A DNA stretch of 64,000 nt from a virus. The translations under genes were made by a program, and so were the position numbers. The stretch spans positions 1 to 64,000 of the IMG/VR virus record IMGVR_UViG_3300037070_003613; one strand, 5' to 3'. Of the stretch, positions 1 through 64,000 are shown one piece after another. The notes below the pieces were generated by a model. It saw only the letters and a list, made by a program, of their open reading frames with translations. It made no database searches and had not been told where the DNA came from. How positions within the stretch are numbered: the first letter of the stretch is position 1; the number at the start of each line of letters is the position of its first letter.

Positions 1-125
1 GCGCCGACGCCGACCTCGTCGTCCAACTCGGCCTGTTCCACGACCTGCCCTACTCGACCGATAACCTGCTCCGCCGCGGCGTCATCCGACGTGGCAAGAT
101 ACTTGACAGACTCCCGACAGGATGA
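1..125 (+). CDS. 3' end of an unknown gene (partial)
   Basis: The third forward frame is open from the window edge to a TGA at 123-125. It reads like coding sequence (ADADLVVQLGLFHDL, then LLRRGVIRRGKILDRLPTG), with G or C at most third positions. The start lies outside the window. Its last codons overlap the promoter of the next gene. No function can be assigned from 40 residues. Confidence 0.6.
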   Translation, partial: ADADLVVQLGLFHDLPYSTDNLLRRGVIRRGKILDRLPTG

Positions 126-131
126 GATAAT
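103..131 (+). promoter_or_regulatory. Promoter, leaderless type
   Basis: TTGACA (103-108), 17-bp spacer, GATAAT (126-131). The next ATG is at 138, only six bases beyond the -10 box, so transcription probably starts at the start codon itself. Confidence 0.8.
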
Positions 132-137
132 CAAGGT

Positions 138-341
138 ATGGAGACCACCACTCTCACGTGTAAGTGCTTCGTAGAACGCAACGGCTACTGGACCGGTCGT
201 CGCTGCAAGTTCAAGGCGAAGTTCATCGTCACCACCAGCGACGGCCCCAAGCCGATGTGCGGCATCCACAAGAACCGGATGGTCCGCCGCGGCTGGCACA
301 ACAGCGTCGTCGTCGTCCCGCTCGATGAGGCCAAGCCATGA
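138..341 (+). CDS. Small Cys-rich protein with METTT start
   Basis: 67 aa. It begins METTT, as do several other genes here that lie right behind a promoter of the same design, and is probably translated from a leaderless mRNA. A CxC near the N-terminus, a further Cys near position 23, and a Cys-x2-His near position 41 could bind zinc, but the spacing fits no family I recognise. The rest is basic. It overlaps the next gene by ATGA. Function unknown. Confidence 0.7.
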   Translation: METTTLTCKCFVERNGYWTGRRCKFKAKFIVTTSDGPKPMCGIHKNRMVRRGWHNSVVVVPLDEAKP

Positions 342-583
342 CCGTCGAGTGGATGGCAACCAATCCCCGCGAGGCGTTCGACACGCGTCTCGCCATGCGA
401 CGCAACGTCGACCACCTCGTCCGTCAACGGGTGCGCGGCTACAAGGGCCGCATCGCCTGCAAGATCGACGGCCGCTGGGGCGCGATCGAAGACGCCTGCA
501 TCGGCCACGTCCACAACAAGCGCAGCGCCGCCCACGCCTGCGCCGCCCGCGAAGCCCGGGCACGCAACCGGATGGTCGGCTGA
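338..583 (+). CDS. Hypothetical basic protein
   Basis: 81 aa, starting at the ATGA overlap with the upstream gene and ending in a TGATG overlap with the next, so it sits in a coupled operon. It is rich in Arg and His, with the motif GHVHNKRSAAHACAAREARARN at the C-terminal end (split here: GHVHNKR then SAAHACAA). No domain recognised. Confidence 0.7.
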   Translation: MTVEWMATNPREAFDTRLAMRRNVDHLVRQRVRGYKGRIACKIDGRWGAIEDACIGHVHNKRSAAHACAAREARARNRMVG

Positions 584-867
584 TGGCCGGGAACGGGACG
601 GGCTACCCCAACCACTTCGAGTGCTCGAAGGCCCGGCTGATCTACTACGGCGACCGGTCGAGCACCGGCGAACCAGTCGCTCGCACTAGCCGTGAACGCG
701 CCGCCCACGTGATCACGTTGACCGGCCGCACCAAGCCGACACCACGCAACGGCAAGGGCCATCCGCGCAAGTCGTGGACGACGCGCGAGTACCGGTGCTC
801 GTGCGGTCACGTCGGCTGGTCGACGCACATCGACCTCGAACGGCTCGAAGCGGCCCGTGAACGCTGA
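583..867 (+). CDS. Small Cys-containing protein
   Basis: 94 aa from the ATG in the TGATG overlap. The C-terminal half carries YRCSCGHVGWST, a CxCxH element typical of small zinc ribbons in phage genes. A longer version starting upstream in the same frame would run across the preceding gene, so this start was preferred. The next gene overlaps its end by 11 bases. Confidence 0.7.
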   Translation: MAGNGTGYPNHFECSKARLIYYGDRSSTGEPVARTSRERAAHVITLTGRTKPTPRNGKGHPRKSWTTREYRCSCGHVGWSTHIDLERLEAARER

Positions 868-1084
868 CCGCCTGATCGTGCTGGCCGAGACGCTCGAACG
901 CGACGCCGAACTGCTCGACCATGACCCCGCCGCGCTTTACATCGTGCCGACCGAGCATTTGCCCGTGGAGATCATCCGTCTGACTCGCAGCCGCTTCAAG
1001 GCGCGACTCGGGATCCACGCCTCGATCCGTATGCGCGAGGTCGCCGCCGAGCTACGCGCGATGGCAGCCGTGACGGATCGGTAG
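857..1084 (+). CDS. Hypothetical helical protein
   Basis: 75 aa from GTG. The sequence is rich in Leu, Glu and Ala with regular heptad-like spacing (RLIVLAETLERDAELL), so it should be mostly helical. No family recognised. It overlaps the upstream gene by 11 bases. Confidence 0.65.
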   Translation: MNADRLIVLAETLERDAELLDHDPAALYIVPTEHLPVEIIRLTRSRFKARLGIHASIRMREVAAELRAMAAVTDR

Positions 1085-1092
1085 GTGAGTGG

Positions 1093-1485
1093 GTGAGTTC
1101 AGATGTGAAACTCGAACGCCTCATCCCACTCGTCGTCCCGTTGAAAGGCGACGGCGAACAGACCTGCATCATCTGCGGCCATCTGCTGCGCCAGTCGCGC
1201 CTGATCCACATCATCGACGGCGGCGCCGCGGTCGCCCATCCCGACTACCGAGGCATACCATCGCCTGCGATGACCTGCTGCGTGTGCGGAGGCCCACACC
1301 ATCCCGACGACTGCGCGCGCGCCCAGGAGTACGTCCGCCAGTGCCTCGAAGCCCGGACCAGCCCCCCGCCGCCGAGGCCGGTGCCGTGGTGGAATCCCGA
1401 CACCGGGATCTTCGAGGTCGAGATCACCACGGCGACCCGGTGGGACAGTTGGCGGTTCGGTCGACGCGTGCAACAGCACGGCTAG
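1093..1485 (+). CDS. Zinc-ribbon-like protein
   Basis: 130 aa from GTG. Two Cys pairs (CIIC near residue 25 and CCVC near 62, the latter followed by HH and another Cys) suggest one bound zinc. The C-terminus is Pro- and Trp-rich (PPPPRPVPWWNPDTG). No enzymatic motif was seen. Confidence 0.7.
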   Translation: MSSDVKLERLIPLVVPLKGDGEQTCIICGHLLRQSRLIHIIDGGAAVAHPDYRGIPSPAMTCCVCGGPHHPDDCARAQEYVRQCLEARTSPPPPRPVPWWNPDTGIFEVEITTATRWDSWRFGRRVQQHG

Positions 1486-1557
1486 CGGAATGTCGCCGCT
1501 GTCGCGTATGCTGACGGTTGGATCCCGGTCGGCCCCCAACGCTGGTTGTGATCCTTC

Positions 1558-1613
1558 GGGTGAGGGTTGTCAGGCGTGTTTCCGTGGTGGTTTCCCGCCG
1601 ACGACCCTCACCC
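1558..1613 (+). promoter_or_regulatory. Inverted repeat upstream of papain-like gene
   Basis: GGGTGAGGG (1558-1566) and CCCTCACCC (1605-1613) form a perfect 9-bp arm with a 38-nt loop, in the 254-bp non-coding stretch 1486-1739. It could be a leader structure or a terminator of the upstream operon. The next gene starts 127 bases further on. Nothing else was seen in this stretch. Confidence 0.5.
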
Positions 1614-1739
1614 GCTTCGCGTTCAGCCCGCCGCCTTGCGTGGCGCACTTCACATGGTGCTAACATCCCGCCACTCACGCGGCAACGGCCCGGACCTCGC
1701 CCCGCCGCACAAACCGCCCGGACGGAAGGGTCAAAACGG

Positions 1740-2432
1740 ATGCAAGCAGCGGTCCTCGAACGTGTCCTCGACTGGCGACCATTCCACGACGAACGGTCAC
1801 TCGATCATCCAGTCCGGGACCGGCTCCCGGACCACTGTCGCCGCCGCCTGCGAATGTGGCAGGCCGGACGCCAACTCGACCAAGGGTTCCACAGTGGCAG
1901 CGTCGGCTACGGCTGGACGACAGAGTTGCAAGCGGAACCATCGACGTTCAACAGCACCCTCCCCGCCGAGCACTTCGCGACGCACCTGTACCGCCAGGCG
2001 CAACAGGTCGATGACTTCCCCGGCGAGTCGTACCTCGGCACGAGCGTGCTCGCCGCCGCCAAGGCGCTGCACTCGGGCGGGTACATCGCGTCGTACTCGT
2101 GGGCGTTCACCATTGACGACGTGATCGACGCCGTGGTCGAGATCGGCCCGGTCGTGATCGGCATCCCGTGGTTCGAGTCGATGTCGACCACCTCCACATC
2201 GGGCATGGTCGAGGTCAACGGCCGCATCGTCGGCGGGCACTGCGTCACCATCACCGGCTACGACCCGCAGCTACAACTCCCCGACCGGATAATGCCCGAC
2301 GAGGCGCTCCGCTGGCGGAACTCGTGGGGCGACAGCTACGGCGACCAAGGCGACGGCTACATCCGCGCCGAAGACCTCGAACACCTCCTGTGGGGCCGCT
2401 ACGGCAGCGAGGCGTGCGTACCGATCGGTTGA
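1740..2432 (+). CDS. Papain-like (C1 family) protein with Ser at the Cys position
   Basis: 230 aa. ATG at 1740 was chosen because GGAAGGG lies nine bases upstream. The C-terminal half has peptidase C1 hallmarks: GGHCVTITGYD with the catalytic His at 167, and RWRNSWGDSYGDQGDGYI with Asn at 194. The segment that should hold the nucleophile reads DQGFHSGSVGYGW. The usual phage form is, as I recall it, QG-x2-GACVGFG, so the Cys is Ser54 here. The remaining fold motifs (YLGTSVLAAAKAL, GPVVIGIPW) are intact. It is therefore either an inactive binding protein or a Ser variant. Papain-like fold: confident. Activity: doubtful. Confidence 0.8.
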   Translation: MQAAVLERVLDWRPFHDERSLDHPVRDRLPDHCRRRLRMWQAGRQLDQGFHSGSVGYGWTTELQAEPSTFNSTLPAEHFATHLYRQAQQVDDFPGESYLGTSVLAAAKALHSGGYIASYSWAFTIDDVIDAVVEIGPVVIGIPWFESMSTTSTSGMVEVNGRIVGGHCVTITGYDPQLQLPDRIMPDEALRWRNSWGDSYGDQGDGYIRAEDLEHLLWGRYGSEACVPIG

Positions 2433-2463
2433 CTTGCTAACACTGGTCTAGGCGACTAGGGTT
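2429..2463 (+). promoter_or_regulatory. Candidate promoter
   Basis: TTGACT (2429-2434) or TTGCTA (2435-2440), with an AT-richer GGGTTA near 2459. It stands directly before a METTT gene, as at other sites, but the -10 box is poor. Confidence 0.4.
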
Positions 2464-2469
2464 ACTGGT

Positions 2470-2664
2470 ATGGAAACCACCACGATCACCAGAACGCATC
2501 ACCTGGCGTTCCGCCTGTCCCTCGCTCTCCCCGTCTGCGGGTCGAATGACGGGGGCGGACTCCTCCTCGACCCCGACCGGGTGACCTGTGAAGACTGCCG
2601 CCGGATCTGCGGCCTCGGCCCGAAGCCGCTGAGTTGGGACGAGGCGTACGACCTGGTTCGATGA
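2470..2664 (+). CDS. Small METTT protein with Cys pairs
   Basis: 64 aa beginning METTT. C-terminal CEDCRRIC plus an earlier Cys suggest a zinc site. It overlaps the next gene by ATGA. It resembles short C-terminal zinc-ribbon proteins common in actinobacteriophages; function unknown. Confidence 0.7.
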   Translation: METTTITRTHHLAFRLSLALPVCGSNDGGGLLLDPDRVTCEDCRRICGLGPKPLSWDEAYDLVR

Positions 2665-3236
2665 GACTCGTGAAGTCCACTGAGGACGACGGCCAACGCG
2701 CCGAACTCGGCGTCGTGTACCGACTCGAACACCCCGCCATGCCGTTCGCGGTGTGGAACGGCGAGAAGTTCGTCGGCCCCCGCGAACGCTTCCACCTCCG
2801 CCTGCTCGAACTCGCCGACCGCGCAGCGGGCGGATGGATCGAACGCGTCGCCGGTCCAATCACCGGCGTGCTGCTCGTACCCGAGATCGAAAGCGCCTAC
2901 TGCACGACCTGCGACTGGGACGTGACACCGGGCTGCAAGCCCCGCTCGCACCGGATCACCGACGAGATGGCTCCCAACCGCGAACTGCTCGCAGCGATCG
3001 ACTCAGTGACCGCTCCGTGGCTCGAAGCCGAAGCCGAAGCGCGCGCCGCGGCCGAGGTCGCCGAGATCCTCGTGCGCGCGTTCAGGTGGGAGGCCAACGA
3101 GGGCTACCCGTACGTGCCGTCCGCGATCGAGACGGTGGCACTCTGCCGCCGACTCAACCAACTCGACGCCGACGACTCGGAACGGGCGACCATCGAGGCA
3201 CGGTTCCCGGATCTGGTCTGCAAACTACAGGCGTGA
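2661..3236 (+). CDS. Hypothetical protein
   Basis: 191 aa, starting at the ATGA overlap. A CTTC motif lies near residue 83 and a long acidic helix in the middle (EAEAEARAAAEVAEILVRA). A start 27 bases upstream in the same frame is possible but would lie inside the previous gene. No family recognised. Confidence 0.7.
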   Translation: MRLVKSTEDDGQRAELGVVYRLEHPAMPFAVWNGEKFVGPRERFHLRLLELADRAAGGWIERVAGPITGVLLVPEIESAYCTTCDWDVTPGCKPRSHRITDEMAPNRELLAAIDSVTAPWLEAEAEARAAAEVAEILVRAFRWEANEGYPYVPSAIETVALCRRLNQLDADDSERATIEARFPDLVCKLQA

Positions 3237-3243
3237 AACTAAG

Positions 3244-3273
3244 TTGACGAACTCTGGACAGGGGCGGTATACT
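3244..3273 (+). promoter_or_regulatory. Promoter
   Basis: TTGACG (3244-3249), 18-bp spacer, TATACT (3268-3273), 45 bases before the MerR-like gene. This unit has a real leader, unlike the METTT genes. Confidence 0.75.
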
Positions 3274-3317
3274 CCCGATGTGATTACGATGATTGCATTC
3301 GGGTATCGGAGATCGGC

Positions 3318-3692
3318 ATGACCGACGTGACGACGTGGCAGGAGGTCGAGCCGCGACTCAAGAGGCTGACGTACCGTCAGATCGACTACTGGATCCGCAC
3401 GAACGCCATCGACCTCGAAGGCCCGGCGCAAGGCTCCGGGTCGAAGCGCACGTTCTCCGACGAGGACGTGTGGCGCTTGGAGATCATCGAGCGGCTGGTC
3501 GACCTGCCATCGCTGCCATCGGGCATCCCGGGCGAACTGATCCGACTGATCTGGAACTACCTCGAAGGACGCCACCGTTCGCGTGCCACCGACACGCACA
3601 TCTTCATCACCGGCAACCCGCGCGAGGGCTGGAAGGTGAGCACCAAGTTCGACCCGGCGCTCGACTCGGCCGTCGTGCTGCGCATCCGGTGA
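3318..3692 (+). CDS. MerR-like helix-turn-helix protein
   Basis: 124 aa. The N-terminal 60 residues (RLTYRQIDYWIRTNAID, then KRTFSDEDVWRLEIIERL) match the MerR/excisionase winged-helix layout: an HTH, then an arginine-phenylalanine strand, then a second helix. The C-terminal half has no ligand-binding domain that I recognise. It is the first gene of its unit and overlaps the next by GTGA, so it may regulate it or nearby promoters. DNA-binding fold is likely; target unknown. Confidence 0.7.
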   Translation: MTDVTTWQEVEPRLKRLTYRQIDYWIRTNAIDLEGPAQGSGSKRTFSDEDVWRLEIIERLVDLPSLPSGIPGELIRLIWNYLEGRHRSRATDTHIFITGNPREGWKVSTKFDPALDSAVVLRIR

Positions 3693-3868
3693 CCTCGCAT
3701 CTCGTCATCCGCGCGGTCGAGATGCGAAGCGGCGACGCCCAGCTATGGCTCGACACCGACCATCAGCGCATCGTGGACGTGTTCTTCGACCGCAGCCAAC
3801 ACCACAAACCGGACCCTGGCTTCGGGCATCTGTTCGTGGTGATCGAGATCCTCGCGAAACCTACTTGA
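3689..3868 (+). CDS. Hypothetical protein
   Basis: 59 aa from GTG in a GTGA overlap with the MerR-like gene. Mixed alpha/beta character, no recognised motif. It ends right where the RNA array promoter region begins. Confidence 0.6.
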   Translation: MTSHLVIRAVEMRSGDAQLWLDTDHQRIVDVFFDRSQHHKPDPGFGHLFVVIEILAKPT

Positions 3869-3893
3869 CTCCCGATCGGTCCAAGGTTTACGG
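3865..3893 (+). promoter_or_regulatory. Candidate promoter for the RNA array
   Basis: TTGACT (3865-3870), 17-bp spacer, TTACGG (3888-3893). A second TTGACA at 3953-3958 and a TAAGAT at 3962-3967 lie just before the first RNA. TAAGAT would place the 5' end near 3973, at the start of the first stem. Confidence 0.4.
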
Positions 3894-3970
3894 TGTCCCC
3901 TCGTCCGGTCAGGCAGGTGACCTCCGCGGGGATCTGAGTCTGGCCGGACAACTTGACAACTTAAGATCTC

Positions 3971-4051
3971 GTGTGCCCGGTGCGTAGGTGACGGTTACTT
4001 CTCCCTTTACATGGAAACCAAGCTCCGTTGCCGTCTGGTTCTCGGGCACAC
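3971..4051 (+). ncRNA. Y-RNA-like element 1
   Basis: Closing stem GTGTGCCC (3971-3978) with GGGCACAC (4044-4051), 8 bp perfect. Inside it lie the conserved 23-nt block starting GGTGCGTAGGTGA and ending GGTTACTTC (3979-4001), and GGTTCTC just before the 3' strand. This is the shortest member and has no T-arm. The same block recurs in five more copies downstream. Confidence 0.7.
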
Positions 4052-4060
4052 TGCACCATC

Positions 4061-4218
4061 GTTTCCGGCTGGTGCGCAGATGAGGGTTCCTTCGCATATG
4101 GAGCGGGTAGTCACAGGTTCGAGTCCTGTTCACGCCACCAGGCCCGCAAGGGTCGGTGTGATAGCTCAGTTGGCAGAGCGCCAAACAGTCCCCTTGTTGA
4201 TCGGTTCTCAGCCGGAAC
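4061..4218 (+). ncRNA. Y-RNA-like element 2 with permuted tRNA module
   Basis: Closing stem TTCCGGCT/AGCCGGAA (4063-4070, 4210-4217). After the conserved block (4071-4093) come, in order: a T-arm (ACAGG, TTCGAGT, CCTGT; 4113-4129), a 3' acceptor strand TCACGCC with ACCA (4130-4140), a GCAA-capped hairpin (4141-4154), a 5' acceptor strand GGTGTGA (4155-4161), and a D-arm (GCTC, loop AGTTGGCA, GAGC; 4164-4179). This is a complete tRNA upper half in circularly permuted order. The anticodon arm is replaced by the closing stem, as described for bacterial YrlA RNAs. GGTTCTC at 4203-4209. Confidence 0.75.
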
Positions 4219-4224
4219 ACACCC

Positions 4225-4342
4225 TTTCCGGGTGGTGCGCTGATGATGGCTACTTCGCAAGTTCGATTCTTGTCATCCCCACCACATGGGGATGTGGGCA
4301 TGGCGCCCGCACTGCCTTCGCCGCCTGGTTCTCACCCGGAAA
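4225..4342 (+). ncRNA. Y-RNA-like element 3 with permuted tRNA module
   Basis: Closing stem TTTCCGGGT/ACCCGGAAA, 9 bp (4225-4233, 4334-4342). Conserved block 4234-4256. T-arm GCAAG-TTCGATT-CTTGT (4257-4273). 3' acceptor CATCCCC plus ACCA (4274-4284), a three-base turn, then 5' acceptor GGGGATG (4288-4294; perfect 7-bp acceptor), and a D-like hairpin (4296-4308). GGTTCTC at 4327-4333. Confidence 0.75.
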
Positions 4343-4349
4343 CGATCTC

Positions 4350-4449
4350 TCTGGTCGGTGCGCAGATGGGAGTTACTTCAACGGATGAAACGGCTTCGGC
4401 CGTCGTGGCTCGAAACCACAAGCCTCCCGCCGCCAGGTTCTCGACCAGA
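4350..4449 (+). ncRNA. Y-RNA-like element 4
   Basis: Closing stem TCTGGTC/GACCAGA (4350-4356, 4443-4449). Conserved block 4357-4379 and GGTTCTC 4436-4442. The interior holds a TTCG-capped hairpin (ACGGC/GCCGT, 4390-4403) and a T-arm-like hairpin GTGG-CTCGAAA-CCAC (4405-4419). Confidence 0.7.
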
Positions 4450-4458
4450 AAACTCGAC

Positions 4459-4579
4459 CCTGCCCGGTGCGCAGATGACGGATACTTCCTTCACACATGC
4501 AGAAGGTCCCCGGAGCGGCGGTAACCAATCCGTGCCAGCTTGGGAACCAGTCCCCGTTGTCGCTCGGTTCTCGGGCAGG
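4459..4579 (+). ncRNA. Y-RNA-like element 5
   Basis: Closing stem CCTGCCC/GGGCAGG (4459-4465, 4573-4579). Conserved block 4466-4488 and GGTTCTC 4566-4572. The interior of about 75 nt is not obviously tRNA-like. Confidence 0.65.
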
Positions 4580-4590
4580 ACTTCCGCATC

Positions 4591-4683
4591 TGCGGTGCGA
4601 TGACAGAGGTTCCTTCTCACCAGGGCGCAAGCCCACGAATGCCGGAACGAGAGACCGGCGCCCTCCGTCGCCTGGTTCTCGCA
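4591..4683 (+). ncRNA. Y-RNA-like element 6, weak closing stem
   Basis: Conserved block 4594-4616 (two bases deleted, two inserted) and GGTTCTC 4674-4680. The flanking arms pair only as TGC/GCA, so the copy may be degenerate or end differently. It lies 55 bases before the TROVE gene. Confidence 0.5.
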
Positions 4684-4737
4684 ACCAACCAATGACCCCA
4701 ACGACCCAATGACCCAACCCTGAAAGGGGCAACGACC

Positions 4738-6351
4738 ATGAGCAAGTTCGCTCAAACCGCCACGACCGCCCGCCCGCAGGGGCCGCTGCACACCCTCCCC
4801 GGTGTTCAGACGCGCACCCACGAGGGCGGTCTCGGCTTCGTCAAGGACGCCCGCACCGAACTGTTCTCGCTCGGCGTCGCGAACTTCGTCGCCGAAGACA
4901 CGTACTACGAGAAGGCCGGTGTCCGCGACAAGCGGTTCACGGATCTCGTGCGCGAGGTCACGGCACTCGACCCGGACTGGGTCGCGCACTTCATTCCGTG
5001 GCTCCGCCAGGAAGCGAACATGCGCACCGCTTCGGTGGTCGCCGCCATCGAGTACGCCCGCGCCGCTCCCGGCACGAACGGCCGCGCAGTGATCGCGCAG
5101 ACGCTCACGCGCGCCGACGAACCAGCCGAGGCGCTCGCCTACTGGATGTCGCTCTACGGCCGCAAGATCCCCAAGGCCGTCAAGCGCGGCATCGCCGACG
5201 CCGTCGTCAAGCTGTACACGCAGAACGCCGCCATGAAGTACGACTCGCGCGACGCCAAGATGCGGATGGGTGACGTGATCGACCTCGTCCACCCCAACCC
5301 GCACGACGCGCTCCGCTACTGGGAGCAGGACGACATGGGCATGTCGGACAGCGACGTGGAACTCCTCAAGGACCGCGTCGTGGAGCGCAAGCGCGCCCTG
5401 TTCCAGTACCTCCTCGACAAGCGCCACGGCCGCGACAACCCGCGCGGCCTCGACCGGCTCGGCAAGATCTCGGCCCGCAAGGACGCGATCAAGGCCGCGG
5501 CCGAGGGCGGCGAGTTGGACGTGACGACGGGCATGACGTGGGAGACCGCGTTGTCGCTCGGCGGCTCGAACGCGGAGACGTGGCAGAAGGTCATCCCGCA
5601 GATGGGCTACATGGCTCTGCTGCGCAACCTGCGCAACTTCGAGGACGCCAAGCTGCCCGCCAACGTCCTCATGCAGGTCGCGTCGACGCTGGCCGACCCC
5701 GAGCAGGTCGCCAAGTCGCGCCAGTTCCCGTTCCGGTTCCTGTCGGCGTGGTCGGCGTCCGGCTCGATGATGTGGGGTCAGGCGCTCGAACTCGCGCTCG
5801 AAGCGTCGTGCGCCAACATCCCCGAGTTCCCGGGCAAGACGCTGATCATGGTCGACGTGTCGGGTTCGATGGACGGCAAGATGTCGGCCAAGTCGACGGT
5901 GTCGCGCAAGGTCGCCGGTGCCGTATTCGGCGCGGCCGTGATGAAGCGGTCGGCTCCCGGCTCGAAGCTCGGCGTGTACGCCACGCTGTGCGCCGTGCAG
6001 GACAAGCCACGCTCGGTCCTGCGCACCGCCGAGGAGATCGGCAAGCTGTCGGGCGTCGGCGGTCACGGCACGAACACGTGGCCATCGACGTGGATGCTGT
6101 GGCAGGAGTACGGCCCATTCGACCGGATCCTCATCTTCACCGACGAGCAGCACCACCCATCGCACATCACGGCCGGTTCGTTCCCCAAGGACGTCCCGAT
6201 CTACGTGTGGTGCCTGGGCGGCTACCGTCCGGCGTCGCTCGACCTCGGCACGGGCCGCTACCTGCTCGCCGGTCTCAACGACCAGTGCTTCAAGCTGATC
6301 AAGATCCTCGAAGCCGGGTCCGAGGGACGCTGGCCGTGGGAGGTCGACTGA
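4738..6351 (+). CDS. TROVE-domain protein (Ro60/RSR-like)
   Basis: 537 aa, close to the usual length of bacterial Ro60 orthologues. The N-terminal two thirds follow the TROVE layout of paired helices; examples are TYYEKAGVRDKRF, LVREVTALDPDW and IPWLRQEANMRTASVV. The C-terminal third is a vWA-like domain with MIDAS motif DVSGS (Asp373, Ser375, Ser377). Known family role: a ring-shaped RNA-binding protein that holds misfolded RNA and is gated by Y RNAs, acting in RNA quality control and decay. The six structured RNAs just upstream are the natural partners. ATG at 4738 follows GAAAGGGGC. No RtcB ligase gene is next to it. Identification is firm from motifs; its role in the phage is inference. 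Confidence 0.9.
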   Translation: MSKFAQTATTARPQGPLHTLPGVQTRTHEGGLGFVKDARTELFSLGVANFVAEDTYYEKAGVRDKRFTDLVREVTALDPDWVAHFIPWLRQEANMRTASVVAAIEYARAAPGTNGRAVIAQTLTRADEPAEALAYWMSLYGRKIPKAVKRGIADAVVKLYTQNAAMKYDSRDAKMRMGDVIDLVHPNPHDALRYWEQDDMGMSDSDVELLKDRVVERKRALFQYLLDKRHGRDNPRGLDRLGKISARKDAIKAAAEGGELDVTTGMTWETALSLGGSNAETWQKVIPQMGYMALLRNLRNFEDAKLPANVLMQVASTLADPEQVAKSRQFPFRFLSAWSASGSMMWGQALELALEASCANIPEFPGKTLIMVDVSGSMDGKMSAKSTVSRKVAGAVFGAAVMKRSAPGSKLGVYATLCAVQDKPRSVLRTAEEIGKLSGVGGHGTNTWPSTWMLWQEYGPFDRILIFTDEQHHPSHITAGSFPKDVPIYVWCLGGYRPASLDLGTGRYLLAGLNDQCFKLIKILEAGSEGRWPWEVD

Positions 6352-6354
6352 GCC

Positions 6355-6681
6355 GTGGCTCAGTTCGCGATTCCGAGTCGGGACCGCGAGACCATCTACA
6401 TCGAAGGTGAACTCCTCGGCGAAGCCTCATCGAGGGAACCAGGCAAACCTCGATGGGGCGAGTACCGGCTATTCCGGCTGACTCTCGGCGGGGGCTACGT
6501 CCTCGCCGGGGTCGGCCGCTCCTCGATCGCGGGCGAGGTCGACCGACCGTGGTTCAAGCCCTGCGAGACAGAGGATGCTGTCGTGCGCGCGTTGCTGTAC
6601 GAGAGACGCCCGGGTGTGTGGGTGCTGCCACCATCCGGGCGTCTGCTATTGGAACGGGCCGGGCTGTCAGCGCCCGACTAG
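6355..6681 (+). CDS. Hypothetical protein
   Basis: 108 aa from GTG, three bases after the TROVE stop, so co-transcribed. Mixed alpha/beta (GGGYVLAGVGRSSI). No recognised domain. Its position suggests co-expression with the TROVE system only. Confidence 0.7.
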   Translation: MAQFAIPSRDRETIYIEGELLGEASSREPGKPRWGEYRLFRLTLGGGYVLAGVGRSSIAGEVDRPWFKPCETEDAVVRALLYERRPGVWVLPPSGRLLLERAGLSAPD

Positions 6682-6682
6682 G

Positions 6683-6901
6683 TCACGGCACGGTCACCGT
6701 GAAGCGTGTGCCATCGGCCGACTCGGTGATCTCGCCGGGCGAGCACCAGCCGAAGTCGTAGCCGAACCCGGCCATCTCGACGGCGCGAGCCGCCGCAACC
6801 TTCGACGCCTTCTCGGCGTCGGCGAGGTTGTCGTAGGTGTACCAGCCGACCTTGCAGCCGGACCGACGCTCGATCGGCGTCGGGTACTTGGGCATCTCCA
6901 T
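6683..6901 (-). CDS. Hypothetical protein, minus strand
   Basis: 72 aa. The ATG at 6901 is preceded on the minus strand by GGAAACCGCCACG, the start-associated sequence used throughout the window, so this start was preferred over ones 27 and 39 bases upstream. It contains VGWYTYDNLADAEKASKVAAARA, a motif I associate with small phage proteins (split: VGWYTYDNLADAE, KASKVAAARA). Function unknown. It is transcribed convergently with the TROVE unit. Confidence 0.7.
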   Translation of the reverse strand: MEMPKYPTPIERRSGCKVGWYTYDNLADAEKASKVAAARAVEMAGFGYDFGWCSPGEITESADGTRFTVTVP

Positions 6902-6919
6902 CGTGGCGGTTTCCTTCCC

Positions 6920-6940
6920 GTGGGAGGCGTCTCCTCCCAC
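6920..6940 (-). promoter_or_regulatory. 5' leader hairpin
   Basis: GTGGGAGG, five-base loop, CCTCCCAC: an 8-bp perfect hairpin just upstream of the start-associated sequence of the minus-strand gene. Similar 5'-terminal hairpins follow the promoters at 7901, 44697 and 46290. Confidence 0.55.
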
Positions 6941-6970
6941 ATCAACATCGTAACACGGGTGTCAAGTCTG

Positions 6971-7000
6971 TTGACAAACCGTGGACGATCTGCGCATAAT
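6971..7000 (+). promoter_or_regulatory. Promoter
   Basis: TTGACA (6971-6976), 18-bp spacer beginning AACCGTGGAC, CATAAT (6995-7000). ATG at 7011. Confidence 0.85.
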
Positions 7001-7010
7001 GATGGTGGAC

Positions 7011-7232
7011 ATGGAAACCACCACCAACTACATCACCGTCTTCCCGGCGACGAACAATCGGCGGGGCTGGATGGTCGCCACCCGCGACGGCGCGAACATC
7101 CGCCACGTCCGTTTGGAGACGGCTTCGATCCACGACCCCGAGGCCGCACGAGCCGAGGCAGCCAAGCTGTTCCCCGGCAAGGCGATCTACATGGCCGGTG
7201 ACACGGTCAAGCCGTGGGAGGCGGCTGCTTGA
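7011..7232 (+). CDS. METTT hypothetical protein
   Basis: 73 aa, METTT start 11 bases behind the -10 box. Central part GGWMVATRDGANIRHVRLE, then a helix AARAEAAKLF. No family recognised. It overlaps the next gene (TGATG). Confidence 0.7.
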   Translation: METTTNYITVFPATNNRRGWMVATRDGANIRHVRLETASIHDPEAARAEAAKLFPGKAIYMAGDTVKPWEAAA

Positions 7233-7468
7233 TGCCACGAACCCTCACCGCCCGCTACACCGGGACCTGCCGCCGCTGCGACGGCCCGATCACCCCGGGC
7301 GACACCATCCTGTTCCTCGGCAAGCGCAACACCGTCCACGAGAACTGCGCCGAGCGGGCCGAGTCGGGCGTGATCGAGATCTACTTCCCCTCGACCGGCA
7401 ACCGGATCACCCGCAACCGGCGGGGCACCTGCGAAGACGCCCCGGCGTGTGGATGCTGCACCTTCTAA
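7232..7468 (+). CDS. Zinc-ribbon protein
   Basis: 78 aa. TCRRCDGPITPGDTI followed by HENCAE gives a CxxC...HxxC site of the kind seen in small PARP-type or ribbon-like zinc proteins. Its C-terminus adds CEDAPACGCC. The GD-x-I turn and the His-x2-Cys spacing support a real zinc fold. Role unknown. It converges on an HNH gene, whose stop overlaps its own. Confidence 0.7.
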   Translation: MPRTLTARYTGTCRRCDGPITPGDTILFLGKRNTVHENCAERAESGVIEIYFPSTGNRITRNRRGTCEDAPACGCCTF

Positions 7469-7863
7469 CGAGCGAGGTACGCCGCAGCCCGAGCAACGAT
7501 CTCCGGATCATCGTGCCAGATCCCGATCGCTCGATTGCACAGTCGACAGAGCAGCCCGCGCACCCTCCCCGTCGCGTGGTTGTGGTCAACGCCGAGGCGG
7601 AACCGGCTCGACGGATCGAGGTCGCCCGGTGCCAGGCAGATCGCGCAGCACCCGCCCTGAGCGGCAACCATCGCGTCGTAGTCGGCCTGTGTCAGCCCGT
7701 AGCGCCGCAGCTTGATGTCGCGCCGGACGCGCTGTGCCTGCTCGGGATGCGCACGGCTGTGTTCCCGGCGTTTCTCGTGCTCGCACGCCTTGCACTGCTT
7801 CGAGCGCCTGCTGGCGTAGAACTCCGTCGATGGCTTGTCGGCGCCGCATTCCGAGCAGATCAT
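7465..7863 (-). CDS. Recombination endonuclease VII-like HNH nuclease
   Basis: 132 aa. N-terminal CSECGAD and CKACEHEKRR form a zinc finger. The core CCAIC, then VDHNHATGRVRGLLCRLCNRA, is the endonuclease VII signature (two CxxC, D-H-N-H). The C-terminus has the DDPEIVARAAAYL helix typical of the family. Members cut branched DNA or act as free-standing homing nucleases. It is transcribed against its neighbours, which fits a mobile insertion. Confidence 0.85.
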   Translation of the reverse strand: MICSECGADKPSTEFYASRRSKQCKACEHEKRREHSRAHPEQAQRVRRDIKLRRYGLTQADYDAMVAAQGGCCAICLAPGDLDPSSRFRLGVDHNHATGRVRGLLCRLCNRAIGIWHDDPEIVARAAAYLAR

Positions 7864-7900
7864 GCGACCATGCTACAGCCGTAGGTGCTGGTCAACTCTG

Positions 7901-7930
7901 TTGACAAACCGTGGACATTCTGCGCATAAT
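7901..7930 (+). promoter_or_regulatory. Promoter with 5' leader hairpin
   Basis: TTGACA (7901-7906), 18-bp spacer beginning AACCGTGGAC, CATAAT (7925-7930). The transcript would start with a hairpin GAGGGA-AGG-TCCCTC (7939-7953). Confidence 0.85.
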
Positions 7931-7969
7931 AATGGTGTGAGGGAAGGTCCCTCCGCTGAAAGGATCCGG

Positions 7970-8152
7970 ATGTTGAGCAACTGGGGCGCCTACCCCGTCG
8001 AGCGGTTGAGACCGGACAGCGAGACCTGGGAGAGGGGCACGTGCTACCTCGGCTCGTGGGCCGACACCCTCCTACGAGCCGCCTACGAGCGTGGCGAGGA
8101 CGAAGCGGTCACCGCCGATGGCTGGCGGTACAGGTACGCCTACGACAGATGA
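7970..8152 (+). CDS. Hypothetical protein
   Basis: 60 aa from ATG 7970, preceded by AAAGGATCCGG. An in-frame GTG at 7937 sits at the likely transcript start and could add 11 residues (VREGPSAERIR). Trp- and Tyr-rich, no known domain. Confidence 0.65.
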   Translation: MLSNWGAYPVERLRPDSETWERGTCYLGSWADTLLRAAYERGEDEAVTADGWRYRYAYDR

Positions 8153-8162
8153 AAGGAACCAC

Positions 8163-8504
8163 ATGACAGACTTCGACCGAATCGCCGAGGCTTTCGCTGA
8201 TGAGTTCGGCCGCACTCCACCGATGCATTGGGAGGTCTGCGGCGCCTGTAGCGGCCGGGGCATCATGACGTTGAAGCGGCTGGCGATCTCGTCCGAGGAC
8301 TTCGACGCCGACCCGGACTTCCGGGAGGATTACTTCAACGGGGTGTACGACGAGCCGTGCGACGAGTGCCGGGGCCGCACCACCGTCTCGGTGATAGACG
8401 AGAGCCGCCTGACGACCGCGGAGGTCGCCTGGGTCGAGGAGTGGTGGGCCGACGAGCGGGACTACGCAGCGTTGGTCGCGATGGAACGCCGGATGGGTTG
8501 CTGA
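8163..8504 (+). CDS. DnaJ-type zinc finger protein
   Basis: 113 aa, ATG after GAAAGGAACC. Two CxxCxGxx repeats, CGACSGRG (near residue 29) and CDECRGRT (near 68), match the central zinc finger of DnaJ. The J and substrate domains are absent. The C-terminal helix contains EVAWVEEWWADER. Such stand-alone fingers are common in phage early regions. Role unknown. Confidence 0.75.
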   Translation: MTDFDRIAEAFADEFGRTPPMHWEVCGACSGRGIMTLKRLAISSEDFDADPDFREDYFNGVYDEPCDECRGRTTVSVIDESRLTTAEVAWVEEWWADERDYAALVAMERRMGC

Positions 8505-8821
8505 TGACCACCATCGGCTACACGAACTACACGAACCTCGATGCCTACTTCGGGCGGGGCTACCGACGCGGCGACCGGCTCGTCAAGGGCTACAGCGGCG
8601 AGATCGAGATCAGCGACTTGGAGTACGACCTGGAAGCGATCTTCGCTCGCCACAACCGTGACGACCGCCCAGACGGCAGGCTTTGCCCGTCGATGTCGGT
8701 CGGCGATGTAATCATCCTCGGCGAGGGTGCCTTCACCGTCGAGAGCGAGGGGTTCAGCCCGATCAACCTCGACCTGCGAGATCTGATCACCGACCGCACA
8801 TGGAGCGAGGTCGACCGATGA
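8504..8821 (+). CDS. Hypothetical protein
   Basis: 105 aa, TGATG overlap with the upstream gene, ATGA overlap with the next. The middle segment SMSVGDVIILGEGAFTVESEGF looks like a small beta domain (split: SMSVGDVIILGEG, AFTVESEGF). No family assigned. Confidence 0.7.
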   Translation: MTTIGYTNYTNLDAYFGRGYRRGDRLVKGYSGEIEISDLEYDLEAIFARHNRDDRPDGRLCPSMSVGDVIILGEGAFTVESEGFSPINLDLRDLITDRTWSEVDR

Positions 8822-9030
8822 GCGCCGCCTGGATCGTTATCGGCTGGCCCGACGCCCACGACCGGCGCACCATCAGGAACCGGCGCACCGGCGAACTGAT
8901 CGGCTACATCCGCTCGACACCGGACCCGGTCCGTTACTTCGCCGAAGATCGCAACGGCTTCCCGATCGAGGGGACGTTCTACACCCGCCACAACGCGCTC
9001 GACGCGCTGATCGAATCGACACGGCGATGA
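8818..9030 (+). CDS. Hypothetical protein
   Basis: 70 aa, coupled by ATGA on both sides. Contains RNRRTGELIGYIRSTPDPVRYFAED. No domain recognised (split: RNRRTGELIGYIR, STPDPVRYFAED). Confidence 0.65.
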   Translation: MSAAWIVIGWPDAHDRRTIRNRRTGELIGYIRSTPDPVRYFAEDRNGFPIEGTFYTRHNALDALIESTRR

Positions 9031-9230
9031 TCTTCGAGGTCGACCATGAGCGCGACGGCTACTCCGTCGAGATCTACACCGAGCCGGACGCCAACGGCAT
9101 GATGGACTTCCTCGGTCGGATCGACCTGTTCTCGGGCTGGCTGTACTTGGAGGATGGCCGCGAGTTCGAGATCCCGCACGCCCTCGTCGGGCGAGACGCC
9201 ATCCGGGCGTGGGCCACCGCCAAACTGTGA
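9027..9230 (+). CDS. Hypothetical protein
   Basis: 67 aa, last gene of the unit, starting in an ATGA overlap. Beta-rich N-terminus (YSVEIYTEPD) and an acidic middle. Function unknown. Confidence 0.65.
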   Translation: MIFEVDHERDGYSVEIYTEPDANGMMDFLGRIDLFSGWLYLEDGREFEIPHALVGRDAIRAWATAKL

Positions 9231-9236
9231 AATGTG

Positions 9237-9266
9237 TTGACAAACCCGGGACGACCTGGGCATAAT
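9237..9266 (+). promoter_or_regulatory. Promoter
   Basis: TTGACA (9237-9242), 18-bp spacer beginning AACCCGGGAC, CATAAT (9261-9266); METTT ATG at 9277. Confidence 0.85.
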
Positions 9267-9276
9267 GTAGTTGGAC

Positions 9277-10548
9277 ATGGAAACCACCACGATGACCACC
9301 AACCTGAGCTTCACTCCCATCGAGTCGACGCTCACCGGCGTGAGCATCCACCTCGCCGACTACCTGAACGTCAAGCTCGCCAAGATCAACAAGCGGCTCG
9401 CCAAGATCGGCGCTCCCGCCGCCACGTTGACGTTCGGCCCGGAAGTCGAGCGCACCGAGACCGACGAGTTCACCGGTTTCAAGCGCACCTTCCGCGAGTT
9501 CGAGTTCGTCACGGTCACCGGCTTCGAGGCCAAGTTCGCCGGTTGGACCGGCGTCGCCGTCCTCGACTGGCGGCTCGACCCGCACGAGGCATTGGTCGCC
9601 AAGTTCCCCGGCGAGGAAGACACCGCCGTTAGCGAGGTGTTCGTCCGGGAGGGCGCCTGGTGCGACCACTGCAACAAGATCCGCTCCCGCAACACCACGG
9701 TCCTGTTCCGCCACGAGGACGGCACCGAGATGCGGGTCGGCACTTCCTGCATCCTCGACTTCATCGGAGTCGACCCCTCCAACGTCACGTGGCTCGCCAC
9801 CCCGATGTTCGGCGGCGCCGACGACGAGGAGGAGTTCCGGACCGGCGGTGGCCGCTTCGAGGTCTCGCCCGCCGAGTTCCTCGCCGCAGCCGCCGAGGCG
9901 ACTCGCCTGTTCGGGTTCGTCAAGTCCCGCCCCGACACCGCATACGACACGCCGACCCGGTCGCACGCCGCGACGCTCTGCTACCGCCGCCTCAACGACT
10001 ACGAGAAGAAACTGTACGCCGAGGTTGACCACGGCCGGGGCGCCGCCGAGGCCGACAAGATCCTCGCCTGGGTCGATGAGGTCAACGACTTCTCCGACTT
10101 CATGCGCTCCGCCAAGCTCGCCTGCCGGGCCGATCGGGTCATCGACCGCACCGAGGGTCTGCTGGCGGCGCTGCCCTTCTCCTACATGAAGGCGATGGGC
10201 AAGCTCGCCGAGCGCAAGGCAGCCGCCGCCGCCAAGCCCACCGACTTCCTCGGAACGGTCGGCGAGAAGCTGACGGTCGAGGGCACCGTGACCTTCAAGA
10301 TGGCGATGGAGCCTTACGCCTACAACGGGCCGACGCCCTATCGACTGACCATCGTCACCGACGACGGCTACACGCTCACGACGAAGGGTTCCGGCAACAC
10401 CCTCTGGGAGGCCGAGGTTGGCGACCGGATCACCTGGACCGGCAAGGTCATCGAGCTTGAGGATCACGAGAAGTGGGGCAAGCGGACCGAGTGCCGGATG
10501 GTCAAGATCAAGATCCTCGTCCCCGCCGCCGAGGCCACCGACGAATGA
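9277..10548 (+). CDS. Large early protein with Cys motif and OB-like C-terminus
   Basis: 423 aa. ATG 9277 starts METTT. A second ATG at 9292 is spaced from GGAAACCACCACG exactly like other starts here, and may be the real one. CDHCNKIRSRNTTVLFRHEDG followed by MRVGTSCILDFIG is a pattern I recall from phage and conjugative-element proteins of unknown function: CxxC, then VGxxCLxDFxG. The last 100 residues (TVEGTVTFKMAMEPYAYNG, then GDRITWTGKVIELEDHE) look like an OB-fold strand series. A nucleic-acid role is plausible but not shown. Confidence 0.75.
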   Translation: METTTMTTNLSFTPIESTLTGVSIHLADYLNVKLAKINKRLAKIGAPAATLTFGPEVERTETDEFTGFKRTFREFEFVTVTGFEAKFAGWTGVAVLDWRLDPHEALVAKFPGEEDTAVSEVFVREGAWCDHCNKIRSRNTTVLFRHEDGTEMRVGTSCILDFIGVDPSNVTWLATPMFGGADDEEEFRTGGGRFEVSPAEFLAAAAEATRLFGFVKSRPDTAYDTPTRSHAATLCYRRLNDYEKKLYAEVDHGRGAAEADKILAWVDEVNDFSDFMRSAKLACRADRVIDRTEGLLAALPFSYMKAMGKLAERKAAAAAKPTDFLGTVGEKLTVEGTVTFKMAMEPYAYNGPTPYRLTIVTDDGYTLTTKGSGNTLWEAEVGDRITWTGKVIELEDHEKWGKRTECRMVKIKILVPAAEATDE

Positions 10549-10562
10549 GAAAGGAAACCACC

Positions 10563-10847
10563 ATGACGACCGACGCCTGGACCGAAGCCCACCGCTTCCC
10601 GTTCAACACCGACGAGAACTGGTCCGAAACCGAGGAAGGTCTGCTCACCATCCACGACATGAACCCGGGTCTGATCGCCCCCGGGATCGCCGCCCGAGTG
10701 ATCTACGAACTGCGCCTCGACGTCGCCCGCCTCAACAGCGAGGCCATCGAGGTCACCGCCAAGTACCGGAGGGAACTCGCCCTCCGCCTGGCAGCCGAAA
10801 CCGAACTGGCGCTGATCAAGACCGCCCTGCGAGACCTCACCGCATGA
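10563..10847 (+). CDS. Hypothetical protein
   Basis: 94 aa. ATG follows GAAAGGAAACCACC. N-terminal Trp- and Glu-rich part, then a long helix ending LRLAAETELALIKTALRDL. Unknown function. Confidence 0.7.
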   Translation: MTTDAWTEAHRFPFNTDENWSETEEGLLTIHDMNPGLIAPGIAARVIYELRLDVARLNSEAIEVTAKYRRELALRLAAETELALIKTALRDLTA

Positions 10848-10864
10848 GAAAGGAAACCACCACG

Positions 10865-11092
10865 ATGACCTGGAACTACCGCAAGTACGGCGGGCTGGTC
10901 ACCTACACCACCGACATCAACACCTTCGCTTGTGTTGTCGAAGGCTGGGATGACGGACCGTGGAAGTGGTACGTCTACGAAGATCCGATGACCCACCACT
11001 ACGGCGGGACGCCCGAGTCGGCCGGTGAGGAAGCCACCATCAAGGAAGCGATGGCCGCGGCCGAGAGCTACGCCACGGCGGTGACACGATGA
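10865..11092 (+). CDS. Hypothetical protein
   Basis: 75 aa. ATG follows GAAAGGAAACCACCACG. Aromatic-rich (WNYRKYGGLVTYT, WKWYVYEDP). No known domain; GTGA-type overlap region with the next gene. Confidence 0.7.
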   Translation: MTWNYRKYGGLVTYTTDINTFACVVEGWDDGPWKWYVYEDPMTHHYGGTPESAGEEATIKEAMAAAESYATAVTR

Positions 11093-11277
11093 GCGGCGAG
11101 ATCACGATCACGATCGTGCCCGACTCCCCGTGCCCCGACTGCGGCGCCGCCTGGGGTCACCCGGACAAGGCGCTTGACTTCCCGAACCGCCCGAAGGTCG
11201 GCGACGCCGATGGGACCTGGTGGTGGAAGTGCTACAACCCCGCCTGCGCCCGGGACTACTACCTGCCGCTGCTCTAA
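11089..11277 (+). CDS. Small zinc-ribbon protein
   Basis: 62 aa. CPDCGAAWGH in the first half and CYNPACARDYY in the second make a two-CxxC-type ribbon. ATGA overlap with the gene before. Unknown role. Confidence 0.7.
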   Translation: MSGEITITIVPDSPCPDCGAAWGHPDKALDFPNRPKVGDADGTWWWKCYNPACARDYYLPLL

Positions 11278-11293
11278 CCGAAAGGAAACCACC

Positions 11294-11464
11294 ATGACCA
11301 CCCACCGACTCGTGATCCTGAGCTACGAGGATCCCACCTACCGCCACGTGATCGCCGAACGCGAGACCGAGGCGAGCCTGGCCCGCATCTCGGCCGGGGT
11401 CAACATCAACCTCAACCACGACGAGTTCTTCACCGAGATCGAGGAGGTCGACGGCGATGAGTGA
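11294..11464 (+). CDS. Hypothetical protein
   Basis: 56 aa, ATG after GAAAGGAAACCACC. Hydrophobic N-terminal strand (RLVILSYEDP) and acidic tail. Unknown. Confidence 0.65.
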   Translation: MTTHRLVILSYEDPTYRHVIAERETEASLARISAGVNINLNHDEFFTEIEEVDGDE

Positions 11465-11675
11465 CACCCGCTGCCTGGAAGCCGGGCCGGACTGCCGGGG
11501 CCGGGTCGAGATGTGGACGACGGACGGCCTGCGCTACTGGCCGCGCTGCGACTTCCACGGCGAACGCCGCTTGGAGCGGTACGAGAACTCGCTCGAACGC
11601 TACGCCGATAGCCCGCTGGCGCCCGACTGGTTCGATCCGACCATCGCCGGTGAACGCTGGGACGACGACTACTGA
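11457..11675 (+). CDS. Hypothetical protein
   Basis: 72 aa, overlapping the previous gene by eight bases. Cys-rich N-terminal region (CLEAGPDC, then CDFHGERR) could bind zinc. C-terminal part is acidic and aromatic. Unknown function. Confidence 0.65.
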   Translation: MSDTRCLEAGPDCRGRVEMWTTDGLRYWPRCDFHGERRLERYENSLERYADSPLAPDWFDPTIAGERWDDDY

Positions 11676-11698
11676 TGCTCAAGACTCCGTCAACAGAG

Positions 11699-11727
11699 TT
11701 GCCAACCTCGGACCATCGAGGTAAGGT
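11699..11727 (+). promoter_or_regulatory. Promoter
   Basis: TTGCCA (11699-11704), 17-bp spacer beginning ACCTCGGAC, TAAGGT (11722-11727). The gene starts at 11749 behind GGAGAGGA. Confidence 0.6.
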
Positions 11728-11748
11728 TAAGTGCAAGAGAGGAGAGGA

Positions 11749-11946
11749 ATGACCACGACATACACCCGCCGCTACTTCCTCGAAATACGCGGCTCCCCCG
11801 AGGTGGAAGTCACCGAGGCCGAGTTCGTCGCGGCTGAACGAGCGAACGGCATCAACCCCAGCTACGGCGAGGATCCGGACCGGCCCGTCACCGGCGGCTT
11901 CGGCAATGCTCGCATCCGTGCCCGCACGGAGACCATCTACAACTAG
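11749..11946 (+). CDS. Hypothetical protein
   Basis: 65 aa. The ATG at 11749 lies directly behind AGAGGAGAGGA and was preferred to an ATG 18 bases upstream. N-terminus MTTTYTRRYFLEIRGSPEVEV looks like a beta hairpin (split: MTTTYTRRYFLEI, RGSPEVEV). Unknown. Confidence 0.65.
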   Translation: MTTTYTRRYFLEIRGSPEVEVTEAEFVAAERANGINPSYGEDPDRPVTGGFGNARIRARTETIYN

Positions 11947-11962
11947 GAAAGGAAACCACCAC

Positions 11963-12316
11963 ATGGACACACTCGGATTCGGACTGCGCAACGCAGTCCC
12001 CAACACCGCCGAAGCGGCATGGGGCGCACGCTTCATCATCTACGCCGATGGCGGAGTCGACTTCGTTCCCAACCGGACCGACGTCGTCGGCACCACTGAG
12101 AGCAAGGCGGCACTGCTCGCACTGCTCAACGAGAAGCTGCCGAAGCGGGCACTGATCGACATCATCAGCGCCAAGATCAAGGCGTACGAGATCTCGACAC
12201 GAGAACCCAACGAGGTCGTCCTGTTCGACGCTGACGGACTCAAGGTCGTCGGCAACTCGAACGGCTCGCACGGCTACTTCTACGTCGCCGCCTTCCCCAC
12301 CGCGAGCGTCGCATGA
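11963..12316 (+). CDS. Hypothetical protein
   Basis: 117 aa. ATG behind AGGAAAGGAAACCACCAC. The middle contains a helical segment (SKAALLALLNEKLPKRALID), followed by strands. No recognised domain. ATGA overlap with the next gene. Confidence 0.7.
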   Translation: MDTLGFGLRNAVPNTAEAAWGARFIIYADGGVDFVPNRTDVVGTTESKAALLALLNEKLPKRALIDIISAKIKAYEISTREPNEVVLFDADGLKVVGNSNGSHGYFYVAAFPTASVA

Positions 12317-12585
12317 GCGCACTCCCTGTCGCACTTGACGACGGCCGATCGACCGTGGCACTGCGGATCCTGTCACACCGTGCCCGCAGGAACCTGACCC
12401 GGCTCGTGCCCGACCTGGACAACTGGTGCTCGATGCGCGACGGCCACGTGTTCCTCATGGCCAGCGACGATCTCGACGCCGCGCTGGACGCCATGCCGCG
12501 CTACTGCCGGGGTTCGATCCGGCCGCTCAAGCGCCTCCCATCCGGTGACGGTTGGGGCCGGGCATGGCGATCGGTGACGACATGA
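12313..12585 (+). CDS. Hypothetical protein
   Basis: 90 aa, coupled by ATGA. Basic helix RILSHRARRNLTRLVP and acidic stretch SDDLDAALDAMP. Unknown function. Confidence 0.65.
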   Translation: MSALPVALDDGRSTVALRILSHRARRNLTRLVPDLDNWCSMRDGHVFLMASDDLDAALDAMPRYCRGSIRPLKRLPSGDGWGRAWRSVTT

Positions 12586-12764
12586 GGCTCAAGCCGTTCG
12601 CGGTGACGCTGACCTACTTCGTCGGCAACATGGGCACGTCGTCCACCATCGACGTGTGGACGGCGACGGCGAAGGCGGCGCGCGAGTGCGGCGAGTCGTA
12701 CGCCCGCGAGGAAGGCATCCCCGACGCCACGATCACGGTCACCCCGCACCGTGAATACTCTTGA
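12582..12764 (+). CDS. Hypothetical protein
   Basis: 60 aa from the ATG in the ACATGA overlap; an ATG 18 bases upstream is possible. Pattern of strand, helix (AKAARECGESYAREEG), strand. Unknown. Confidence 0.65.
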   Translation: MRLKPFAVTLTYFVGNMGTSSTIDVWTATAKAARECGESYAREEGIPDATITVTPHREYS

Positions 12765-12790
12765 CAACCCTAGTCCGGATGGGAGATAAT
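12761..12790 (+). promoter_or_regulatory. Promoter
   Basis: TTGACA (12761-12766), 18-bp spacer beginning ACCCTAGTCCGG, GATAAT (12785-12790). Nearly identical promoters stand at 47387 and 48990. GTG at 12797 lies six bases after the -10 box. Confidence 0.85.
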
Positions 12791-12796
12791 ACAGAC

Positions 12797-13015
12797 GTGA
12801 CAGAAACCACCACCATCTACCGGATCGCGGAGGGCACCGAGACCGCGGACGGCGTCAAGCCCGTCTGCGTGATGTTCGCACTCTGCGACAACGACGCCAC
12901 CTTGCTGATCCCCCACCCGGTCCTCGACTGGGTGTTCTCGTGCGAACGCTGCGCCCGCAAGCTGGGCTACGACGTCAACGACAACCTGCTCACCGCCGAC
13001 GTCAGCTTCGACTGA
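12797..13015 (+). CDS. Small CxxC protein, leaderless GTG start
   Basis: 72 aa starting V(M)TETTT, the GTG version of the METTT start. C-terminal half has CERCARKLGYDV and an earlier CDN; a single zinc site is possible. Unknown role. Confidence 0.7.
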   Translation: MTETTTIYRIAEGTETADGVKPVCVMFALCDNDATLLIPHPVLDWVFSCERCARKLGYDVNDNLLTADVSFD

Positions 13016-13027
13016 AAGGAAGCCACC

Positions 13028-13351
13028 ATGACCACCTCCACCCCCGCCGACATCAACCGGCTCGCCACCCTGCTCGAACGAATCGAGATCCTCGCCAACA
13101 AGATCGACATGCCATTCGAGACCGACGTCGGAGCGAAGTACATCCGAGTGGTCGACACGAGCTACAGCCGCTCGGTCCACGCCTTCGTTGATCGCGAGAC
13201 CGGCGACCTGTTGAAGGCTGGCGGCTGGAAAGCCCCCGCCAAGCGTAAGGGCGGCCCGGCGACTGTCGGCAGCCTGCTCAACGACGACGACTTCGCCACC
13301 ATCCTCGCCCGCGCCGACCGCTACGGCGGCTACCTCTACAAGCGTCCCTGA
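13028..13351 (+). CDS. Hypothetical protein
   Basis: 107 aa. ATG behind GAAAGGAAGCCACC. Contains FVDRETGDLLKAGGWKAPAKRKGG and ends ILARADRYGGYLYKRP, features I recall from small actinobacteriophage proteins without assigned function (split: FVDRETGDLLKAGGW, KAPAKRKGG). 47117-47380 has a loosely similar middle (TKTGDVFRAGAYRV). Confidence 0.7.
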   Translation: MTTSTPADINRLATLLERIEILANKIDMPFETDVGAKYIRVVDTSYSRSVHAFVDRETGDLLKAGGWKAPAKRKGGPATVGSLLNDDDFATILARADRYGGYLYKRP

Positions 13352-13369
13352 CCGAAAGGAAACCACCAC

Positions 13370-13864
13370 ATGACCACCGACGATGACATGGTGTTCGACA
13401 GCCGATACGCGCTCTACGGGTACGCCAGGGCCGAGGCCGCTGACGCCCTCATTGACGAGTTCATCGCCACCCTCACCACCGAGGATCTCGACGGGATCCA
13501 CAACGCTGTGAGCGATGAAGCCTGGGCGCTGGTCGACCGCTGCTCGACGTGGTGCGTCGCCCGCGGGATCGACATCAACGCCCTCGGGTTCTCCGACACG
13601 GCGTCGCGCGAGTGCTTCCTCGACGCCGCCTTCGAGCGCAACGCCGAGGCGCCGCTCACCGCGATCGAGGTGGCCGAGACGCTGATCAACGGCAACATCT
13701 CGACGGCGCGCGAAGCGATCGTGCTGAACCACACCCCGCACGAGGTCGCCGTGTTCACCATCGACGTCGTGCTCGCCCTCGCCGAACTGAGCGGCGAGGC
13801 GGACGACGGAGGCGCCTTCGCCGAGGCGCTCGGGCGGGTCCGCAGGTGCGTGAACCGTGGCTGA
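13370..13864 (+). CDS. Hypothetical protein
   Basis: 164 aa. ATG behind GAAAGGAAACCACCAC. Mostly helical, acidic. No known domain. It ends in an overlap with the probable pseudogene that follows. Confidence 0.7.
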   Translation: MTTDDDMVFDSRYALYGYARAEAADALIDEFIATLTTEDLDGIHNAVSDEAWALVDRCSTWCVARGIDINALGFSDTASRECFLDAAFERNAEAPLTAIEVAETLINGNISTAREAIVLNHTPHEVAVFTIDVVLALAELSGEADDGGAFAEALGRVRRCVNRG

Positions 13865-14055
13865 GATCTGCGAGGCCACCGGCGGCGAGGCTTCCATCAG
13901 ACGATGGCGATGCTGTTCGCGATGGGCGCGAGGCGCTCGGTCTCGTCAAGTGCCTGCTGCCCCGCGACATGTGGGACGCGCTCCCGGGCGGGGTCCCGTA
14001 CTACGTCATCCTCGACAAGTCAACTCTCTTGACGAACCCGGGACGAGGCGAGTAG
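13857..14055 (+). pseudogene. Possible frameshifted small gene
   Basis: No single frame reads well across this stretch. From GTG 13857 the frame starts plausibly (MAEICEATGGEA) but turns into Arg/Cys-rich text. A second frame offers FHQTMAMLFAMG (about 13893-13928). A third offers REALGLVKCLLPRDMWDALP and continues to TAG at 14053-14055. Joined, these would make a normal small protein, so two indels (or sequencing errors) are suspected. Confidence 0.35.
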
Positions 14056-14058
14056 TGT
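14029..14058 (+). promoter_or_regulatory. Promoter
   Basis: TTGACG (14029-14034), 18-bp spacer beginning AACCCGGGAC, TAGTGT (14053-14058). Confidence 0.7.
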
Positions 14059-14083
14059 TTCAAGAAATGAAAGGGAAACCACC

Positions 14084-14260
14084 ATGAAACTGATCCTCAA
14101 GATCCCTGACGGCGTCGACCCGGTGCTGGCGATGGAAATGACCATCGACCGGATGGAGGCGCTCTCCGATGTCGGTCACTCGCCTGCGCCCGGCCCATCC
14201 CGATTCGATCTCGACTTCGGCATCGACCACGGCCTCGGCTGGTGGAAGATCGAACCATGA
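14084..14260 (+). CDS. Short hypothetical protein
   Basis: 58 aa (MKLILKIPDGVDP at the start, GLGWWKIEP at the end). ATG is preceded by GAAAGGGAAACCACC at the consensus distance. Stop overlaps the next ATG (ATGA). Function unknown. Confidence 0.7.
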   Translation: MKLILKIPDGVDPVLAMEMTIDRMEALSDVGHSPAPGPSRFDLDFGIDHGLGWWKIEP

Positions 14261-14631
14261 GCGGCGTCGAACGCTTCGAGTACCCGCAGTCGCCCGGCGA
14301 CTGCTACATCGAACTCGGCGAAGTGATCGGCGCCGGACTCGCCGACGACGACCGGCTGATCCTCGACGCTGACGGCGCCTCGAACTACATCGCCAACCTC
14401 ATCAGCGGCTTCACCGGCGACGAGGTCGACGGCGACGGCGACCCCTGGTCGATCGTCTGCGAACACCTCCACGGCCTGCTCCACAACCTGAGCGAGGCTC
14501 TGCACTACACGAACCCGGACGCGCCCTACAGCGATCTGGGCGACGCTGGTGTTCTCGTCCGCGAGTACCTCCGCGACGAGTACGGCCTCGAAGTCAACCC
14601 ACCCGCCAAGCCCACCCCGCAACAGGAGTAA
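14257..14631 (+). CDS. Hypothetical acidic protein
   Basis: 124 aa from the ATGA overlap. Very acidic, helical (EHLHGLLHNLSEALHY). No recognised domain. Confidence 0.7.
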   Translation: MSGVERFEYPQSPGDCYIELGEVIGAGLADDDRLILDADGASNYIANLISGFTGDEVDGDGDPWSIVCEHLHGLLHNLSEALHYTNPDAPYSDLGDAGVLVREYLRDEYGLEVNPPAKPTPQQE

Positions 14632-14635
14632 CCCA

Positions 14636-14842
14636 ATGCCAACCACGCACCCACCGGTCACCATCAAGGATCCGGTCAATAGCTCGATGATCTGTGAACG
14701 ACTCAAGATCGACGCGTCCGCGCTTTCGCAGTGGCAGACCCGCTACGAGACCTTCCCGGTACCGAAGCTCCACCTCGGCACGAACACGAAGATCTGGGAG
14801 TGGTCCGAGGTCAAGGACTGGCACAAGCAGAACCGCGGCTGA
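14636..14842 (+). CDS. Small helix-turn-helix protein
   Basis: 68 aa, ATG behind CAACAGGAGTAACCCA. SMICERLKIDASALSQWQTR is an HTH-like pair, and the end (KIWEWSEVKDWHKQ) is the winged-helix ending seen in MerR/excisionase-like phage proteins. The gene at 18991-19311 has the same ending (AWEWSKVLKWA). Probable DNA-binding protein. Confidence 0.65.
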   Translation: MPTTHPPVTIKDPVNSSMICERLKIDASALSQWQTRYETFPVPKLHLGTNTKIWEWSEVKDWHKQNRG

Positions 14843-14890
14843 ACATCTGTTGTAGCGTCGCGGGCAGGCAACGACAACAGGAGGATGATC

Positions 14891-15205
14891 GTGGATGATG
14901 CGTGGGTAGTGCTGACGTGTCGTGACGGCGTGGCGGAGTATTGGGCGTGGTGTCGACCAAGACGCGACAGCCCCGGCTTCGATGAGATCTTCTACACACA
15001 GCGCGACGGGATCACCGCGTTCAGCCCGGACGGCGACCAACTCCCGCAGTTGATGGGGCATGTGTTCACGCTCATGTTCCCGAGCGAGGGGGTTGCCTCG
15101 ACGGGCGCCCGATTTCCCGAGCGGGTCGACCTCCGGAGCAACGCCGAGTGGCGACCGGCCCCCCCGACGCTGGCGGTTGAGACGGATGCTGGGAGTCCCG
15201 GCTGA
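14891..15205 (+). CDS. Hypothetical protein
   Basis: 104 aa. GTG 14891 is six bases behind AGGAGG. The ATG at 14885 touches the AGGAGG and is too close, so GTG was chosen. The portal gene uses the same arrangement. No domain recognised. Confidence 0.65.
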   Translation: MDDAWVVLTCRDGVAEYWAWCRPRRDSPGFDEIFYTQRDGITAFSPDGDQLPQLMGHVFTLMFPSEGVASTGARFPERVDLRSNAEWRPAPPTLAVETDAGSPG

Positions 15206-15840
15206 TGGGCGCGACGACGACGATGCGGGAACTGGCAGCACTGTGGCCGGAACTGACGAGTGAGGAACGACTCAACTATCGGGTGAGGTTCGGCGACGAC
15301 GTGTTGGAGATCATCTCGATAGAAGCTGGGGGTGAAGACGCGACAGTCCGCGGATACCAGTTGAACGGGCCGATGGCCGAGGAGCAGCGCGACGACAGAT
15401 CCCGCGCGGCCCGGGTGAGAGTGTTCCCGATCCGGATGGGGATCGAGATCCTCGACCGCGACGAACCCGTCGACAACGACGACCCCGGCCCGCCGCCGAC
15501 GCTGCGCCTGGCCGACTCCGGTGACATCGAACCGATCGAGCCACCCCCAGCGGCCTCCGTCGACGGCAGCACCATCGTGCCCTCGAACACCACGGCGGCG
15601 CCGCCTGAGAACTGGGCCGGTGACCCGGCCTACGCCCCCACGCCCGAGCCGCCTCGTTCGAGCGCGCTCGACATGCCCGTCGACACGTGGGCGAGCACCG
15701 CAGTTCGCCTCCCACACGAGATCCTGGATAGAGCCTCAAAGGAAGCCCGGCGGCGTGGCATTAGCCGCAATATCTTGATGGCTCATTTGCTTGACCAGGG
15801 GCTTTCCGGCCTCGAAGGCCGACCCCTCATCGGTAACTGA
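15205..15840 (+). CDS. Ribbon-helix-helix protein with long N-terminal part
   Basis: 211 aa. The last 45 residues (STAVRLPHEILDRASKEARR, then RGISRNILMAHLLDQGL) match the ribbon-helix-helix DNA-binding fold: a strand with alternating residues, then two helices. The first 90 residues are alpha/beta, and the middle (residues 95-160) is Pro-rich and probably disordered. It may be a regulator; DNA target unknown. Confidence 0.7.
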   Translation: MGATTTMRELAALWPELTSEERLNYRVRFGDDVLEIISIEAGGEDATVRGYQLNGPMAEEQRDDRSRAARVRVFPIRMGIEILDRDEPVDNDDPGPPPTLRLADSGDIEPIEPPPAASVDGSTIVPSNTTAAPPENWAGDPAYAPTPEPPRSSALDMPVDTWASTAVRLPHEILDRASKEARRRGISRNILMAHLLDQGLSGLEGRPLIGN

Positions 15841-15841
15841 T

Positions 15842-15870
15842 TTGACAACCGTTCCCATTTCGTGTAAAGT
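15842..15870 (+). promoter_or_regulatory. Promoter, leaderless type
   Basis: TTGACA (15842-15847), 17-bp spacer beginning ACCGTTCCC, TAAAGT (15865-15870). ATG at 15878. Confidence 0.75.
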
Positions 15871-15877
15871 TAAATAT

Positions 15878-16165
15878 ATGGGAACCACCACTGCTAGGTC
15901 AGCCCGATCAACCAACAACCATCCGAAGCCGATCACGGGCCGGGTCACCGAGTTCCGGATCGGCCCCTACCGAGTGCTCGAAGCGGGCGATGAGGCCGAC
16001 GTCCACTTCCCCGAGAAGCGCAAGTCCTACCGTCGAGCGAAGTTCGTCTACGCCGTGGGCAACACGCTGGTGTTCGTCAAGCCTGACACCGGCGGACTGG
16101 TCGGCGTGCTGCCCGACAAGGTCGGCACCATCCACCGTCTGAATCGTTTGAGAGGCTCCGAATGA
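15878..16165 (+). CDS. MGTTT hypothetical protein
   Basis: 95 aa. The start MGTTT encodes the start-associated sequence (ATGGGAACCACC) and lies seven bases behind the -10 box. Basic protein with beta-rich core (TEFRIGPYRVLEAGDEADVH). ATGA overlap with the next gene. Unknown. Confidence 0.7.
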   Translation: MGTTTARSARSTNNHPKPITGRVTEFRIGPYRVLEAGDEADVHFPEKRKSYRRAKFVYAVGNTLVFVKPDTGGLVGVLPDKVGTIHRLNRLRGSE

Positions 16166-16377
16166 CCACCATCCGATTGAAGATCACCTACGAGTGGTCC
16201 GGTCTCGAAGAACTCTGCCTCCCCCAAGCCGACAAGGTGATGGCCGCTCTGATGGCGACCGATGACCGCGAGCCACGAGCGTTGAACCGACCGAAGGTGT
16301 CGATGGACGTGAAGCTGATGTCGCACCGCTACGAAGGCCCGGACCGCCCGTACGAACAACCGGTCGAGCACGAATGA
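16162..16377 (+). CDS. Hypothetical protein
   Basis: 71 aa in a chain of ATGA overlaps. Beta strand, helix, strand. No domain recognised. Confidence 0.65.
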   Translation: MTTIRLKITYEWSGLEELCLPQADKVMAALMATDDREPRALNRPKVSMDVKLMSHRYEGPDRPYEQPVEHE

Positions 16378-16571
16378 ACCTCACCCTGACCGCCGAGCAG
16401 AACGCCGACCGGGAACGGCCGACTTGTGCGATCAAACTTCCGTCGCACGTCGGCACGCCCGCCACATGGGCAGACGCCAATCACCCGCAGTGGTACGTAT
16501 GCGACCGCCACCGCCGCCAGTACGAGGAACGAGCGGACGAGTTCGGCCCGTTCGCCTGGGAACCAATCTGA
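16374..16571 (+). CDS. Hypothetical protein
   Basis: 65 aa. CDRHRRQYEERADEFGPFAW at the end recalls small zinc proteins. Its first residues (SAEQNADRERP-like: TAEQNADRERP) resemble those of the next gene (SDSQNADRERL), so the two may share a duplicated 5' end. Confidence 0.65.
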   Translation: MNLTLTAEQNADRERPTCAIKLPSHVGTPATWADANHPQWYVCDRHRRQYEERADEFGPFAWEPI

Positions 16572-17182
16572 TGCAACTCCAACTCAGCGACTCGCAGAAC
16601 GCCGACCGGGAACGGCTAGGAGCATGCGTCGTGGTCGGCCAACTGTGCGGCTATCACGCTGACGGCCGTCCGAAGCCGCCCATTGATGCCGCCTGTGCGT
16701 GCTACCAGTTCCCGCCCCGCCAGTTCGCCGACGCCGCAGCACCATGCCCGTGTGGGAAGTTGACCGGCAAACCCGGCTGGACCCTGGCTCCCGGCTTCAA
16801 GCAGATGAAGCCCTGCCCGGATTGTCGTGACGGCAAGCCGATCATCGAGATACGGGTGCCGTGTCCGAACAACTGCACGCGCTTCGATGGCAAGGTACCC
16901 GGTCACATTTACGGGTCGAACTGGCCGTGGGTGCCGTGCCAGACGTGCATGGGCACGATGTTCGTCGTGGTGGCTCGGGCCACCGTCACGCTGCTGCCGG
17001 TCCTCGACGCCACAGACACCAACGACCACGTCAACGTGCGACACGTCTGCATCGCTCAAGGCAGCGACCCGGCCCCGCAGGCGTTCTTGGACGGCGGCTC
17101 GGCCGGTATGCGGCGGCTCGCATTCGATCCGTTGCCTGTGGCTGGCAGGGATTGGATCGCCGTGTTCGAGGATGTCGCGTGA
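16571..17182 (+). CDS. DnaJ-zinc-finger-like protein
   Basis: 203 aa. Four Cys pairs, CPCGKLTG, CPDCRDGK, CPNNC and CQTCMGTM, between about residues 58 and 122 follow the DnaJ zinc-finger order. N-terminal and C-terminal parts are unknown. Starts in a TGATG overlap. May act as a protein-holding or nucleic-acid-binding module; no J domain here, though one is encoded at 17785-18468. Confidence 0.7.
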   Translation: MQLQLSDSQNADRERLGACVVVGQLCGYHADGRPKPPIDAACACYQFPPRQFADAAAPCPCGKLTGKPGWTLAPGFKQMKPCPDCRDGKPIIEIRVPCPNNCTRFDGKVPGHIYGSNWPWVPCQTCMGTMFVVVARATVTLLPVLDATDTNDHVNVRHVCIAQGSDPAPQAFLDGGSAGMRRLAFDPLPVAGRDWIAVFEDVA

Positions 17183-17370
17183 TCGTGGTCGGTCAGCACT
17201 GGCAGTCAGGCCCGTGGCGCGAGACGCCCCGCGAGATCGTGATCGAGGCCGTGCTTCCCATCGGGGCCGAGATCCCCGAGGATGTCGCGTTCCGGTTCCT
17301 CGACGGAGAGCAGACCTCGACGTGCTCGCTCAACGCCTTCCGCCGGACCTACGTCGAGGTGCCATCGTGA
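17179..17370 (+). CDS. Hypothetical protein
   Basis: 63 aa from GTG (GTGA overlap). Mostly beta, with an acidic middle (EIVIEAVLPIGAEIPEDVAF). Unknown. Confidence 0.6.
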   Translation: MIVVGQHWQSGPWRETPREIVIEAVLPIGAEIPEDVAFRFLDGEQTSTCSLNAFRRTYVEVPS

Positions 17371-17522
17371 GAGTTCGTCGCTTCCCGCGCAAACCGATCG
17401 ACCGGTCCCGGCCACCGCTCGGCCCGGGCGGGGCGAGGGTCATCCTGCTGTATCCGAACGGTGCCAGCACCGGGATCACGTACACGTCGGTCCAAGCACT
17501 GGCGAAGGACCAGACCTCATGA
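17367..17522 (+). CDS. Short basic protein
   Basis: 51 aa from GTG (GTGA overlap): an Arg/Pro-rich N-terminus, then GGARVILLYPNGASTGITY. Ends in ATGATG shared with the next gene. Unknown. Confidence 0.6.
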   Translation: MRVRRFPRKPIDRSRPPLGPGGARVILLYPNGASTGITYTSVQALAKDQTS

Positions 17523-17779
17523 TGCCGCCGGACTGCGTCCTGTGCGAGGAGCCGATCGGGTCGCTCGACGTGGTGCGGATCCACCCGGGCTACGCCCACC
17601 GCGAGTGCGCGATGCGGTCGGCGCTGGGCGGGATCGGCCACTTCGAGGATCACGACTTCTGGTGCGAGAACATGGGCGACCCGGACGGCGGACGGACGTA
17701 CCATCAGTCGGCGCTCGAAGTCGCCGCGTTGTGGGACGCCGGGAAGATCTCGTCTTCCGAGTCGGGTGTGGGAGACTGA
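17519..17779 (+). CDS. Small zinc protein
   Basis: 86 aa. CVLCEEPIG and HPGYAHREC make a CxxC...HxxC site similar to the ribbon at 7232-7468. ATG 17519 or 17522. Unknown role. Confidence 0.7.
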   Translation: MMPPDCVLCEEPIGSLDVVRIHPGYAHRECAMRSALGGIGHFEDHDFWCENMGDPDGGRTYHQSALEVAALWDAGKISSSESGVGD

Positions 17780-17784
17780 CGACC

Positions 17785-18468
17785 ATGCGACTGTTGTTCC
17801 GCCCGCTCGGTGTGTGGCCCCGACAACTGACAACCCATCCCGATCGGTCCCCGTTCACAACCGGATGGTCGAGCACCGTCGATCTCCTCGAACGTGAGAT
17901 CAACCATCTGATCCTGCGGTCGAAGCCCGAGGTGCTGATCCAGATCGACGCTCCCGAGGGAGCGATGCGGATGGACGGCGGTCTGCGCGCTGACGCCCGC
18001 GCCAAGTTCCACGGCGTGATGATCTCGTTCGAGTCGAAGTACGGCCCCAAGAGCTTCACGTGCGACCGGTACAGCGCGCCGAACTGGGCGAACCGCGGCG
18101 AGCAACCGTGGAAGGACAACGCCCGCGCAATCGCGCTCGGCCTCGAAGCTCTCCGCAAGCTCGACCGCTACGGGATCACCGACTCGGGCCAACAGTACGA
18201 GGGCTGGAAGGCGCTCGGCTCCGGGATCCCGATGCCCGCCGCCCAGATGACCGTCGAGGACGCCGCCCGGTTCATCGCCGTCCACTCGTCCGCCATCGAC
18301 ATCAAGACCGACGCCTGGCGGATCCTGCTCGGCGACCCGGATCTCGTGAAGGCCCGCTACAAGGACGCCGCCTGGAAGCTGCACCCCGACAGTGACACGG
18401 GCGACGCCGCATTGTTCAAGCAACTCGGCGAAGCCCGAGATCTACTACTGAGAGAGGTTCGAGTATGA
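17785..18468 (+). CDS. J-domain protein
   Basis: 227 aa from ATG 17785. The C-terminal 50 residues (DAWRILLGDPDLVKARYKDA, then AWKLHPDSDTGDAALFKQLG) form a J domain with the HPD tripeptide in the loop between helices II and III; this loop contacts DnaK/Hsp70. The N-terminal 170 residues look like a separate domain (FHGVMISFESKYGPKSF). Such C-terminal J-domain fusions are frequent in actinobacteriophages and may recruit the host chaperone. ATGA-type coupling to the next gene. Confidence 0.75.
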   Translation: MRLLFRPLGVWPRQLTTHPDRSPFTTGWSSTVDLLEREINHLILRSKPEVLIQIDAPEGAMRMDGGLRADARAKFHGVMISFESKYGPKSFTCDRYSAPNWANRGEQPWKDNARAIALGLEALRKLDRYGITDSGQQYEGWKALGSGIPMPAAQMTVEDAARFIAVHSSAIDIKTDAWRILLGDPDLVKARYKDAAWKLHPDSDTGDAALFKQLGEARDLLLREVRV

Positions 18469-18989
18469 GCACCGACCCGAACGACCAGGGCGCCATCGGC
18501 GCACGCCGCAACGAGGTCGTGCGCAGCGAGCCTGTCAACGAGCAGTTCGCGCAGTACGTCCAGTCGACGGCGTTCTCGCTGTCGCTCGGCCGGACCCACA
18601 TGCGGGCGCTGATCCGGTTGGCGACCCGCGATCCGTTGTGGATGTCGAGCAACGGCAGCAGTAGCCCGACCGCGCTGCACGGCCTCGAACGGCGCGGCCT
18701 GGTCACGCACCATCCGCACGTTGGCGAGCCGCCGCCGTTCGGCGACGACGCCCAGGACTGGGAGTTGACGACGGCAGGCAAGCTCGTCGTGATGTTGCTC
18801 GCCGAAGCCGGTCTCGTGCAGGCCGGGCTGATGTCGGAGTTCCCGCCGCCGCCGCCGGGCTGGACTGACCCGCGCCCGAAGATGGTGCCGCGCCGCGGCG
18901 CTGATGGGATGCCGATCGGCGACTGGGATCTCATGCCATCGGATCGGGAACTCGCAGGGTCCGCCACAACCAGTGACGCGAGGTCTTAG
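18465..18989 (+). CDS. Winged-helix-like protein
   Basis: 174 aa. SPTALHGLERRGLVTHHPH followed by DWELTTAGKLVVMLLAEAG is the recognition-helix plus wing layout of MarR-type proteins. N-terminus acidic, C-terminus Pro-rich. Probably binds DNA. Target unknown. Confidence 0.65.
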   Translation: MSTDPNDQGAIGARRNEVVRSEPVNEQFAQYVQSTAFSLSLGRTHMRALIRLATRDPLWMSSNGSSSPTALHGLERRGLVTHHPHVGEPPPFGDDAQDWELTTAGKLVVMLLAEAGLVQAGLMSEFPPPPPGWTDPRPKMVPRRGADGMPIGDWDLMPSDRELAGSATTSDARS

Positions 18990-18990
18990 G

Positions 18991-19311
18991 ATGCCGGTCA
19001 TGTCGGACCCAGTAGGCATCAAAGAACTCGCCGCGCGCCTCGGCTCGAACCGACGCACCATCTGGGTGTGGCGCGACGAGAAGCTGATGCCCGCACCCGA
19101 CTACGCGTTCGTCAACAACTACCCGGCGTGGGAGTGGTCGAAGGTGTTGAAGTGGGCGGGCGACTCGGGACGCCTCCACCATGAACCGGCCCGGCAGGCG
19201 TACCGCGAGATGTTCAAGAAAGAACCGCGCGCCTACCGTGGGGGCGGGCCAACTCCGAAGGACATTCGCAAGGTGACCGAGAAGGTGCGCAAGCAAACGG
19301 CCAAGGCGTGA
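18991..19311 (+). CDS. MerR/excisionase-like protein
   Basis: 106 aa. GIKELAARLGSNRRTIWVWRDE is a good helix-turn-helix, and YPAWEWSKVLKWAGDSG the wing. The basic C-terminal helix (KDIRKVTEKVRKQ) may add DNA contacts. It lies close upstream of the portal gene, and may be a small terminase-like or regulatory protein. An ATG 12 bases downstream is an alternative start. Confidence 0.65.
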   Translation: MPVMSDPVGIKELAARLGSNRRTIWVWRDEKLMPAPDYAFVNNYPAWEWSKVLKWAGDSGRLHHEPARQAYREMFKKEPRAYRGGGPTPKDIRKVTEKVRKQTAKA

Positions 19312-19508
19312 AACCCGTCGAGTGCTCTCGCTACGCAGCGGAGGGGTACGGCCGGAAGGTCACCGACTGCCCGACGCTCTGCAAGTCGTCATGCCTGACG
19401 GAGCAGGAACTCGCTGAACTCGCATACCCGCTCCATCACCCCGCGACCGCTCTGGCGAACTACAGGTCGGGCCGTGAAGTGTGGGACACCAACGGAGACA
19501 TGTGGTGA
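19308..19508 (+). CDS. Cys-rich hypothetical protein
   Basis: 66 aa from GTG. Cys at positions 5, 21, 25 and 29. GTGA overlap on both sides. Unknown. Confidence 0.6.
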   Translation: MKPVECSRYAAEGYGRKVTDCPTLCKSSCLTEQELAELAYPLHHPATALANYRSGREVWDTNGDMW

Positions 19509-19936
19509 TCAAGCCGTTCACGCTCCTCGTCGCCGGTCTCGCCGGGCAGCGGGCGGCGCAGGCGATCTCGGCTGACAAGGTGACCCAACCGGTCCGCGAT
19601 CGGGTCCTGTTGTGGTCGATGGACGACAAGCAGACATCGACGCAGTACGAGCGCCGAGCGAAGATCGCGCAGTTCATCCACTGCCCGCACTGCACCGGGT
19701 TCTGGTTGTCGGCGGTGACGCTCGCTATGTACTCGGTCGTCCGGCGGTACCCGCGCAATCGCACCGCGCGTGGGATGTCGCTCGTGGTCGAGTGGTGGGC
19801 GGTGGCGTCGATCCAAACGATGCTGACGGCGGCGTGGGCGATGTTCTCCGACGTCGCGCATCATGCCGAGGTCGAGACGAAGCTCGCCGAAGCCGAACTC
19901 CTCAAGCAACGCCAGGCTCATATCCCACCGTCGTAA
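19505..19936 (+). CDS. DUF1360-like membrane protein
   Basis: 143 aa from GTG. CPHCTGFWLSAVTLAMYS and the following EWWAVASIQTMLTAAWAMF are the conserved Cys motif and the second membrane segment that I recall for DUF1360. A first hydrophobic segment is near the N-terminus. Found upstream of portal genes in several actinobacteriophages; function unknown. Confidence 0.7.
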   Translation: MIKPFTLLVAGLAGQRAAQAISADKVTQPVRDRVLLWSMDDKQTSTQYERRAKIAQFIHCPHCTGFWLSAVTLAMYSVVRRYPRNRTARGMSLVVEWWAVASIQTMLTAAWAMFSDVAHHAEVETKLAEAELLKQRQAHIPPS

Positions 19937-19995
19937 CCACGTCCGTGTAATCCCCGGGGGCTACCATGCTGCGACATGGCCGTGGGAGGATGAAC

Positions 19996-22080
19996 GTGGC
20001 TGCTCGACAGAAGGCCGACACCCGCAAGCTGCGACTGTTCGCCCGGGAAACGAAGCGCCACGGCGACTTCGCGATGGTGATGCCCCGTGCCACGGCCGGG
20101 TTGAAGCAGATCAAGGAAGGCTTCGAGCCACGCAACCTGCGTGACGGCTGGGCACGCGACGCCTACGTATTCGCCGACGAGATCGGCGAGGTCGGGTTCG
20201 TGATGAACCTGCAAGCCAACACCGGCGCCCAATGCGCGCTGCAACCCCAGAAGTACGACGTCGAGACTCGCCAGTGGTTGGAGACCGACGACGAGCGGGT
20301 GCTGCGAGTCCACGCCGCGTTCGTCGGCCCGCAGGGCGGCTCGGCCGAGTTGATGCGCCGCGGCTTCCTGCATCTCGGCATCGCCGGGGAAACCTTGCTG
20401 CTCGGCTCACCGGTCGATGAGGTCGACCTGAGCTACGGGCTGCACTGGGAGTTCCTGTCGTCGGAGGAGTTGGTGCTGCAACGCGGCGGCAAGGCCGTCC
20501 GCAAGTTCGACGGGAACAGCGGCGAAGCGTTGGGCGACGAGTATTACCTGGCCCGCATCTTCCGGTCGCACCCGATGTTCTCGGCGCTCGCCGACTCCCC
20601 GATGCGCCGCGTCCTGGCGATCTGCCAGGAGATCATCAACCTGACGCAGATGGTGTCGGGCATCGTCCGCTCACGGCTCGCCGCCGGGATCCTGTACGTC
20701 CCCGAGGAGATCACCTTCGCGACGGACGCCGACCCCGACGACCCGGACTCGGATCTCGATGAGGGCGACCTGCGCGACATGGTCGAGGTGTTCCTCAAGC
20801 AGTTGGCCGAACACCTCCGCGCCCCAGTCGAGGATCGCGCTTCGGCGGCTGCGCTCGTCCCCTTGTTGATGCGCGGCCCGGCCGAACTGTTCGACAAGAT
20901 CGGTCTGATCGAAGTCGCGCGCGGCCTCGATACGTACGCCCAGGATCTCCGCAAAGAGGCACTCGCCCGGCTCGCCGCCGGACTCGACATCGACCCGGCG
21001 TTGATCGAGGGCGCGGCGTCGCTGAACCATTGGACGCTGTACCAGGTCGACGCCAACTTCGTCACGAAGCAGGTCCGCCCGACCGGCGACCTGCTGGCCC
21101 GGGCGTTGACCGAGGTCTACCTGCGCACCATGCTCGAAACGTTCGAGGGGATGGAGCCGACCGAGGTCCGCCTGTACCGGTGGATCTTCGACCCGGCCGC
21201 GATCATGGCCCGCACCGACGAAGCCGCGTCGAGCCGGATCCTGTACGACATGAACGTCCTCTCGGAGGACGCCCTGCTGCGCGCCAACGGCTTCGCCGAC
21301 GCCGACGCCGTCGAGGACGACGAGTTGAACAAGCGGCTCGCGATGCAGATGTTGCTGCGCGACCCGGCCAACATGGGGCCGGTCGTGTCCGATGTCCTCG
21401 GCCTCCAAGGCTGGGATTGGTCGAAGCTGCCATCCGCCGCCGGGGGCAGCCCGTTCGGGACACCGGGGGCGCCGGGCGCCCCGCCCGGTCCGGGATCGTT
21501 GGGAGCGCCTGCGCCACGCAAGGGGCTGCCACCATTGAACGCGACACCCCCGGCGAACGGTCAGCCGCCGAACCCGAACCAGCAGTTCCCGGACAAGACG
21601 ACCGGGATGCAGGAACCACCGAACCCGGGCTTCTCGCTGCTCGTGGACCGCCTCGCGGTCGCCGCCGACGCCGCCGTCGAACGAGCATTGGAGAAGGCCG
21701 CAGCGCGGTTCGTCACGAAGGCCCGCCGCGTCGAGGGGTTGCGTCAACGCGTCGAGCACGTGCAAGGCACCGCGGTGCTGACCGCGGTGTCACCATCGGA
21801 TCTGCTGTCGGTCGACTGCCCACCGGCGATGCTGCTCGCCAAGGCGTGGGACTCGTTCGGCGACAACGCCCGCCGGTGGGTCAAGACCTACGCCATGAAC
21901 CTCGGCGCCGATCAACTCTCCGCCGATGACCTGGCCGCGCTCGCCTCCTCGAAGCTGTGCGAGTCGTTGCAGGAGTTGATGACGCTCAACATGCACGAGC
22001 GGCTCCCGGTCACGGGCAACGGCACCAAGGTCAACTCGGCTCTGATCTCCAACGCATTGCGTGCCGCCGGGGTCTGGTGA
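19996..22080 (+). CDS. Portal protein
   Basis: 694 aa. GTG 19996 was chosen because GGGAGG lies six bases upstream; the ATG at 19990 touches it. Order of features fits portals of tailed phages. There is an N-terminal clip/wing region (residues about 25-180, GWARDAYVFADEIGEVGFVM). A long helical stem follows (MRRVLAICQEIINLTQMVSG, then RLAAGILYVPEEI). The crown region contains EALARLAAGLDIDPALIEG. After residue 470 comes a Pro/Gly/Asn-rich linker and a helical C-terminal domain. The portal forms the dodecameric DNA channel of the head. The four effector ORFs start seven bases after it. Confidence 0.8.
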   Translation: MAARQKADTRKLRLFARETKRHGDFAMVMPRATAGLKQIKEGFEPRNLRDGWARDAYVFADEIGEVGFVMNLQANTGAQCALQPQKYDVETRQWLETDDERVLRVHAAFVGPQGGSAELMRRGFLHLGIAGETLLLGSPVDEVDLSYGLHWEFLSSEELVLQRGGKAVRKFDGNSGEALGDEYYLARIFRSHPMFSALADSPMRRVLAICQEIINLTQMVSGIVRSRLAAGILYVPEEITFATDADPDDPDSDLDEGDLRDMVEVFLKQLAEHLRAPVEDRASAAALVPLLMRGPAELFDKIGLIEVARGLDTYAQDLRKEALARLAAGLDIDPALIEGAASLNHWTLYQVDANFVTKQVRPTGDLLARALTEVYLRTMLETFEGMEPTEVRLYRWIFDPAAIMARTDEAASSRILYDMNVLSEDALLRANGFADADAVEDDELNKRLAMQMLLRDPANMGPVVSDVLGLQGWDWSKLPSAAGGSPFGTPGAPGAPPGPGSLGAPAPRKGLPPLNATPPANGQPPNPNQQFPDKTTGMQEPPNPGFSLLVDRLAVAADAAVERALEKAAARFVTKARRVEGLRQRVEHVQGTAVLTAVSPSDLLSVDCPPAMLLAKAWDSFGDNARRWVKTYAMNLGADQLSADDLAALASSKLCESLQELMTLNMHERLPVTGNGTKVNSALISNALRAAGVW

Positions 22081-22086
22081 CCGATC

Positions 22087-25000
22087 GTGGCCACCGCCAC
22101 GTTCGCCAATCCGTGGCATGACGAAATAGGTCGCTTCGCGCCCAAGGGAACCGGCACGAAGTTCGGCGCGACGCAGGACGAGATGCGGTCTCTGTTCGAG
22201 CCGGTGCGTCCGCTCGTGGACGTCCTCGAAGGCGCCGGTGCGAAGACCTACCTCGTGGGCGGCTCGGTCCGTGACCGGCTGCTCGGCATCGACGCCAAGG
22301 ACATTGACATCGAAGTCCACGGGCTGACCCCCGACGAGACCATCGCACTGTTGAAGGAACGGGGCGCCCGCGTCGATGAGGTCGGCAAGGCGTTCGGCGT
22401 GTTGAAGGTGACATTCGACGGCGAGACCCACGACTTCTCGTTCCCCCGCACCGAGGTCAAGACCGGCGAAGGCCACACCGGCTTCGATGTCACCGTCGAC
22501 CCGAACCTCGGCATCGAGCAGGCGCTCGCCCGCCGCGACTTCACCATGAACGCGCTCGCCGTCGACTCCGACGGCAACATGGTCGACCCGTTCGGCGGGG
22601 TCGCTGACCTCAAGGCCGGTGTGCTGCGCCACGTCGGCCCGGCGTTCTCAGAGGATCCGCTCCGCATCCTGCGCGGCGTCCAGTTCGCCGCCCGCCTCGG
22701 CCTCAAGTTCGACCCGGAGACCGCCAAGCTCGCCCACGACCTGCTGCCCGAGTTGGAGAACATCTCGACGGAACGCGTGTGGGGCGAGTTCGAGAAGCTC
22801 GGCGGTAAGGGCGTCTCGATGGAGGCCGGTGTCCAGGCACTCAAGGACGTCGGTCTCGACACCCGCTACGGCAACGTCCACTTCGACGGCGAACCGAACC
22901 TGACCGGTCTCACCGGCGACCATCGCGCCGCCGTCGCGCTCACCGCGATCGGCGTCGACCCCCGCCAGATCGGAGCGCCGAACACCGTCTCCCGCACCAT
23001 GCGCGACGTCAGCCAGGCGCTCGCGTTCACCGGCGACCAGGCCGCATCCCGGACCGCGGCCCGCGAGTTGAAGTACGGCACGTTCGAGGACGCCGCCCGG
23101 ATCGCAGGCCCAAACGACAACGTCGACCCACGTGTCCTCACCGGCCCACTCCCCGGACTCGTGACCGGCAACGACGTGATGGCCCGCGGTGTGCGCGGCT
23201 CAGCGATCGGCGAGGTCCTGCGCGCCGTGCAACAGGCCCAGGACAACGAGACCATCGTGACCCGCGAGGACGCGCTCGCCTGGCTCGACAAGCACGCCAC
23301 CGCCGCTATCCGCCGCTCCGCCGCGTTCGTGAATCCGTGGCACGACGAGGTCGGACGGTTCGCCCCGAAGGGAACGGGACGCCGGTTCGAGCCGCGCGGC
23401 GGCGCCGACGCCCAAGCACAGGCGCTCGCAGAAGCGATGGCGACACGAGCCGAGTTGAACGGCGGGTTCACATTCGACCCGCGCGGCAACCTGTTCATCA
23501 AACCCGATCCGTCGCTGCCCCGCGAGGAACATCGCGGCGCTGTCGCCGTGCCCGGCCATTCGGCGATCATCACGATGGAAGCCTTCCAGGACCCGACACG
23601 TGGCAAACAGTTCATCCGCGACTACCTCGACCAGCACGCCGAAACCATCGCCTCGCAACCGGACATCTTCATCGGCGGCTGGCACGACCGAGCGCACGGC
23701 GAGGTCGTGCTCGACCTGTCGCAGGTGCGCCCCCTCGATGAGGCGATCAAACTCGGGATCGAACGCGGCGAACAAGCGATCTTCGATCTCGACAGCGAGG
23801 AAGACGTCCCAACTCACGGGACAGGCGGACGCGAGAACGTCAAGATAGTTGACGCATCGGGTCAGGGTTTGGTACGATTCAGTCATGGCAGATACCGCGG
23901 ACCACCGCCAGCAGGCGCCGGACGTAACGGTACGTCCGGGCGACCTGGAAGGCTGGGCGGACAAGTCCGAGGAGGAGAAGCAGGCGATCGTGGACGCCAT
24001 GTACGAGGGTCTGAGTTCGCCAACCCCTGGCACGACGAGATAGGCCAGTTCGCGCCGAAAGGAACCGGCTCGACCGGGAAGGGCCGCTCCTCGAAGGCGG
24101 AGGAGGCCGCAGCGGCGAAGCTCGCCCGGGCGAAGGCCCGCAAGGTCCCGAAGCCGACCGAGGACGACGTGATCCAAGGCCAGGTCGACGCCCTCCTCGC
24201 GCGTGAGGGTTTGGTGCGCGCCGGTGGCGATCGGCGTGGCAACAACACGGCCCGGAAGAAGCGCGCCAAGGCGCTCGCCGCCGAGTTCGGCGACGGCACG
24301 ACCTGCGCCTGCCCGGACTGCGGGCAGCGCATCGCGGCCGACGCGGCAACCGCCGAGAAGCTCGGCATCGACGCGCTCACGCAGGACAAGATCCTGGTGG
24401 GCACGTTGGGTGGCTCCTACAAGATGGAGAACCTGATCCCGACCTGCCCGCCATGCAACCAGTCGCGCGGCGACCGGGAGGGCATCGGTGTCGTCGGCGA
24501 CGTGCGCCAGACGTGGGGATCAGCGGAACGGTTCACGCGGACGGTGGTGCGTCAGCACGGCGACGCCATCGCTCAACGCTTCCAGGAGCGCCGGTCGGCG
24601 ATCATGAAGCGCAAGGGGATCACGTGGGAGGAGCACATCGCCGAGAACCCGGACGCGCTCCCGCAGGACTTCGATCGGCTACGCCGCCCGGTCGGCGGGA
24701 ACTTCGCCGTCGACGGCTGGACCCCCGGGGAGATCGTCACCGACTGGCTCGATCGTGTCGCCGTCAACGGCCACGCCGTCGACCATGAACTTCGTGTAGA
24801 CGATCCCGTTCGAGTCGACTTCCCAGGTGAGCAACTCACCCTCGACCCCTGGGTCACCGACGATCGGGTTGTCGAGGTCATCGGGGGTGTCCCACCCGAA
24901 CCGCTTGGCTCGCACGATCGTGCCGTCCTCAACCACAGACCGCAGCGTAGCGAGTTCGGCAACCCGTGGCATGACGAGATCGGTCAGTTCGCGCCGAAGG

Positions 25001-27336
25001 GCACGGGCACCAACTTCGCCAACATCGCCCGTCGCGCGGACGAAGCGGAAGCGGCCGGATCGCAGATCTCAGAACTCGACCTTGAGCAGGCCGCACTGCT
25101 CGATGACCGGCTGCGCGAGTTCGGGAAGGCGATGGGCAGCGACTTCCAGAACGACGACGGCGTCAGGCTGACCCATCACGCACTCGACCAGCGGCATGGG
25201 CGTGGGACGATGAACGGACTCGCCGCCACCAACCCGGATGGCGTGGTGCTGGGCGCGATCGCCTACAACAAGAACCCCGGCGACTACCACATCGAGTTCC
25301 TCGGCTCGACCGGTCTCGTCAAGGGCGTCGGTTCGCAGTTGGTGATCCCCGTGATGGAACGGGCCGCAGCCGATGGGGCAAAGGTGACACTCAAGGTCGC
25401 CGGGACAAAGAGCGCCGCCTCGTTCTGGGAGTCGCTCGGCTTCGAGCGGGACTGGGAGAGCGCCACCGGCGCCACCATGCAGCCCGCCGACGTGCAGGCA
25501 TGGGTGGCGAATCTCAACCGCGAACGCGAGGGTGTCTTGGTCGGCGCAGGCGCAGCACCAGAAGGATGGGATCCCGACGACGACCGCTGGGCTGCCCACG
25601 CGATCGAACTCGGGCTGATGTCCATTGTCGCCTCCGCGGCGCAGTTCATGAACCCGTGGCACGACGAGGTGGGTCGGTTCGCGCCGAAGGGGACCGGGCG
25701 CAAGTTCGGTAAGCACGTCTCGTGGCATGTCGGCTCAAACGGCTACGAGGTGATGCACAACGGGAAATGGGTCCGGACGCCGGAAGCCATCAAGCACTAC
25801 GGCGCGCTCGAAGTAGCGCAGCACATGTCGCCGCTCGAAGCCCGTCAACTCCGTGAGGAGTTGGAAGGCCAGACGATGATCGACCTTCTCAATGACACGG
25901 ACGTTCAGTACAAGGCAACGGCATCGCTGGCGGTCCTGACTCACGACCCGAACTTGCACGGCAAGGAAGGTTTCGAGCATCTTCAACGTCAAGTCACCTT
26001 CGCCAAAGAGGCCGACCTCGGGCTGGTGATGCAGTTGTACGCCGCAGAGCAGTTCGCCTCATGGGAACACTCCGGGGTCGACATCGCCCTGTTGAAGGAA
26101 GCCACGCAGGCGCACATGCGCGGTGAGATTGACGCCGCCTCACTGTCACGGATGATCACCGAGCAGTACGGGATCACGGTCGAATCGGGCGCCGTTGGCT
26201 GGTTCAACCGGGCCTGGCAGATCTCCGCCGTCTCCCACGAATCAACTGCGATGCAGATCCAGATCGCCGAGCAACGCGGTCTAAGCGCAGCCGATGCGGC
26301 GATGCGCGACTACGTCGGCGACTCGACGCTGGACAAAGCCAACGATCTGACGTGGTCGATGGGAGCGACGATCAACGCCGTGACGTCGGCTCACATCCGC
26401 AACACTGAGGAGAAGCTGACCCAGGCCCCGGAACTGGCGTTGCCGACGATCCACCGAGGCTTGAAGGGTGAACAGTTCACCAGCATCCAGGCCGGTGACA
26501 CGGTCCAGTCGAACCCCTTGTCGTCGTGGTCGTTCGACCCGAACCAGGCCGAGCACTTCGCCACCAACTTCATCGACACACAAGGGATCGTGATCACCAC
26601 CGAGTTCAACCCGGCCAACGTGCTCACCATCAGCGACATCAGCGGCATGGGATCACTGGACGAGCGAGAAGTGATCATGATCGGCGAACCGGTCAAGGTC
26701 ACCCGCGCTCGTCTTCCAACGAAGCCCAGCGGTTGGGCAGTGATCCCGGAGAACGTGTACCTGATTGACACCCCGGAGAACGTCGACTGGATCACCCGCG
26801 AACCCGACGAAGCTCTGACGGCATCGGCGGCCAAGTTCGCGAATCCGTGGCATGACGAGATCGGACGTTTCGCGCCGAAGGGTCAGGGCAGCACGTCCGG
26901 CGGGCTGGACAACGAGGAGGCTGACGCCGAGTTCGAGGAGAAGTACGGCAACGAACGCCGATCCGGCGACGGCGACTGCTTCGAGGTCGGTTTGCACTTC
27001 ATCCACTCCATCCCTCGCGGCGAGGAGGACCGCTACAAGCTGTGTCACGGCGTGCCCGAGGGCCAAGGCCCGATCGAAGGCGTCCGCTTCGATCACTGCT
27101 GGATCGAACGAACCGACCCGCTCCCCGAGACCATGACCCCCGAGCAGCGGGCGATGTTCGAGCAGTACGAGATGAACATCACCGTGATCGACAAGTCGAA
27201 CGGCAACGATGTCGAGATGCCCCGACTGCTGTACTACCAGTTGGGCAGCATCAATCCTCGCGACGTCCGCCGCTACACACCAGACGAAGCCCGCCGCGAG
27301 GCCGTCCGAACCGGGGTTTACGGGCCGTGGACATAG
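22087..27336 (+). CDS. Giant multi-module head-associated protein 1
   Basis: 1749 aa from GTG, six bases after the portal stop. Six copies of NPWHDEIGRFAPKGTG (residues 8, 416, 646, 959, 1189, 1586) each head a module. 1: class II CCA-adding enzyme (GGSVRD 58-63, DIDIE 72-76, RRDFTMNAL 149, EDPLRILR 189). 2: unknown phage domain ending FDLDSEEDVPTHGTGG. 3: HNH nuclease with CPDC and CPPC (740-790). 4: GNAT-like (LGSTGLVKGVGSQL, FWESLGFE). 5: helical region plus ADP-ribosyltransferase (HRG about 1456, SSWS 1479, ERE about 1526). 6: small Cys/His domain (GDCFEVGLHF, FDHCWIE, VIDKSNG), possibly a cysteine hydrolase. About 23880-24020 and 24700-24960 read poorly in this frame (see findings). Resembles polyvalent and MuF-toxin proteins of other phages. 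Confidence 0.75.
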   Translation: MATATFANPWHDEIGRFAPKGTGTKFGATQDEMRSLFEPVRPLVDVLEGAGAKTYLVGGSVRDRLLGIDAKDIDIEVHGLTPDETIALLKERGARVDEVGKAFGVLKVTFDGETHDFSFPRTEVKTGEGHTGFDVTVDPNLGIEQALARRDFTMNALAVDSDGNMVDPFGGVADLKAGVLRHVGPAFSEDPLRILRGVQFAARLGLKFDPETAKLAHDLLPELENISTERVWGEFEKLGGKGVSMEAGVQALKDVGLDTRYGNVHFDGEPNLTGLTGDHRAAVALTAIGVDPRQIGAPNTVSRTMRDVSQALAFTGDQAASRTAARELKYGTFEDAARIAGPNDNVDPRVLTGPLPGLVTGNDVMARGVRGSAIGEVLRAVQQAQDNETIVTREDALAWLDKHATAAIRRSAAFVNPWHDEVGRFAPKGTGRRFEPRGGADAQAQALAEAMATRAELNGGFTFDPRGNLFIKPDPSLPREEHRGAVAVPGHSAIITMEAFQDPTRGKQFIRDYLDQHAETIASQPDIFIGGWHDRAHGEVVLDLSQVRPLDEAIKLGIERGEQAIFDLDSEEDVPTHGTGGRENVKIVDASGQGLVRFSHGRYRGPPPAGAGRNGTSGRPGRLGGQVRGGEAGDRGRHVRGSEFANPWHDEIGQFAPKGTGSTGKGRSSKAEEAAAAKLARAKARKVPKPTEDDVIQGQVDALLAREGLVRAGGDRRGNNTARKKRAKALAAEFGDGTTCACPDCGQRIAADAATAEKLGIDALTQDKILVGTLGGSYKMENLIPTCPPCNQSRGDREGIGVVGDVRQTWGSAERFTRTVVRQHGDAIAQRFQERRSAIMKRKGITWEEHIAENPDALPQDFDRLRRPVGGNFAVDGWTPGEIVTDWLDRVAVNGHAVDHELRVDDPVRVDFPGEQLTLDPWVTDDRVVEVIGGVPPEPLGSHDRAVLNHRPQRSEFGNPWHDEIGQFAPKGTGTNFANIARRADEAEAAGSQISELDLEQAALLDDRLREFGKAMGSDFQNDDGVRLTHHALDQRHGRGTMNGLAATNPDGVVLGAIAYNKNPGDYHIEFLGSTGLVKGVGSQLVIPVMERAAADGAKVTLKVAGTKSAASFWESLGFERDWESATGATMQPADVQAWVANLNREREGVLVGAGAAPEGWDPDDDRWAAHAIELGLMSIVASAAQFMNPWHDEVGRFAPKGTGRKFGKHVSWHVGSNGYEVMHNGKWVRTPEAIKHYGALEVAQHMSPLEARQLREELEGQTMIDLLNDTDVQYKATASLAVLTHDPNLHGKEGFEHLQRQVTFAKEADLGLVMQLYAAEQFASWEHSGVDIALLKEATQAHMRGEIDAASLSRMITEQYGITVESGAVGWFNRAWQISAVSHESTAMQIQIAEQRGLSAADAAMRDYVGDSTLDKANDLTWSMGATINAVTSAHIRNTEEKLTQAPELALPTIHRGLKGEQFTSIQAGDTVQSNPLSSWSFDPNQAEHFATNFIDTQGIVITTEFNPANVLTISDISGMGSLDEREVIMIGEPVKVTRARLPTKPSGWAVIPENVYLIDTPENVDWITREPDEALTASAAKFANPWHDEIGRFAPKGQGSTSGGLDNEEADAEFEEKYGNERRSGDGDCFEVGLHFIHSIPRGEEDRYKLCHGVPEGQGPIEGVRFDHCWIERTDPLPETMTPEQRAMFEQYEMNITVIDKSNGNDVEMPRLLYYQLGSINPRDVRRYTPDEARREAVRTGVYGPWT
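23849..23878 (+). promoter_or_regulatory. Internal promoter inside giant ORF 1
   Basis: TTGACG (23849-23854), 18-bp spacer, TACGAT (23873-23878), with an ATG six bases further on: the same leaderless design as elsewhere in the window. Confidence 0.6.
23885..24043 (+). CDS. Small gene nested out of frame in giant ORF 1
   Basis: 52 aa (MADTADHRQQAPDVTVRPGD at the start, EEEKQAIVDAMYEGL later). Codon third positions favour this frame over the giant ORF's frame, which here reads as Gly/Arg-rich text. It sits exactly behind a leaderless-type promoter. It ends inside the next NPWHDE repeat. Either it is a separate overlapping gene or, after a frame change, the N-terminus of the HNH module. Unknown function. 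Confidence 0.5.
   Translation: MADTADHRQQAPDVTVRPGDLEGWADKSEEEKQAIVDAMYEGLSSPTPGTTR
24679..24972 (-). CDS. Candidate antisense ORF in giant ORF 1
   Basis: 97 codons on the minus strand, opposite the poorly coding end of the HNH module. The text is protein-like (DGTIVRAKRFGWDTPDDLDN, then LLTWEVDSNGIVYTKFMVDG) and its third positions are more G/C-rich than the plus frame. The start may be a GTG near residue 13. It could be a real gene that was overrun by the long ORF. Low certainty. Confidence 0.35.
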   Translation of the reverse strand: MPRVAELATLRSVVEDGTIVRAKRFGWDTPDDLDNPIVGDPGVEGELLTWEVDSNGIVYTKFMVDGVAVDGDTIEPVGDDLPGGPAVDGEVPADRAA

Positions 27337-30300
27337 CGCCGACCATCCCCGTCCCGACCACAGAGGCAGAGATCGGAACCCTGCGCGTCCCGATCGACCC
27401 CGACGATCCGCTGCTCGCCGATCAGACGCTCGTGGCGTCGGCCGGGATCATCGCCGACTTCGAGGACTCGTACCTCGATGAACTGACCGGCGCCGTCGAA
27501 CAGTCGTTGCGATCACTCCGCCAGATGGTCGTGCAACGCCTCCGCGCGCACGCCACCATCGCGAAACCGATCGCTGCGTCGGCCGCACGCAACGGCCAGT
27601 TCATGAACCCGTGGCACGACGACCGAGGCCGCTTCGCTCCGAAGGGGACCGGCCGCGCGAACGCGATCCGGACGTGGGGCACCGACCGCAAGGTCACCAT
27701 CGAGAAGTGGGTGTCGGGTCACAAGCATTCGGTGACGACCTCGAACGGCGACGTGATCGTCCTCCACGACCACAACAACGTCCTGTCGCAAAGCCCCGGC
27801 GGCGAGCAAGCCATCAGCGACTTGTTGAACGGCGCCGCCGACGCACATGACCTGTGCCCGGGGATGAACGTCCCGCAGATCATGGTCAAGAACGTCGACG
27901 GGCTGATCGCCGACATGGCCGCGCTGCATGACATGCAACGCGTCGAATGGGAACGGCTCCGCAACGTCGGCGCGTTCGTCACCGGCAACAGCCCGGACGG
28001 CAATAAGGCGCCGGGCTGGATCTTCGTCAACCCGGACCGGCTGCACAGTGAGCAGCTTTACGCCCAGGATGACATGCCCGCCATGATCGCTCTCGGCCCG
28101 GCCCGCTACAAGGTGATGCACGAGTACGGGCATCTGCGCATGACCCAAGGTCTCGACTCGGTGTTCGCGATCAACGATCAGTTCAAGTACACGAGCGACT
28201 CGCGTCGCAGCGGCGGGATGTCGAAGTACGGCAACACGAAACCGATCGAGGCGCACGCCGAGGCGTTCGCCGAATGGGCGGCACGCGGCGGCAACATCGA
28301 GCGCGGCCCGAAGGGCCAGTTCCTCACCGACATCGACTATGTCGTCACGTCGTACGCCAACGCGTTCGGGTGGGGCAAGGACCTCGAACAGGTCGGCCGT
28401 CCGCTCGCCGTCGCTGCCGCCGGTGGGCCGCAGGACCCGATCCCGTTGATCATCGGTGACAGCCCGGAAGGCCCGATCTACATCTACGCGGACGGAACCA
28501 TCGAGGAGACGCTCGTCGCCTCCGCCGGGCAGTTCATGAACCCGTGGCACGACGAGATCGGCCGGTTCGCCCCGAAGGGGACCGGCCGCTACATCAAGGT
28601 GCTCGGCGAGTTCCCCGGCGAACCGTCGCAGGAGATGTTGGCGAACGCCGACTTCCGCTACCAGGCCGACATGGGCAAGCGGTTTACGTGGCTGTGGCAA
28701 CGCACCTATCAGACGCATCGAGCGGTGAAGCAGATCGCCCGCAATCTGCTCGCCGGGAACGAGCCGTTCGACGGGGTCGATCTCAACGACCCGCTCTTGG
28801 AGCGGTACTCGAAGCCATCCCGCTTCGCGGGCGGCCCCAAGCACGAGTACAACGAAACCGATCTCCACAACGATCTGCAAGCCGCAGCCGAATGGATCCT
28901 GGTCCAGCCCGTCGAGAAGCAGCCCGTGCTCTACCGCGGGGCGATGACCGACGAATCGAAGATGGGTGTCTTCAAGGTCGGTGCTGACATCCCGCTCGAC
29001 CTGGTCTCGGCGACACCGGACCGGTTCGAGGCCGCGCCGTACTCGTCACCATTCGGTTCTCCCACGTCCTACCTCGACCCGGTCCGGCTGTCGTTCCAGT
29101 TCACCGGCGCCGAAGGCACGAGCCTGCGTCCGCATGTGACCGGCAACATGAGCGACTCGAAGGAAGTCGTGATGCGGGGACGCGGCCGGATCACACGGAT
29201 GGAGAAGAACGAGCACGGGATCTGGCAGATCTGGGTCGACGCCTCGAACGCCCAAGAGGAGGCGTTGGCCGCGTCGATCGGCGACGACGCCGTGATCCTG
29301 GCGATCCTCGACCAACCGTTCCACCACTACGACGAAACCGGCGCGCTCGTCGCCGCCGCCGGGCAGTTCATGAATCCGTGGCACGACGAGATCGGTCGCT
29401 TCGCGCCGAAAGGCACCGGCGTCAAGCGGCTCGGCCCGAAGACCCTCAACGACGACCCGACCGCCTACGACAAGGTCGATCTCGATGACATGGAGGCAAC
29501 CAAGGCCAGCCTCGAAGCGTACGCCGACCATGTGACCGCGGAACTCGCCGACATGTTCCCCGGCGAGGAACTCATCTTCGGCCTTGACGAGTATCACAAG
29601 ATCGCCAAGAGCACCCGGCCCCCCGAATACCATGCTCAGTTTCGGCTGACGAACGCTGACGGCGAAGACGTGGCGAAGATGGCGCGGGTCATCGAGATGG
29701 AGGATGACAGCGCATTCGCTGCCGGGATGTGGGTTGACGACTCGATGCAGGGCAAGGGCATCGGCACCGTGCTGCAAGAGGGCTTCGAGCACTGGGCGGC
29801 ATCGCAGGATCTCAGTGCGATCAACGTGTTCGCCACGATGGTCGGCCGGTGGGCGTGGATGCGCGCCGGTTATGACTGGGCGAACACCGAAGCGTTCGGC
29901 GACATCGCCAACCTGCTCGGCGACGCCGACCCAGTCGGTCGCTCATTCAGGCGGGCGTGGCAGGACGTCACCATCCCTGACGATCTACCAACGCCGTACG
30001 AGTTGTCGAACATTCTCGGTCGCAAAGCGATCCTCCATCCGCAGTTCCCGAACTGGTCGGGCACCAAGCCGCTGCGCACCCGGGCACTGGCACTCGCCGC
30101 CACCGCCATAGCGCCCCGTGAGGAGCGTCTCGCCAAGGTGCGCGAGGCGTACGCCCAGTGGTGGCCGCAGTACCCGGCCGCGGCCGAGGGCTACATCGTT
30201 GACCCGGAGGCCGAGGCCGCATGGGAAGCGTTGATGCAGGGCGGGCTGGTCGCGGCGGGGCCGTTCGATCTGGACGACTTCAACGTGATGACCGCCGAGG

Positions 30301-32120
30301 AGTGGGCGCTGGCGTTCGATGTCGAGGCAGCGGACATCGTCGGCGATGTCGTCGTGGACGCCGCCACCGGTCAGGCGCTCCGCCCCGGCCTGAACGTGTC
30401 GGACAAGATCATCACCGATCTCGTGGACCGCCACATCGGACGGCTCCAAGATCTCGGCCCGCTCGTGCAAGCCTCACTGCGCGACGCGCTGCACCTCGCC
30501 GTCTCCAACCAGTTGACGCTCGATGAGGTCATCCGCGAGATCCAAGCCACCGGACCATTGGGAGCAACCGCGGCACGCGCGATCGCACGCACCGAACTCA
30601 CCGCCGCCACGAACGGCGGGATGTTGACCGGATGGAAACGCGACGGGTTCCCGTTCAAGCAATGGATCAGTCTTCACGACGAACGTGTCCGCCATGCGCA
30701 CCTCGAAGCCGACAAGCAGATCAAACCGACCGAGCAGGAGTTCGAGGTCGGCGGCTGGCCCGCCCAATACCCCGGCGACCCACGCCTCCCGGTGCATCTG
30801 CGCATCAACTGCCGCTGCTACATGGACCGCATCGGTGAAGATGGCACGACCATCGGCACACGGCTGGTCGACTCGACCCGCGCCACGCTGTACCGCCTCG
30901 CCCAAGAGTTGAACATTCCGGGCCGCTCGAAGATGCTGAAAGAGGACCTGTTCCAGGCGATCGACCGGTACCGCAACGGGTTCGGGTTCCAACCATTGGA
31001 GGAGATGTCCCGGGCGCAACTGCTGATCCGTGCCCGCGCGGCGGGGATCGTCGGCCGCTCGAAGATGTCGCGCCCCGAGTTGATGATCCGCTTGCGCGAC
31101 CTGTCGACCGGTCGGACCCGTGACCGCTGGCTGATCGACGCCGGGCACGGCACCCGCGAACAGATCGCCGCCGTCCAAACCCAACTCGCCGCCGACATCG
31201 CCGCGCTGCACCAAGGTCCGATCGTCGGCGCCGGACCGCCACCATCAGTCGAGAAGGTCGACACGATGCGCCGCAAGGTGTTCCGCCGCTACGGCGGCGC
31301 CGACACCGGCACCGCGATGTGCGTCGGCTGCGCGGCCCGGATGCACTGGTCGAACACGACACGCTGGGAACAGGTGACGCTGATCCGGATCGACCCGAAG
31401 ATCTCGTGGTCCGCCCGCAACGCGTTCCCGGCGTGCCTCGCCTGCGCCCCGAAGCTCGCCAAGCTCGGCACGGAGAAGCTCTCGGCGACGTTCACCATCG
31501 ACAACTCATGGACGGCGATCGCCGCCACGTTCACCGGCTGGGGACCGATCCTGGCCCAGTTCGCGAACCCGTGGCACGACGAGCAAGGCAAGTTCGCGCC
31601 GAAAGGCACCGGCAAGAAATACGACTCGGCGGCGATCAAGGCCAAGGTGAAAGCGTCGATGGAGGCCGGGGTCAACGTCGACCGCGTCGGCGACCCGCAG
31701 GCGACGCTCTCCAAGCTCGACGCCTGGGCCAAGCAGATGGGATCCGACTTCGACGCCGACGAAGGGGTCGGCATGATCCGCGAAGCGTTGAATGACGTCG
31801 GGGCTGGCTCGAAGTCGTTGATCGCCAACCACAAGAACGGGATCGCCGGGATCATCTCGTACGACTACGACCCGGACAGCAAGATGTACATGATCCATCA
31901 CCTCGGCTCGACCGGGATCGCCCCCGGGACCGGCACTCGGCTGGCGACTCAGGTCATGATCCAAGCCGCGTCGAACGGTGCTGGGGTCGAGTTCGAGGCA
32001 GCCCAGAACGACACCGCTCCCGAGTTCTGGTCGTCGCTCGGCTTCGATGTTTCCGACCCCAAGCACGTCGTGATGAGTCCATCCGATGTCGGCGCCTGGA
32101 TGCGAGACTTCACGGGATGA
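27327..32120 (+). CDS. Giant multi-module head protein 2 with MuF domain
   Basis: 1597 aa from GTG 27327, overlapping ORF 1 by ten bases. A helical N-terminus (1-90) precedes four motif copies (94, 405, 683, 1414). Module 1: zincin with HEYGH (265-269) and HAEAFAEW. Module 2: ADP-ribosyltransferase (VLYRGA, SATPD, SKEVVMRG). Module 3: GNAT (DDSMQGKGIGTVLQEGF), then a MuF/SPP1 gp7-type head morphogenesis domain (RTE at 1088, HDERVRHAHLEAD, PGDPRLPVHLRINCRC ending near 1162), then two SAP/Rho-N-like helices (about 1185-1260) and a four-Cys cluster (CVGCAARMHW, CLACAP). Module 4: a second GNAT, paralogous to ORF 1 module 4. MuF proteins attach inside the head near the portal, so the fused enzymes are likely packaged. 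Confidence 0.8.
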   Translation: MDIAPTIPVPTTEAEIGTLRVPIDPDDPLLADQTLVASAGIIADFEDSYLDELTGAVEQSLRSLRQMVVQRLRAHATIAKPIAASAARNGQFMNPWHDDRGRFAPKGTGRANAIRTWGTDRKVTIEKWVSGHKHSVTTSNGDVIVLHDHNNVLSQSPGGEQAISDLLNGAADAHDLCPGMNVPQIMVKNVDGLIADMAALHDMQRVEWERLRNVGAFVTGNSPDGNKAPGWIFVNPDRLHSEQLYAQDDMPAMIALGPARYKVMHEYGHLRMTQGLDSVFAINDQFKYTSDSRRSGGMSKYGNTKPIEAHAEAFAEWAARGGNIERGPKGQFLTDIDYVVTSYANAFGWGKDLEQVGRPLAVAAAGGPQDPIPLIIGDSPEGPIYIYADGTIEETLVASAGQFMNPWHDEIGRFAPKGTGRYIKVLGEFPGEPSQEMLANADFRYQADMGKRFTWLWQRTYQTHRAVKQIARNLLAGNEPFDGVDLNDPLLERYSKPSRFAGGPKHEYNETDLHNDLQAAAEWILVQPVEKQPVLYRGAMTDESKMGVFKVGADIPLDLVSATPDRFEAAPYSSPFGSPTSYLDPVRLSFQFTGAEGTSLRPHVTGNMSDSKEVVMRGRGRITRMEKNEHGIWQIWVDASNAQEEALAASIGDDAVILAILDQPFHHYDETGALVAAAGQFMNPWHDEIGRFAPKGTGVKRLGPKTLNDDPTAYDKVDLDDMEATKASLEAYADHVTAELADMFPGEELIFGLDEYHKIAKSTRPPEYHAQFRLTNADGEDVAKMARVIEMEDDSAFAAGMWVDDSMQGKGIGTVLQEGFEHWAASQDLSAINVFATMVGRWAWMRAGYDWANTEAFGDIANLLGDADPVGRSFRRAWQDVTIPDDLPTPYELSNILGRKAILHPQFPNWSGTKPLRTRALALAATAIAPREERLAKVREAYAQWWPQYPAAAEGYIVDPEAEAAWEALMQGGLVAAGPFDLDDFNVMTAEEWALAFDVEAADIVGDVVVDAATGQALRPGLNVSDKIITDLVDRHIGRLQDLGPLVQASLRDALHLAVSNQLTLDEVIREIQATGPLGATAARAIARTELTAATNGGMLTGWKRDGFPFKQWISLHDERVRHAHLEADKQIKPTEQEFEVGGWPAQYPGDPRLPVHLRINCRCYMDRIGEDGTTIGTRLVDSTRATLYRLAQELNIPGRSKMLKEDLFQAIDRYRNGFGFQPLEEMSRAQLLIRARAAGIVGRSKMSRPELMIRLRDLSTGRTRDRWLIDAGHGTREQIAAVQTQLAADIAALHQGPIVGAGPPPSVEKVDTMRRKVFRRYGGADTGTAMCVGCAARMHWSNTTRWEQVTLIRIDPKISWSARNAFPACLACAPKLAKLGTEKLSATFTIDNSWTAIAATFTGWGPILAQFANPWHDEQGKFAPKGTGKKYDSAAIKAKVKASMEAGVNVDRVGDPQATLSKLDAWAKQMGSDFDADEGVGMIREALNDVGAGSKSLIANHKNGIAGIISYDYDPDSKMYMIHHLGSTGIAPGTGTRLATQVMIQAASNGAGVEFEAAQNDTAPEFWSSLGFDVSDPKHVVMSPSDVGAWMRDFTG

Positions 32121-35100
32121 GCTTCGACCCGGACGACGACCGCTGGGCCGAACGCGCAGCCGAGGTGGCAGTGACCACCATGACCCTCGAACCAGGCGGC
32201 GAGTTCACCGTCAAGTTCCGGGCCACCGAGTTCAACAACCCGTGGCATGACGAGATCGGACGGTTCGCGCCGAAGGGTTACGGGCACATGGGCGGCAACA
32301 AGTACAGCCGTGAGGTCGCGGTCCCCCGCAGCGTCGAGGACGCCGCCGCTGTGTACGCGGCGATGACCCTGTACAACGCCGTCAACCGTGGAGACCCGAT
32401 GCCCGCCATCCACGAAGCCCTCCACGCGCTGATCAAGACAGCCGAGGCCGCAGACCAGGACCTCATGGAACGCCTGATCAAACCGGCCGCGCGGGCAATC
32501 GGCGACAACGACATGGACACGGCGCACGAGTTGATCGTTGACGCCGACAGCGAGGTGTTCAAGCCGTTCACCGAGGAGTTCGAGGTCCCGCCACCGGAGA
32601 AGATCACGGTCACCGGCGGGCAACCCCCGGAGTCCGGCTTCGGCCCGACGATCTGGCAGACCGTCACCCCCGAAGGGCACACCATCACGTTCAACAGCCG
32701 CGGTCACACCGTGACCGACGAACAGGCGTACACGATCCTGTCGGCAGCGACGACCGCGGCGCGCGCCGGGAACATGGACCAAGACGTCACCATCCAAGTC
32801 CAAGCCTCGTTCAACCGGGACACGATGTCGCGCGAGCCACTGGTGATGGGGTTCGTCGTCGCCAACCCGGACATCGGCACCGACCCGCATCGAACCGTCA
32901 ACATCACACCCGAGTTGATCAACGGTAACTTCGACCCGGGCGGGAGCACCGAGCGCATCCCGTCGACGTTGACGGCATCAGCGGCGCTCGTGGAACCGTT
33001 GCGGATCACCGTGCTGCACGAGATGGGCCACGTCTCGTTGTTCGAGGAGGCGTTCCACCGGCAAGGCGATCTCACGCAGGGCAAGGAATGGTTCAACGAG
33101 CAGATGATTCAGACGGCGAACACGACGCCGATCACCGACAAGCCGTTCATGTCGCTGTACGCCCAGGAGAACACGACCGAGATGCACGCCGAAGCGTTCG
33201 CTGAGTGGACCAACACCGGCGGCAACACGAACAACCCGTGGGTGCTACGCATGGCCGACCAGTACGGCTGGTCGACGGGCCGCGCCGCCGAAGACCTGCC
33301 ATTGGCCGCGGCAGGGGCGCCACCGATCGAGCCGTGGGTGCCGATCTGGTACTTCCCGGAGGAGCCGGTCATCCTCATCGACAGCCGCGACGGCGCCAGC
33401 TACGTGTACGGCGACGCGGCGCTCGCCGCCACCGAACCCGTTGTCGCCTCCGCCGGGCAGTTCATGAATCCTTGGCATGACGAGATCGGACGGTTCGCCC
33501 CGAAGGGGACCGGCTCCAAGTTCGACGCAGTGAGCGCGATGCAGGACGTGCAGAACGGCAAGCCGGTGTCGGTCACCGGCGTCGAGGCCGTCGACCTCGC
33601 GTTGGAGATGGCCCGGCTTTACCATCCGATCGACATGACCCTCGTCACGGTCGACGGGTCGCACATGTTCAGTGAGATGCGAGCGAACGGGCGGTCACGG
33701 GTCGAGATGCCGCAGATCCCCGGCAAGTTCCACCCCGCCTTCGAGGAGCACCTGCGCGAGTTGGGTGTGACCATGACTCCGGAGACGATCGACCCCCGCG
33801 AGTTGCACGGCACCCAATCCGAGTTGGACGGTCAGGCAGTCGGCAACATGATCCAGTCCTACCGGGACGGCGGCTTCAACTTCACGTCGAAGCCGTTGGT
33901 CGTCTCCTCCGACAACCGGATCCTGGACGGTCACCATCGTTGGGCCGCGGCGGCGATCGAGTCCGCGGCGTGCGGCGGCTGCATCGAGATGCCGATCATG
34001 CGTGTCGACCTGCCGATGAGCGAACTGCTCCACGTCGCCGACGACTTCGTGGACAGTCTCGGCATCGTCCGTCAGGGCCACGGCGAGCACGGAAAGCACA
34101 GCCCGCAGCCGCCGCCCCTGCACGAGAAGATCGCCGCGGCTGTCATCCCACCATCGCAGAATGAGCAGGTGGAGTTCGAGTACGCGACCGACACCGATGA
34201 CGGGATCACCGACGAGCAACTCGCCGACCTGCCACACGGCGACGGCTCCGCGTTCGAGGAGGGGGAGGGCGTGGTCGCTTCCCCCGCCTCGTTCGCCAAC
34301 CCTTGGCACGACGAGATCGGACGCTTCGCGCCCAAGGGCACCGGCACGAAGATCGGCTTCGACGCCGACGCCGCCTCCAACCAGTTCGCCGACGATCTCG
34401 CCACACTCAACGCCAACGCCGACGCGATGGCCGAGCCATACCGCATCCACTACGAACGCGGCGGCGAGAAACAGTCGACGTTCGCTCAGGCCCGCGACGA
34501 GTACCTCGCCTACGGCTCATCGGAGATGGACCGCCAACTCCGCACCAACGGCGACAGCACAGTCAAGGATCCGGCGCACCGGCGGGCGCTGATGAACGCC
34601 GTCGTGCTCGATGAAGCCATCGAACGGTCCGGTGTCGTGTTCGCCGAGGACACCGTCCTGCTGCGCGGCGTGCGCAACACGCAGGCCGGGAACCTGACGG
34701 TCGGCACCGAGTTCACCGATCCCGCGTTCGTGTCCGTGACAGCGTCACCCGGCGAAGCCGCGCAGGCGTCCGGGCAGCAACAACGCCCGGCCGGTTTCCC
34801 ACCCTCGGCGAACCCGGGCACCATCGTCGCGTTGAAGGTCCCGAAGGGAACCAAGGCGATGCCGGGCGCCGAGAACGAGAAGGAATGGGTGCTGCCACGT
34901 GGCGGCACGTACACCGTGACGAACGTGATCGAGGGCGACGGGGTCCGCATCGCCGAGGTCGAGGTGACATTCCCCGAGTCGCCGCCGGTGACGAAGGGGA
35001 TCCCAACCATCAACGACTTGCTCGAACGGACCGCGGGGCAACAAGAACGCCGCGGCCTCGCCGCCTCCGCCGGTGGCCTCATCGTTCACGAGCGCCTCTC

Positions 35101-35647
35101 ATGGGATCCCGCCGACATCGACGTGATGACGAACCGCCGCCAGTTCCGGCTGATCTGGGATGCGGGTGTCCTCGCCGACGCCACCATCACGCGTGCCGCG
35201 TTCGGCAACCCGTGGCATGACGAGGTCGGGCGCTTCGCGCCGAAGGGCACCGGCAAGCAGGTCGCCGCCGAGGGCCGGGCACGTGAACTGTTGGCCGGGG
35301 AACGAATCGCGCTCGCCGATGTCGACGTGCCAATGGGAACCCCCGAACAGATCAAGTTGACGACCGACACCCGCGACGACGACGCCCTGTGGGAAACCGC
35401 CACACCGATCAAGGTCTCGGCGCAGGACAAGTTCGTCGCATCCGAGGAATCCGTCAAGACACGACCGGTGCGCGACGTCGTGCTCGACGGCGAAGCATTC
35501 CGACCCGGCTACCCGCCCCGCCTGTACCAGTTGCCGGACGGCAGCTACCTCGTCGCTGACGGCCACCATCGAATCGTGATGCACAAGCTGCTCGGCACCC
35601 CGAGCTTCGACGCAATCGTGCTGCCCTATCCGGAGGAGAAGCAATGA
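32117..35647 (+). CDS. Giant multi-module effector protein 3
   Basis: 1176 aa, ATGA overlap with ORF 2. Starts MSFDPDDDRWAERAAE, a phrase also found before motif copy 5 in ORF 1 (DPDDDRWAAHAIE). Motif copies at residues 41, 451, 728 and 1031. Module 1: zincin with HEMGH (301-305) and HAEAFAEW, paralogous to ORF 2 module 1. Module 2: ParB-like domain with ILDGHHRWAAAAI near 602 and a CGGC pair after it. Module 3: ADP-ribosyltransferase (LLRGV about 849, FVSVTAS 871, ENEKEW about 920, the R-S-E pattern). Module 4: shorter ParB-like domain (YLVADGHHRIVMHKLLG near 1149). No secretion signal. Confidence 0.8.
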   Translation: MSFDPDDDRWAERAAEVAVTTMTLEPGGEFTVKFRATEFNNPWHDEIGRFAPKGYGHMGGNKYSREVAVPRSVEDAAAVYAAMTLYNAVNRGDPMPAIHEALHALIKTAEAADQDLMERLIKPAARAIGDNDMDTAHELIVDADSEVFKPFTEEFEVPPPEKITVTGGQPPESGFGPTIWQTVTPEGHTITFNSRGHTVTDEQAYTILSAATTAARAGNMDQDVTIQVQASFNRDTMSREPLVMGFVVANPDIGTDPHRTVNITPELINGNFDPGGSTERIPSTLTASAALVEPLRITVLHEMGHVSLFEEAFHRQGDLTQGKEWFNEQMIQTANTTPITDKPFMSLYAQENTTEMHAEAFAEWTNTGGNTNNPWVLRMADQYGWSTGRAAEDLPLAAAGAPPIEPWVPIWYFPEEPVILIDSRDGASYVYGDAALAATEPVVASAGQFMNPWHDEIGRFAPKGTGSKFDAVSAMQDVQNGKPVSVTGVEAVDLALEMARLYHPIDMTLVTVDGSHMFSEMRANGRSRVEMPQIPGKFHPAFEEHLRELGVTMTPETIDPRELHGTQSELDGQAVGNMIQSYRDGGFNFTSKPLVVSSDNRILDGHHRWAAAAIESAACGGCIEMPIMRVDLPMSELLHVADDFVDSLGIVRQGHGEHGKHSPQPPPLHEKIAAAVIPPSQNEQVEFEYATDTDDGITDEQLADLPHGDGSAFEEGEGVVASPASFANPWHDEIGRFAPKGTGTKIGFDADAASNQFADDLATLNANADAMAEPYRIHYERGGEKQSTFAQARDEYLAYGSSEMDRQLRTNGDSTVKDPAHRRALMNAVVLDEAIERSGVVFAEDTVLLRGVRNTQAGNLTVGTEFTDPAFVSVTASPGEAAQASGQQQRPAGFPPSANPGTIVALKVPKGTKAMPGAENEKEWVLPRGGTYTVTNVIEGDGVRIAEVEVTFPESPPVTKGIPTINDLLERTAGQQERRGLAASAGGLIVHERLSWDPADIDVMTNRRQFRLIWDAGVLADATITRAAFGNPWHDEVGRFAPKGTGKQVAAEGRARELLAGERIALADVDVPMGTPEQIKLTTDTRDDDALWETATPIKVSAQDKFVASEESVKTRPVRDVVLDGEAFRPGYPPRLYQLPDGSYLVADGHHRIVMHKLLGTPSFDAIVLPYPEEKQ

Positions 35648-37923
35648 CCGCCACCTTCGCCAACCCGTGGCACGACGAAATCGGCCGCTTCGCGCCGAAA
35701 GGCACCGGCACCAAGGGCGACATTGACGACAGCGGCGGGATGACCCGACCAGGATGGCTGGGACTGCACGCCCCCAAGAGCGCGAAGACGCTGACGCGGG
35801 TCGCACGGATCCTGGACTCCATGCCCGAGACCCGCGAAGTAGCCGACCTCGTGAAGGGCGCGGCCGAGGCCGAAGACCCGGACGAGTTCGATGCGTGGAT
35901 GGAGGACGCCTTGAACGCCATCGCACGCGCTGGCGGCACGAGCGGCGAGATGCTCGACATCGAACGCCAGTTGGACGAGATCCGCCGCGCCGGGTTCACC
36001 ATGCCGCCTGTCCTCACGTGGGGGATCAACGAGTTCGCCAACCCGTGGCACGACGAGGAAGGCAAGTTCGCGCCGAAGGGCGCAGGCACGAAGTCGTCCG
36101 GCGTCGCCGCTCCCGAGGGGACCGATCAGCCGACCCAGGGCAACGAGGGCGACATCGTCTCGAAGCTCGAAGTGAAGCCGGGCGGTAACCGCTCGACCGG
36201 AGTCGACCATGAGGCGCTCGCTCAGGAGGTGATCAACGGCGGCGACATCGTCGTCAACCCGATCGACGCCGACGACGTGATCCGCAACTTCGCCGACGCA
36301 CCCCAGGACGTCGTTGACTTGACCGGGGTCACGGTCGAGGGCGCCCCCAACATGTTCTCGAAGATGCGCGAGTCAGGGCGCGCCCGTACCGAGATGCCGC
36401 AGATCACCCCCGACGTGCAACCCGAGTGGTTCGACACGCTCCGCCAGGAAGGCATCAACTTCGTCGCAAACGAAGTCGACCCGGCGTCACTGTCGGCAAC
36501 ACAGTCGGAACTGAACGGCAAGAAAGTCGGCGGCATGATCAGGGCGATGGAGGGCGGCACGATGTCGCTCGAAGGCGACGCCCTGCTCGTCTCGTCGGAC
36601 GGCCACATCCTCGACGGCCACCATCGTTGGGCGGCTGCGGCGGCGATGTCAGCGGACTGTGGCGGCTGCATCAAGATCCCGGTGATCGTGATCGACCTGC
36701 CAATCACGGAACTGGTCTCGTACGGCCTCAACTGGACTGACGCACGAGGGATCCCCCGCGCCGGGGTCGGAACGCCGAGTAAGAAGCAGGCGGCTGGAAT
36801 GTCGCCGTGGATCTTTACTATGAAGGGCGTGACCTTCGCGGCCAAGAACTTCATGGAGGGCGGAACCCCCGTCCCCGAGGGCGAGTACCCGAAGTTCGCG
36901 ACCGACGCCGAGGACGGCCTCACCGACGCCGACTTCGTTGGTCTGCCGCAGGGCGACGGTTCGTTGTCCGCCGCCAACGCCAACACGGCTGTCGCCGAGA
37001 AGCCAGCCGAAGGCGACGCTGTGACGGCGTCGGGCGCCCGCCGCCAGTTCGGCCTGGCCGAGTTCATGAACCCATGGCACGACGAGATCGGGCGCTTCGC
37101 GCCGAAGGGAACCGGCACGCAGTCCGGCGGATCCCACCCGCCGGTGACGAGCGGTGACGTCACCATCGAGTTCGATGACAAGGGCGAGATCGTCGTGTCC
37201 GACGAGGCGATGGCGCTCGCCAAGCCGGTCTACGAGGAGGCCCAACGCCGTGAACGGGCGATCTCCGACCGGCTGATCGAGATCGTCGGCGACCGCTCCC
37301 CGGAGCAGTACGAGGAACCACCACCGCCGCAGTTGTACGGCTTCGAGTTCCGCCGCAAGGAACAAGACAAGATCGCCGAGAAGATCGAACGGGAAGTCCT
37401 CGAAGCCCACGAGGAAGGCATCGTGATGACCCGCGAGCAAGCCGCCGCCAAGATCAAGGACGCGGTGCGCTACACCGTTCACTACACGCAAGACGAGTTC
37501 GGCGAGAAAGCGCAAGCCGTGATCGACCAACTCGCGCAGGACAACCCGGGCGGCAAGGTCAAGAACACGTGGCCCCCCGGCTCGAACAACGTGTACAAGG
37601 GCGTCAACGTCAACGTCACCACCGACGATGGCTACACGTACGAGATCCAGTTCCACACCCCCGAGTCGCAAGCCATCAAGGACGCCCAACACGACCTGTA
37701 CAAGCAGGCCCGTGTGCTCCCCAAAGGCGACCCGCGTCGAGTCCAACTCGAAGCGCAGATGGACCAGTTGAGCAAGGGCGTCGAACCGCCGACCGGCGCG
37801 ATCGAGGTTTCGACGCCAGAGCGGTGGCGCGAACGGCTGGCAGCGAGCGCCGCCCGCCTCCGCCACTTCCTCACCCAACGACACATCCTCTCCCAGACCC
37901 GACATTGGAGCGTCCATGAGTAA
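35644..37923 (+). CDS. Multi-module effector protein 4 with RelA/SpoT-like domain
   Basis: 759 aa, ATGA overlap with ORF 3, starting MTATFANPWHDE as ORF 1 does (MATATFANPWHDE). Motif copies at residues 7, 133 and 476. Module 1: short acidic helical region. Module 2: ParB-like domain (ATQSELNGKKVGGMI, ILDGHHRWAAAAAM near 322, CGGC), paralogous to ORF 3 module 2. Module 3: RelA/SpoT-like nucleotidyltransferase: KDAVRYTV (605), KVKNTWPPG (about 638), YKGVNVNV (651), YEIQFHTPES (667). The family makes or transfers (p)ppGpp-type products and includes toxins. The last 40 residues are basic. Confidence 0.8.
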   Translation: MTATFANPWHDEIGRFAPKGTGTKGDIDDSGGMTRPGWLGLHAPKSAKTLTRVARILDSMPETREVADLVKGAAEAEDPDEFDAWMEDALNAIARAGGTSGEMLDIERQLDEIRRAGFTMPPVLTWGINEFANPWHDEEGKFAPKGAGTKSSGVAAPEGTDQPTQGNEGDIVSKLEVKPGGNRSTGVDHEALAQEVINGGDIVVNPIDADDVIRNFADAPQDVVDLTGVTVEGAPNMFSKMRESGRARTEMPQITPDVQPEWFDTLRQEGINFVANEVDPASLSATQSELNGKKVGGMIRAMEGGTMSLEGDALLVSSDGHILDGHHRWAAAAAMSADCGGCIKIPVIVIDLPITELVSYGLNWTDARGIPRAGVGTPSKKQAAGMSPWIFTMKGVTFAAKNFMEGGTPVPEGEYPKFATDAEDGLTDADFVGLPQGDGSLSAANANTAVAEKPAEGDAVTASGARRQFGLAEFMNPWHDEIGRFAPKGTGTQSGGSHPPVTSGDVTIEFDDKGEIVVSDEAMALAKPVYEEAQRRERAISDRLIEIVGDRSPEQYEEPPPPQLYGFEFRRKEQDKIAEKIEREVLEAHEEGIVMTREQAAAKIKDAVRYTVHYTQDEFGEKAQAVIDQLAQDNPGGKVKNTWPPGSNNVYKGVNVNVTTDDGYTYEIQFHTPESQAIKDAQHDLYKQARVLPKGDPRRVQLEAQMDQLSKGVEPPTGAIEVSTPERWRERLAASAARLRHFLTQRHILSQTRHWSVHE

Positions 37924-38191
37924 CACCGAGACCACCCTGTCGCCGACCGGCTGGTTCCTGCGGTCCGACGACGAGGGCGGCTACATGGCGGCGGCTCGCT
38001 TCTACGCGCCGTCGTCCATCGACGTCGACGTGTACAACGCCCAAACCGGCGACTGGACACCGTTCTCGGGTAGCACCAACCTGTTCGAGCGGCTCCAAAC
38101 CGAACCGGACTGGGAGCAAGTCTCCGAGCAGGACGCCGAGGCGTGGATCGCGTCTAAGCGAGGCGGAGTGGCACCAGGTTCGATCGGGTGA
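37916..38191 (+). CDS. Hypothetical protein
   Basis: 91 aa overlapping the end of ORF 4 by eight bases. Beta-rich middle (RFYAPSSIDVDVYNAQTGDW). It runs 38 bases into the convergent gene. Unknown. Confidence 0.65.
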   Translation: MSNTETTLSPTGWFLRSDDEGGYMAAARFYAPSSIDVDVYNAQTGDWTPFSGSTNLFERLQTEPDWEQVSEQDAEAWIASKRGGVAPGSIG

Positions 38192-38861
38192 TCGGCACCG
38201 GGTTCAAGTCGAGGATCGTGTCGACGTTGATCGGCATCACCTCGGACAGTTGACCCAACCAGTGTTCGGCAGCGAAGCGCGATTCGCGCCCGGGCCGACA
38301 GTTCTGGCGGACCAGTTCGAGCCGCGTCCACCAGAAGTTCCCGCCGAACATCCCGCCGACACCATCGAGGCCGGGCGGGTTCAACTCGCGGTTGCGCCAC
38401 GCCTCGGCGAGCCGCTCGATGTCCGGGTCACCCTTGATCCAATGGCAGCCGACGATCGACTTGCCGTCGCACTCCAAGGCGGCGACAGCGACACGCCAGT
38501 CGACCACGCATAGCTGCTCCATCGACTGGCGCCACGGATTGTCGATCGACTCGACGCGACTCGACCCCTTGGTGTGCGTGTACAGCACGGCACCATCGTG
38601 GTCCTGCGAGAAGTCGTACAGCTTGTCGAGCGTCTCCTGCTCGAAACCCTGGGTGACCGACGCGACCGGCGTGTAGTTGACCCCGTACACGGCGAGAGCG
38701 TCGCACACCCGCTCGATGTTGTCGTCGGAGCCGACGAACCCGATCTGGAACGACGCCAACTGGTCGTAGAGACCACCGAAGCGCAGCGCGCCGATGTGCT
38801 CGTGGACGGGGATCTCCCAAGCACCATCGGCATAGCAATGGAAAAAGTGGTGTAAATCCAT
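38154..38861 (-). CDS. Glycosyltransferase-like protein
   Basis: 235 aa. FHCYADGAWEIPVHEHI at the N-terminus, YTHTKGSSRVESIDNPWRQS in the middle, and GMFGGNFWWTRLELV near the C-terminus match a glycosyltransferase-like family I recall from actinobacteriophages. Likely substrate: a sugar added to phage protein or DNA. Starts in a TGATG overlap with the methyltransferase gene. Confidence 0.65.
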   Translation of the reverse strand: MDLHHFFHCYADGAWEIPVHEHIGALRFGGLYDQLASFQIGFVGSDDNIERVCDALAVYGVNYTPVASVTQGFEQETLDKLYDFSQDHDGAVLYTHTKGSSRVESIDNPWRQSMEQLCVVDWRVAVAALECDGKSIVGCHWIKGDPDIERLAEAWRNRELNPPGLDGVGGMFGGNFWWTRLELVRQNCRPGRESRFAAEHWLGQLSEVMPINVDTILDLNPVPITRSNLVPLRLA

Positions 38862-39874
38862 CAGACTTGGCCGCCCTTGAAATAGTCGCTTGGTCGGGTC
38901 ATACCGCGGATGTCGGCGGCGAAAGAGTCCTCCTCGTGGCTGAGTCGATTCAACATCTCCTCGAAATGTTCTGGTTCGGCCTTGATCTTGGCGGCTCCGC
39001 TACTGGTTGCTTTCTGACCAACCTGCATCGCGAAGCGGAACGTCTCGATCGGCTCGCCGGTTCGCTCCACGTAGGCGCGTAGCGTCTTTAGATTCGGGAA
39101 GACGCCATGCTCGTCAGGCAGACCGCTGATGCGCTGCTCCGCGATCCTGTGATAGTTGGCGTTCAACTCGGCGCCGAGGAACGTGCGGCTGAGATCCCTG
39201 GCCACGACGGCGACCGTTCCGGTCCCCATGTACGGGTCGAGAACGACGGCGCCCTCGTTCGTCGTTGACAGGACGATCCGAGCGATCATGTCTTCGGGAA
39301 ACTGGCATGGGTGGACCGTCTGTTCCTCGTGATTGTGTTTCACGTTTCGGAACACCCAGATGTCACCCGGGTTCTTCCCATCCGGGTGGCACGTCAACTC
39401 GCCTTTGCGATCACCCGTCCACGCTCTCTTGTTCCGGTATTTCTGCGGGACTCTGATGGGGTCGAGGTTGAACGTGTAGTCGTCACCCTTGGTGAACCAC
39501 AGCACCGTCTCATGTCGCGCGCTGAACTTCCTTCGTCCGTGAAGCCCATGCTGACGAACCCAAATGATGCGGTTGCGGGGCCGAAGGCCAAGGTCTTCGA
39601 GAATCGGAAAGAAACGGACATCGAGTGGGATGAGCGTTCCGTCATCGGAGTGTGCTCCCACCTGCCAGAAGATCGAGGCTCCGTCATCCATGACCCGCAC
39701 ACACTCACGAAGTACCTCCGATTGTCGGGCGAGGTAGTCCGAAAGTGTCAACTTCGACTCGTACGACTTGCCGATGTTGTAAGGCGGCGATGAAACGACA
39801 AGATCAACGGACCCGTCGTCCAACGCCGCTAGGAGTTCCATACAGTCGCCTTGGTGGATCCGATTATGGAGCAT
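38861..39874 (-). CDS. DNA methyltransferase (beta class, TSPPY/SPPY type)
   Basis: 337 aa; ATG 39874 chosen (MLHNRIHQGDCMELL is the usual beginning). SSPPYNIG is the catalytic motif IV (SPPY form, typical of N4-cytosine enzymes). LDPYMGTGTVAVVA near the C-terminus is the AdoMet motif, so the order (IV before I) is the beta class. It could protect phage DNA from restriction. Transcribed with the glycosyltransferase gene. Confidence 0.85.
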   Translation of the reverse strand: MLHNRIHQGDCMELLAALDDGSVDLVVSSPPYNIGKSYESKLTLSDYLARQSEVLRECVRVMDDGASIFWQVGAHSDDGTLIPLDVRFFPILEDLGLRPRNRIIWVRQHGLHGRRKFSARHETVLWFTKGDDYTFNLDPIRVPQKYRNKRAWTGDRKGELTCHPDGKNPGDIWVFRNVKHNHEEQTVHPCQFPEDMIARIVLSTTNEGAVVLDPYMGTGTVAVVARDLSRTFLGAELNANYHRIAEQRISGLPDEHGVFPNLKTLRAYVERTGEPIETFRFAMQVGQKATSSGAAKIKAEPEHFEEMLNRLSHEEDSFAADIRGMTRPSDYFKGGQV

Positions 39875-39884
39875 CGGACTATGG

Positions 39885-40340
39885 TTGCAGACCGTGACCA
39901 CCGAGGCGTACCCGACGACTCCCTGCATCGAGATCCCGGAGGCAGTCCGCATCAAGAGTGGGCGGGCCAAGGGCTACGGCTGGATGTGGTACACCGATGG
40001 CAGCGGTCGCCGCCGGAACCAGTACGTCCATCGCCGGATCGCTGAACGCATGGTCGGTCGAACCCTTGAACGGCACGAGGAGGTCATGCACCTGTGCGAC
40101 AACCCACCCTGCTTCCGGGGCGACCATCTCGTTGTCGGCAGCCACGCCGAGAACCTTCGGATGGCGGCGAGCCGGGGAATGAATCAAGGCGAGCGCAACG
40201 GCCAAGCGAAGCTGACAACCGCCGAGGTCGCTGCCATCCGCTCGCGAAGCGAGAGCGCCCGCGTCCTGGCAGCCGAATACGGGGTCAATGCGAGTCACAT
40301 CTACAAGATCCGATCCGGGCGTCGGAGGGCTGGGGCGTGA
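39885..40340 (+). CDS. HNH endonuclease with C-terminal HTH
   Basis: 151 aa. The sequence HEEVMHLCDNPPCFRGDHLVV, then GSHAENLRMAASRG, is the HNH_3 core seen in free-standing homing nucleases. The C-terminus LTTAEVAAIRSRSESARVLA, then AEYGVNASHIYKIR, is the NUMOD/HTH segment that binds DNA. Start TTG 39885 or GTG 39894. Inserted between two divergent genes. Confidence 0.8.
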   Translation: MQTVTTEAYPTTPCIEIPEAVRIKSGRAKGYGWMWYTDGSGRRRNQYVHRRIAERMVGRTLERHEEVMHLCDNPPCFRGDHLVVGSHAENLRMAASRGMNQGERNGQAKLTTAEVAAIRSRSESARVLAAEYGVNASHIYKIRSGRRRAGA

Positions 40341-41083
40341 GAACCGAGTGTTACGTCACGATTCATGACCAAGATCTGGTGCTTGAAGCCGAGCGGACAG
40401 GGCAGTTCGACTTGCTCTCACATACGTACCTGTTCGTGGGTCATCGCCCGGTGGATCGAATCCCGGCAGACGTCAAGGTCGTCGTCGCGCGTGACTACAG
40501 CCCCAATGTTGAGCATCTGCCAATGTTCTACGACTTCACCGGCTGGCATGTGCTCGCGAGCCACGAGTTGATCACGGCCGACCATGCGATCATGTTGCAG
40601 TACGACATGTGGATCATCGACTCCGAGATCGAGACCAAGGTCGACGCGCTGCTCGACGCGGCGCCGGGGATGGTGGCGTTCAACGCCGGGTACTGGGGGC
40701 CGAACTGGATGCTGCACATCCCGGGCTTCGAGGAGGCGTACCGGGCCGGGCTGGCAACGGTCGGTGTCAACCCCGACGACTTCGGGCCGTTCAACGAGTG
40801 GCCATGCACACAGGGCACCGCCTGGCGCACGAAGACGTTGACGGAGTTCATGATCTGGTTCGCGCCGATGTTCGAGGTGTTCAAGGATCACGTCTTCGCC
40901 GGGCATCTCGCCGAACGGACCGTGAAGGCGTACCTCGCGGCGAACGGGATCCCCGAGCAATACCTGCTCGGAGCGATCGCCCACGAAGCCGCCGACATGC
41001 ACGGCACCGGCGCTTTGATGCGCGGCGACCGGGCGCTCTACGAAGCGCGCAACGCCGAGTTCATGCGCGGCGTGCCGTCGTGA
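40337..41083 (+). CDS. Probable glycosyltransferase
   Basis: 248 aa from GTG (GTGA overlap). Contains HDQDLVLEAERTG, HVLASHELITADHAIMLQYD and FNEWPCTQGTAWRT. The overall layout resembles phage-encoded glycosyltransferase-like proteins, but no signature motif is decisive. Confidence 0.5.
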   Translation: MRTECYVTIHDQDLVLEAERTGQFDLLSHTYLFVGHRPVDRIPADVKVVVARDYSPNVEHLPMFYDFTGWHVLASHELITADHAIMLQYDMWIIDSEIETKVDALLDAAPGMVAFNAGYWGPNWMLHIPGFEEAYRAGLATVGVNPDDFGPFNEWPCTQGTAWRTKTLTEFMIWFAPMFEVFKDHVFAGHLAERTVKAYLAANGIPEQYLLGAIAHEAADMHGTGALMRGDRALYEARNAEFMRGVPS

Positions 41084-41871
41084 CCCCGGCGGCGCTCCGA
41101 TACCCCGGATCGAAGTGGACGCTCGCAGCGACGATCGTCAACCAGTTTGAGCCGCACCGTCACTACATCGAACCGTTCTTCGGATCCGGCGCCGTGTTCT
41201 TCACCAAACCCCCAGTCCCGCACGAGGTGATCAACGACCGGAACGGCTCGGTCACCAACCTGTTCCGGGTGCTTCGCGACCGAACCGACGATCTGCGCTG
41301 GGCGCTTGAAGCGACACCGTGGAGCCGCGACGAATACGACCAGTGCGACACCGCGACCGTGGACGAACTCGAAGCGGCCCGCCGATTCGTCGTCCGATGC
41401 TGGCAGGCGCACGCCAGCGATCTCGCCAAGAAGACCGGATGGAAGAACCGGGGACCGAGCCAACGGGCGGCAGGCATGTCGCACCGTTGGAACAAGGTCC
41501 CCGCACAACTGCGACAGATCGCGTGGCGATTGAAGGACGCCGAGATCGAGAACCGCGACGCACTCGAAGTCATCGAACGCCACGCCGGTCCTGACTGTCT
41601 CATCTACGCCGACCCGCCGTATCCGCACGATGTGCGCACGCAGCCGATGTACGGCGACGAGATGTCCGACGCTGAACATCTCAAGCTGATCGCCGCGCTC
41701 CTCAATCATCCCGGCCCGGTCGTGGTGAGCGGCTACGCCAACCCGATGTACGACGAAGCGTTCGCTGACTGGCGGCGCCTGATCATCACCGCCCCCAAAG
41801 CCGAGAAGGCCGCCGTGCGCGCGGAGGTTCTTTGGGTCAAGCCGGGGATGAGCCAGGGGACGCTCTGCTGA
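41080..41871 (+). CDS. DNA adenine methyltransferase, D12 class
   Basis: 263 aa from GTG. ALRYPGSKW (motif X), YIEPFFGSGAVFF (motif I), VINDRNGSVTNLFRVLRD and LIYADPPYPHD (motif IV, DPPY) give the Dam/D12 alpha-class order. Methylates adenine N6, target unknown. Second DNA methyltransferase in this block. Confidence 0.9.
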   Translation: MTPAALRYPGSKWTLAATIVNQFEPHRHYIEPFFGSGAVFFTKPPVPHEVINDRNGSVTNLFRVLRDRTDDLRWALEATPWSRDEYDQCDTATVDELEAARRFVVRCWQAHASDLAKKTGWKNRGPSQRAAGMSHRWNKVPAQLRQIAWRLKDAEIENRDALEVIERHAGPDCLIYADPPYPHDVRTQPMYGDEMSDAEHLKLIAALLNHPGPVVVSGYANPMYDEAFADWRRLIITAPKAEKAAVRAEVLWVKPGMSQGTLC

Positions 41872-42469
41872 CGAGGTAGTCGGCGTTCATGTACCAGTCT
41901 TCATAGGGCTGCTTGTAGTACAGCGGGTTCGGGTCCATGCAGAGAGCGTTGTCGACGACCCGCTCGAAGCCGTGACCGGTGAGGAAGTCGTAGATGGCGT
42001 CTTTGTGGGCTGGGCCGTCGGCGTAGAGGTTGTGTTCGACGGTCATCAGGATCACGGTGTACCTGTCGAAGTCCAAGCCTTGGAGGGCGATCAGTTCGCC
42101 GCCTTCGATGTCGAGCGACATGTAGTCGATCGTGTCGGGCGCGCGCACGGACCGCAGGATCTCCGTGAGCGTCGCCGATGGCACCTGTACGCCCCCGTGA
42201 CCGACGATCCGGTCCCCGAGCATCCACACCTGCCCCTCGCGCTCTGCGACCGCCTTAGCGACCGTGTGGCACTTCCTGTTCGACGCGCAGGCGGCGGCGA
42301 TCGACGGCGACGCCTCGATGCAGACACCATCCCAACCCATCTTCTCCAACGCGAACGTGTTGGATGTCTGCACCCCGTCGTAGGCGCCGACATCCACGAA
42401 GTAGCCGGGCCGGTCACCGAGGGTGTCGACCACCCACTGGTCCTGACCGGCCTGCGAGTACCAGTTCAT
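41837..42469 (-). CDS. FkbM-family methyltransferase
   Basis: 210 aa. SQAGQDQWVVDTLGDRPGYF, then VDVGAYDGVQTSNT, is the AdoMet-binding start of the FkbM family. DYMSLDIEGGELIALQGLDF is the second conserved block. It methylates sugars or related hydroxyl groups. Part of a three-gene minus-strand chain with overlapping stops and starts. Confidence 0.85.
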   Translation of the reverse strand: MNWYSQAGQDQWVVDTLGDRPGYFVDVGAYDGVQTSNTFALEKMGWDGVCIEASPSIAAACASNRKCHTVAKAVAEREGQVWMLGDRIVGHGGVQVPSATLTEILRSVRAPDTIDYMSLDIEGGELIALQGLDFDRYTVILMTVEHNLYADGPAHKDAIYDFLTGHGFERVVDNALCMDPNPLYYKQPYEDWYMNADYLVSRASPGSSPA

Positions 42470-43425
42470 GCGATGCGTCGAAGATGAGCGGCGGTCTGCT
42501 CGGTGATCGCCGCCGACGATTCCTTGTAGACGGCGTCGACCTGCTGGGACCAGAACCGGTGATCGGCGAGCACCTCACTCAGTCGGACCTCGGGGAAATG
42601 CGCGCAGGCGCGATCGAAGTGGGCGAACATCGTGCAGTCGGTCACCATGATCGGACGACGGGCGGCGACGAGGTAGTCGAGCGCCGACGACAGCCCGGCG
42701 TTGTGCTGACCGGGAACGTAGAACAGACAGTTGACGGTGTTCTCGGCGAGCCGGGCGACGACGTCGTCCGCTTCGAGATGGTCGCTCGTGCGGTGCAGAC
42801 GCAGCCCGGGATGACCATCGAAGATCTCCTCGATCTGGCGCACGATCCCCGGACCGTACAGTTCGCGGCCCCCAGCGCCGTTGAAGTACGCCTCGGGCAT
42901 GTGGAGATCGAAGATGGCGACCTGCAACGTCGCCGCGATCTCGGTGGCGACGGCCGGGAAGTTCTTGTGCGGGAACGCGAACCCGAACGATCCGATCCGC
43001 GGCGGTGACGGCAACGGTCCGAGCGTGACGGTGTCGGGTAGCGGCCGGTCGGTGACGAGCACCCACGGGTTCGTGGCGATCAACGTCGGGTCGAGCGCGA
43101 GCATGAAGTCGAACAGGCGGTGATGGTCGGCGGCGACCTGGTCGATTGTGTCGTGCTGGTAGTTGTGGATCACCGCGATTCGTGTCGCCCGATGTCGCTT
43201 GATGTCCTCGGTCACCCACGGCATGATCCCCGGCATGAAGTTGATGATCACCGCGTCGAACTTGTCGGACTCCATCACCCGGTGATACGCCTCGATGTCG
43301 TTGACCTCGATGTAGTCGAGCGCGATGTCCTCCCCGAGCGCGACCAGTCGGGCGTGTCGCCGCCCAAGATCGTGTACGCCGCACACCTCGCTGTGAGCGT
43401 GGTTGACGTACAAGACGTTGATCAT
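42466..43425 (-). CDS. GT4-like glycosyltransferase
   Basis: 319 aa; ATG 43425 chosen. NVLYVNHAHSEVCGVHDLGRR at the N-terminus, RIGSFGFAFPHKNFPAVATE in the middle and FYVPGQHNAGLSSALDYLVA near the C-terminus follow the GT-B layout (split here; second domain with the E/D-x7-S/A type region). Overlaps both neighbours by four bases. Confidence 0.7.
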   Translation of the reverse strand: MINVLYVNHAHSEVCGVHDLGRRHARLVALGEDIALDYIEVNDIEAYHRVMESDKFDAVIINFMPGIMPWVTEDIKRHRATRIAVIHNYQHDTIDQVAADHHRLFDFMLALDPTLIATNPWVLVTDRPLPDTVTLGPLPSPPRIGSFGFAFPHKNFPAVATEIAATLQVAIFDLHMPEAYFNGAGGRELYGPGIVRQIEEIFDGHPGLRLHRTSDHLEADDVVARLAENTVNCLFYVPGQHNAGLSSALDYLVAARRPIMVTDCTMFAHFDRACAHFPEVRLSEVLADHRFWSQQVDAVYKESSAAITEQTAAHLRRIA

Positions 43426-44642
43426 GCGCCGATCACCCGGAACTCCGGACAGGGCACGATGAACTGACCGCCACCTTCGAGGTAGGCGCGCTCGCGCTTC
43501 ACGAACTCGGAGATGAAGTGCCACGGCAGCACGAGCAGGTAGTCGGGGTTGGCGGCGCGCATCTCGTCCTCCGAGACGATCGGGATGTTCGTGCCGACCG
43601 TGCGCAGCCCGAACTTGTACTGCGACCGTTCGGCGATGCCGTCGATCATCGTGTGGTCGAGACCGAAGTATTGGAGCAACGTGTTGCCCTTGGTCGACGC
43701 CCCGTACGCCCACACCGACTTGCCGCGGGCGCGCTCCTGCGCAATGAAGCTGACGACGGTCGCCTTGAGCGACTCGATCTTGTCGCGGAACGCGAACCAC
43801 ACCTCGGGCGAGTTGAGATCGTGTACGAACTCCATCGCTTCGAGCGCCGCGATCCGCATGTGGCACACGTCGCGGTGCGGCTGCGTCGCGAACATCGTCG
43901 GGTCGCCGCCGTGCTTCATCGCGTACACCCGGAACGAGCCACCATTGACGTCGTTCAACTGGACATCCACGATCCGCAGCCCAGCGGACCGGAACAAGGC
44001 GTCGATCGTCGCCAACGTGTAGTAGTGGATGTGCTCGTGGCAGATGTTGTCGAACGCGACCTGGCGCAGCATCAACGGTGTGTACGACATCTGGACGACG
44101 AACAGACCATCGTCACGCATGAGATCCACGACGTCGCGCAGGAACGGCATCGGATCTTCGAGGTCGTAGAACATGGCGATGCACGTCACGACCTTGGCGC
44201 GCAGGTTCCCGAGTTCGGAGTTCTTCCACCCGCTGTAGCTGAACGGCTCCTGCAAGATCAGATCGGCGTGGCGGCGCGACTCGACCGCGAACGTGTCATC
44301 GGCCGGGTCGATCCCGGCGCGCACCATCGACTCGGGCACGTGGGCGAGCAGCGTCCCGTCGTTGCAGGCGATGTCGACCCACAGATCACCGCGCTCGATC
44401 GGCATCGCGTCGGTGATCGACGTGACGATCCCAGCCAACTCGTTGGTCATCGTCGCGTTCGTACCGGACCGGTACCAGTAGCGGCCGTACATGAACTCGG
44501 CGTCCGCCGACTCGGAGAGATGGACGCGCCGCGTCGACTCATCGAACACGAGCTTCAACTCGACCGGCTCGGCCCGCGGTTCCTCGTCCGGGCGAAGGAA
44601 GTCCGACACGTACAACCGACCGAGCGAGAACAGATCCGTCAT
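43422..44642 (-). CDS. Sugar C-methyltransferase-like protein
   Basis: 406 aa; ATG 44642 chosen. VDIACNDGTLLAHVPESM is an AdoMet motif. ICHEHIHYYTLATIDALFRS and LNDVNGGSFRVYA are the C-methyltransferase family core, and VWAYGASTKGNTLLQYFGL the typical C-terminal nucleotide-like fold. Family members C-methylate NDP-sugars. The three-gene unit probably decorates a glycan. The plus-strand tRNA promoter lies just upstream, divergent. Confidence 0.8.
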   Translation of the reverse strand: MTDLFSLGRLYVSDFLRPDEEPRAEPVELKLVFDESTRRVHLSESADAEFMYGRYWYRSGTNATMTNELAGIVTSITDAMPIERGDLWVDIACNDGTLLAHVPESMVRAGIDPADDTFAVESRRHADLILQEPFSYSGWKNSELGNLRAKVVTCIAMFYDLEDPMPFLRDVVDLMRDDGLFVVQMSYTPLMLRQVAFDNICHEHIHYYTLATIDALFRSAGLRIVDVQLNDVNGGSFRVYAMKHGGDPTMFATQPHRDVCHMRIAALEAMEFVHDLNSPEVWFAFRDKIESLKATVVSFIAQERARGKSVWAYGASTKGNTLLQYFGLDHTMIDGIAERSQYKFGLRTVGTNIPIVSEDEMRAANPDYLLVLPWHFISEFVKRERAYLEGGGQFIVPCPEFRVIGA

Positions 44643-44696
44643 GACATCAACGTAGTTCTGGCCTGCTCCACCATCGAGGAATACCTGTGAAATGTG

Positions 44697-44726
44697 TTGA
44701 CAAACCCTGGACGTTCTGCGCATAAT
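44697..44726 (+). promoter_or_regulatory. Promoter of the first RNA cluster
   Basis: TTGACA (44697-44702), 18-bp spacer beginning AACCCTGGAC, CATAAT (44721-44726). The transcript would begin near 44733 with a hairpin GGAGAAG/CTTCTCC (44737-44762). Confidence 0.85.
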
Positions 44727-44770
44727 ACTGGTGGAAGGAGAAGGGAGTTGGGGTTCTTCTCCTCCGAGAG

Positions 44771-44930
44771 TTCCTGTGCTGTCAGCGTCGTCTCAACCCG
44801 GCGCCGAGCAGACTCACGGTCCGTGCACGGAGCGTGAGAGAAGGTCCGTGGCCCACGGCACCTGGTGGCCACCAGGGTGGGTACGACCGGTTAGCGGTTC
44901 GAGTCCGCTACGGCGCTGAGAGCACAGGAA
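44771..44930 (+). ncRNA. Long-stem tRNA-like RNA of unknown class
   Basis: TTCCTGTGCT (44771-44780) pairs with AGCACAGGAA (44921-44930). After a 2x2 internal loop, CAGCGTCGT (44783-44791) pairs with ACGGCGCTG (44910-44918). A standard T-arm AGCGG-TTCGAGT-CCGCT (44893-44909) joins the 3' strand, as in tRNA. The interior has a CTC/GAG D-like arm, a CTCACG/CGTGAG stem, CCGTG-GCC-CACGG, and the palindrome CCTGGTGG/CCACCAGG. There is no 7-nt anticodon loop. About 160 nt, first in the tRNA transcript. Confidence 0.6.
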
Positions 44931-44939
44931 CCGCCCAAT

Positions 44940-45012
44940 GATGCTGTAGCTCAGTGGAAAGAGCACCGGCTTGCGAAGCCGGTTGTCGCAGGTTCGAGTC
45001 CTGCCAGCGTCA
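44940..45012 (+). tRNA. tRNA-Arg(GCG)
   Basis: Acceptor GATGCTG/CAGCGTC. Anticodon loop TTGCGAA on stem CCGGC/GCCGG. T-arm GCAGG-TTCGAGT-CCTGC. CCA not encoded. Confidence 0.85.
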
Positions 45013-45017
45013 CTACT

Positions 45018-45150
45018 CCACCGCAAAGGTTGGCTTAGAAGCAGCCATCCTCTAAGGAGTGACACCCGAGTCCGGACGGTCCGGTGGGAGCCAGGGAACT
45101 GGTGAGGAACCTATAGAGCCTCGTCTTAGGCGTAACAGCACATGCGGTGG
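45018..45150 (+). ncRNA. 23S rRNA GTPase-associated-centre mimic
   Basis: Closing stem CCACCGCA (45018-45025) with TGCGGTGG (45143-45150). The 5' part contains TTGGCTTAGAAGCAGCCATC (45030-45049), identical over 20 nt to helix 43 and flanks of bacterial 23S rRNA (E. coli about 1059-1078, from memory). The 3' part contains GCGTAACAGC (45130-45139), matching the helix 44 tip (E. coli GCGTAATAGC). Between them CTCTAAGGAGTG resembles the actinobacterial helix 44 5' side. About 69 nt with its own hairpins (CCGGA/TCCGG; CCAG-GGAA-CTGG) is inserted. In rRNA this region binds protein L11 and elongation factors. It sits between two tRNAs. Confidence 0.75.
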
Positions 45151-45155
45151 GGCGA

Positions 45156-45228
45156 CCGAATGTGGCGCAGTTGGTAGCGCACCTGGTTTGGGACCAGGGG
45201 GTCGGGAGTTCGAGCCTCTCCATTCGGA
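45156..45228 (+). tRNA. tRNA-Pro(TGG)
   Basis: Acceptor CCGAATG/CATTCGG, anticodon loop TTTGGGA on CCTGG/CCAGG, T-loop TTCGAGC. CCA not encoded. Confidence 0.9.
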
Positions 45229-45231
45229 CGA

Positions 45232-45294
45232 GCAGTTCGGCGAGACTTGAATGACCCGCTGAAAACCCGGGGTGCGGCCCGGGCGTCGAACTGC
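45232..45294 (+). ncRNA. Inverted-repeat structured spacer RNA
   Basis: GCAGTTCG (45232-45239) pairs with CGAACTGC (45287-45294), 8 bp, enclosing a second GC-rich hairpin CCCGG/CCGGG near 45266-45282. It lies between tRNA-Pro and tRNA-Arg and is not a tRNA. It could be a processing signal or a small RNA. Confidence 0.45.
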
Positions 45295-45305
45295 CAGAAT
45301 GAACT

Positions 45306-45378
45306 GATGGTGTAGCTCAGTGGATAGAGCACCAGCTTCCGAAGCTGGGTGTCGCAGGTTCGAGTCCTGTCACCGTCG
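45306..45378 (+). tRNA. tRNA-Arg(CCG)
   Basis: Acceptor GATGGTG/CACCGTC, anticodon loop TTCCGAA on CCAGC/GCTGG, T-arm GCAGG-TTCGAGT-CCTGT. The body is very similar to tRNA-Arg(GCG) at 44940, so the two probably arose by duplication. The 68-nt spacer after it (45379-45446) holds CCCAGG/CCTGGG and a GGCG-type hairpin. Confidence 0.9.
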
Positions 45379-45446
45379 CCCAAGGCCCAGGCCCGAGTCA
45401 CCAGCCTGGGACCGTCGCCGGAACGCGTGGCGGCGGGACAGAAAAT

Positions 45447-45519
45447 GGGGATGAAGCTCAGAGGGTAGAGCAACTGCTTCGCACGCAGAAGGTTGCGGGT
45501 TCGACTCCCGTCCTCTCCA
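45447..45519 (+). tRNA. tRNA-Ala(CGC)
   Basis: Acceptor GGGGATG/CCTCTCC with one mismatch; anticodon loop TTCGCAC on CTGC/GCAG; T-arm GCGGG-TTCGACT-CCCGT. Confidence 0.8.
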
Positions 45520-45520
45520 C

Positions 45521-45592
45521 GCCGCCGTAACTCAACGGCAGAGTACCGGCCCGTCAAGCCGGAAGTCGCGGGGTCAGCACCCGCCGGTGGCG
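45521..45592 (+). tRNA. tRNA-Asp(GTC), atypical
   Basis: Acceptor GCCGCCG/CGGTGGC, anticodon loop CCGTCAA on CCGGC/GCCGG. Position 33 is C instead of the near-universal U, and the T-loop is GTCAGCA instead of TTCGANN. A regular tRNA-Asp(GTC) exists at 53752, so this copy may be decaying or have another use. Confidence 0.65.
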
Positions 45593-45601
45593 CTCAACAT
45601 A

Positions 45602-45672
45602 GGGAACGTCGTCCAGTGGTAGGGCGCCTGATTCCAGTCCAGGCTACGAGGGTTCGATTCCTTCCGGTCCCG
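45602..45672 (+). tRNA. tRNA-Trp(CCA)
   Basis: Acceptor GGGAACG/CGGTCCC (one mismatch), anticodon loop TTCCAGT, T-loop TTCGATT. Confidence 0.85.
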
Positions 45673-45702
45673 CTCAAACCGCCACGAGAGGAGGAAACCA
45701 CC

Positions 45703-45840
45703 ATGCTGCGTCCGCGTTACGACCTGGACCCCGACGCGATGACGGACAACGAGCGGCGCGCCAAGCGGCGCTTCGACGCCTACTTCGTCTTCGAGACGAT
45801 GCCGTGGCCACCGGCGGACCTCCCCGCAGATCCGGACTAG
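45703..45840 (+). CDS. Short hypothetical protein
   Basis: 45 aa (MLRPRYDLDPDAMTDNERRA then KRRFDAYFVFETMPWP). ATG is preceded by GAGAGGAGGAAACCACC, a strong form of the start-associated sequence, 31 bases after tRNA-Trp. Charged, unknown function. Confidence 0.65.
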   Translation: MLRPRYDLDPDAMTDNERRAKRRFDAYFVFETMPWPPADLPADPD

Positions 45841-45854
45841 GGACGTCAACAGTC

Positions 45855-45884
45855 TTGACAAACCCTAGTCCGTCTGCGCATAAT
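45855..45884 (+). promoter_or_regulatory. Promoter
   Basis: TTGACA (45855-45860), 18-bp spacer beginning AACCCTAGTCCG, CATAAT (45879-45884). GTG at 45891 is six bases on. Confidence 0.85.
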
Positions 45885-45890
45885 GAAGAC

Positions 45891-46130
45891 GTGAGAGAGG
45901 GTCCCACCACCTGCGGCAAGATCAAGAATGTCCGGGTCAGCCGGGGCGTCCTCGGCAAGGGCAAAGAGTCGTTCACGACCCGCCCTGTCATCTGCGGCGC
46001 CAACGTCGCGCCCGGATCGGACCTGTGCCCGATGCACCTGGCGAACGCCAAGCGTTGGGAGGCCAAGCTGGCCGCGAAGAAAGCGTGGCTGGCCGCGAAC
46101 CCCACCGCCACGAAAGCGAGGAACAAGTGA
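45891..46130 (+). CDS. Hypothetical protein, leaderless GTG start
   Basis: 79 aa starting VREGPTTCGKIKN. The same VREGPS text opens the alternative start at 7937, because both derive from the GTGAGxGAxGGTCCC leader. CGKIKN, RPVICGANV and CPMHL may hold a metal. Lys-rich tail. Unknown. Confidence 0.65.
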   Translation: MREGPTTCGKIKNVRVSRGVLGKGKESFTTRPVICGANVAPGSDLCPMHLANAKRWEAKLAAKKAWLAANPTATKARNK

Positions 46131-46288
46131 TCGCCACCGCCAACCACCCACCCATCAGCCTCGACGCCTCGAACATCACGATCCGTCTGGGCGATCGGCG
46201 CCTGCCGCCGTTCAGCGAGTTCCCGGCCTGGGCGGCGCTGACCGAGTACCTGGCAATGATCCTCGGACCCATCGAACCTGGCAAGTGA
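46127..46288 (+). CDS. Short hypothetical protein
   Basis: 53 aa from GTG (GTGA overlap): ISLDASNITIRLGDRRLPPF then WAALTEYLAMILGPIE. Unknown. Confidence 0.6.
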   Translation: MIATANHPPISLDASNITIRLGDRRLPPFSEFPAWAALTEYLAMILGPIEPGK

Positions 46289-46289
46289 C

Positions 46290-46319
46290 TTGACAACCCT
46301 AGTCACGATGACCTAAGAT
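46290..46319 (+). promoter_or_regulatory. Promoter with 5' leader hairpin
   Basis: TTGACA (46290-46295), 18-bp spacer beginning ACCCTAGTCACG, TAAGAT (46314-46319). The RNA would start with the hairpin GTGAGGG-AAGGA-CCCTCAC (46326-46344). Confidence 0.8.
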
Positions 46320-46363
46320 TCTCTTGTGAGGGAAGGACCCTCACGGAAAGGAAACCACCACTC

Positions 46364-46573
46364 ATGGCCTACGCCGACAGGAACTTCAAGACGAAGAAAG
46401 CCTTGAAAGAGGCCGTAGCCGCGGGCGAGAAGGTCGGGATCTTCAACCCCGGCCTGGGAGTCGCCCCCGAGAACGGGACGGCCAGCCTCGAAGGTCCCCA
46501 CTTCCCGGCCGCTCACACCTGGTACGCCAGGGTGGCCGTCGTCAACGGGGTGATCACGAAGGTCATCAGCTAG
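46364..46573 (+). CDS. Hypothetical protein
   Basis: 69 aa, ATG behind GGAAAGGAAACCACCACTC. Helix KTKKALKEAVAAGEKVGIFN followed by strands. The layout is similar to small actinobacteriophage proteins of unknown function. Followed directly by the parS-like site. Confidence 0.7.
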   Translation: MAYADRNFKTKKALKEAVAAGEKVGIFNPGLGVAPENGTASLEGPHFPAAHTWYARVAVVNGVITKVIS

Positions 46574-46578
46574 CCGGA

Positions 46579-46596
46579 ACGTTTCACGTGAAACGT
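46579..46596. promoter_or_regulatory. parS-like palindrome
   Basis: ACGTTTCACGTGAAACGT, an 18-bp perfect palindrome whose core GTTTCACGTGAAAC equals the centre of the bacterial chromosomal parS consensus (TGTTTCACGTGAAACA). It lies just upstream of a start-associated sequence. As RNA it could also form a hairpin, so a terminator role cannot be excluded. Confidence 0.65.
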
Positions 46597-46628
46597 CCGA
46601 GAGAGGAGAAACCACCACGACAGAACCC

Positions 46629-46700
46629 ATGAGCCAGCTTCCCGGCCGGGTACCACAACCCGACAACTACGTCGCCGGGAGGCTGCCCGGGGAGTCGTGA
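46629..46700 (+). CDS. Very short ORF
   Basis: 23 aa (MSQLPGRVPQPDNYVAGRLP). It follows AGGAGAAACCACCACG, but that signal is spaced 13 bases from the ATG, farther than at other genes. Low confidence that it is translated. Confidence 0.3.
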   Translation: MSQLPGRVPQPDNYVAGRLPGES

Positions 46701-46758
46701 GCCGCCCACCCACTGGCTCCGACTCCCCGTTCAGCCAGACGAAAGGAAACCACCACCG

Positions 46759-46968
46759 ATGACCCGATGGACACGAGTGACCGACCCCGGTGGTCGGGTG
46801 ATCGGCTACAAGAGCGAGGTAGGAGCCGTGGACAAGAACCCGCACGGCGACGGCCTTTGGTTCCTGTCGCCCGCCGGTGACCACGGACGAACCGCCCACC
46901 TCACGCTCACCGCCGCCAAGGCCCGCGCCGAGGCGCTCGCCCGAATGAGAAAGGAAACCACCCCATGA
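46759..46968 (+). CDS. Hypothetical protein
   Basis: 69 aa, ATG behind GAAAGGAAACCACCACCG. Small alpha/beta protein (GGRVIGYKSEVGAVDKN, LTAAKARAEALARM). Its last codons (MRKETTP) are the translated start-associated sequence of the next gene. Unknown. Confidence 0.65.
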   Translation: MTRWTRVTDPGGRVIGYKSEVGAVDKNPHGDGLWFLSPAGDHGRTAHLTLTAAKARAEALARMRKETTP

Positions 46969-47117
46969 CCGACTTCGAGAAGTTCCTCAAGGAACACGTG
47001 ATGGTCATCCCGGTCGGCTTCACCCGGAAGTGTCGCGAGTGCGGCCGGGTGTTCGACCTGTGCGACCCGACCGACGCCGACGAGTTCACCAACGGCCACG
47101 ACTGCGAGGCCAACTGA
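46965..47117 (+). CDS. Short zinc-finger-like protein
   Basis: 50 aa, ATG behind GAAAGGAAACCACCCC. CRECGRVFDLC and HDC give a possible zinc site. TGATG overlap with the next gene. Unknown role. Confidence 0.65.
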   Translation: MTDFEKFLKEHVMVIPVGFTRKCRECGRVFDLCDPTDADEFTNGHDCEAN

Positions 47118-47380
47118 TGAGCCGCTACAAGGTCCACGGCGACTGGACAGTCGACGGCGAACTCGGCCCACGCGACATGTTCTTCGTGATGTTCGCTGAT
47201 GCGCTCGACACGAAGACCGGCGACGTGTTCCGAGCCGGTGCCTACCGAGTTGTCGACGCCTACGGCAAGCCCGCCGTCAAGGGCAAGGGCGGCACCGTCC
47301 CGTTCTACGGCGAGTCGGCCTGGTCAAACGCCGCACGGCTGGCCGAGGATCTCACCTTCGCCGCCCGCCGAGCGTCGTGA
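47117..47380 (+). CDS. Hypothetical protein
   Basis: 87 aa from the TGATG overlap. Contains DTKTGDVFRAGAYRVVDAYG, which loosely resembles the RETGDLLKAGGW phrase of 13028-13351. Unknown. Confidence 0.65.
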   Translation: MSRYKVHGDWTVDGELGPRDMFFVMFADALDTKTGDVFRAGAYRVVDAYGKPAVKGKGGTVPFYGESAWSNAARLAEDLTFAARRAS

Positions 47381-47386
47381 ATACTC

Positions 47387-47416
47387 TTGACAACCTTAGT
47401 CCGGATGGGAGATAAT
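47387..47416 (+). promoter_or_regulatory. Promoter
   Basis: TTGACA (47387-47392), 18-bp spacer ACCTTAGTCCGGATGGGA, GATAAT (47411-47416). Confidence 0.85.
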
Positions 47417-47446
47417 CAAGACGTGAGAAAGGAAACCACCACCACC

Positions 47447-47617
47447 ATGACCCACACTTACGAAGTCAGCCACCCGAACCTGTCGCATCCGCTGGTGATG
47501 GACTCCGAGGTCGAACGGACCCCGCGAGCACTCGCCGCCTGGGCGTCGATGTACATCCTGCGGGAGTTCGATGAGATGCTCCCCCTTGACGAGTTCACGG
47601 TCACGGAGGTGACGTGA
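47447..47617 (+). CDS. Hypothetical protein
   Basis: 56 aa from ATG behind GAAAGGAAACCACCACCACC. An in-frame GTG at 47423 coincides with the likely transcript start and would add VRKETTTT. No domain recognised. Confidence 0.65.
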   Translation: MTHTYEVSHPNLSHPLVMDSEVERTPRALAAWASMYILREFDEMLPLDEFTVTEVT

Positions 47618-47853
47618 TGTCAGATCCCACCGAAGCCGCACGACGGGAGTTGATCCCGACCATGCCCGCCGAGGCGCTCGCCGCGGCCGAGCGCGGTGAG
47701 CCGGTCTGGACGACCGACGAGATGACCGCCGAGTTCGAGGCGATCGGATTCCTCGCCCCGTTCGTGATGGTCCGGCGCCGGTCCGATGGCGTCAAGGGCA
47801 CGCTGATGTTCAGCGGTCGCCCCCGCTTCTACTTCGGATTCGCCGAGGCATGA
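47617..47853 (+). CDS. Hypothetical protein
   Basis: 78 aa. ATG 47617 (TGATG overlap); a GTG three bases upstream is possible. Helical first half, then VMVRRRSDGVKGTLMFSGRP. Unknown. Confidence 0.65.
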   Translation: MSDPTEAARRELIPTMPAEALAAAERGEPVWTTDEMTAEFEAIGFLAPFVMVRRRSDGVKGTLMFSGRPRFYFGFAEA

Positions 47854-48047
47854 GCATGAACGCCACCGTCACGGTCACCTACGACGGAGAGTCGGTCACC
47901 TTCGAGTTGGAGGGGGCCGAACTGTCCGAGATCCATCTGAGCGACACGCTCACCAACCGCTACCTCAACAACGCCAGCCGCAGCGTCATCGCCGACGAGG
48001 TCGAGAAGGCGCTGCTTCACCTCGCCCACGGAAAGGCACTCTCGTGA
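47850..48047 (+). CDS. Hypothetical protein
   Basis: 65 aa, ATGA overlap. Beta hairpin (ATVTVTYDGESVTFELEGAE) and a C-terminal helix. Unknown. Confidence 0.65.
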   Translation: MSMNATVTVTYDGESVTFELEGAELSEIHLSDTLTNRYLNNASRSVIADEVEKALLHLAHGKALS

Positions 48048-48301
48048 CCGGCACCTTCAACACGCCGCTCGGCAAGATCCGCGTCGCCTCGATGCGACGC
48101 TTCATCCTGCTGCGCCGCTACACCGACAAGCCGGTCATCGTCAAGCGGTCCGACAGCATGGAGACTCTGCTGCGGCTGCGCCGCACCGGCGACTTCATCC
48201 TCGACACGGCGTGCCTGTGCGACCGTCGCCCCGGCGACTTCATCGTCAACCCCAGGTGCGCCAAGCACGGCGCCCACGAGTACCACGGAGCACCAACATG
48301 A
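48044..48301 (+). CDS. Hypothetical protein
   Basis: 85 aa from GTG (GTGA overlap). Arg-rich, with CLCDRRPGDF and CAKHGAHEYH that may bind a metal. Unknown. Confidence 0.6.
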   Translation: MTGTFNTPLGKIRVASMRRFILLRRYTDKPVIVKRSDSMETLLRLRRTGDFILDTACLCDRRPGDFIVNPRCAKHGAHEYHGAPT

Positions 48302-48555
48302 AACTGACCAACGGGGCGACCGTTCTGCGCGCTGCCATCAACTACGAGGGCGAGACGGCCACAGCGGTCGTGCTCGCGACGTGGAACGCTCACGAGTTCG
48401 TCACCTGGGACGCCTACCTGCGTCCAGGCGAGACCGAGTGGGACGCCGAGGTCGGCCACTACTTCAACGCCCACGAGCCGTTCAGCGAGGCCACCATCGC
48501 CGCCGCCAAGGACGCCGCGATCGGCGACTTCCGCGCAAGGATCGGAGCACGATGA
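48298..48555 (+). CDS. Hypothetical protein
   Basis: 85 aa, ATGA overlap. AVVLATWNAHEFVTWDAYLR then a helix (EATIAAAKDAAIGDFRARI). Similar beta-then-helix proteins occur in other phages; function unknown. Confidence 0.65.
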   Translation: MKLTNGATVLRAAINYEGETATAVVLATWNAHEFVTWDAYLRPGETEWDAEVGHYFNAHEPFSEATIAAAKDAAIGDFRARIGAR

Positions 48556-48746
48556 ACACGAAGCACACAGGCGACCACCGCCACCGCACTGAGGTCCACT
48601 TTGAGCGGATGCCCGGCCTGGCGTTCGCCAAGACCACCGCCTACTTCGCGACCTGCGACTGCGGCTGGGTCGGACGCGAGATGGTCTCGCGCCGCGACGC
48701 CGAGAGCGACGCCAACGAGCACGCCTGCGCGATGGCGGGCGAATGA
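48552..48746 (+). CDS. Hypothetical His/Cys-rich protein
   Basis: 64 aa, ATGA overlap. FATCDCGWVGREM with His-rich N-terminus (HTGDHRHRTEVHF) and NEHACAM: a small zinc-binding fold is likely. Confidence 0.65.
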   Translation: MNTKHTGDHRHRTEVHFERMPGLAFAKTTAYFATCDCGWVGREMVSRRDAESDANEHACAMAGE

Positions 48747-49018
48747 TGTTCGTCTGGGACGAGTACGCCGGGTGGATCGAGATGTCGTGCCCCGAGCACA
48801 ACCTCGATTGGGCGTGGTCCGCGGGCACGCCGTTCTGCCCCGTCTGCCGGTACGTCCCCGAGGGCGCCCGACCCGCCACGAGCGAGCCGAGCATCACCTG
48901 CCCGGTGTGCGCCATGACCTCGTACAACCCGAACGATATTCGGGAGGGCTACTGCGGCAACTGCCACGAGTTCACCGGCGTAAAGACTCTTGACAACCCT
49001 GGTCCGGATGGGAGATAA
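48743..49018 (+). CDS. Double zinc-ribbon protein
   Basis: 91 aa. Four CxxC-type pairs: CPEH, CPVCRYVPEG, CPVCAMTSYN, CGNCHEF. Typical of phage zinc-ribbon proteins. Its 3' end runs into the next promoter. Confidence 0.7.
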   Translation: MMFVWDEYAGWIEMSCPEHNLDWAWSAGTPFCPVCRYVPEGARPATSEPSITCPVCAMTSYNPNDIREGYCGNCHEFTGVKTLDNPGPDGR

Positions 49019-49019
49019 T
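48990..49019 (+). promoter_or_regulatory. Promoter
   Basis: TTGACA (48990-48995), 18-bp spacer beginning ACCCTGGTCCGG, GATAAT (49014-49019). ATG at 49026. Confidence 0.85.
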
Positions 49020-49025
49020 CAAGGT

Positions 49026-49376
49026 ATGGAAACCACCACCGCAACGCCCACCACTCACGACATCGTCGTCGGCGACATCTTCGAGTATTCGTGGGGCTAC
49101 GACCAAACGAACGTCGACTACTTCGAGGTCGTCGCCACCACCGCGAAGACCGTGAAGATCCGCAAGATCGGCGCCCACTCGGTGCCCGGCTCGGAAGGCT
49201 TCATGAGCGACAAGTGCGTGCCGGTCCCCGGCAAGTTCGTGTCCGAGACAATCCTCACGAAGCGCCCGTACCTGTCGACCTGGCGCGGCGAGAACATCTG
49301 GATGCTCTCGTTCGACTTCGGCTGCGGCGAGCGCATCGCCCCGACCGAGGCGACACGCCGGTCGTGGTACGCATGA
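49026..49376 (+). CDS. METTT hypothetical protein
   Basis: 116 aa. Start METTTATPTTHD six bases behind the -10 box. Contains VVGDIFEYSWGYDQTNVDYF and VVATTAKTVKIRKIGAHS, a beta-rich pattern seen in other small phage proteins. Unknown. Confidence 0.7.
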   Translation: METTTATPTTHDIVVGDIFEYSWGYDQTNVDYFEVVATTAKTVKIRKIGAHSVPGSEGFMSDKCVPVPGKFVSETILTKRPYLSTWRGENIWMLSFDFGCGERIAPTEATRRSWYA

Positions 49377-49555
49377 AGGTTCGGGTCGCGTTCACGGTCG
49401 ACGTCGATGACGAGATCCGCGCCTCGATCAGCGAGTGGTACGGCCGCACCGGGCTGGCCACTCGCGACGAGGTGCGGCGTTGGTACGAGTCGAACGGTTC
49501 CTCGATGGACGCCGACCTGAGCGAGATGGCGGGACGCCGTGAAGATCGGGATTGA
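49373..49555 (+). CDS. Hypothetical protein
   Basis: 60 aa, ATGA overlap. VRVAFTVDVDDEIRASISEW then a helix. Unknown. Confidence 0.65.
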   Translation: MKVRVAFTVDVDDEIRASISEWYGRTGLATRDEVRRWYESNGSSMDADLSEMAGRREDRD

Positions 49556-49715
49556 CGACTCGACGCCGTGTGCGCACTGCGGGACATCGGCTCTCGAATG
49601 CGGCCGTCGCTTCCGGGAAACCACTCCGAACGAATGGTGCTGCGCGACGTGCCGGGAACAGGGCGCTCTGTGGGCGCACAGCGAAACCGTCGACGCGGCT
49701 GTCACACCCGAGTGA
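49539..49715 (+). CDS. Short zinc-ribbon protein
   Basis: 58 aa from GTG 49539, overlapping the previous gene by 17 bases. CAHCGTSALEC and WCCATCREQG give two Cys pairs about 25 residues apart. Reads as coding. Confidence 0.6.
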   Translation: MKIGIDDSTPCAHCGTSALECGRRFRETTPNEWCCATCREQGALWAHSETVDAAVTPE

Positions 49716-49795
49716 TACCATCGGTGTCGTGACCCGATTGCTACGACTCCGAGAGCGACTCGAACGCTGACCGCGAGGTCGACGCGTTCGTCCCT

Positions 49796-49872
49796 AGCGA
49801 CGTAGCCCAATCCACGGCAGAGGCACCGGTTTCAGGAACCGGCCAGTGCGGGTTCGATCCCCGTCGTCGCTA
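49796..49872 (+). tRNA. tRNA-Leu(CAG)
   Basis: Acceptor AGCGACG/CGTCGCT, anticodon loop TTCAGGA on CCGGT/ACCGG, T-loop TTCGATC. It lacks the long variable arm usual for bacterial tRNA-Leu. Confidence 0.85.
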
Positions 49873-49878
49873 CTCAAT

Positions 49879-49956
49879 CCCGAGATAGTCCAATCTGGCA
49901 GAGACATCGGTCTGAGGGGCCGACCAGTGCGGGTTCGACCCCCGCTCTCGGGACCA
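49879..49956 (+). tRNA. tRNA-Leu(GAG)
   Basis: Acceptor CCCGAGA/TCTCGGG, anticodon loop CTGAGGG, T-loop TTCGACC. ACCA is encoded. Short variable region, as in the neighbouring Leu tRNAs. Confidence 0.85.
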
Positions 49957-49957
49957 A

Positions 49958-50030
49958 GCCGAGGTAGCACAACGGCAGATGCAGCGCACTCAAAATGCGT
50001 CCAGTGCAGGTTCGACTCCTGTCCTCGGTA
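49958..50030 (+). tRNA. tRNA-Leu(CAA)
   Basis: Acceptor GCCGAGG/CCTCGGT, anticodon loop CTCAAAA on GCGCA/TGCGT, T-loop TTCGACT. Short variable region. Confidence 0.85.
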
Positions 50031-50041
50031 CTCACAATCAA

Positions 50042-50112
50042 GCCGCCATCGTCTAACGGCAGGACACCAGGTTCTCAACCTGACAATGCGGGATCGTCCC
50101 CCGCTGGCGGTA
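50042..50112 (+). tRNA. tRNA-Glu(CTC)
   Basis: Acceptor GCCGCCA/TGGCGGT, anticodon loop TTCTCAA on CCAGG/CCTGA, T-arm GCGGG-ATCGTCC-CCCGC. Confidence 0.85.
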
Positions 50113-50118
50113 CTACAA

Positions 50119-50194
50119 GGCGCGTTGGTCGAGAGGTACGGACGCCTGGCTTTCAACCAGGAGATCGCGGGTTCGATCCCCGCACGCGCTACCA
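50119..50194 (+). tRNA. tRNA-Glu(TTC)
   Basis: Acceptor GGCGCGT/ACGCGCT, anticodon loop CTTTCAA on CCTGG/CCAGG, T-loop TTCGATC, ACCA encoded. Confidence 0.85.
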
Positions 50195-50195
50195 A

Positions 50196-50272
50196 GGTGA
50201 TGTAGCTCAGTGGATTAGAGCAGCGGTCTACGGAACCGCGTGTCGCAGGTTCGAGTCCTGCCATCGCCACCA
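50196..50272 (+). tRNA. tRNA-Arg(ACG)
   Basis: Acceptor GGTGATG/CATCGCC, anticodon loop CTACGGA on GCGGT/ACCGC, T-arm GCAGG-TTCGAGT-CCTGC, ACCA encoded. Confidence 0.9.
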
Positions 50273-50302
50273 GACTGTGGACGCCGGGTCTACGATCCCG
50301 GC

Positions 50303-50509
50303 ATGGAACTGCACGTCAAGAAAGACCATGCCGGTGAGGTCCGCTGGACCGCGATCGCTGACGGGAACTACAAGAAACTCGGCGACAGCGGCGAGGGCTA
50401 CCACCATCAGCAGGACGCGCTCGCCGGGTTCGCGCTGATCCGCGGCTGCACCGTCGAGGAACTGCTTGACGGCTCGGCCGGTGTCAAGGTCGTGTTCGAC
50501 GTCGACTAG
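50303..50509 (+). CDS. DUF1508/YegP-like protein
   Basis: 68 aa. [20 protein letters not shown] then [19 protein letters not shown] is the single-repeat DUF1508 layout: strands with W-R, then SGEGY and a helix. A TACGAT box sits six bases before the ATG. Family function unknown. Confidence 0.7.
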
Positions 50510-51228
50510 CCGTTGCCGGGTCGGCAGTTCCCGCGGCTCGCCTGGCAGTACGCCTGGACGGCGGCGATCAACTGCGCCTGCGTCGGCCCGGGTCCGGGTG
50601 GACCCTGAGCACCGGGCGGACCCGCCGGACCGGCGGGACCCTGCGGACCTTCCGGCCCCTGCGGACCGACAGGACCGACACAGTTGAACGTCGAGCAGTA
50701 CAGCGTCACTGCCGCCAGTAGCTCCTCCTGCGTCGGTGATGGCCCCGCTGGCCCCTCCGGACCCGCTGGCCCTGGCGGTCCCGTAGCGCCCGTCTCACCG
50801 GCCTCTCCGGTCCCTGGCGGGCCACTCGGTCCAGGAGGGCCACTCGGCCCGGGCGGTCCGCTCACGCCTGGCGCGCCGGTGTCACCAGGGGCGCCGGGCG
50901 ACCCAGGTTCACCTACGCCCGGTGCGCCTGGTTCTCCTGGCGCGCCGGGTACGCCCTGCTCGCCCTGCTCGCCCTGGATGGTCTGGATGTCGACTTGATC
51001 GCCGACTCCGGCGTTATCGAGAACGGCCTCGGGCGACGGGATCGACAACGTCGGGTACTTGGCCTGCAACTCATCGAGCGCCCCGGCGAGCGCGGCGGCG
51101 CCGCTCTCGACCGTGGAGATCCGGTCGTCCTGCTTGTCGTCGTTGCGGGCGTTCGCCACGAGCGTCACACCGAGCCACCCGACGATCACGGCCGCGGCTC
51201 CGACCACCAATCCCTCCCGCTTACTCAT
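50506..51228 (-). CDS. Collagen-like protein with membrane anchor
   Basis: 240 aa. N-terminal transmembrane helix (residues 8-27, [20 protein letters not shown]), a short coiled coil ([20 protein letters not shown]), then Gly-x-y triplets from about residue 85 to 170 and again 190-225, with two short inserts carrying Cys pairs ([14 protein letters not shown]). The triplets predict a collagen-type triple helix. Overlaps the upstream membrane gene by ATGA. Confidence 0.8.
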
Positions 51229-51509
51229 GCTGCCCCTCCGGTCTTCGACGCGCGTAGTTCGGCCTCTTGCTCGGCGACTCGTTCGCGGAGATGTCGGATG
51301 TGGGCGTCCTTGTCGGCCACGGCATCAATCATCGCTTGTCGATGAGCGGTGTCCTTGGCGGCCATCGCGTCGCGATGCTCGATGATCATGTCTTTACGTT
51401 CGCGCTCACGGTCGCGGGAGTTCGTGATCCACGTCTTCAACAGGAACGCGAGCATCGCCGCCGCGCCCGTGAGCGGCACGTACTCCTGGAACTCCGCCGG
51501 GGCAGGCAC
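51225..51509 (-). CDS. Small membrane protein with coiled coil
   Basis: 94 aa from GTG. One hydrophobic helix ([17 protein letters not shown]) followed by a long charged coiled coil to the end. Size and layout fit holin- or spanin-like accessory proteins, but no lysin gene is adjacent. Function open. Confidence 0.6.
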
Positions 51510-51671
51510 ACCGCGAAAGTACCTGTCAAATGTGCGCCGTCAGCGCGATGCCGATCACACGCAGCGATAAACCCTGTGGCAACCATGGACCGGGGTCTGC
51601 TACGCTCTCAACCGTGCTCACGCGCCGACCGCAACCCTGAACCCCCGGCCCTCATCGGGCTGGGACGCGTA

Positions 51672-51743
51672 CGGGGAGCAGCGTAGTGGTCTCGCACCTG
51701 GCCTGGGACCAGGATGGCGTCAGTTCGATTCTGACCTCCCCGA
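51672..51743 (+). tRNA. tRNA-Pro(TGG), C33 variant
   Basis: Acceptor CGGGGAG/CTCCCCG, anticodon loop CCTGGGA on CCTGG/CCAGG (position 33 is C), T-arm GTCAG-TTCGATT-CTGAC. A regular tRNA-Pro(TGG) is at 45156. Confidence 0.7.
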
Positions 51744-51744
51744 C

Positions 51745-51815
51745 TGACCGCTCGTTCAACGGTAGGACCCTGGTCTTTGGTGCCGGGTATCGAGGTTCGA
51801 TTCCTCGGCGGTCTA
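51745..51815 (+). tRNA. tRNA-Gln(TTG)
   Basis: Acceptor TGACCGC/GCGGTCT (first pair mismatched), D-stem GTTC/GGAC, anticodon loop CTTTGGT, T-arm CGAGG-TTCGATT-CCTCG. Confidence 0.8.
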
Positions 51816-51816
51816 C

Positions 51817-52419
51817 CTACTGCCACTCATCCCAGCGGCGACGCTCGGTGTACGGAACGAGGCCGATCGGATCCCAGTTCTTGTCGCCGAGGTCCTCGTC
51901 CAGACCTTCCATGAACTTGTCGACCAACTCGTGAAGCTTGCGCTTCACCCGGTCCCTGAGCGGCGGCTTGATGTCATGGACGCCGTCCAGTGATTCCTTC
52001 AACACCCGGTTCACCTCGCCGTAGAAGTCATCGACCTGGCTGCTCTTGACCAACGGCCGCGAGGCCGCCCCGCCCTTCGGCAACGGGTTCAGCCACGGCA
52101 GAGGACTCGGACCGCCACCATCGGGGGCGACGCTCGTGTTCTTCGCCACGATGTCGCCGCCCTCGCGGCGGCGGACGTCGGACCAGGGTGGATCGTCTTC
52201 GCCTGGCGGCATGAGGGCGCCGATCGAGTCCTTGAGTAGCTCGATGTCCGAGTCGCGCAGCCGTGGGCGTCCGCGCAGGAAGATGTCGATCTCGTCCTCG
52301 ATCTTGCGGCGCAACGACCCGGGCTGCGATTCGCTCTTGGCCACGATGTCGCCGCCCGACTTCGTGCCGGTCCCCTTCGGCGCGAAACGCCCGATCTCGT
52401 CGTGCCACGGGTTCGGCAT
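51817..52419 (-). CDS. Stand-alone NPWHDEIGRFAPKGTG protein
   Basis: 200 aa; ATG 52419 chosen so that the protein begins MPNPWHDEIGRFAPKGTG, i.e. the tag is N-terminal. The phrase GGDIVAK occurs twice (about residues 22 and 87). The rest is charged and helical (LRRKIEDEIDIFLRGRPRLR, VNRVLKESLDGVHDIKPPLR). No enzymatic motif was found. It lies 14 kb from the giant ORFs, on the other strand. Confidence 0.8.
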   Translation of the reverse strand: MPNPWHDEIGRFAPKGTGTKSGGDIVAKSESQPGSLRRKIEDEIDIFLRGRPRLRDSDIELLKDSIGALMPPGEDDPPWSDVRRREGGDIVAKNTSVAPDGGGPSPLPWLNPLPKGGAASRPLVKSSQVDDFYGEVNRVLKESLDGVHDIKPPLRDRVKRKLHELVDKFMEGLDEDLGDKNWDPIGLVPYTERRRWDEWQ

Positions 52420-52475
52420 GGCCACCAGTATGACCACCATCGAGGATGTCGTCGCGGATGACTATGGTGCGCGCC

Positions 52476-52745
52476 ATGACGACATGGTTGACCCACGTGA
52501 CCGCAGTGACCGAGGAGTACGAACTCGGACCGATGTTGAAGTTGGCGCCGCTCGCCTGGGACAAGAGCGAGCAACACATGTTGCAGTCGACCTCGCACAA
52601 AGAGGGCGGTGGGTTCCTGTGGATCCCGCGCTGGGACCATCGCGAGCACGGCGAGTTCCGCCTGGGAAGCCAGATCCGGATCACGCTCGAACACGCCGAG
52701 CACGAGGAGATCCCGAAATACTGGGACCTGCTCCGGAATCACTGA
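52476..52745 (+). CDS. Hypothetical protein
   Basis: 89 aa from ATG 52476, seven bases behind TATGGT. Earlier in-frame ATGs exist at 52446 and 52458. Trp/His-rich (GGGFLWIPRWDHREHGEFRL). Unknown. Confidence 0.6.
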   Translation: MTTWLTHVTAVTEEYELGPMLKLAPLAWDKSEQHMLQSTSHKEGGGFLWIPRWDHREHGEFRLGSQIRITLEHAEHEEIPKYWDLLRNH

Positions 52746-52753
52746 AACCCACC

Positions 52754-52782
52754 TTGTCAACTGAGTTGACGTGTGGTACGAT
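52754..52782 (+). promoter_or_regulatory. Promoter of tRNA group 3
   Basis: TTGTCA (52754-52759), 17-bp spacer, TACGAT (52777-52782), seven bases before tRNA-Met. Confidence 0.6.
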
Positions 52783-52788
52783 CATGTC

Positions 52789-52863
52789 AGCGCGGTAGAG
52801 CAGTCCGGTAGCTCATCAGCCTCATAAGCTGAAAGTCGGTGGGTTCAAATCCCCCTCGCGCCA
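52789..52863 (+). tRNA. tRNA-Met(CAT), initiator-like
   Basis: Acceptor AGCGCGG/TCGCGCC with an A x C mismatch at the first pair, the hallmark of initiator tRNAs. D-stem GAGC/GCTC, loop TCCGGTA, anticodon loop CTCATAA, and T-loop GTTCAAAT as in fMet tRNAs. The three G-C pairs usual above the anticodon loop are absent (TCAGC/GCTGA). Confidence 0.8.
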
Positions 52864-52916
52864 CGATGAACACGCAGACCATCGCCCGATGTCGAGGTTG
52901 TCGAATCGCCTAGCGC

Positions 52917-52992
52917 GATCCGGTAGCCAACGTGGTGAAGGCGCCCGCCTGCAAAGCGGGACATGCGAGTTCGATTCCCGCCCGGATCTCCA
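52917..52992 (+). tRNA. tRNA-Cys(GCA)
   Basis: Acceptor GATCCGG/CCGGATC, anticodon loop CTGCAAA on CCCGC/GCGGG, T-loop TTCGATT, TCCA encoded. Confidence 0.9.
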
Positions 52993-52993
52993 T

Positions 52994-53068
52994 TGGGGTG
53001 TAGCTCAGTCCGGTTAGAGCAGTTGTCTGATACGCAACGTGTCCCAGGTTCAAGTCCTGGCTCCCCAA
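52994..53068 (+). tRNA. tRNA-Ile(GAT)
   Basis: Acceptor TGGGGTG/CTCCCCA, anticodon loop CTGATAC on GTTGT/GCAAC, T-arm CCAGG-TTCAAGT-CCTGG. Confidence 0.9.
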
Positions 53069-53113
53069 CGAGGCGGTCGATGATGGTTTGATCACCACCA
53101 TCGGCCGCAGCCC

Positions 53114-53184
53114 GCGTCGATCGTTCAACGGCAGGACCGTTGACTGCCAGTCAACCGATCGGGGTTCGAGTCCCCGTCGACGCT
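53114..53184 (+). tRNA. tRNA-Gly(GCC)
   Basis: Acceptor GCGTCGA/TCGACGC, anticodon loop CTGCCAG on GTTGA/TCAAC, T-arm CGGGG-TTCGAGT-CCCCG. Confidence 0.9.
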
Positions 53185-53208
53185 CTCACCGCCCAGTACC
53201 GTTCGCCC

Positions 53209-53742
53209 ATGCTCCTGGTGATCGTCGGCATCGCGTTGATCGCAGTCGGCGTCGCGCTCGGGATCTACCACCGCGGCGACGAGGCAGCAGGCGTCCAGTT
53301 CTTCAAGATCAACATCTCGGGCGCCTCGTGGTTGATCATCGTGGCGATGGGCCTCGCCGCGATCTTCGGGCACTGGTGGTTCGACACCGAGCACGTCAAC
53401 CAGAAGGACCCACCATCGGAAGTGCCGCTCTCGGTTGTCGAGGAGGCCGTGTTCGATGAGTCCGCGCCGGATGAGCCGTACACGTTCGGCGACGACGGCG
53501 ACCTCGATCAACTGTGGCTCGGCTGCGAGGCCGGGCAGATGCAAGCTTGCGACGATCTGTACCAGCAGTCGCCGGTCGATTCCGAGTACGAGTTCTTTGG
53601 CGGCACGTGCGGTCTGATCTTCGAGGCCGACACCGCCCCCGAGTTCTGTGTCGAGGCGCCGATCGAGGACACGTCGACCGATCTCACCTCGGGCGACTTC
53701 GAGGTCGAATCCTCGTCGGCCGACTTCCTGTCGAGCGGCTAG
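53209..53742 (+). CDS. Two-helix membrane protein with acidic outer domain
   Basis: 177 aa from ATG 53209. Two hydrophobic helices (residues 2-20 and 38-57), then an acidic domain with DLDQLWLGCEAGQMQACDDL and EFFGGTCG, a Cys-rich motif I recall from actinobacterial membrane proteins. Likely in the host membrane during infection; role unknown. Confidence 0.7.
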   Translation: MLLVIVGIALIAVGVALGIYHRGDEAAGVQFFKINISGASWLIIVAMGLAAIFGHWWFDTEHVNQKDPPSEVPLSVVEEAVFDESAPDEPYTFGDDGDLDQLWLGCEAGQMQACDDLYQQSPVDSEYEFFGGTCGLIFEADTAPEFCVEAPIEDTSTDLTSGDFEVESSSADFLSSG

Positions 53743-53751
53743 ATTGGCCGT

Positions 53752-53829
53752 GTCGGCATAGCTCAGTCAGGTTAGAGCGCCGCCCTGTCACGGCGGAGGT
53801 CGAGGGTTCAAGTCCCTTTGTCGGCGCCA
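53752..53829 (+). tRNA. tRNA-Asp(GTC)
   Basis: Acceptor GTCGGCA/TGTCGGC, anticodon loop CTGTCAC on CCGCC/GGCGG, T-loop TTCAAGT, GCCA encoded. The next gene's ATG follows directly. Confidence 0.9.
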
Positions 53830-54273
53830 ATGAACACCAAGACCACCGGGAACCTGAGCGAGGCGAAGGTGCTCGCCGCCCTGCTCGGGGCCGGATACGC
53901 CGTGCTGTTGCCGTGGGGCGACAACGAACGCTACGACATGGTCATCGAGCGCGCCGGTTCGTTCGAGCGCGTGCAGGTCAAGACCGGCCGGATCGTTCGA
54001 GGTGCCGTCCGCTTCAAGATGTACTCCGTGAAGCCCGCCACACGGGCTGCGCCGCAGGCGACGCGCTACTACACCGAGGCCGAGGTCGACCTGTTCGGTG
54101 TCTACTGTCCGGCGTTGGAAGCGGTGTACTTGGTGCCGCGCTCAGATCTCGCGGCGAGCGATGGCGTGCTCCGCCTGGACCCGGCGAGGAACGGTCAGGT
54201 GACGGGCGTCAGATACGCCGCTCAATACCTTGTTGCGCCGACGCCACCTGGGCCGGTACTGTCACTGGCATGA
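53830..54273 (+). CDS. PD-(D/E)xK endonuclease-like protein
   Basis: 147 aa from the ATG touching tRNA-Asp. NLSEAKVLAALLGAGYAVLL, then RYDMVIE and VQVKTGR, give the E...D...xK active site. DLFGVYCPALEAVYLVP is the closing block of the family that includes the tRNA-intron homing nuclease I-Ssp6803I. No intron is present here, but the position against a tRNA gene fits a tRNA-targeting mobile nuclease. Confidence 0.75.
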   Translation: MNTKTTGNLSEAKVLAALLGAGYAVLLPWGDNERYDMVIERAGSFERVQVKTGRIVRGAVRFKMYSVKPATRAAPQATRYYTEAEVDLFGVYCPALEAVYLVPRSDLAASDGVLRLDPARNGQVTGVRYAAQYLVAPTPPGPVLSLA

Positions 54274-54359
54274 CGAGGCGATTCACGACCCAGCGAACCA
54301 AGCGCACCGGCGCTGTGGTGACGCGATTCGTGAGCACACGAGTCAATCCCCAGCCCTGA
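54270..54359 (+). CDS. Very short basic ORF
   Basis: 29 aa (MTRRFTTQRTKRTGAVVTRF), ATGA overlap with the nuclease gene. Seven bases upstream is TACTGT. Translation uncertain. Confidence 0.35.
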   Translation: MTRRFTTQRTKRTGAVVTRFVSTRVNPQP

Positions 54360-54367
54360 CAACTGTC

Positions 54368-54397
54368 TTGACAGACCCGGGACAGACCGGGTAGAGT
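54368..54397 (+). promoter_or_regulatory. Promoter of tRNA group 4
   Basis: TTGACA (54368-54373), 18-bp spacer beginning GACCCGGGAC, TAGAGT (54392-54397), 15 bases before tRNA-Asn. Confidence 0.8.
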
Positions 54398-54412
54398 TGA
54401 GATGCAAGCCTT

Positions 54413-54486
54413 TCCGAGGTAGCTCAGTTGGCAGAGCGCCCGCCTGTTAAGCGGGTTCCGCGCAGGTTCGATCCCTGCCCTCGGAG
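54413..54486 (+). tRNA. tRNA-Asn(GTT)
   Basis: Acceptor TCCGAGG/CCTCGGA, anticodon loop CTGTTAA on CCCGC/GCGGG, T-arm GCAGG-TTCGATC-CCTGC. Confidence 0.9.
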
Positions 54487-54500
54487 CGCAATACAACAAC

Positions 54501-54572
54501 GCCGACGTGGTGTCAGTGGTAACACTCGCCTTTCGTAAGGACGCATCCCGGGTTCGACTCCTGGCGTCGGCT
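54501..54572 (+). tRNA. tRNA-Thr(CGT)
   Basis: Acceptor GCCGACG/CGTCGGC, anticodon loop TTCGTAA (stem with one mismatch), T-arm CCGGG-TTCGACT-CCTGG. Confidence 0.85.
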
Positions 54573-54585
54573 CTCATCACAACGA

Positions 54586-54656
54586 TGGCGTGTAGCTCAA
54601 CGGGAGAGCACTGGTCTCTGGAACCGGGGGCGCAGGTTCGACACCTGCCACGCCTA
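54586..54656 (+). tRNA. tRNA-Gln(CTG)
   Basis: Acceptor TGGCGTG/CACGCCT (T x T at the first pair, as in the other tRNA-Gln), anticodon loop CTCTGGA, T-arm GCAGG-TTCGACA-CCTGC. Confidence 0.85.
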
Positions 54657-54665
54657 CAACACCCT

Positions 54666-54741
54666 GCGGGTGTAACTCAGACGGCAGAGTAGTCGCCTCT
54701 TAAGCGAACAGTCGGGGGTTCGATGCCCTCCACCCGCACCA
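54666..54741 (+). tRNA. tRNA-Lys(CTT)
   Basis: Acceptor GCGGGTG/CACCCGC, anticodon loop CTCTTAA, T-loop TTCGATG, ACCA encoded. Confidence 0.9.
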
Positions 54742-54742
54742 A

Positions 54743-54816
54743 GGTTCTGTAGCTCAGACGGCGAGAGCGTCGGCTTGAAACACCGAAGGCCGCAGGTTCA
54801 ACTCCTGCCGGGACCA
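54743..54816 (+). tRNA. tRNA-Phe(GAA)
   Basis: Acceptor GGTTCTG/CGGGACC, anticodon loop TTGAAAC, T-arm GCAGG-TTCAACT-CCTGC. Confidence 0.85.
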
Positions 54817-54821
54817 CACAA

Positions 54822-54898
54822 GGGGGCGTATGTCTCAGCGGCAGAGCTTCTGGTTTACACCCAGCCGGTCGGGGGTTCGAGTCCCTCCGCCCCCACCA
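54822..54898 (+). tRNA. tRNA-Val(TAC)
   Basis: Acceptor GGGGGCG/CGCCCCC, anticodon loop TTTACAC, T-loop TTCGAGT, ACCA encoded. Confidence 0.9.
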
Positions 54899-54899
54899 T

Positions 54900-54975
54900 G
54901 CGGTCGTAGCTCAATGGATAGAGCAGGAGCGTTCTAATCTTCGTGCTGGGGGTTCGAGTCCCTCCGACCGCACCA
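54900..54975 (+). tRNA. tRNA-Arg(TCT)
   Basis: Acceptor GCGGTCG/CGACCGC, anticodon loop GTTCTAA on GGAGC/TCTTC (weak), T-loop TTCGAGT, ACCA encoded. The last A is the first base of the next gene's ATG. Confidence 0.85.
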
Positions 54976-55187
54976 TGAACGAACCACGACGCTGCGCCAA
55001 CGGCAAGTGTGGGAATCACCCACCGAGGATGTTCCCCGCGCCTTCGCCCCGGAACATCGAGTTCGTCGTCCTGTTCAAGGACGGCACGTTCTCCGACCCG
55101 GCGTCACTGCCCGAGATACAGGCGCTCGCCAAGTCGAGCGGCGGTCAGGCCCGCGCTCGCGCTCGCCAACCAGACACGGGGGTATAG
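54975..55187 (+). CDS. Hypothetical protein starting in a tRNA end
   Basis: 70 aa; the ATG begins with the terminal A of the tRNA-Arg ACCA, and the stop lies ten bases inside the next tRNA. CANGKCGNHPPRMF at the N-terminus. Tight packing implies that tRNA processing would cut this mRNA. Unknown. Confidence 0.55.
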   Translation: MNEPRRCANGKCGNHPPRMFPAPSPRNIEFVVLFKDGTFSDPASLPEIQALAKSSGGQARARARQPDTGV

Positions 55188-55250
55188 CTCAACGGTTAGA
55201 GCGTGGCACTCATAATGCCCGGGTCCGAGGTTCAACTCCTCGTGCCCCCA
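55178..55250 (+). tRNA. tRNA-Met(CAT), elongator type (or Ile2)
   Basis: Acceptor GGGGGTA/TGCCCCC fully paired, anticodon loop CTCATAA, T-arm CGAGG-TTCAACT-CCTCG. Without knowing the modification of C34 it could be Met or AUA-reading Ile. Confidence 0.85.
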
Positions 55251-55312
55251 CCGCGTCAAGACTCATCCACCATCCGCGCCTCGCCGCCGACGCGCCGATC
55301 AGAGTTGATCGA

Positions 55313-55540
55313 ATGCAGACGTACGAGATCTACGTCGCTCGCTGCCACACCGAAGATCTCACCCCGTTCTCGATCGAAGCGTGGGAACTCATCCGACACC
55401 CGATGACCATCCAGTCGATGAACCGGGCATGGAACTCCACGCTCCGGATGCGTGGCGGCTGGGGCACCCGCCACGGCAACTGGGTCCACCACGAACAGAT
55501 CTTCCGAGAGACCGTCGACTCGTTCAAGCGCGTCGGCTGA
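55313..55540 (+). CDS. Hypothetical protein
   Basis: 75 aa. TYEIYVARCHTEDLTPFSIE then RMRGGWGTRHGNWVHHEQIF. No recognised family. Confidence 0.65.
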   Translation: MQTYEIYVARCHTEDLTPFSIEAWELIRHPMTIQSMNRAWNSTLRMRGGWGTRHGNWVHHEQIFRETVDSFKRVG

Positions 55541-55571
55541 AACTGTCGCCGCGCTCGCGTACCATCGAACG

Positions 55572-55919
55572 ATGCCACGAGAACAGTTCAGCGTCGCCCT
55601 CTCAGCGCCGAGCGCGCCCGGCCTCTCAGTCGCCGCTTCGTTCGACGTCTGCCCCGAATGTTGGGTGCTCGTGCCGACCACGATGTTCTCGCTCCACGAG
55701 GTGACCCACAACACACCGCCGACCCGGCCGGGCAGCGACGCCGACCTACTGCAACTCGCGCTCGGGTTGCTCGCCGACATGGTCGACCCCGACGACTGCA
55801 ACTACGACCATCACGGCGGGTGCCAAGCCCACGGCTTCCTCTCGCTCGAACCACCCGAGAAATGCCCACACCAGATCGCCAAAGATCTGCTCGACCAGGA
55901 AGGGATCGACTGGCGATGA
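55572..55919 (+). CDS. Hypothetical protein
   Basis: 115 aa; ATG lies six bases behind TACCAT. CPECW and a later CNYDHHGGCQAHG and CPHQ could bind metal. Unknown function. ATGA overlap with the next gene. Confidence 0.65.
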   Translation: MPREQFSVALSAPSAPGLSVAASFDVCPECWVLVPTTMFSLHEVTHNTPPTRPGSDADLLQLALGLLADMVDPDDCNYDHHGGCQAHGFLSLEPPEKCPHQIAKDLLDQEGIDWR

Positions 55920-56125
55920 GCCTCCACTACGTTCTTGTCGAGATCGGCGGTCCCCCCGAGGCAGCCATGACTCTGATCCGATCGCTACCCGGCGGCGAAC
56001 ACGACCCGCAGGACGAAGGCAACGGCCGCTACCTCGTGGCGACGACGAACGCCGGGTTCCTGCGTTTCGCGATCGAGCAGCAGGGCTACGGGAAGATCGT
56101 GAACGTCGAGAGGATCGTGCCATGA
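55916..56125 (+). CDS. Hypothetical protein
   Basis: 69 aa, ATGA overlap. Alpha/beta, GGPPEAAMTLIRSLPGGEHD. Unknown. Confidence 0.65.
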   Translation: MSLHYVLVEIGGPPEAAMTLIRSLPGGEHDPQDEGNGRYLVATTNAGFLRFAIEQQGYGKIVNVERIVP

Positions 56126-56316
56126 GCGACTGGGTGGCGTTCAACTCTGACGGGTTCCCGTACTCGTTCGGCGGCTGCCAGTTCTACCCGACGCTCGCCA
56201 AGTTCGCCAAGGAATGCCCCGACGCCGTGCGGATCGAACGGGTCGAGGGCGAGGAACGCACCCGCCTGTTGAAGATCCACGCCGGATACGACCCCGACCA
56301 GCCGTGGCCCTCCTGA
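56122..56316 (+). CDS. Hypothetical protein
   Basis: 64 aa, ATGA overlap. FGGCQFYPTLAKFAKECPDA. Unknown. Confidence 0.65.
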   Translation: MSDWVAFNSDGFPYSFGGCQFYPTLAKFAKECPDAVRIERVEGEERTRLLKIHAGYDPDQPWPS

Positions 56317-56409
56317 GAATGTCGCACCCCTCGCGTAAGATACGAGCGGATGGACCCGCCGGGCGACGGCCCGGGTCACGGGAGGACGTACGGCCTCTGA
56401 GGTTCCCAC

Positions 56410-56436
56410 CGTCCCGGCTGCCGTGAGGCCGGGACG
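56410..56436 (+). promoter_or_regulatory. Leader or terminator hairpin
   Basis: CGTCCCGGC (56410-56418), nine-base loop, GCCGGGACG (56428-56436), perfect 9 bp without a T-run. The stretch 56317-56513 also has a TAAGAT box near 56337, a TACACT near 56439, and a hairpin CCATTCG/CGAATGG (56479-56506) just before GGAGCGATC. It is a structured leader of the next gene. Confidence 0.5.
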
Positions 56437-56513
56437 CTACACTCTGCCACGGTCGGCCGCTCCCGTGGAGGGTCGCAGCCATTCGTGAAGCCAATCAACC
56501 GAATGGAGCGATC

Positions 56514-56768
56514 ATGGGAGTGAAGTGCGTGTTCTACGTCGCCGAGGTGACCAAGGTCCCCCTGTCCGAGGGCCGCAAGGGCGGCAAGATCAAGCTGACC
56601 GCGACAGCGAAGGGACCGTACAAGAAATGGTCGGAGTGGACGCCGACCGGCGAGTTCACGATGTCGACCACGAACCCGGCAGCCACGGCCTGGTTCGAGG
56701 AGAACCTCGGCGCTGACGTTGCGATCACGATCGAGCGGGCGACCGAGGCGGATCTCCTCGCCGAGTGA
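56514..56768 (+). CDS. Hypothetical protein with long structured leader
   Basis: 84 aa; ATG behind GGAGCGATC, the same signal type as GGAGAACGATC before the gene at 58531. Beta-rich (VKCVFYVAEVTKVPLSEGRK). Could be a small virion protein; unknown. Confidence 0.65.
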   Translation: MGVKCVFYVAEVTKVPLSEGRKGGKIKLTATAKGPYKKWSEWTPTGEFTMSTTNPAATAWFEENLGADVAITIERATEADLLAE

Positions 56769-56935
56769 AGCGGCACTACCGCGACGACGAGGAACCCGAG
56801 GACGACTGGATCGACTGGTCAACGTGGCACTACCCCGGCTGCCGCTTCTGCGGCTGGGAGGACCATCGCGAACAGACGTGCCCGAACCGCCCGTCAGATG
56901 TTGTTGTTCCAACCCCGCTTGTAGAAGCAACCTGA
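56765..56935 (+). CDS. Short acidic zinc protein
   Basis: 56 aa from GTG (GTGA overlap): DDWIDWSTWHYPGCRFCGWE, then CPNRP. Possibly one zinc site. Its end overlaps the convergent minus gene by 42 bases. Confidence 0.55.
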   Translation: MKRHYRDDEEPEDDWIDWSTWHYPGCRFCGWEDHREQTCPNRPSDVVVPTPLVEAT

Positions 56936-57082
56936 GTGGATCGGCTGCACCTCGATCACATCCCAGCGCCGGTCCGGCTCGTCATCGCGCAACGTCACCT
57001 GGTCGCCGACCTTGAACTTCGGGCCGTCGAAGATCGCGCGGAGATGCGTCGTGCCGCTGACGAGATGAGCCGGTGTGAGCAT
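56894..57082 (-). CDS. Hypothetical protein, minus strand
   Basis: 62 aa from ATG 57082, seven bases behind TAGCGT on its strand. FKVGDQVTLRDDEPDRRWDV is a short SH3-like strand pattern (KVGDxV), ending CFYKRGWNNNI. Unknown role. Confidence 0.6.
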   Translation of the reverse strand: MLTPAHLVSGTTHLRAIFDGPKFKVGDQVTLRDDEPDRRWDVIEVQPIHSGCFYKRGWNNNI

Positions 57083-57162
57083 GATCGAAACGCTACACTC
57101 ACGGTCGTGGGTTGCCATCGGTCATATCTGAGCAAACACTTCCGCGGTCATTCGTTCACCGC

Positions 57163-57236
57163 GGGGGTGTAGCTCAACTAGGCAGAGCCACCGGCCTTTA
57201 CCCGGAGAGTTGCAGGTTCGATTCCTGTCACCCTCA
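57163..57236 (+). tRNA. tRNA-Lys(TTT), C33 variant
   Basis: Acceptor GGGGGTG/CACCCTC, anticodon loop CCTTTAC on CCGG/CCGG (position 33 is C), T-arm GCAGG-TTCGATT-CCTGT. Confidence 0.75.
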
Positions 57237-57241
57237 CCGCG

Positions 57242-57469
57242 TCACAACGGCCCGACCTTGTACCGGCGCCGCCGCCGCGTGTTGACCCGAGGCTTGTGCC
57301 CGATGTGATAGTGCCCGGCGCCGGATGGATGGGCGCGCCAGTCGTCGCAGTGGTACCTCGTGATCCGCTCACCGAGCGTCCGCCCGCGAGCAGCCGAAGC
57401 TGCCCGGGTGGCATCGGCTTTGGAGTAGCAGATCTTCCCGGTCGTCGGGCACTTGACGTCAGGAGACAC
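57242..57469 (-). CDS. Small Cys/His protein
   Basis: 75 aa from GTG. CPTTGKICYSKADA, then TRYHCDDWRAHPSGAGHYHI: a pattern of C...GK..Y, HC and GxxHxGH seen in short zinc proteins of phages. Overlaps the upstream gene by 11 bases. Confidence 0.65.
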   Translation of the reverse strand: MSPDVKCPTTGKICYSKADATRAASAARGRTLGERITRYHCDDWRAHPSGAGHYHIGHKPRVNTRRRRRYKVGPL

Positions 57470-57833
57470 GCTCGATCGTGTCCCCGTTCGGGCCGAGCAG
57501 CCAGGCGTGGGAGGCGAGATACCACTCCTGCTTGCCGTCGAGCCGGATGACGTGAATCAGACGTCCGCCGTCCTCGTTCTCGACACGGCTCGTGACCTCA
57601 CCACCGTGATCGTCAACCTTGGTCGTGGTCTCCACGCCGACGACGCTCAGGTAGTTGAAGTACCCGGCTTCGCCTTCGTCCCACGCCTTCATCTTCTGCT
57701 CGCGGGTTCCGGCGTCGATGTGGCCGTGGACTCGGACCTCGCTGGCCGGGATGAACAAGGTGGTCTCGTCGGCGACTCCGCCGATCCCATCGACCGTCTC
57801 GTAGCGCGTCCAATAGATCTTCAACGTGTACAT
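57459..57833 (-). CDS. Hypothetical protein A (AWLLG-NGDTI family)
   Basis: 124 aa. C-terminus WYLASHAWLLGPNGDTIERV is nearly the same as that of the gene at 57899-58531 (AWLLGSNGDTIQKI), so the two are paralogues or share a domain. Its 5' leader folds into the same three-tier hairpin as that gene's. Unknown function. Confidence 0.7.
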   Translation of the reverse strand: MYTLKIYWTRYETVDGIGGVADETTLFIPASEVRVHGHIDAGTREQKMKAWDEGEAGYFNYLSVVGVETTTKVDDHGGEVTSRVENEDGGRLIHVIRLDGKQEWYLASHAWLLGPNGDTIERVS

Positions 57834-57840
57834 GTCCTAC

Positions 57841-57893
57841 CTACCTTCCGATGTCGTGGTCCCGCACCGCTGCGGGCGACATCACGAAGGTAG
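57841..57893 (-). promoter_or_regulatory. Structured leader RNA, copy 1
   Basis: Minus-strand RNA. Outer stem CTACCTTC/GAAGGTAG, middle stem ATGTCG/CGACAT, inner stem CCCGCA/TGCGGG capped by GCGG, with ACCA bulged on the 3' side. The outer stem's 3' arm contains AAGGTAG right next to the ribosome-binding region (GGTAGGACATG), so the fold could control translation. Confidence 0.65.
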
Positions 57894-57898
57894 CAAAC

Positions 57899-58531
57899 TC
57901 AGGGGCAGATCTTCTGGATCGTGTCACCGTTCGAGCCGAGCAGCCACGCCTTCTCCACGAGCATCCAGCGGTACTCGCCGTTGTCGAGGTTGACACCGAT
58001 CACCTTGCGGATCGTGTTCTTCCCGGCGCCCGTCCACGTGTGGATCTCCATGCCGCCACCGGGGCCGACCAGATGAGCGAACCGCGGGTCGGCGCCGCTG
58101 AGAACGTCACGGATGCCCTTGCCGGGCATCACCTCGCCGAGCGCGGTGACCTGGCGCACGCCACCGATCCACGCCTCGATCGTGTCGGACGGCTCGCTCT
58201 GGAACGTGATCCGGTCGATCTGGAAGTCAGGGTGCAGCTTGCCGTCGATCTCGTTCAGCTTCCAGATCGCGTACTCGGTCGAGTCGCGGAACGGGAGCTT
58301 CATGTAGACGCTGGCGCCCGGCGTGCCAGCGTCCTCGAACAGCTTGTTGCCCTCGAAGATGAGACCGGTGCGCGTCTCGACGTCCTCTTGGGTCTCCAAC
58401 ATGAAGTAGGCGGGACCGCTGACACCGACCGATTCGGCGCCGTGCGCTCGGACCGCCACGCCGTTCAACTCGTACGTCCACCGGTAGGGGGCGCCTCGCC
58501 AGTCGATGTGGGACAGCTTCAAGGTGAGCAT
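57899..58531 (-). CDS. Hypothetical protein B (AWLLG-NGDTI family)
   Basis: 210 aa; ATG 58531 behind GGAGAACGATC. The C-terminal AWLLGSNGDTIQKICP is shared with the previous gene. The rest is beta-rich (KLSHIDWRGAPYRWTYELNG). Could be a virion surface or tail-associated protein; unknown. Confidence 0.7.
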   Translation of the reverse strand: MLTLKLSHIDWRGAPYRWTYELNGVAVRAHGAESVGVSGPAYFMLETQEDVETRTGLIFEGNKLFEDAGTPGASVYMKLPFRDSTEYAIWKLNEIDGKLHPDFQIDRITFQSEPSDTIEAWIGGVRQVTALGEVMPGKGIRDVLSGADPRFAHLVGPGGGMEIHTWTGAGKNTIRKVIGVNLDNGEYRWMLVEKAWLLGSNGDTIQKICP

Positions 58532-58539
58532 GATCGTTC

Positions 58540-58595
58540 TCCGTTCGTACGTGTGTCGTTGGTCCCGGACCGCTCCGGGCGACACACGAAACGTA
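58540..58595 (-). promoter_or_regulatory. Structured leader RNA, copy 2
   Basis: Same three-tier fold as copy 1 with compensating changes: outer CGTTTCGT/ACGAACG (one bulge), middle GTGTGTCG/CGACACAC, inner CCCGGA/TCCGGG, loop GCGG, bulge ACCAA. The ribosome-binding site follows the outer stem. Confidence 0.65.
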
Positions 58596-58632
58596 GTCGA
58601 CGCCGCGCTCACCATCGCGTACACTGGTCAAT

Positions 58633-58704
58633 GCGTCGGTGGTCCAACGGCTACGACCTCAGACTTCCAATCTGATGATGCGGGTTCGACTCCCGTCCGG
58701 TGCT
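58633..58704 (+). tRNA. tRNA-Gly(TCC)
   Basis: Acceptor GCGTCGG/CCGGTGC, anticodon loop CTTCCAA on TCAGA/TCTGA, T-arm GCGGG-TTCGACT-CCCGT. A TACACT box lies just upstream (58620-58625). Confidence 0.85.
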
Positions 58705-58723
58705 CTCTTTGCGATAGAGCCGC

Positions 58724-58755
58724 CACCGCCCCGATCCTCGCCGGTCGGGGCGGTG
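58724..58755 (+). terminator. Strong GC hairpin, probable terminator
   Basis: CACCGCCCCGA (58724-58734), ten-base loop, TCGGGGCGGTG (58745-58755): 11 bp perfect, 20 bases after tRNA-Gly. There is no T-run, as is common in actinobacterial terminators. Confidence 0.6.
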
Positions 58756-58801
58756 CCGCGTCCCGGCCAGAATGTCGCAGCCCTCGCGTACTCTGGACAC
58801 C

Positions 58802-59260
58802 ATGTCCAAACGAGCGACCCGATTCAAGGCCGAAGTTCTTGACAGCGACGACAATGTCGTGTGGGAAGTGCTCGTGCATGACTGGCCGTCACCGAAGCTG
58901 GCGGCTCTGTTCCGATTGCACGGCTTTAAGGCGCGGCAACCCGTCAAGCCGTCCACTGAGCCGAAGGACCCGTTCCCGGTGTTCTCGCCGCTCGATCCGG
59001 CGAACTCGATCCGGGCGTTCGAGGAGTTCGCTGCGCGTCGGGACACGAAGACTGTGCGGATGTTGGAGTACATGTTGAAGATCCCGGGCGTGTGGATCGA
59101 GCGTGAGGTCGTACGCCAGGTCGCTGGCGACTCGGGTGATCGCCGCTACCGCGAGTTGCGCCAGAACGGCTGGCCGGTCGAGATCCAACAGCAGCGCGGC
59201 GGCTTGCCGTGGGCGGTTCGGCTCAACGTCCCGACCGAAACCGGCGAAACACTGTTCTGA
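58802..59260 (+). CDS. Winged-helix-like hypothetical protein
   Basis: 152 aa; ATG seven bases behind TACTCT. The middle (FEEFAARRDTKTVRMLEYML) and VVRQVAGDSGDRRYRELRQN look like a winged helix that I recall from HNH-associated and DNA-binding phage proteins. Probable DNA-binding; unproven. Confidence 0.6.
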   Translation: MSKRATRFKAEVLDSDDNVVWEVLVHDWPSPKLAALFRLHGFKARQPVKPSTEPKDPFPVFSPLDPANSIRAFEEFAARRDTKTVRMLEYMLKIPGVWIEREVVRQVAGDSGDRRYRELRQNGWPVEIQQQRGGLPWAVRLNVPTETGETLF

Positions 59261-59278
59261 GAACGCCCGGCAAGACAG

Positions 59279-59307
59279 TTGACAAACCGCAGTCCGAGTG
59301 AGAGACT
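59279..59307 (+). promoter_or_regulatory. Promoter, leaderless type
   Basis: TTGACA (59279-59284), spacer beginning AACCGCAGTCCG, weak -10 GAGACT (59302-59307). ATG at 59315. Confidence 0.55.
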
Positions 59308-59314
59308 CTACGAT

Positions 59315-59656
59315 ATGGGAACCACCACGTCCACCGACCTCACCGCCGCCGACCGGGCGATGCCCGGCGAGGATGCCCCACCCCGCTCCCCCTCGATGCG
59401 CCGGATCTTCGATGCCGACTGGTTCTCTGGCCGTCTCGGATTCGAGGAGTTCCACGGCGAACTCACCGACCGCCTCTGCCCGGCGTGCGCGACGTTCGAC
59501 GGCCGTCTGCGTGGCCGCTCATCGTGGGCGAACATGCGCAGACACGAAGCTGTCCGCGTCGACGCCCTGCCGAAGTGCGACTTGTGCATCGTTCACTTCG
59601 CTGAGCGCGGTGTCGGTCTCGGACTCGGCGTCGGCCAAGAACTGATCGTCGGCTGA
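59315..59656 (+). CDS. MGTTT hypothetical protein
   Basis: 113 aa starting MGTTTSTDLTAADR. CPAC near residue 55 and CDLCIVHF near 88 give a two-pair zinc site. ATG of the next gene overlaps the stop. Unknown. Confidence 0.65.
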   Translation: MGTTTSTDLTAADRAMPGEDAPPRSPSMRRIFDADWFSGRLGFEEFHGELTDRLCPACATFDGRLRGRSSWANMRRHEAVRVDALPKCDLCIVHFAERGVGLGLGVGQELIVG

Positions 59657-59955
59657 TGGACAACCTCGACGCTGTCCCCGGGACACCGGCCGAGTTCGTG
59701 CCGCTGCTCGAAGCCGCCGAAGCCGCCGACCTGTGCGTGACCCCGTTCCCGCCCAAGTCGTTCCTGTGGACGATGCCGCCGGACGGCTGGTCGTGGGGCA
59801 CCGACAGTTGGCACATGACGCTGCGCCCGGTGCTGATCGAGAACGACGGGGTGGCCTGGTGGATCGAGTACAGCGACGACGACGGTCGGCACGCCATCCT
59901 CGGGACCAACCGTGCCCTCTCCGTCATCGCTGGCAACAGTGTTGACAAACCATAG
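59656..59955 (+). CDS. Hypothetical protein
   Basis: 99 aa, TGATG-type overlap. Trp-rich (SFLWTMPPDGWSWGTDSWHM). Its 3' end runs over the next promoter. Unknown. Confidence 0.6.
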   Translation: MDNLDAVPGTPAEFVPLLEAAEAADLCVTPFPPKSFLWTMPPDGWSWGTDSWHMTLRPVLIENDGVAWWIEYSDDDGRHAILGTNRALSVIAGNSVDKP

Positions 59956-59971
59956 TCGGTCTGCGCATAAT
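59942..59971 (+). promoter_or_regulatory. Promoter
   Basis: TTGACA (59942-59947), 18-bp spacer beginning AACCATAGTCGG, CATAAT (59966-59971). METTT ATG at 59982. Confidence 0.85.
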
Positions 59972-59981
59972 GTAGTTGGAC

Positions 59982-60059
59982 ATGGAAACCACCACCTACA
60001 TCACCACCACGACCGGATGGATCGTGTCGAGCGACGGCCGGATCTGGGGCACCCGATAA
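59982..60059 (+). CDS. METTT micropeptide
   Basis: 25 aa (METTTYITTTTGWIVSSDGR and five more residues). Placed behind a full promoter at the usual distance, with TAATG overlap to the next frame. Likely translated; it may mainly serve to couple downstream translation. Confidence 0.5.
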   Translation: METTTYITTTTGWIVSSDGRIWGTR

Positions 60060-60228
60060 TGGCCGGGATTGACGAGCGCCGGGTCACCGCCACCTCGGCG
60101 AAACGCTGCTATTCCTCATCACCACGCTGTACGGGATCAGCTTGATGGCGGCGTGGTCCAAGATCGTTAAGTTGGAACGTCGTGTCGAGGAACTCGAAAC
60201 CGCCGCTGACGATGACGAGCCGGTCTGA
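60059..60228 (+). pseudogene. Probable frameshifted membrane/coiled-coil gene
   Basis: ATG 60059 opens MAGIDERRVTATSAK but meets TGA at 60143-60145. The -1 frame from about 60103 reads TLLFLITTLYGISLMAAW, a membrane helix, then KIVKLERRVEELETAADDDE, a coiled coil, to TGA 60226-60228. It has no start codon of its own before ATG 60145. A single-base indel or a programmed frameshift would restore one 55-residue protein. Confidence 0.45.
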
Positions 60229-60316
60229 TACCATCAACGGCATGACGAACTTCGTGTCACGTGCCCGATATACGGGTCGACATTCGAGTTCTTCCGCGTC
60301 GTCCCGTTGATCCAAC

Positions 60317-60400
60317 GGAGAGGTGCGCGAGTCAGGTAACCGGCCCGATTGCTAATCGGAGGCGCCTTCGGGTTCGTGGGTTCGAGTCCCACCCTCTCCG
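60317..60400 (+). tRNA. tRNA-Ser(GCT)
   Basis: Acceptor GGAGAGG/CCTCTCC, anticodon loop TTGCTAA on CCCGA/TCGGA, long variable arm with TTCG turn, T-arm GTGGG-TTCGAGT-CCCAC. Confidence 0.9.
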
Positions 60401-60404
60401 CCCA

Positions 60405-60492
60405 GGAGGGCGCCGCACATGCGTTGTGCGACCTGTCTCGAAAACAGGGAAGGTGCCTCACGGTAGGGGTTCGATTCCTCCGCCCTCCGCCA
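60405..60492 (+). tRNA. tRNA-Ser(CGA)
   Basis: Acceptor GGAGGGC/GCCCTCC, anticodon loop CTCGAAA on CCTGT/ACAGG, long variable arm, T-loop TTCGATT, GCCA encoded. Followed by hairpin CCCC-GCTTATA-GGGG (60493-60507). Confidence 0.85.
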
Positions 60493-60547
60493 CCCCGCTT
60501 ATAGGGGAACGACATCGCGAAATCTCGCGAGGAATCTGAGAAATCTT

Positions 60548-60631
60548 GGGTGACCGCCACCGGTGGTGAGGTGGGGCTGGCTGTAAACCAGTTGTCATTC
60601 GACTTGGGGGGTTCGAGTCCCTCGTCACCCA
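60548..60631 (+). tRNA. tRNA-Tyr(GTA)
   Basis: Acceptor GGGTGAC/GTCACCC, anticodon loop CTGTAAA on GCTGG/CCAGT, long variable arm as usual in bacterial tRNA-Tyr, T-loop TTCGAGT. Confidence 0.9.
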
Positions 60632-60633
60632 CT

Positions 60634-60706
60634 GTGGCCGTAGTGTCAGTGGTTAGCACACCGGGATGTGGCCCCGGTAGGGCGAGTTCAAGTCTCGCCG
60701 GTCACC
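60634..60706 (+). tRNA. tRNA-His(GTG)
   Basis: Acceptor GTGGCCG/CGGTCAC, anticodon loop ATGTGGC on CCGGG/CCCGG, C at position 73. Base -1 in the gene is T, not the G usual for tRNA-His. Confidence 0.85.
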
Positions 60707-61092
60707 GAAGTCATAGCGCGACGCTTCGCGTACCAGGCTCGCTTTGCAGCGTTGTGTGCGTCAGCGCATCGGCGACACCGGCACTTTCGTTTGGTGTATC
60801 CACCAGCAGTCCCGTGCTGGATGGGCGTTGCCGCGCGCCAGGCTGCCGTCTTCGCTCGATGACAGACGTGACAAAGGACTTGGCATTTCGCCAGTTCGGC
60901 GGCGCGACGTTGCTCGGACCACGACCAAACGTTGTGGGTCACCTTGGTTGCTGGATCGACGTGGTCGACTTCGAGATCCTCGGACGAACCGCATGACGCG
61001 CAAGGCCCATGCTCGGCAATCCACGCGGACCGTCGACCAGCGGCGTACTCGCGCTGATACTGCCGTTGGCGGTCAGGATCCAGATAGGTCAC
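60688..61092 (-). CDS. HNH endonuclease
   Basis: 134 aa from GTG. CASCGSSEDLEVDHVDP and CQVLCHVCHRAKTAAWRA form the HNH core with its zinc pairs. A Cys/Arg tail (KRKCRCRRCADAH) follows. Its 3' end overlaps tRNA-His by 19 bases, typical of free-standing nucleases near tRNA genes. Last gene of a four-gene minus-strand chain. Confidence 0.8.
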   Translation of the reverse strand: MTYLDPDRQRQYQREYAAGRRSAWIAEHGPCASCGSSEDLEVDHVDPATKVTHNVWSWSEQRRAAELAKCQVLCHVCHRAKTAAWRAATPIQHGTAGGYTKRKCRCRRCADAHNAAKRAWYAKRRAMTSVTGET

Positions 61093-61243
61093 CGGTCACC
61101 CTCAGCATCGGATGGTTCTCGCGCTGGCACCATCCGATGATCGCCAGGTCCTCGCGTGTCAGGTCCTCCCGGTTGATGAGCCTCGATGCGCAGCGACGCA
61201 TGTCGAGTTCGGACGGAGGGAGCGCGCCGTAGGTGTCTCTCAC
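61073..61243 (-). CDS. Short hypothetical protein
   Basis: 56 aa from GTG (VRDTYGALPPSELDMRRCAS, then REDLAIIGWCQRENHPML). Starts in a GTGA overlap with the upstream gene and overlaps the HNH start by 20 bases. Confidence 0.6.
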   Translation of the reverse strand: MRDTYGALPPSELDMRRCASRLINREDLTREDLAIIGWCQRENHPMLRVTGDLSGS

Positions 61244-61515
61244 GGTCCCCCGATTCGGATGCGCGGTTTGCCGCGCCGCTTGAGGGGTAATGTCGCCTCA
61301 TGCTTTGGACGATCCTGGTCATCCTCGCCATCGTGGCGCTGGTGTTGTTCATCCTCGGGTATCGCCGCCGCTCCTGACGCCACTGGCGGCCAGGCGAGCG
61401 TGAACGGGCACCCGGCCTCCTCCCACGCGGCTGCTTCCTCCGGGGATCCGAACTGCAACACGATCGTGCGTTGCGACTCCGGGTACCGCTTGCCCTGAAT
61501 GATCGAACCGCTCAC
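61240..61515 (-). CDS. Hypothetical protein
   Basis: 91 aa from GTG. First 55 residues read well (GSIIQGKRYPESQRTIVLQF, EEAAAWEEAGCPFTLAWPP). The charged tail (EDEQHQRHDGEDDQDRPKHE) lies antisense to a small membrane ORF, and could be genuine or read-through. Coupled at both ends by four-base overlaps. Confidence 0.6.
   Translation of the reverse strand: MSGSIIQGKRYPESQRTIVLQFGSPEEAAAWEEAGCPFTLAWPPVASGAAAIPEDEQHQRHDGEDDQDRPKHEATLPLKRRGKPRIRIGGP
61300..61377 (+). CDS. Micropeptide: single membrane helix (DUF3309-like)
   Basis: 25 aa, MLWTILVILAIVALVLFILG plus YRRRS. One hydrophobic helix with a positive C-terminus, like the short DUF3309 proteins that begin MLWTIL. TAATGT lies six bases before the ATG, the leaderless layout. 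It is antisense to the gene at 61240-61515. Confidence 0.5.
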   Translation: MLWTILVILAIVALVLFILGYRRRS

Positions 61516-61892
61516 GCGTCGGGACTCCGCATCTCATCGGTGAGTTGTTGTTCCTTGCGGCGCGCGAAGTCGGCCATCCACTTGTCGGGGTCGTCGGTCA
61601 TGATGATCCCCGCCGAGATCCGCGAGCGGGCGTACGCCTCGGCCATCTTCGTCATCGCGATCATCTGCTTCTGCATGTCGGCGAGACCGTTGATCAACAC
61701 CGCGAGGGTCGCCGCTTCGTCGGGGGAGGCGAGCGCGTGACGAATCACGTAGTGGAAGGCGGGACCCTCCTGGTCGACCTCGGCGAGCCGCTCGTAGTTC
61801 TCGGCCATGAACCGGGCGACCTGCTCGGCCAACGGATTGTGGCTGATCCCGTGGTACCAGTAGCTATAGGTCGTTCCCGGCGTGGTGCTCAT
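61512..61892 (-). CDS. Hypothetical helical protein
   Basis: 126 aa. MSTTPGTTYSYWYHGISHNP then mostly helical (EQVARFMAENYERLAEVDQE, INGLADMQKQMIAMTKMAEA). First gene of the minus-strand chain 61892-60688. Unknown. Confidence 0.65.
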   Translation of the reverse strand: MSTTPGTTYSYWYHGISHNPLAEQVARFMAENYERLAEVDQEGPAFHYVIRHALASPDEAATLAVLINGLADMQKQMIAMTKMAEAYARSRISAGIIMTDDPDKWMADFARRKEQQLTDEMRSPDA

Positions 61893-61936
61893 GTCGATCC
61901 ATCGTAAACAACCGCGGCGACAACTACGGTCGCGTC

Positions 61937-62545
61937 ATGGCCATCGGTCAACGGGACACGTACGGTCGGATTGTCAACACCGGCGCGCTGCTTCAACAAC
62001 TCTGCGCTCGGTGCGGCACTTCGTTCACCGTGTTCCGGAGCGATGTGAACCGTGGACGTCGCTTCTGCTCACCGAAATGCGCAGGCGTGGATCTGTCCGA
62101 GCACCGGCGCGGTCCGACTCACCACCGCTACCGGCGAGCGACGACACGCTGTGAGATCTGCGGCGTCGCCTTCGAGCACGTGCCAGCCAAGCGTCGGCGG
62201 TTCTGCTCGAAGTCCTGCTCGAACAGATCCCGCAAGTACCCAAGTGGGTCGGCGAACCCGAACTGGCGGGGCGGCGTGGCAGCCCGGTGGCGGAACTTCT
62301 ACCTCACCCCCGAATGGATCGCCGTTCGCGACGCCGTGCTTCAACGTGACGGATGGCGCTGTCAGCACACCGGATGCCCGGGACGGCGAGGGAAGTTGCA
62401 CGTGCATCACATCATCCATCTCGGAGATGGCGGCGCTCCGTATAACGACGCCAACCTAATCACGCTCTGCGGTGGTTGCCACACGGGGCACCATCGGCGA
62501 GGCGACGTGCTTGTGTTCGATCCGCCCCGACCGGGGGTGCAGTGA
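61937..62545 (+). CDS. HNH endonuclease with zinc-finger N-terminus
   Basis: 202 aa. Two finger-like units (CARCGTSFTVFRSDVNRGRR with FCSPKC, and CEICGVAFEHVPAKRRR with FCSKSC) precede an HNH core: VLQRDGWRCQHTGCPGRRGK, LHVHHI, NLITLCGGCHTGHH. Typical of phage homing or packaging-associated HNH proteins. Its stop overlaps the next ATG. Confidence 0.85.
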   Translation: MAIGQRDTYGRIVNTGALLQQLCARCGTSFTVFRSDVNRGRRFCSPKCAGVDLSEHRRGPTHHRYRRATTRCEICGVAFEHVPAKRRRFCSKSCSNRSRKYPSGSANPNWRGGVAARWRNFYLTPEWIAVRDAVLQRDGWRCQHTGCPGRRGKLHVHHIIHLGDGGAPYNDANLITLCGGCHTGHHRRGDVLVFDPPRPGVQ

Positions 62546-62880
62546 TGCCAATGGGACCGTACCGGAACTTTGCGGACTGCGTCGCCAAGAACCAGGACAA
62601 GGCCAACCCGGAGGCGTATTGCGGCAAGATCAAGCACCAGGCCGAAGGCGCCGTGTTCGCCACCGGGCGCGGCGCGCAGGACGGCGACTGGGTGCGCGCC
62701 CGGCCGATGAGCATCGAGGACACGGGGGACATGATCGTCGGCGGCGCCCCCCACCCGGCGCCGGTCACCGGGCTGCTCACCATCGTGCGCTCGAAGCTCC
62801 CGGGCGTGTCGCGCTACTCGGTCGCCGGTCTCACCGTCGACCCGGCGACGATCACCGTCGTGGCTCCACCATCGCAATAG
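62545..62880 (+). CDS. Probable head-related protein
   Basis: 111 aa. MPMGPYRNFADCVAKNQDKA, then NPEAYCGKI, is a phrase I recall at the N-terminus of phage capsid or prohead-protease proteins (PYxxFxxCVxxNxDKxxPEAYC). The rest is beta-rich. It stands just before the 2H-phosphoesterase fusion, so structural genes appear to resume here. Confidence 0.6.
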   Translation: MPMGPYRNFADCVAKNQDKANPEAYCGKIKHQAEGAVFATGRGAQDGDWVRARPMSIEDTGDMIVGGAPHPAPVTGLLTIVRSKLPGVSRYSVAGLTVDPATITVVAPPSQ

Positions 62881-62890
62881 CCTGCGTTCG

Positions 62891-64000
62891 ATGGGCGCAG
62901 TGATCGTGCTACTCCCCGCCGACCCGGCGGCGCTCGCAGCGGACGACGGCGACCCGGCGGAGGAACTCCACGTCACCCTGCTGTACCTGTCCGACGAGAC
63001 GCTGCCGCCCGACCAGTACGCGCTCGTGTCCGAAGCTGTCGCCTCGTGCGCGTCGATGCCGCCGATCGACGCCGACGTGTCCGGCGCCGGGATGCTCGGC
63101 AAGGACGCCGCGATCGTGCTGATCCTCGAATCGCAAGAGATCATGGATGTGCGCGCGCAACTCAAGGACGCCTGCGCGGCGTTGATGAACGACGCCGTCC
63201 AGTTCCCGTCGTTCATCCCGCATCTCACCATCGGCTACGCCGACTCCGTCGAGCACGGCCAATCCCTCCTCGATCACTGCCTGCCGATGGTCGGCGACGT
63301 GATCACGCTCGACCGCCTCGCCTGCTTGAACGGCGACGAACGCCACGAAACCCCGCTCGGCGCCGCCGCCGAACCCGCCGAGGTCGACATCGAGTCCGAT
63401 GTCTACTCGGAACCGATCTTCACATTCGCCGCCCCGGCAGCGGTCCCGCCGCCGGTGCCGGGCGCGGCTGCTCCCGCCCCGGGTCCCGCCCCGGGCGCGG
63501 GAGCACGTCCGAAGCGACAGGTGATCCTGGTCGGGATGCCGGTGGTCGATCCGAGCAAGGTGCCGTACAAGCCGACCGGCCTGCCGTACCAGTCACCGGA
63601 GCCGTACGTCGCGCTGCTCGAAGTCAAGCTCCGCCAGAACGAGGTCCCCGAGCAACTCGCCCAGGTGCTCGGGGACGTCCACCCGCCACCCGCCACGTCG
63701 ACGGCGACGAAGTCGCTGACCGCATCGGACACACGCCCGGCACGACGCGCGGTGCTGATGGACCCGGCACCATTGGCCGCGGCGTCCGACGCGATCAAGG
63801 CCGCGCTCGAACCGTACGGCACGACCGTCGATGACTACCCGTTCGTCGTGCAACTCGGCAACGAAGGCATCAGCAAAGCGGACGTGGTGGCATTGAAGGG
63901 CCAAGCGGTCGACTTCGCCGGACTGATCGCAGTCCTCCCGGACGGCACCGTGATCCACGAGGACAAAGGCCAGAGCGCGCCATCGACCACTGAGCCGACG
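62891..64000 (+). CDS. 2H-phosphoesterase fusion protein (3' end outside window)
   Basis: At least 370 aa, open to the window end. HVTLLYL (near residue 27) and HLTIGYA (near 115) are the paired HxT motifs of 2H phosphoesterases (2'-5' RNA ligase-like). They are followed by a Pro/Ala-rich linker (residues 175-205, PPPVPGAAAPAPGPAPGAG) and a further alpha/beta region. In other actinobacteriophages such domains precede capsid maturation proteases; that part may lie beyond 64000. The 2H fold may remove cyclic phosphates from RNA, which would suit a phage rich in tRNA. Confidence 0.75.
   Translation, partial: MGAVIVLLPADPAALAADDGDPAEELHVTLLYLSDETLPPDQYALVSEAVASCASMPPIDADVSGAGMLGKDAAIVLILESQEIMDVRAQLKDACAALMNDAVQFPSFIPHLTIGYADSVEHGQSLLDHCLPMVGDVITLDRLACLNGDERHETPLGAAAEPAEVDIESDVYSEPIFTFAAPAAVPPPVPGAAAPAPGPAPGAGARPKRQVILVGMPVVDPSKVPYKPTGLPYQSPEPYVALLEVKLRQNEVPEQLAQVLGDVHPPPATSTATKSLTASDTRPARRAVLMDPAPLAAASDAIKAALEPYGTTVDDYPFVVQLGNEGISKADVVALKGQAVDFAGLIAVLPDGTVIHEDKGQSAPSTTEPT

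What the first reader, a model, noticed from the sequence alone, without database searches (positions are those of the whole stretch)
3971..4683. Six tandem Y-RNA-like RNAs, two with circularly permuted tRNA modules, beside a TROVE gene
Each unit has its own closing stem; five are perfect or nearly so and all differ in sequence, i.e. they covary. Each has an identical-length 5' block (GGTGCGCAGATGA then GGTTACTTC) and GGTTCTC before the 3' arm. Units 2 and 3 contain T-arm, 3' acceptor with CCA, a cap, 5' acceptor and D-arm in permuted order, exactly how tRNA mimicry is built in bacterial YrlA RNAs. One Y RNA per Ro60 gene is the usual case. An array of six different ones, some with tRNA mimicry and some without, would be unusual. 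Different units could gate Ro60 for different RNA partners.
Basis: partly seen in the sequence, partly recalled or inferred. Interest (0 to 1): 0.88.

Follow-up and report, generated by a model that had tools for sequence, protein, structure and literature searches.

The report
Phage Y RNA array beside Ro60
A bacterial virus carries, just ahead of its gene for the RNA-binding ring protein Ro60, six different small Y RNAs in a row, two of which contain a rearranged copy of a transfer-RNA; the array is real, but related actinobacteria and their viruses usually carry two to eight such RNAs, so it is a rich example of a known kind rather than something unique.

Summary
Window 3971-4688 contains six tandem stem-closed RNA units, 49 nt upstream of a complete Ro60 (TROVE) gene in a 147-kb actinophage-like genome. 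A covariance model built from 37 short units (36 from other genomes) finds five of the six at E 1e-15 to 5e-6 and nothing else in the genome. A model of the permuted tRNA module, built without this window, finds unit 2 as its best match (59 bits) and unit 3 more weakly (26.6 bits). Closing and upper stems covary strongly across related viruses (0 of 500 shuffles).

All nine annotated TROVE-bearing actinophages examined, 66 of 79 IMG/VR TROVE contigs and 76 of 80 actinobacterial TROVE loci carry such units, usually 2-4 and up to about 8 per locus, with tRNA-like and plain units normally mixed. One Ro60 with several different Y RNAs is therefore the rule in this lineage.

Best reading: polycistronic Y RNAs that share one Ro60-binding core and carry interchangeable effector domains (plain loop, permuted tRNA, double hairpin) for the phage's own Ro60. 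Ro60 binding, processing and function are inferred. Rfam's YrlA model misses these RNAs at its threshold.

The parts
3971..4051 (+). Y RNA unit 1, short class, plain apical loop, 81 nt
   Evidence: R1 68.4 bits, E 1e-15 (in the training set); closing stem 10/10, upper stem 8/8
4063..4217 (+). Y RNA unit 2, permuted-tRNA class, 155 nt
   Evidence: closing stem 10/10, upper stem 8/8; its module is found by R2
4113..4179 (+). permuted tRNA module of unit 2: T arm 4113-4129, 3' acceptor 4130-4136, ACCA 4137-4140, 5-bp hairpin with GCAA loop 4141-4154, 5' acceptor 4155-4161, D arm 4162-4179
   Evidence: R2 59 bits, E 8e-14, best match in the window; Rfam YrlA partial match 32.3 bits, below its threshold of 69
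4226..4341 (+). Y RNA unit 3, reduced permuted-tRNA class, 116 nt
   Evidence: R1 41.6 bits, E 1.1e-8; closing stem 10/10
4257..4310 (+). permuted mini-tRNA module of unit 3: T arm 4257-4273, 3' acceptor 4274-4280, cap ACCACAT 4281-4287, 5' acceptor 4288-4294, D-like hairpin 4295-4310
   Evidence: R2 26.6 bits; 83% identical over 54 nt to an unannotated place in Streptomyces phage Francob; weak permuted-tmRNA resemblance
4349..4450 (+). Y RNA unit 4, double-hairpin class (UUCG hairpin plus T-arm-like hairpin), 102 nt
   Evidence: R1 43.7 bits, E 2.9e-9; closing stem 9/10
4458..4580 (+). Y RNA unit 5, multi-hairpin class, 123 nt
   Evidence: R1 54.2 bits, E 5e-12; closing stem 9/10, upper stem 8/8
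4586..4688 (+). Y RNA unit 6, double-hairpin class, weak closing stem, 103 nt
   Evidence: R1 31.3 bits, E 5.3e-6; closing stem only 5/10; effector part 76% identical over 67 nt to L070 3706-3772
4738..6351 (+). Ro60 (TROVE + vWA) protein gene, 537 aa, with MIDAS-like residues D373, S375, S377, T445, D469
   Evidence: PF05731 69.5 bits against a cut-off of 23; AlphaFold model pLDDT 90; Foldseek matches to Ro60 structures 9kop, 9l5y, 1yvp, 2i91, 2nvo
3244..3273 (+). candidate phage promoter upstream of the likely operon (MerR-like ORF 3318-3692, array, TROVE)
   Evidence: resembles the repeated phage element TTGACAAACCGTGGACNNTCTGCGCATAAT; function not shown

Best explanation
This is a polycistronic array of six bacterial-type Y RNAs that serve the phage's own Ro60 protein. 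All six share one Ro60-docking core: a closing stem of up to 10 bp, an internal loop (UGCGNN opposite GNNNGGUUC), an upper stem of about 8 bp, and a UUACUUC-type strand. Above the core they carry three kinds of effector domain: a plain loop (unit 1), a circularly permuted tRNA elbow-plus-acceptor (units 2 and 3), and two or more hairpins (units 4-6). Proposed working: the array and TROVE are co-transcribed, the precursor is cut in the short spacers, each RNA occupies the Ro60 ring, and the effector domain decides which RNA-processing enzyme or RNA the particle meets (for the tRNA-like ones, tRNA-binding enzymes or PNPase). Shown by computation: array, structures, covariation, permuted modules, complete Ro60 fold, recurrence. 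Inferred: co-transcription, processing, Ro60 binding, partner choice and benefit to the phage.
For: Covariation of closing and upper stems in 37 short units: 83% of cells paired against 61.5% shuffled, covariation score 0.571 against 0.179, 0/500. Units picked by sequence motif only: own closing stem pairs at least 8/10 in 147 of 173 against about 18% for cross-locus partners. Permuted modules: acceptor pairs at least 6/7 in 146 of 181 against about 10% cross; module alignment 99% paired. Window units found by models trained mostly or wholly on other genomes. The 3' core motif is more alike within a locus than between loci (0.86 against 0.74, 0/300 label shuffles) while the 5' closing arm is not, as expected if all units of one array are read by the same protein. 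Ro60 fold. Array recurs beside TROVE. No terminator-like site between array and TROVE.
Against: No RNA-seq and no binding data. Unit 6 has a poor closing stem and may be degenerate. Units 4-6 have effector domains with almost no detectable homologues (only unit 6 matches L070), so their structures rest on single-sequence folding. The array is identical in the one closely related contig found, so the window's own units show no covariation among close relatives. RtcB, RNA_ligase PF09414 and the AAA_33 kinase family were not found in the 147-kb record, so the RNA-repair context of Salmonella is absent.
Confidence: 0.82

Rival explanations
1. The tRNA-like Y RNAs are decoys that absorb host tRNA-attacking defences or compete for tRNA-binding enzymes; Ro60 only stabilises them.
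For: Elbow features (T loop UUCRANU, D loop GG) and a paired acceptor are kept in units 2 and 3; many TROVE phages carry large tRNA arrays and the window has 32 tRNAs. Hughes et al. (PMC7790460) suggest competitive inhibition of an anticodon nuclease as one possible role for YrlA, while noting that YrlA is not a substrate of it.
Against: The modules lack an anticodon arm; four of six units have no tRNA module; the Ro60 core is conserved in all units.
Confidence: 0.2
2. The array is a set of cis-acting leader structures that controls TROVE expression rather than separate trans-acting RNAs.
For: The array directly precedes TROVE; many bacterial and IMG/VR loci also have a hairpin 0-10 nt before the TROVE start codon.
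Against: Each unit is closed by its own stem and is followed by a spacer; the window has no such leader hairpin; homologous Y RNAs are known as separate RNAs bound to Ro60 (PMC8394870, PMC4726728); unit number varies between loci.
Confidence: 0.07
3. The units are decaying tRNA or tmRNA gene fragments.
For: R2 also matches junctions of tandem tRNA genes (e.g. 54871-54924, 49.7 bits); unit 3 weakly resembles permuted tmRNA.
Against: Strong covariation and a shared Y core in all units; the same architecture recurs in hundreds of units.
Confidence: 0.02

Closest known systems
Bacterial Y RNAs with tRNA-like domain (YrlA; Rfam RF02553; Chen et al. 2014 RNA 20:1715, not held, recalled from its abstract; summarised in PMC8394870)
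   Same: Encoded next to Ro60; long closing stem that carries the Ro60 site; permuted T arm - acceptor - D arm without anticodon arm. From memory, the 2014 paper already reports Y RNAs in more than 250 bacterial and phage species with at least one tRNA-like Y RNA in each.
   Different: Best score here is 32.3 bits against the Rfam threshold of 69; actinobacterial core motif (UGCGNN...UUACUUC...GGUUC/UUGAUC); six units, four without a tRNA module; encoded ACCA and an 18-nt cap in unit 2.
Salmonella rsr-yrlBA-rtcBA operon (PMC7790460)
   Same: One Ro60 with more than one Y RNA in the same operon.
   Different: Two Y RNAs with RtcB/RtcA there; six here with no RtcB found in the 147-kb record.
Deinococcus radiodurans Rsr / Y RNA / PNPase complex (RYPER; PMC7790460, PMC4726728)
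   Same: Ro60 ring plus Y RNA; likely functional model.
   Different: No test of PNPase binding here; phage-borne; several Y RNAs.
Ro60 of Thermus phage phiLo (PDB 9l5y, title)
   Same: Phage-encoded Ro60; fold match to our model.
   Different: No R1-type unit found around the phiLo gene.
Circularly permuted tRNA and permuted tmRNA (Rfam RF04321)
   Same: T arm - acceptor - intervening segment - acceptor order, with CCA in the window modules.
   Different: Embedded in a Y RNA; only 18.8-21.1 bits against a threshold of 47 for unit 3.

Membership tests
Bacterial Y RNA (broad sense) | encoded next to a Ro60/TROVE gene | tested here: met
   TROVE starts 49 nt after unit 6; same in relatives
Bacterial Y RNA (broad sense) | 5' and 3' ends pair in a long closing stem with a conserved internal loop | tested here: met
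   weak for unit 6
Bacterial Y RNA (broad sense) | bound by the adjacent Ro60 | not testable with these tools
   only indirect: within-locus similarity of the 3' core
Bacterial Y RNA (broad sense) | expressed as a stable small RNA | not testable with these tools
   no RNA data
YrlA-type tRNA-like Y RNA | permuted T arm - acceptor - D arm domain without anticodon arm | tested here: met
   unit 2 clear, unit 3 with non-canonical D arm; not found in units 1, 5 and 6, and only a T-arm-like hairpin in unit 4, so these four are not filed as YrlA-type
Rfam RF02553 YrlA | score at or above the gathering threshold (69 bits) | tested here: not met
   32.3 bits in the window; none over threshold in the related TROVE loci scanned
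Ro60 / TROVE protein | TROVE HEAT ring plus vWA domain with MIDAS | tested here: met
   PF05731 over cut-off, fold matches to Ro60 structures, MIDAS residues invariant or nearly so in A3
RYPER (Ro60-Y RNA-PNPase) | Y RNA tethers Ro60 to PNPase | not testable with these tools
   no binding data
permuted tmRNA (RF04321) | score at or above the gathering threshold (47 bits) | tested here: not met
   21.1 and 18.8 bits over unit 3

The most novel reading that the evidence does not exclude
One phage Ro60 is served by a set of interchangeable RNA adapters: the same core carries a plain loop, a full permuted tRNA, a mini-tRNA and three private hairpin domains, so that the phage can direct one ring protein to several host RNA enzymes. 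In units 2 and 3 the encoded ACCA sits at an internal acceptor end that tRNA-processing enzymes could open, giving a Y RNA with a tRNA-type CCA 3' end.
Probability: 0.12. Interest if true: 0.82.

Novelty: new member of a known kind. Interest (0 to 1): 0.5.

Why it matters
Bacterial Y RNAs have been studied in only a few species. Here a single operon offers six natural variants on one Ro60 core, and the survey shows that mixed arrays are the rule in actinobacteria and their viruses while Rfam's YrlA model misses them. That makes the open question of what the variable Y RNA domains do directly testable by deleting or swapping units in one culturable phage with such an array.

Tried and rejected
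1) That the array is unique: rejected by relatives. 2) That unit 2's module is copied from one of the phage's own tRNAs: best match 36 of 49 positions, within the range of matches between different tRNAs of this phage, so no sign of a recent copy. 3) That the encoded ACCA is general: only 8 of 146 modules (window included) have CCA there, so it is a feature of this array, possibly chance. 4) Permuted tmRNA for unit 3: below threshold. 5) RNA-repair operon context: RtcB, RNA_ligase PF09414 and AAA_33 kinase not found. 6) A conserved CAACUU spacer element: seen in part of the loci only (43 of 162) and absent between the window's units. 7) TROVE leader hairpin as a shared control element: not in the window. 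8) Folding each unit freely gives a z-score below -2 only for units 1 and 3, so single-sequence energies alone would not have proved the array; covariation does. 9) A full-length alignment of tRNA-type units (A4) had one misplaced row and ragged 3' ends, so it was not used. 10) Chen et al. 2014 and a Y RNA review could not be read, so their content is from memory or from citing papers.

Full report
What is there. The window is the first 64 kb of a 147,492-base virus record. Its portal protein matches mostly actinobacterial phages and it carries 32 tRNA genes. At 4738-6351 lies a 537-aa TROVE protein. An AlphaFold model from 31 viral homologues has mean pLDDT 90, and its Foldseek matches in the PDB are Ro60 proteins: 9kop, 9l5y (Ro60 of Thermus phage phiLo), animal Ro60 structures and Deinococcus Rsr. 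Residues D373, S375, S377, T445 and D469 of the vWA MIDAS are invariant in the alignment. It is a complete Ro60.

The array. Between 3971 and 4688 there are six stem-closed units with 5-11-nt spacers. Each has the same plan: closing stem ending in GG/UC, a 5' internal-loop strand UGCGNN, an upper stem of about 8 bp, a UUACUUC-type strand, a variable domain, the upper-stem partner, and a 9-nt 3' strand GNNNGGUUC. Units 1-5 have closing stems of 9-10 of 10 pairs, each better than with any other unit; unit 6 has 5 of 10.

Is it more than chance. Single-sequence folding is only convincing for units 1 and 3. The decisive evidence is comparative. TROVE homologues were collected from annotated phages (regions), IMG/VR and bacterial genomes. 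In 37 short units the named structure has 83% of cells paired against 61.5% in shuffles, 16 of 18 pairs with changes on both sides, and a covariation score of 0.571 against 0.179, with no shuffle of 500 reaching it; sliding the partners by one column collapses the signal. RNAalifold found the same two helices without being told. When units are chosen by sequence motif alone, 147 of 173 closing stems pair at 8 or more of 10 positions, against about 18% for partners taken from other loci. A model built from the short units finds window units 1, 5, 4, 3 and 6 at E from 1e-15 to 5e-6 (only unit 1 was in the training set) and nothing else in the genome.

The permuted tRNA modules. In unit 2 the order is T arm, 3' acceptor, ACCA, a 5-bp hairpin with a GCAA loop, 5' acceptor, D arm, with no anticodon arm. 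Across relatives the two acceptor strands of such modules pair at 6 or 7 of 7 positions in 146 of 181 cases, against about 10% for mixed partners. In 32 chosen modules 99% of cells pair and all 7 acceptor pairs change on both sides (this set had been filtered for acceptor pairing, so one search is the fair test). A model of these modules, without window sequence, gives unit 2 as its best match in the window at 59 bits and unit 3 at 26.6 bits. Unit 3's module is 83% identical over 54 nt to an unannotated stretch in Streptomyces phage Francob, in what looks like a divergent array between tRNA genes. The same model also fires on junctions between tandem tRNA genes of this phage (e.g. 54871-54924), which are by geometry T arm - acceptor - spacer - acceptor - D arm; a tandem tRNA pair is therefore a plausible source of such a permuted module (inference).

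How unusual. All nine annotated TROVE-bearing actinophages examined have units upstream of the gene, two to five each (read; the strict motif scan misses some of them). By a simple motif scan 66 of 79 IMG/VR loci and 76 of 80 actinobacterial loci have at least one unit, and most have two to four; L086 has about eight, L024 seven, L022 and L049 six. Of loci with two or more units, 55 of 60 (IMG/VR) and 50 of 71 (bacteria) mix plain and tRNA-like units by simple patterns. These counts are rough and mostly lower bounds, and some IMG/VR contigs are stretches of bacterial genomes (L025 and L101 appear to be the same contig). What remains somewhat special here is that three of six units carry hairpin domains without a tRNA module: only 33 of 391 collected units are long and lack a T loop. 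Both tRNA-like units also encode ACCA.

How it probably works. The 3' core is more similar within a locus than between loci (0.86 against 0.74, 0 of 300 label shuffles), while the 5' closing arm is not. This fits one protein reading all units of an array. In Deinococcus the Y RNA tethers Ro60 to PNPase and gates its substrates, and YrlA is modified by tRNA enzymes (PMC7790460, PMC4726728, PMC8394870). By analogy the phage makes several particles with one Ro60 and different effector domains. Co-transcription is likely (no terminator-like site between array and gene; a promoter-like element resembling a repeated phage promoter at 3244-3273) but unproven. Rtc-type repair genes were not found in the record.

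Filing. In the broad sense these are bacterial Y RNAs. They are not filed under Rfam RF02553, whose threshold they miss (32.3 against 69 bits), as do the related TROVE loci scanned. Chen et al. 2014, which from memory already reports Y RNAs near Ro60 in more than 250 bacterial and phage species with at least one tRNA-like Y RNA each, could not be read here, so how many of these arrays are already on record is uncertain.

Verdict. Real, well supported, and an instructive large example of a known kind; the claim of singularity is not supported.

Noticed in passing
L018, L025, L029, L099, L108 and others, just upstream of the TROVE start codon: In many IMG/VR and bacterial TROVE loci a G+C-rich hairpin with an SD-like 3' arm ends 0-10 nt before the start codon; it might sequester the ribosome site or act as a terminator. 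Not present in the window.
   Followed up: partly
window 6970-7005, 7900-7935, 44696-44731; variants at 3244 and 9237: A repeated promoter-like element TTGACAAACCGTGGACNNTCTGCGCATAAT precedes several genes; none expected by chance.
   Followed up: partly
window 22087-27336: A 1749-aa open frame has a tRNA nucleotidyltransferase-like region (residues 52-257) and an HNH endonuclease-like region, in a phage with 32 tRNA genes.
   Followed up: no
L022 3680-3856: Rfam manA RNA (RF01745, 57.4 bits, over threshold) sits inside a Y RNA array between two units.
   Followed up: no
L186 1193-1560 (Streptomyces phage Francob): An unannotated, divergent Y-RNA-like array with permuted tRNA modules between tRNA genes; not found by model R1; one module resembles window unit 3.
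   Followed up: partly
window 54871-54924 and other tRNA-tRNA junctions: The permuted-module model matches junctions between adjacent tRNA genes, suggesting how permuted modules could arise from tandem tRNAs.
   Followed up: no
L009 3688-3882 (Gordonia phage Rabbitrun): A 195-nt unit seems to hold two T-arm-like hairpins before its D arm.
   Followed up: no
window 1740-2432: A papain-like C1 peptidase open frame lies upstream in the same region.
   Followed up: no

Follow-up and report, generated by a model that had tools for sequence, protein, structure and literature searches.

The window analysed here, 64,000 nt of the virus record IMGVR_UViG_3300037070_003613, raises the question why a phage should encode, between two tRNA genes, an RNA that looks like a protein-binding domain of the ribosome. 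At 45018-45150 on the plus strand we found a 133-nt stem-closed RNA gene, with a tRNA-Arg gene 4 nt upstream and a tRNA-Pro gene 5 nt downstream, letter for letter as a sequence-only reading of this DNA had described it. The RNA contains parts of the GTPase-associated centre (GAC) of 23S rRNA, namely H43, the 1082-1086 pair and the H44 tip. Taken as a whole, it is best explained as an excised GAC-like RNA that would capture the host protein uL11, a reading to which we assign a probability of about 0.45. Excision, stability, tertiary fold, L11 binding and its consequence are what we infer from the comparison of sequences. The sequence and secondary structure, the existence of a family, its restriction to phages and its linkage to tRNA genes are observed, and we regard them as close to certain.

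Parts of the element and their counterparts in 23S rRNA

The element is closed by the helix P1, formed by CCACCGCA at 45018-45025 and TGCGGTGG at 45143-45150, which replaces the H42 pairs from 1055-1104 outward. P1 comprises 8 bp, is lengthened to about 10 bp by outer U-G and C-G pairs and lies at the fixed spacing of the family, 6 nt before GGC and 3 nt after AGC. Its sequence differs from that of the closing helix in rRNA. The H43 equivalent (E. coli 1057-1081) at 45027-45051, with the loop UUAGAAGCA, is assigned from its letters and from covariation of the 1058-1080 pair. Within it, TTGGCTTAGAAGCAGCCATC at 45030-45049 has the same letters in Paenibacillus and the other 23S genes compared, which confirms the 20-nt identity given in the sequence-only reading; this segment corresponds to E. 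coli 1060-1079 (about 1059-1078 in that reading). The 1082-1086 equivalent at 45052-45056, where C1082-G1086 encloses U-A-A, is recognized by the variation of this pair in the family. It is followed by GAGU at 45057-45060, the 5' strand of H44 (1087-1090), of which G1087, A1088 and U1090 are invariant in 79 family members.

Between 1090 and 1091, the RNA contains an insert of 65 nt (45061-45125), whose base helix pairs GAC at 45061-45063 with GUC at 45123-45125 and is supported by covariation of this helix (P3) in the family. With the linker UUAG at 45126-45129, which corresponds to a family consensus UUUG present in nearly all 79 members, the insertion amounts to the 69 nt estimated before. 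The H44 tip, GCGUAACAGC plus ACA (1091-1103), follows at 45130-45142; 1091-1094 and 1098-1101 are invariant in the 79 members, and A1101 is specific to the family. The tip letters that had been claimed, GCGTAACAGC, are found at 45130-45139, and AGCACA after the tip occupies 45137-45142. All helices and tertiary-core bases of the 58-nt L11 domain are present, with the core bases assigned from the L11-RNA crystal structures. The plain MFE fold of the RNA is ordinary (z -0.47), and the case for it therefore rests on comparative evidence.

Could the element simply be a piece of 23S rRNA? About 35 nt closely resemble rRNA, and the Rfam model LSU_rRNA_bacteria (RF02541), a check proposed along with the original observation, gave a partial match, restricted to 45027-45067 (41 nt, 22.6 bits, E 2.1e-5) and below the gathering score of 50. 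A 23S rRNA would be expected to exceed this score and to have rRNA on both sides; the flanks here are tRNAs, namely tRNA-Arg(GCG) at 44940-45013 and tRNA-Pro(TGG) at 45156-45229, both on the plus strand and both identified by ARAGORN and Rfam. The GAC RNA occurs once in the phage record of 147,492 bp. The same 1,601 nt are found with 100% identity in another contig, which was assembled separately; this argues against an assembly error. Moreover, P1, 1058-1080, 1082-1086 and P3 covary over 79 diverged members, which share the family-specific A1101 and the insertion point. Contamination by rRNA is ruled out by the tRNA flanks, the covariation and A1101, and we give practically no credence to a functionless 23S piece derived from recombination or misassembly. 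The earlier conclusion, drawn from an 8-bp terminal helix unlike that of rRNA, that the element is no stray rRNA fragment is supported.

Size, distribution and conservation of the family

The family of phage GAC-mimic RNAs comprises at least 127 non-redundant members from IMG/VR contigs, cultured phages and a few MAG contigs. Scanning IMG/VR with an H43 16-mer returned at least 120 stretches, and most of the matches listed share a common frame with different closing stems and different inserts. When the 3' motif UUUGGCGUAAYAGCACAC alone was used and H43 was left free, again at least 120 stretches were obtained, and most of the matches listed have an H43 element upstream. A version of this motif that is one base longer occurs in 257 Gb of bacterial and archaeal genomes in 7 stretches, six of them MAG contigs and one a bacterial-strain scaffold. 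The family is phage-specific and widespread. Cultured carriers include Cronobacter phage GAP32, Pectobacterium phage CBB, Serratia phage BF and Erwinia relatives, the Xanthomonas phages XacN1, XaC1 and XbC2, Aeromonas phage 4_4572, Otagovirus, and the Pseudomonas phages pf16, UNO-G1W1, Milchi and Astolliot. The RNA is annotated in no carrier record, and a few records call small hypothetical ORFs across it.

Some loci are unusual. Two nearby copies of the element were seen in contig L126 (1362 and 1673, minus strand) and in L060 (5138 and 5456, the second partial by the motif test). In the 42-kb viral contig L001, the GAC element at 3700-3780 has the spacing of rRNA and apparently no insert; its closing stem is its own, long and interrupted. 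Genuine 23S sequence in Paenibacillus phage Pd_22F and in several small phage records was left out of the family; in Pd_22F it is a real 23S segment (L132 2384-2440, MZ092003.1 about 83976-84012), most likely host sequence.

For the analysis of covariation, the 127 members were reduced to 79 by dropping close relatives and unusual spacings. Among pairs that had not been used in selection, 1058-1080 is canonical in 99% of the 79 members (43% after shuffling) and 1082-1086 in 95% (59% after shuffling), the latter with U-A, C-G and A-U variants. The first three pairs of P3 are canonical in 100, 97 and 86% of cases, against 63, 53 and 41% in shuffled data. For P1 we used 101 members chosen without regard to the stem; its pairs 0-6 are canonical in 79-97%, compared with about 40% after shuffling at variable positions. 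Over the whole structure, 16 widely separated members have 94% standard pairs (65.6% shuffled) and a covariation score of 0.747, compared with 0.164 for shuffled and 0.12-0.18 for slid alignments. Conservation of the H43 and H44 bases in relatives and covariation of the closing stem had been named as checks; both are seen, in the samples of 79 and 101 members, respectively.

A covariance model (R1) was built from these 16 members, with the window excluded. It finds the element at 45012-45156 over the full length of the model (1-92) with 75.6 bits and an E value of 5.1e-18 as the sole match in the window, and as the one match in the 147-kb record. Real 23S rRNA scores 51.2 bits and L001 28.9 bits, and R1 has no match in the tRNA region of T4.

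Near-invariant in the 79 members are G1059, U1060, U1066, G1071, C1072, A1077, C1079, A1084, A1085, G1087 and A1088 and, on the H44 side, 1091-1094 and 1098-1100, with A1095 in 78 of 79; the search patterns had partly fixed the H43 letters in the first scan and, in both scans, those of the tip. In the 42 members where H43 was unconstrained, U1066, G1071 and C1072 are invariant, while A1067 is present in 27, G1068 in 28 and A1070 in 31; the remaining 15 have G, C or U at position 1067. These three relaxed positions lie at the end of the H43 loop that is turned towards factors and thiostrepton. In 12 distinct bacterial 23S sequences, by comparison, 1066-1068 and 1070-1072 are all invariant. The contrast at A1067 (Fisher p 0.024) ignores relatedness and uses a small rRNA sample from few phyla, and it is suggestive of a relaxation of A1067 in the family relative to rRNA. 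The 58-nt H43/H44 region is described as folding autonomously and as the L11 site; A1067 and A1095 are close in the fold, and thiostrepton binds near A1067 (PMC4409310). The pattern of conservation would fit a selection that acts more on the fold and the L11 side than on the antibiotic side. At 1101, all 79 members have A and all 12 rRNAs U (AGCACA versus AGCUCA in rRNA); A1101 is able to pair with the invariant U1090.

The inserts range from 37 to 365 nt over the family. They differ completely between sub-families and are partly conserved within them. GGUAAGG occurs in roughly one fifth of 112 distinct inserts, within a hairpin of the type CACCCCG[GAAA]CGGUAAGG. A recurrent hairpin, NNCACCCCG[GAAA]CGGUAAGGNN, with pairing flanks and shortly before the UUUG linker, was seen for example in L016, L133, L135, L136 and L139. 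Three points go beyond what had been read from the window: how large the family is, the constant place of the insert at 1090/1091, where it has a covarying helix of its own, and the A1101 specific to the family.

Linkage to tRNA genes and possible functions

The nearest tRNA gene lies within 500 nt in 74 of 124 distinct members and within 150 nt in 62. All 74 of these tRNAs share the strand of the RNA, which suggests a stable RNA that is freed by tRNA processing. A total of 53 of 58 carrier records contain tRNA genes, often 20-60; since five have none, a coupling to tRNA maturation would not be universal. Apart from a homing-endonuclease-like family, we found no conserved neighbouring protein gene in the carriers; homing endonucleases of this kind are usual in tRNA islands. 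The open-access literature yielded no published transcriptomes of the named carrier phages.

We propose that the enzymes which process the adjacent tRNAs would also cut the phage RNA out of the transcript of the tRNA operon, and that it would then stand free. It would fold like the L11-binding domain (H43/H44) of 23S rRNA, with its own closing helix and the variable domain at 1090/1091 keeping it apart from the ribosome. Host uL11, perhaps together with the L10-L12 stalk, may be bound by this RNA and so be withheld from ribosomes or held on the phage RNA. New ribosomes short of L11 would then show a blunted RelA activation, and factor-dependent steps of translation would be altered during infection. 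The most economical reading is a decoy or holder of uL11, a universal protein whose binding site is this fold; L11 was found to be essential for the activation of RelA in E. coli (PMC7058999). The protein partner would have to be that of the host, since an L11 C-terminal domain is encoded in 0 of 58 carrier records, with the control positive in 14 of 14 genomes. Free L11 is scarce relative to ribosomes, and a decoy would therefore need a high RNA copy number or would have to act on freshly synthesized L11. The inserts, which are large and variable and in some members have a common motif, have no role in a simple decoy and count against it. With greater reserve, we suggest that a trans-acting imitation of the ribosomal centre, in phages whose hosts belong to several phyla, might take uL11 and possibly the stalk from host ribosomes and thereby stop ribosome-dependent ppGpp synthesis or reprogram translation.

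After the uL11 decoy, three further explanations are possible, in the following order. The RNA could serve as a decoy that diverts a defence enzyme or toxin of the host which recognizes or cleaves the GAC of 23S rRNA. Phage tRNAs that replace or evade cleaved host tRNAs would provide a parallel, the location inside tRNA islands and the restriction to phages agree with it, and the relaxed position 1067 could be escape variation. However, the conservation of the fold-defining bases across phages of several host phyla would require a very common enzyme, and we know of no anti-phage enzyme that targets the GAC, which makes this explanation rather improbable. The inserts, being long, structured at their base and partly conserved within sub-families, might instead point to a scaffold or recruiter, where uL11 and the stalk, or some other factor that binds the GAC, would sit on the RNA and be linked by the insert to a further target, for example phage tRNAs, phage ribonucleoproteins or the degradosome. 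Inserts that are wholly different between sub-families, one of just 37 nt, and the apparently insert-free L001 are hard to reconcile with such a function, and we consider it still less probable. We see a smaller chance for a cis-acting leader that responds to free uL11, or to the L11-ribosome status, by regulating how the phage operon downstream is transcribed or processed. The mimicry of rRNA is a known principle of ribosomal-protein autoregulation (PMC10931766), and the RNA is co-directional with the adjoining tRNA genes; yet no gene is conserved downstream of it, the 58 carrier records lack an L11 gene, the nearest tRNA is downstream in 42 members and upstream in 32, and in the window tRNAs lie on both sides at a distance of 4-5 nt.

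It is unlikely that the RNA acts as a decoy of thiopeptide antibiotics or of translational GTPases contacting A1067 and A1095. A1095 is kept in 78 of 79 members, but A1067 is replaced in 15 of the 42 unconstrained members, 1068 and 1070 are relaxed as well, and some of the carriers infect Gram-negative hosts, among them Cronobacter, Xanthomonas and Pseudomonas. An antibiotic had been among the targets considered in the sequence-only reading, and this part of its interpretation is weakened; the copy of the GAC, the distinction from a stray rRNA fragment, the conservation and, as far as Rfam and the open-access literature show, the novelty stand.

Known systems and other features of the window phage

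With the bacterial 23S GAC (H42-H44, the uL11 site), the phage RNA has in common H43, the 1082-1086 pair, the H44 tip, the tertiary-core bases and their relative geometry. In contrast to it, the phage RNA is encoded outside any rRNA gene and has its own closing helix, A1101 instead of U, an insert of 37-365 nt at 1090/1091 and a relaxed A1067. GOLLD and ROOL are likewise structured RNAs of phages and prophages, often near tRNA islands (PMC12286853), and form RNA-only cages of about 660-800 nt or more. The phage GAC RNA is much smaller and distinct, and the Rfam models of GOLLD and ROOL have no match in the window or in 16 sampled carrier loci. Leaders of ribosomal-protein genes, for example with the uL1 site, likewise imitate the rRNA site of a ribosomal protein (PMC10931766). 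These are cis elements of ribosomal-protein operons, upstream of the gene for their own binding protein, whereas the phage RNA lies among tRNAs and no such gene, as judged by the L11 C-terminal domain, was found in the 58 records. The species 1 and 2 RNAs of T4 (rnaC, rnaD) are also small stable RNAs of a phage tRNA cluster. They were rejected as relatives, having no H43/H44 element by eye and no covariance-model match.

In the window and the 16 sampled carrier loci, Rfam matched tRNAs alone, and we found no description of an rRNA-mimicking phage RNA in the open-access literature; subscription papers and preprints lay outside this search, and an earlier description may exist there. As far as Rfam and the open-access literature show, the family is undescribed, in agreement with the original impression that no phage RNA of this kind was known. 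If its members act in trans on the ribosome as suggested, we know of no earlier viral RNA that mimics a ribosome domain. The family is large and structurally well defined, with well over 100 phage contigs as well as cultured phages, and imitates a protein-binding domain of 23S rRNA that is among the best studied; beside GOLLD and ROOL it forms a third class of tRNA-island RNA. If uL11 is captured, phages would have in this RNA a means of acting directly on the stringent response and on translation factors, and this would help to explain the non-decoding purpose of phage tRNA islands.

Upstream of the two tRNAs, at 44697-44726 (+), lies a putative sigma-70-like promoter of the tRNA/GAC-RNA unit (11/12 consensus match); two promoter-like matches were found in the region, with 0.1 expected. 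Near-identical copies of this 30-mer occur at five other plus-strand sites (6971, 7901, 9237, 45855 and 59942). The repeated element, TTGACAAACC...CTGCGCATAAT, is probably a phage promoter of several units, including the tRNA/GAC-RNA unit. At 4738-6351 (+), the window encodes a Ro-like (TROVE) protein that binds RNA. It shares about 38% identity with versions from Streptomyces and Arthrobacter phages, a kinship which suggests an actinobacterial host. As a general partner of the RNA the Ro protein was rejected, since only 4 of 47 carriers were above the cut-off. A 1,717-aa ORF at 22183-27336 (+) starts as a tRNA nucleotidyltransferase and includes an HNH endonuclease-like stretch at about residues 636-824; it is possibly an intein or a fusion.
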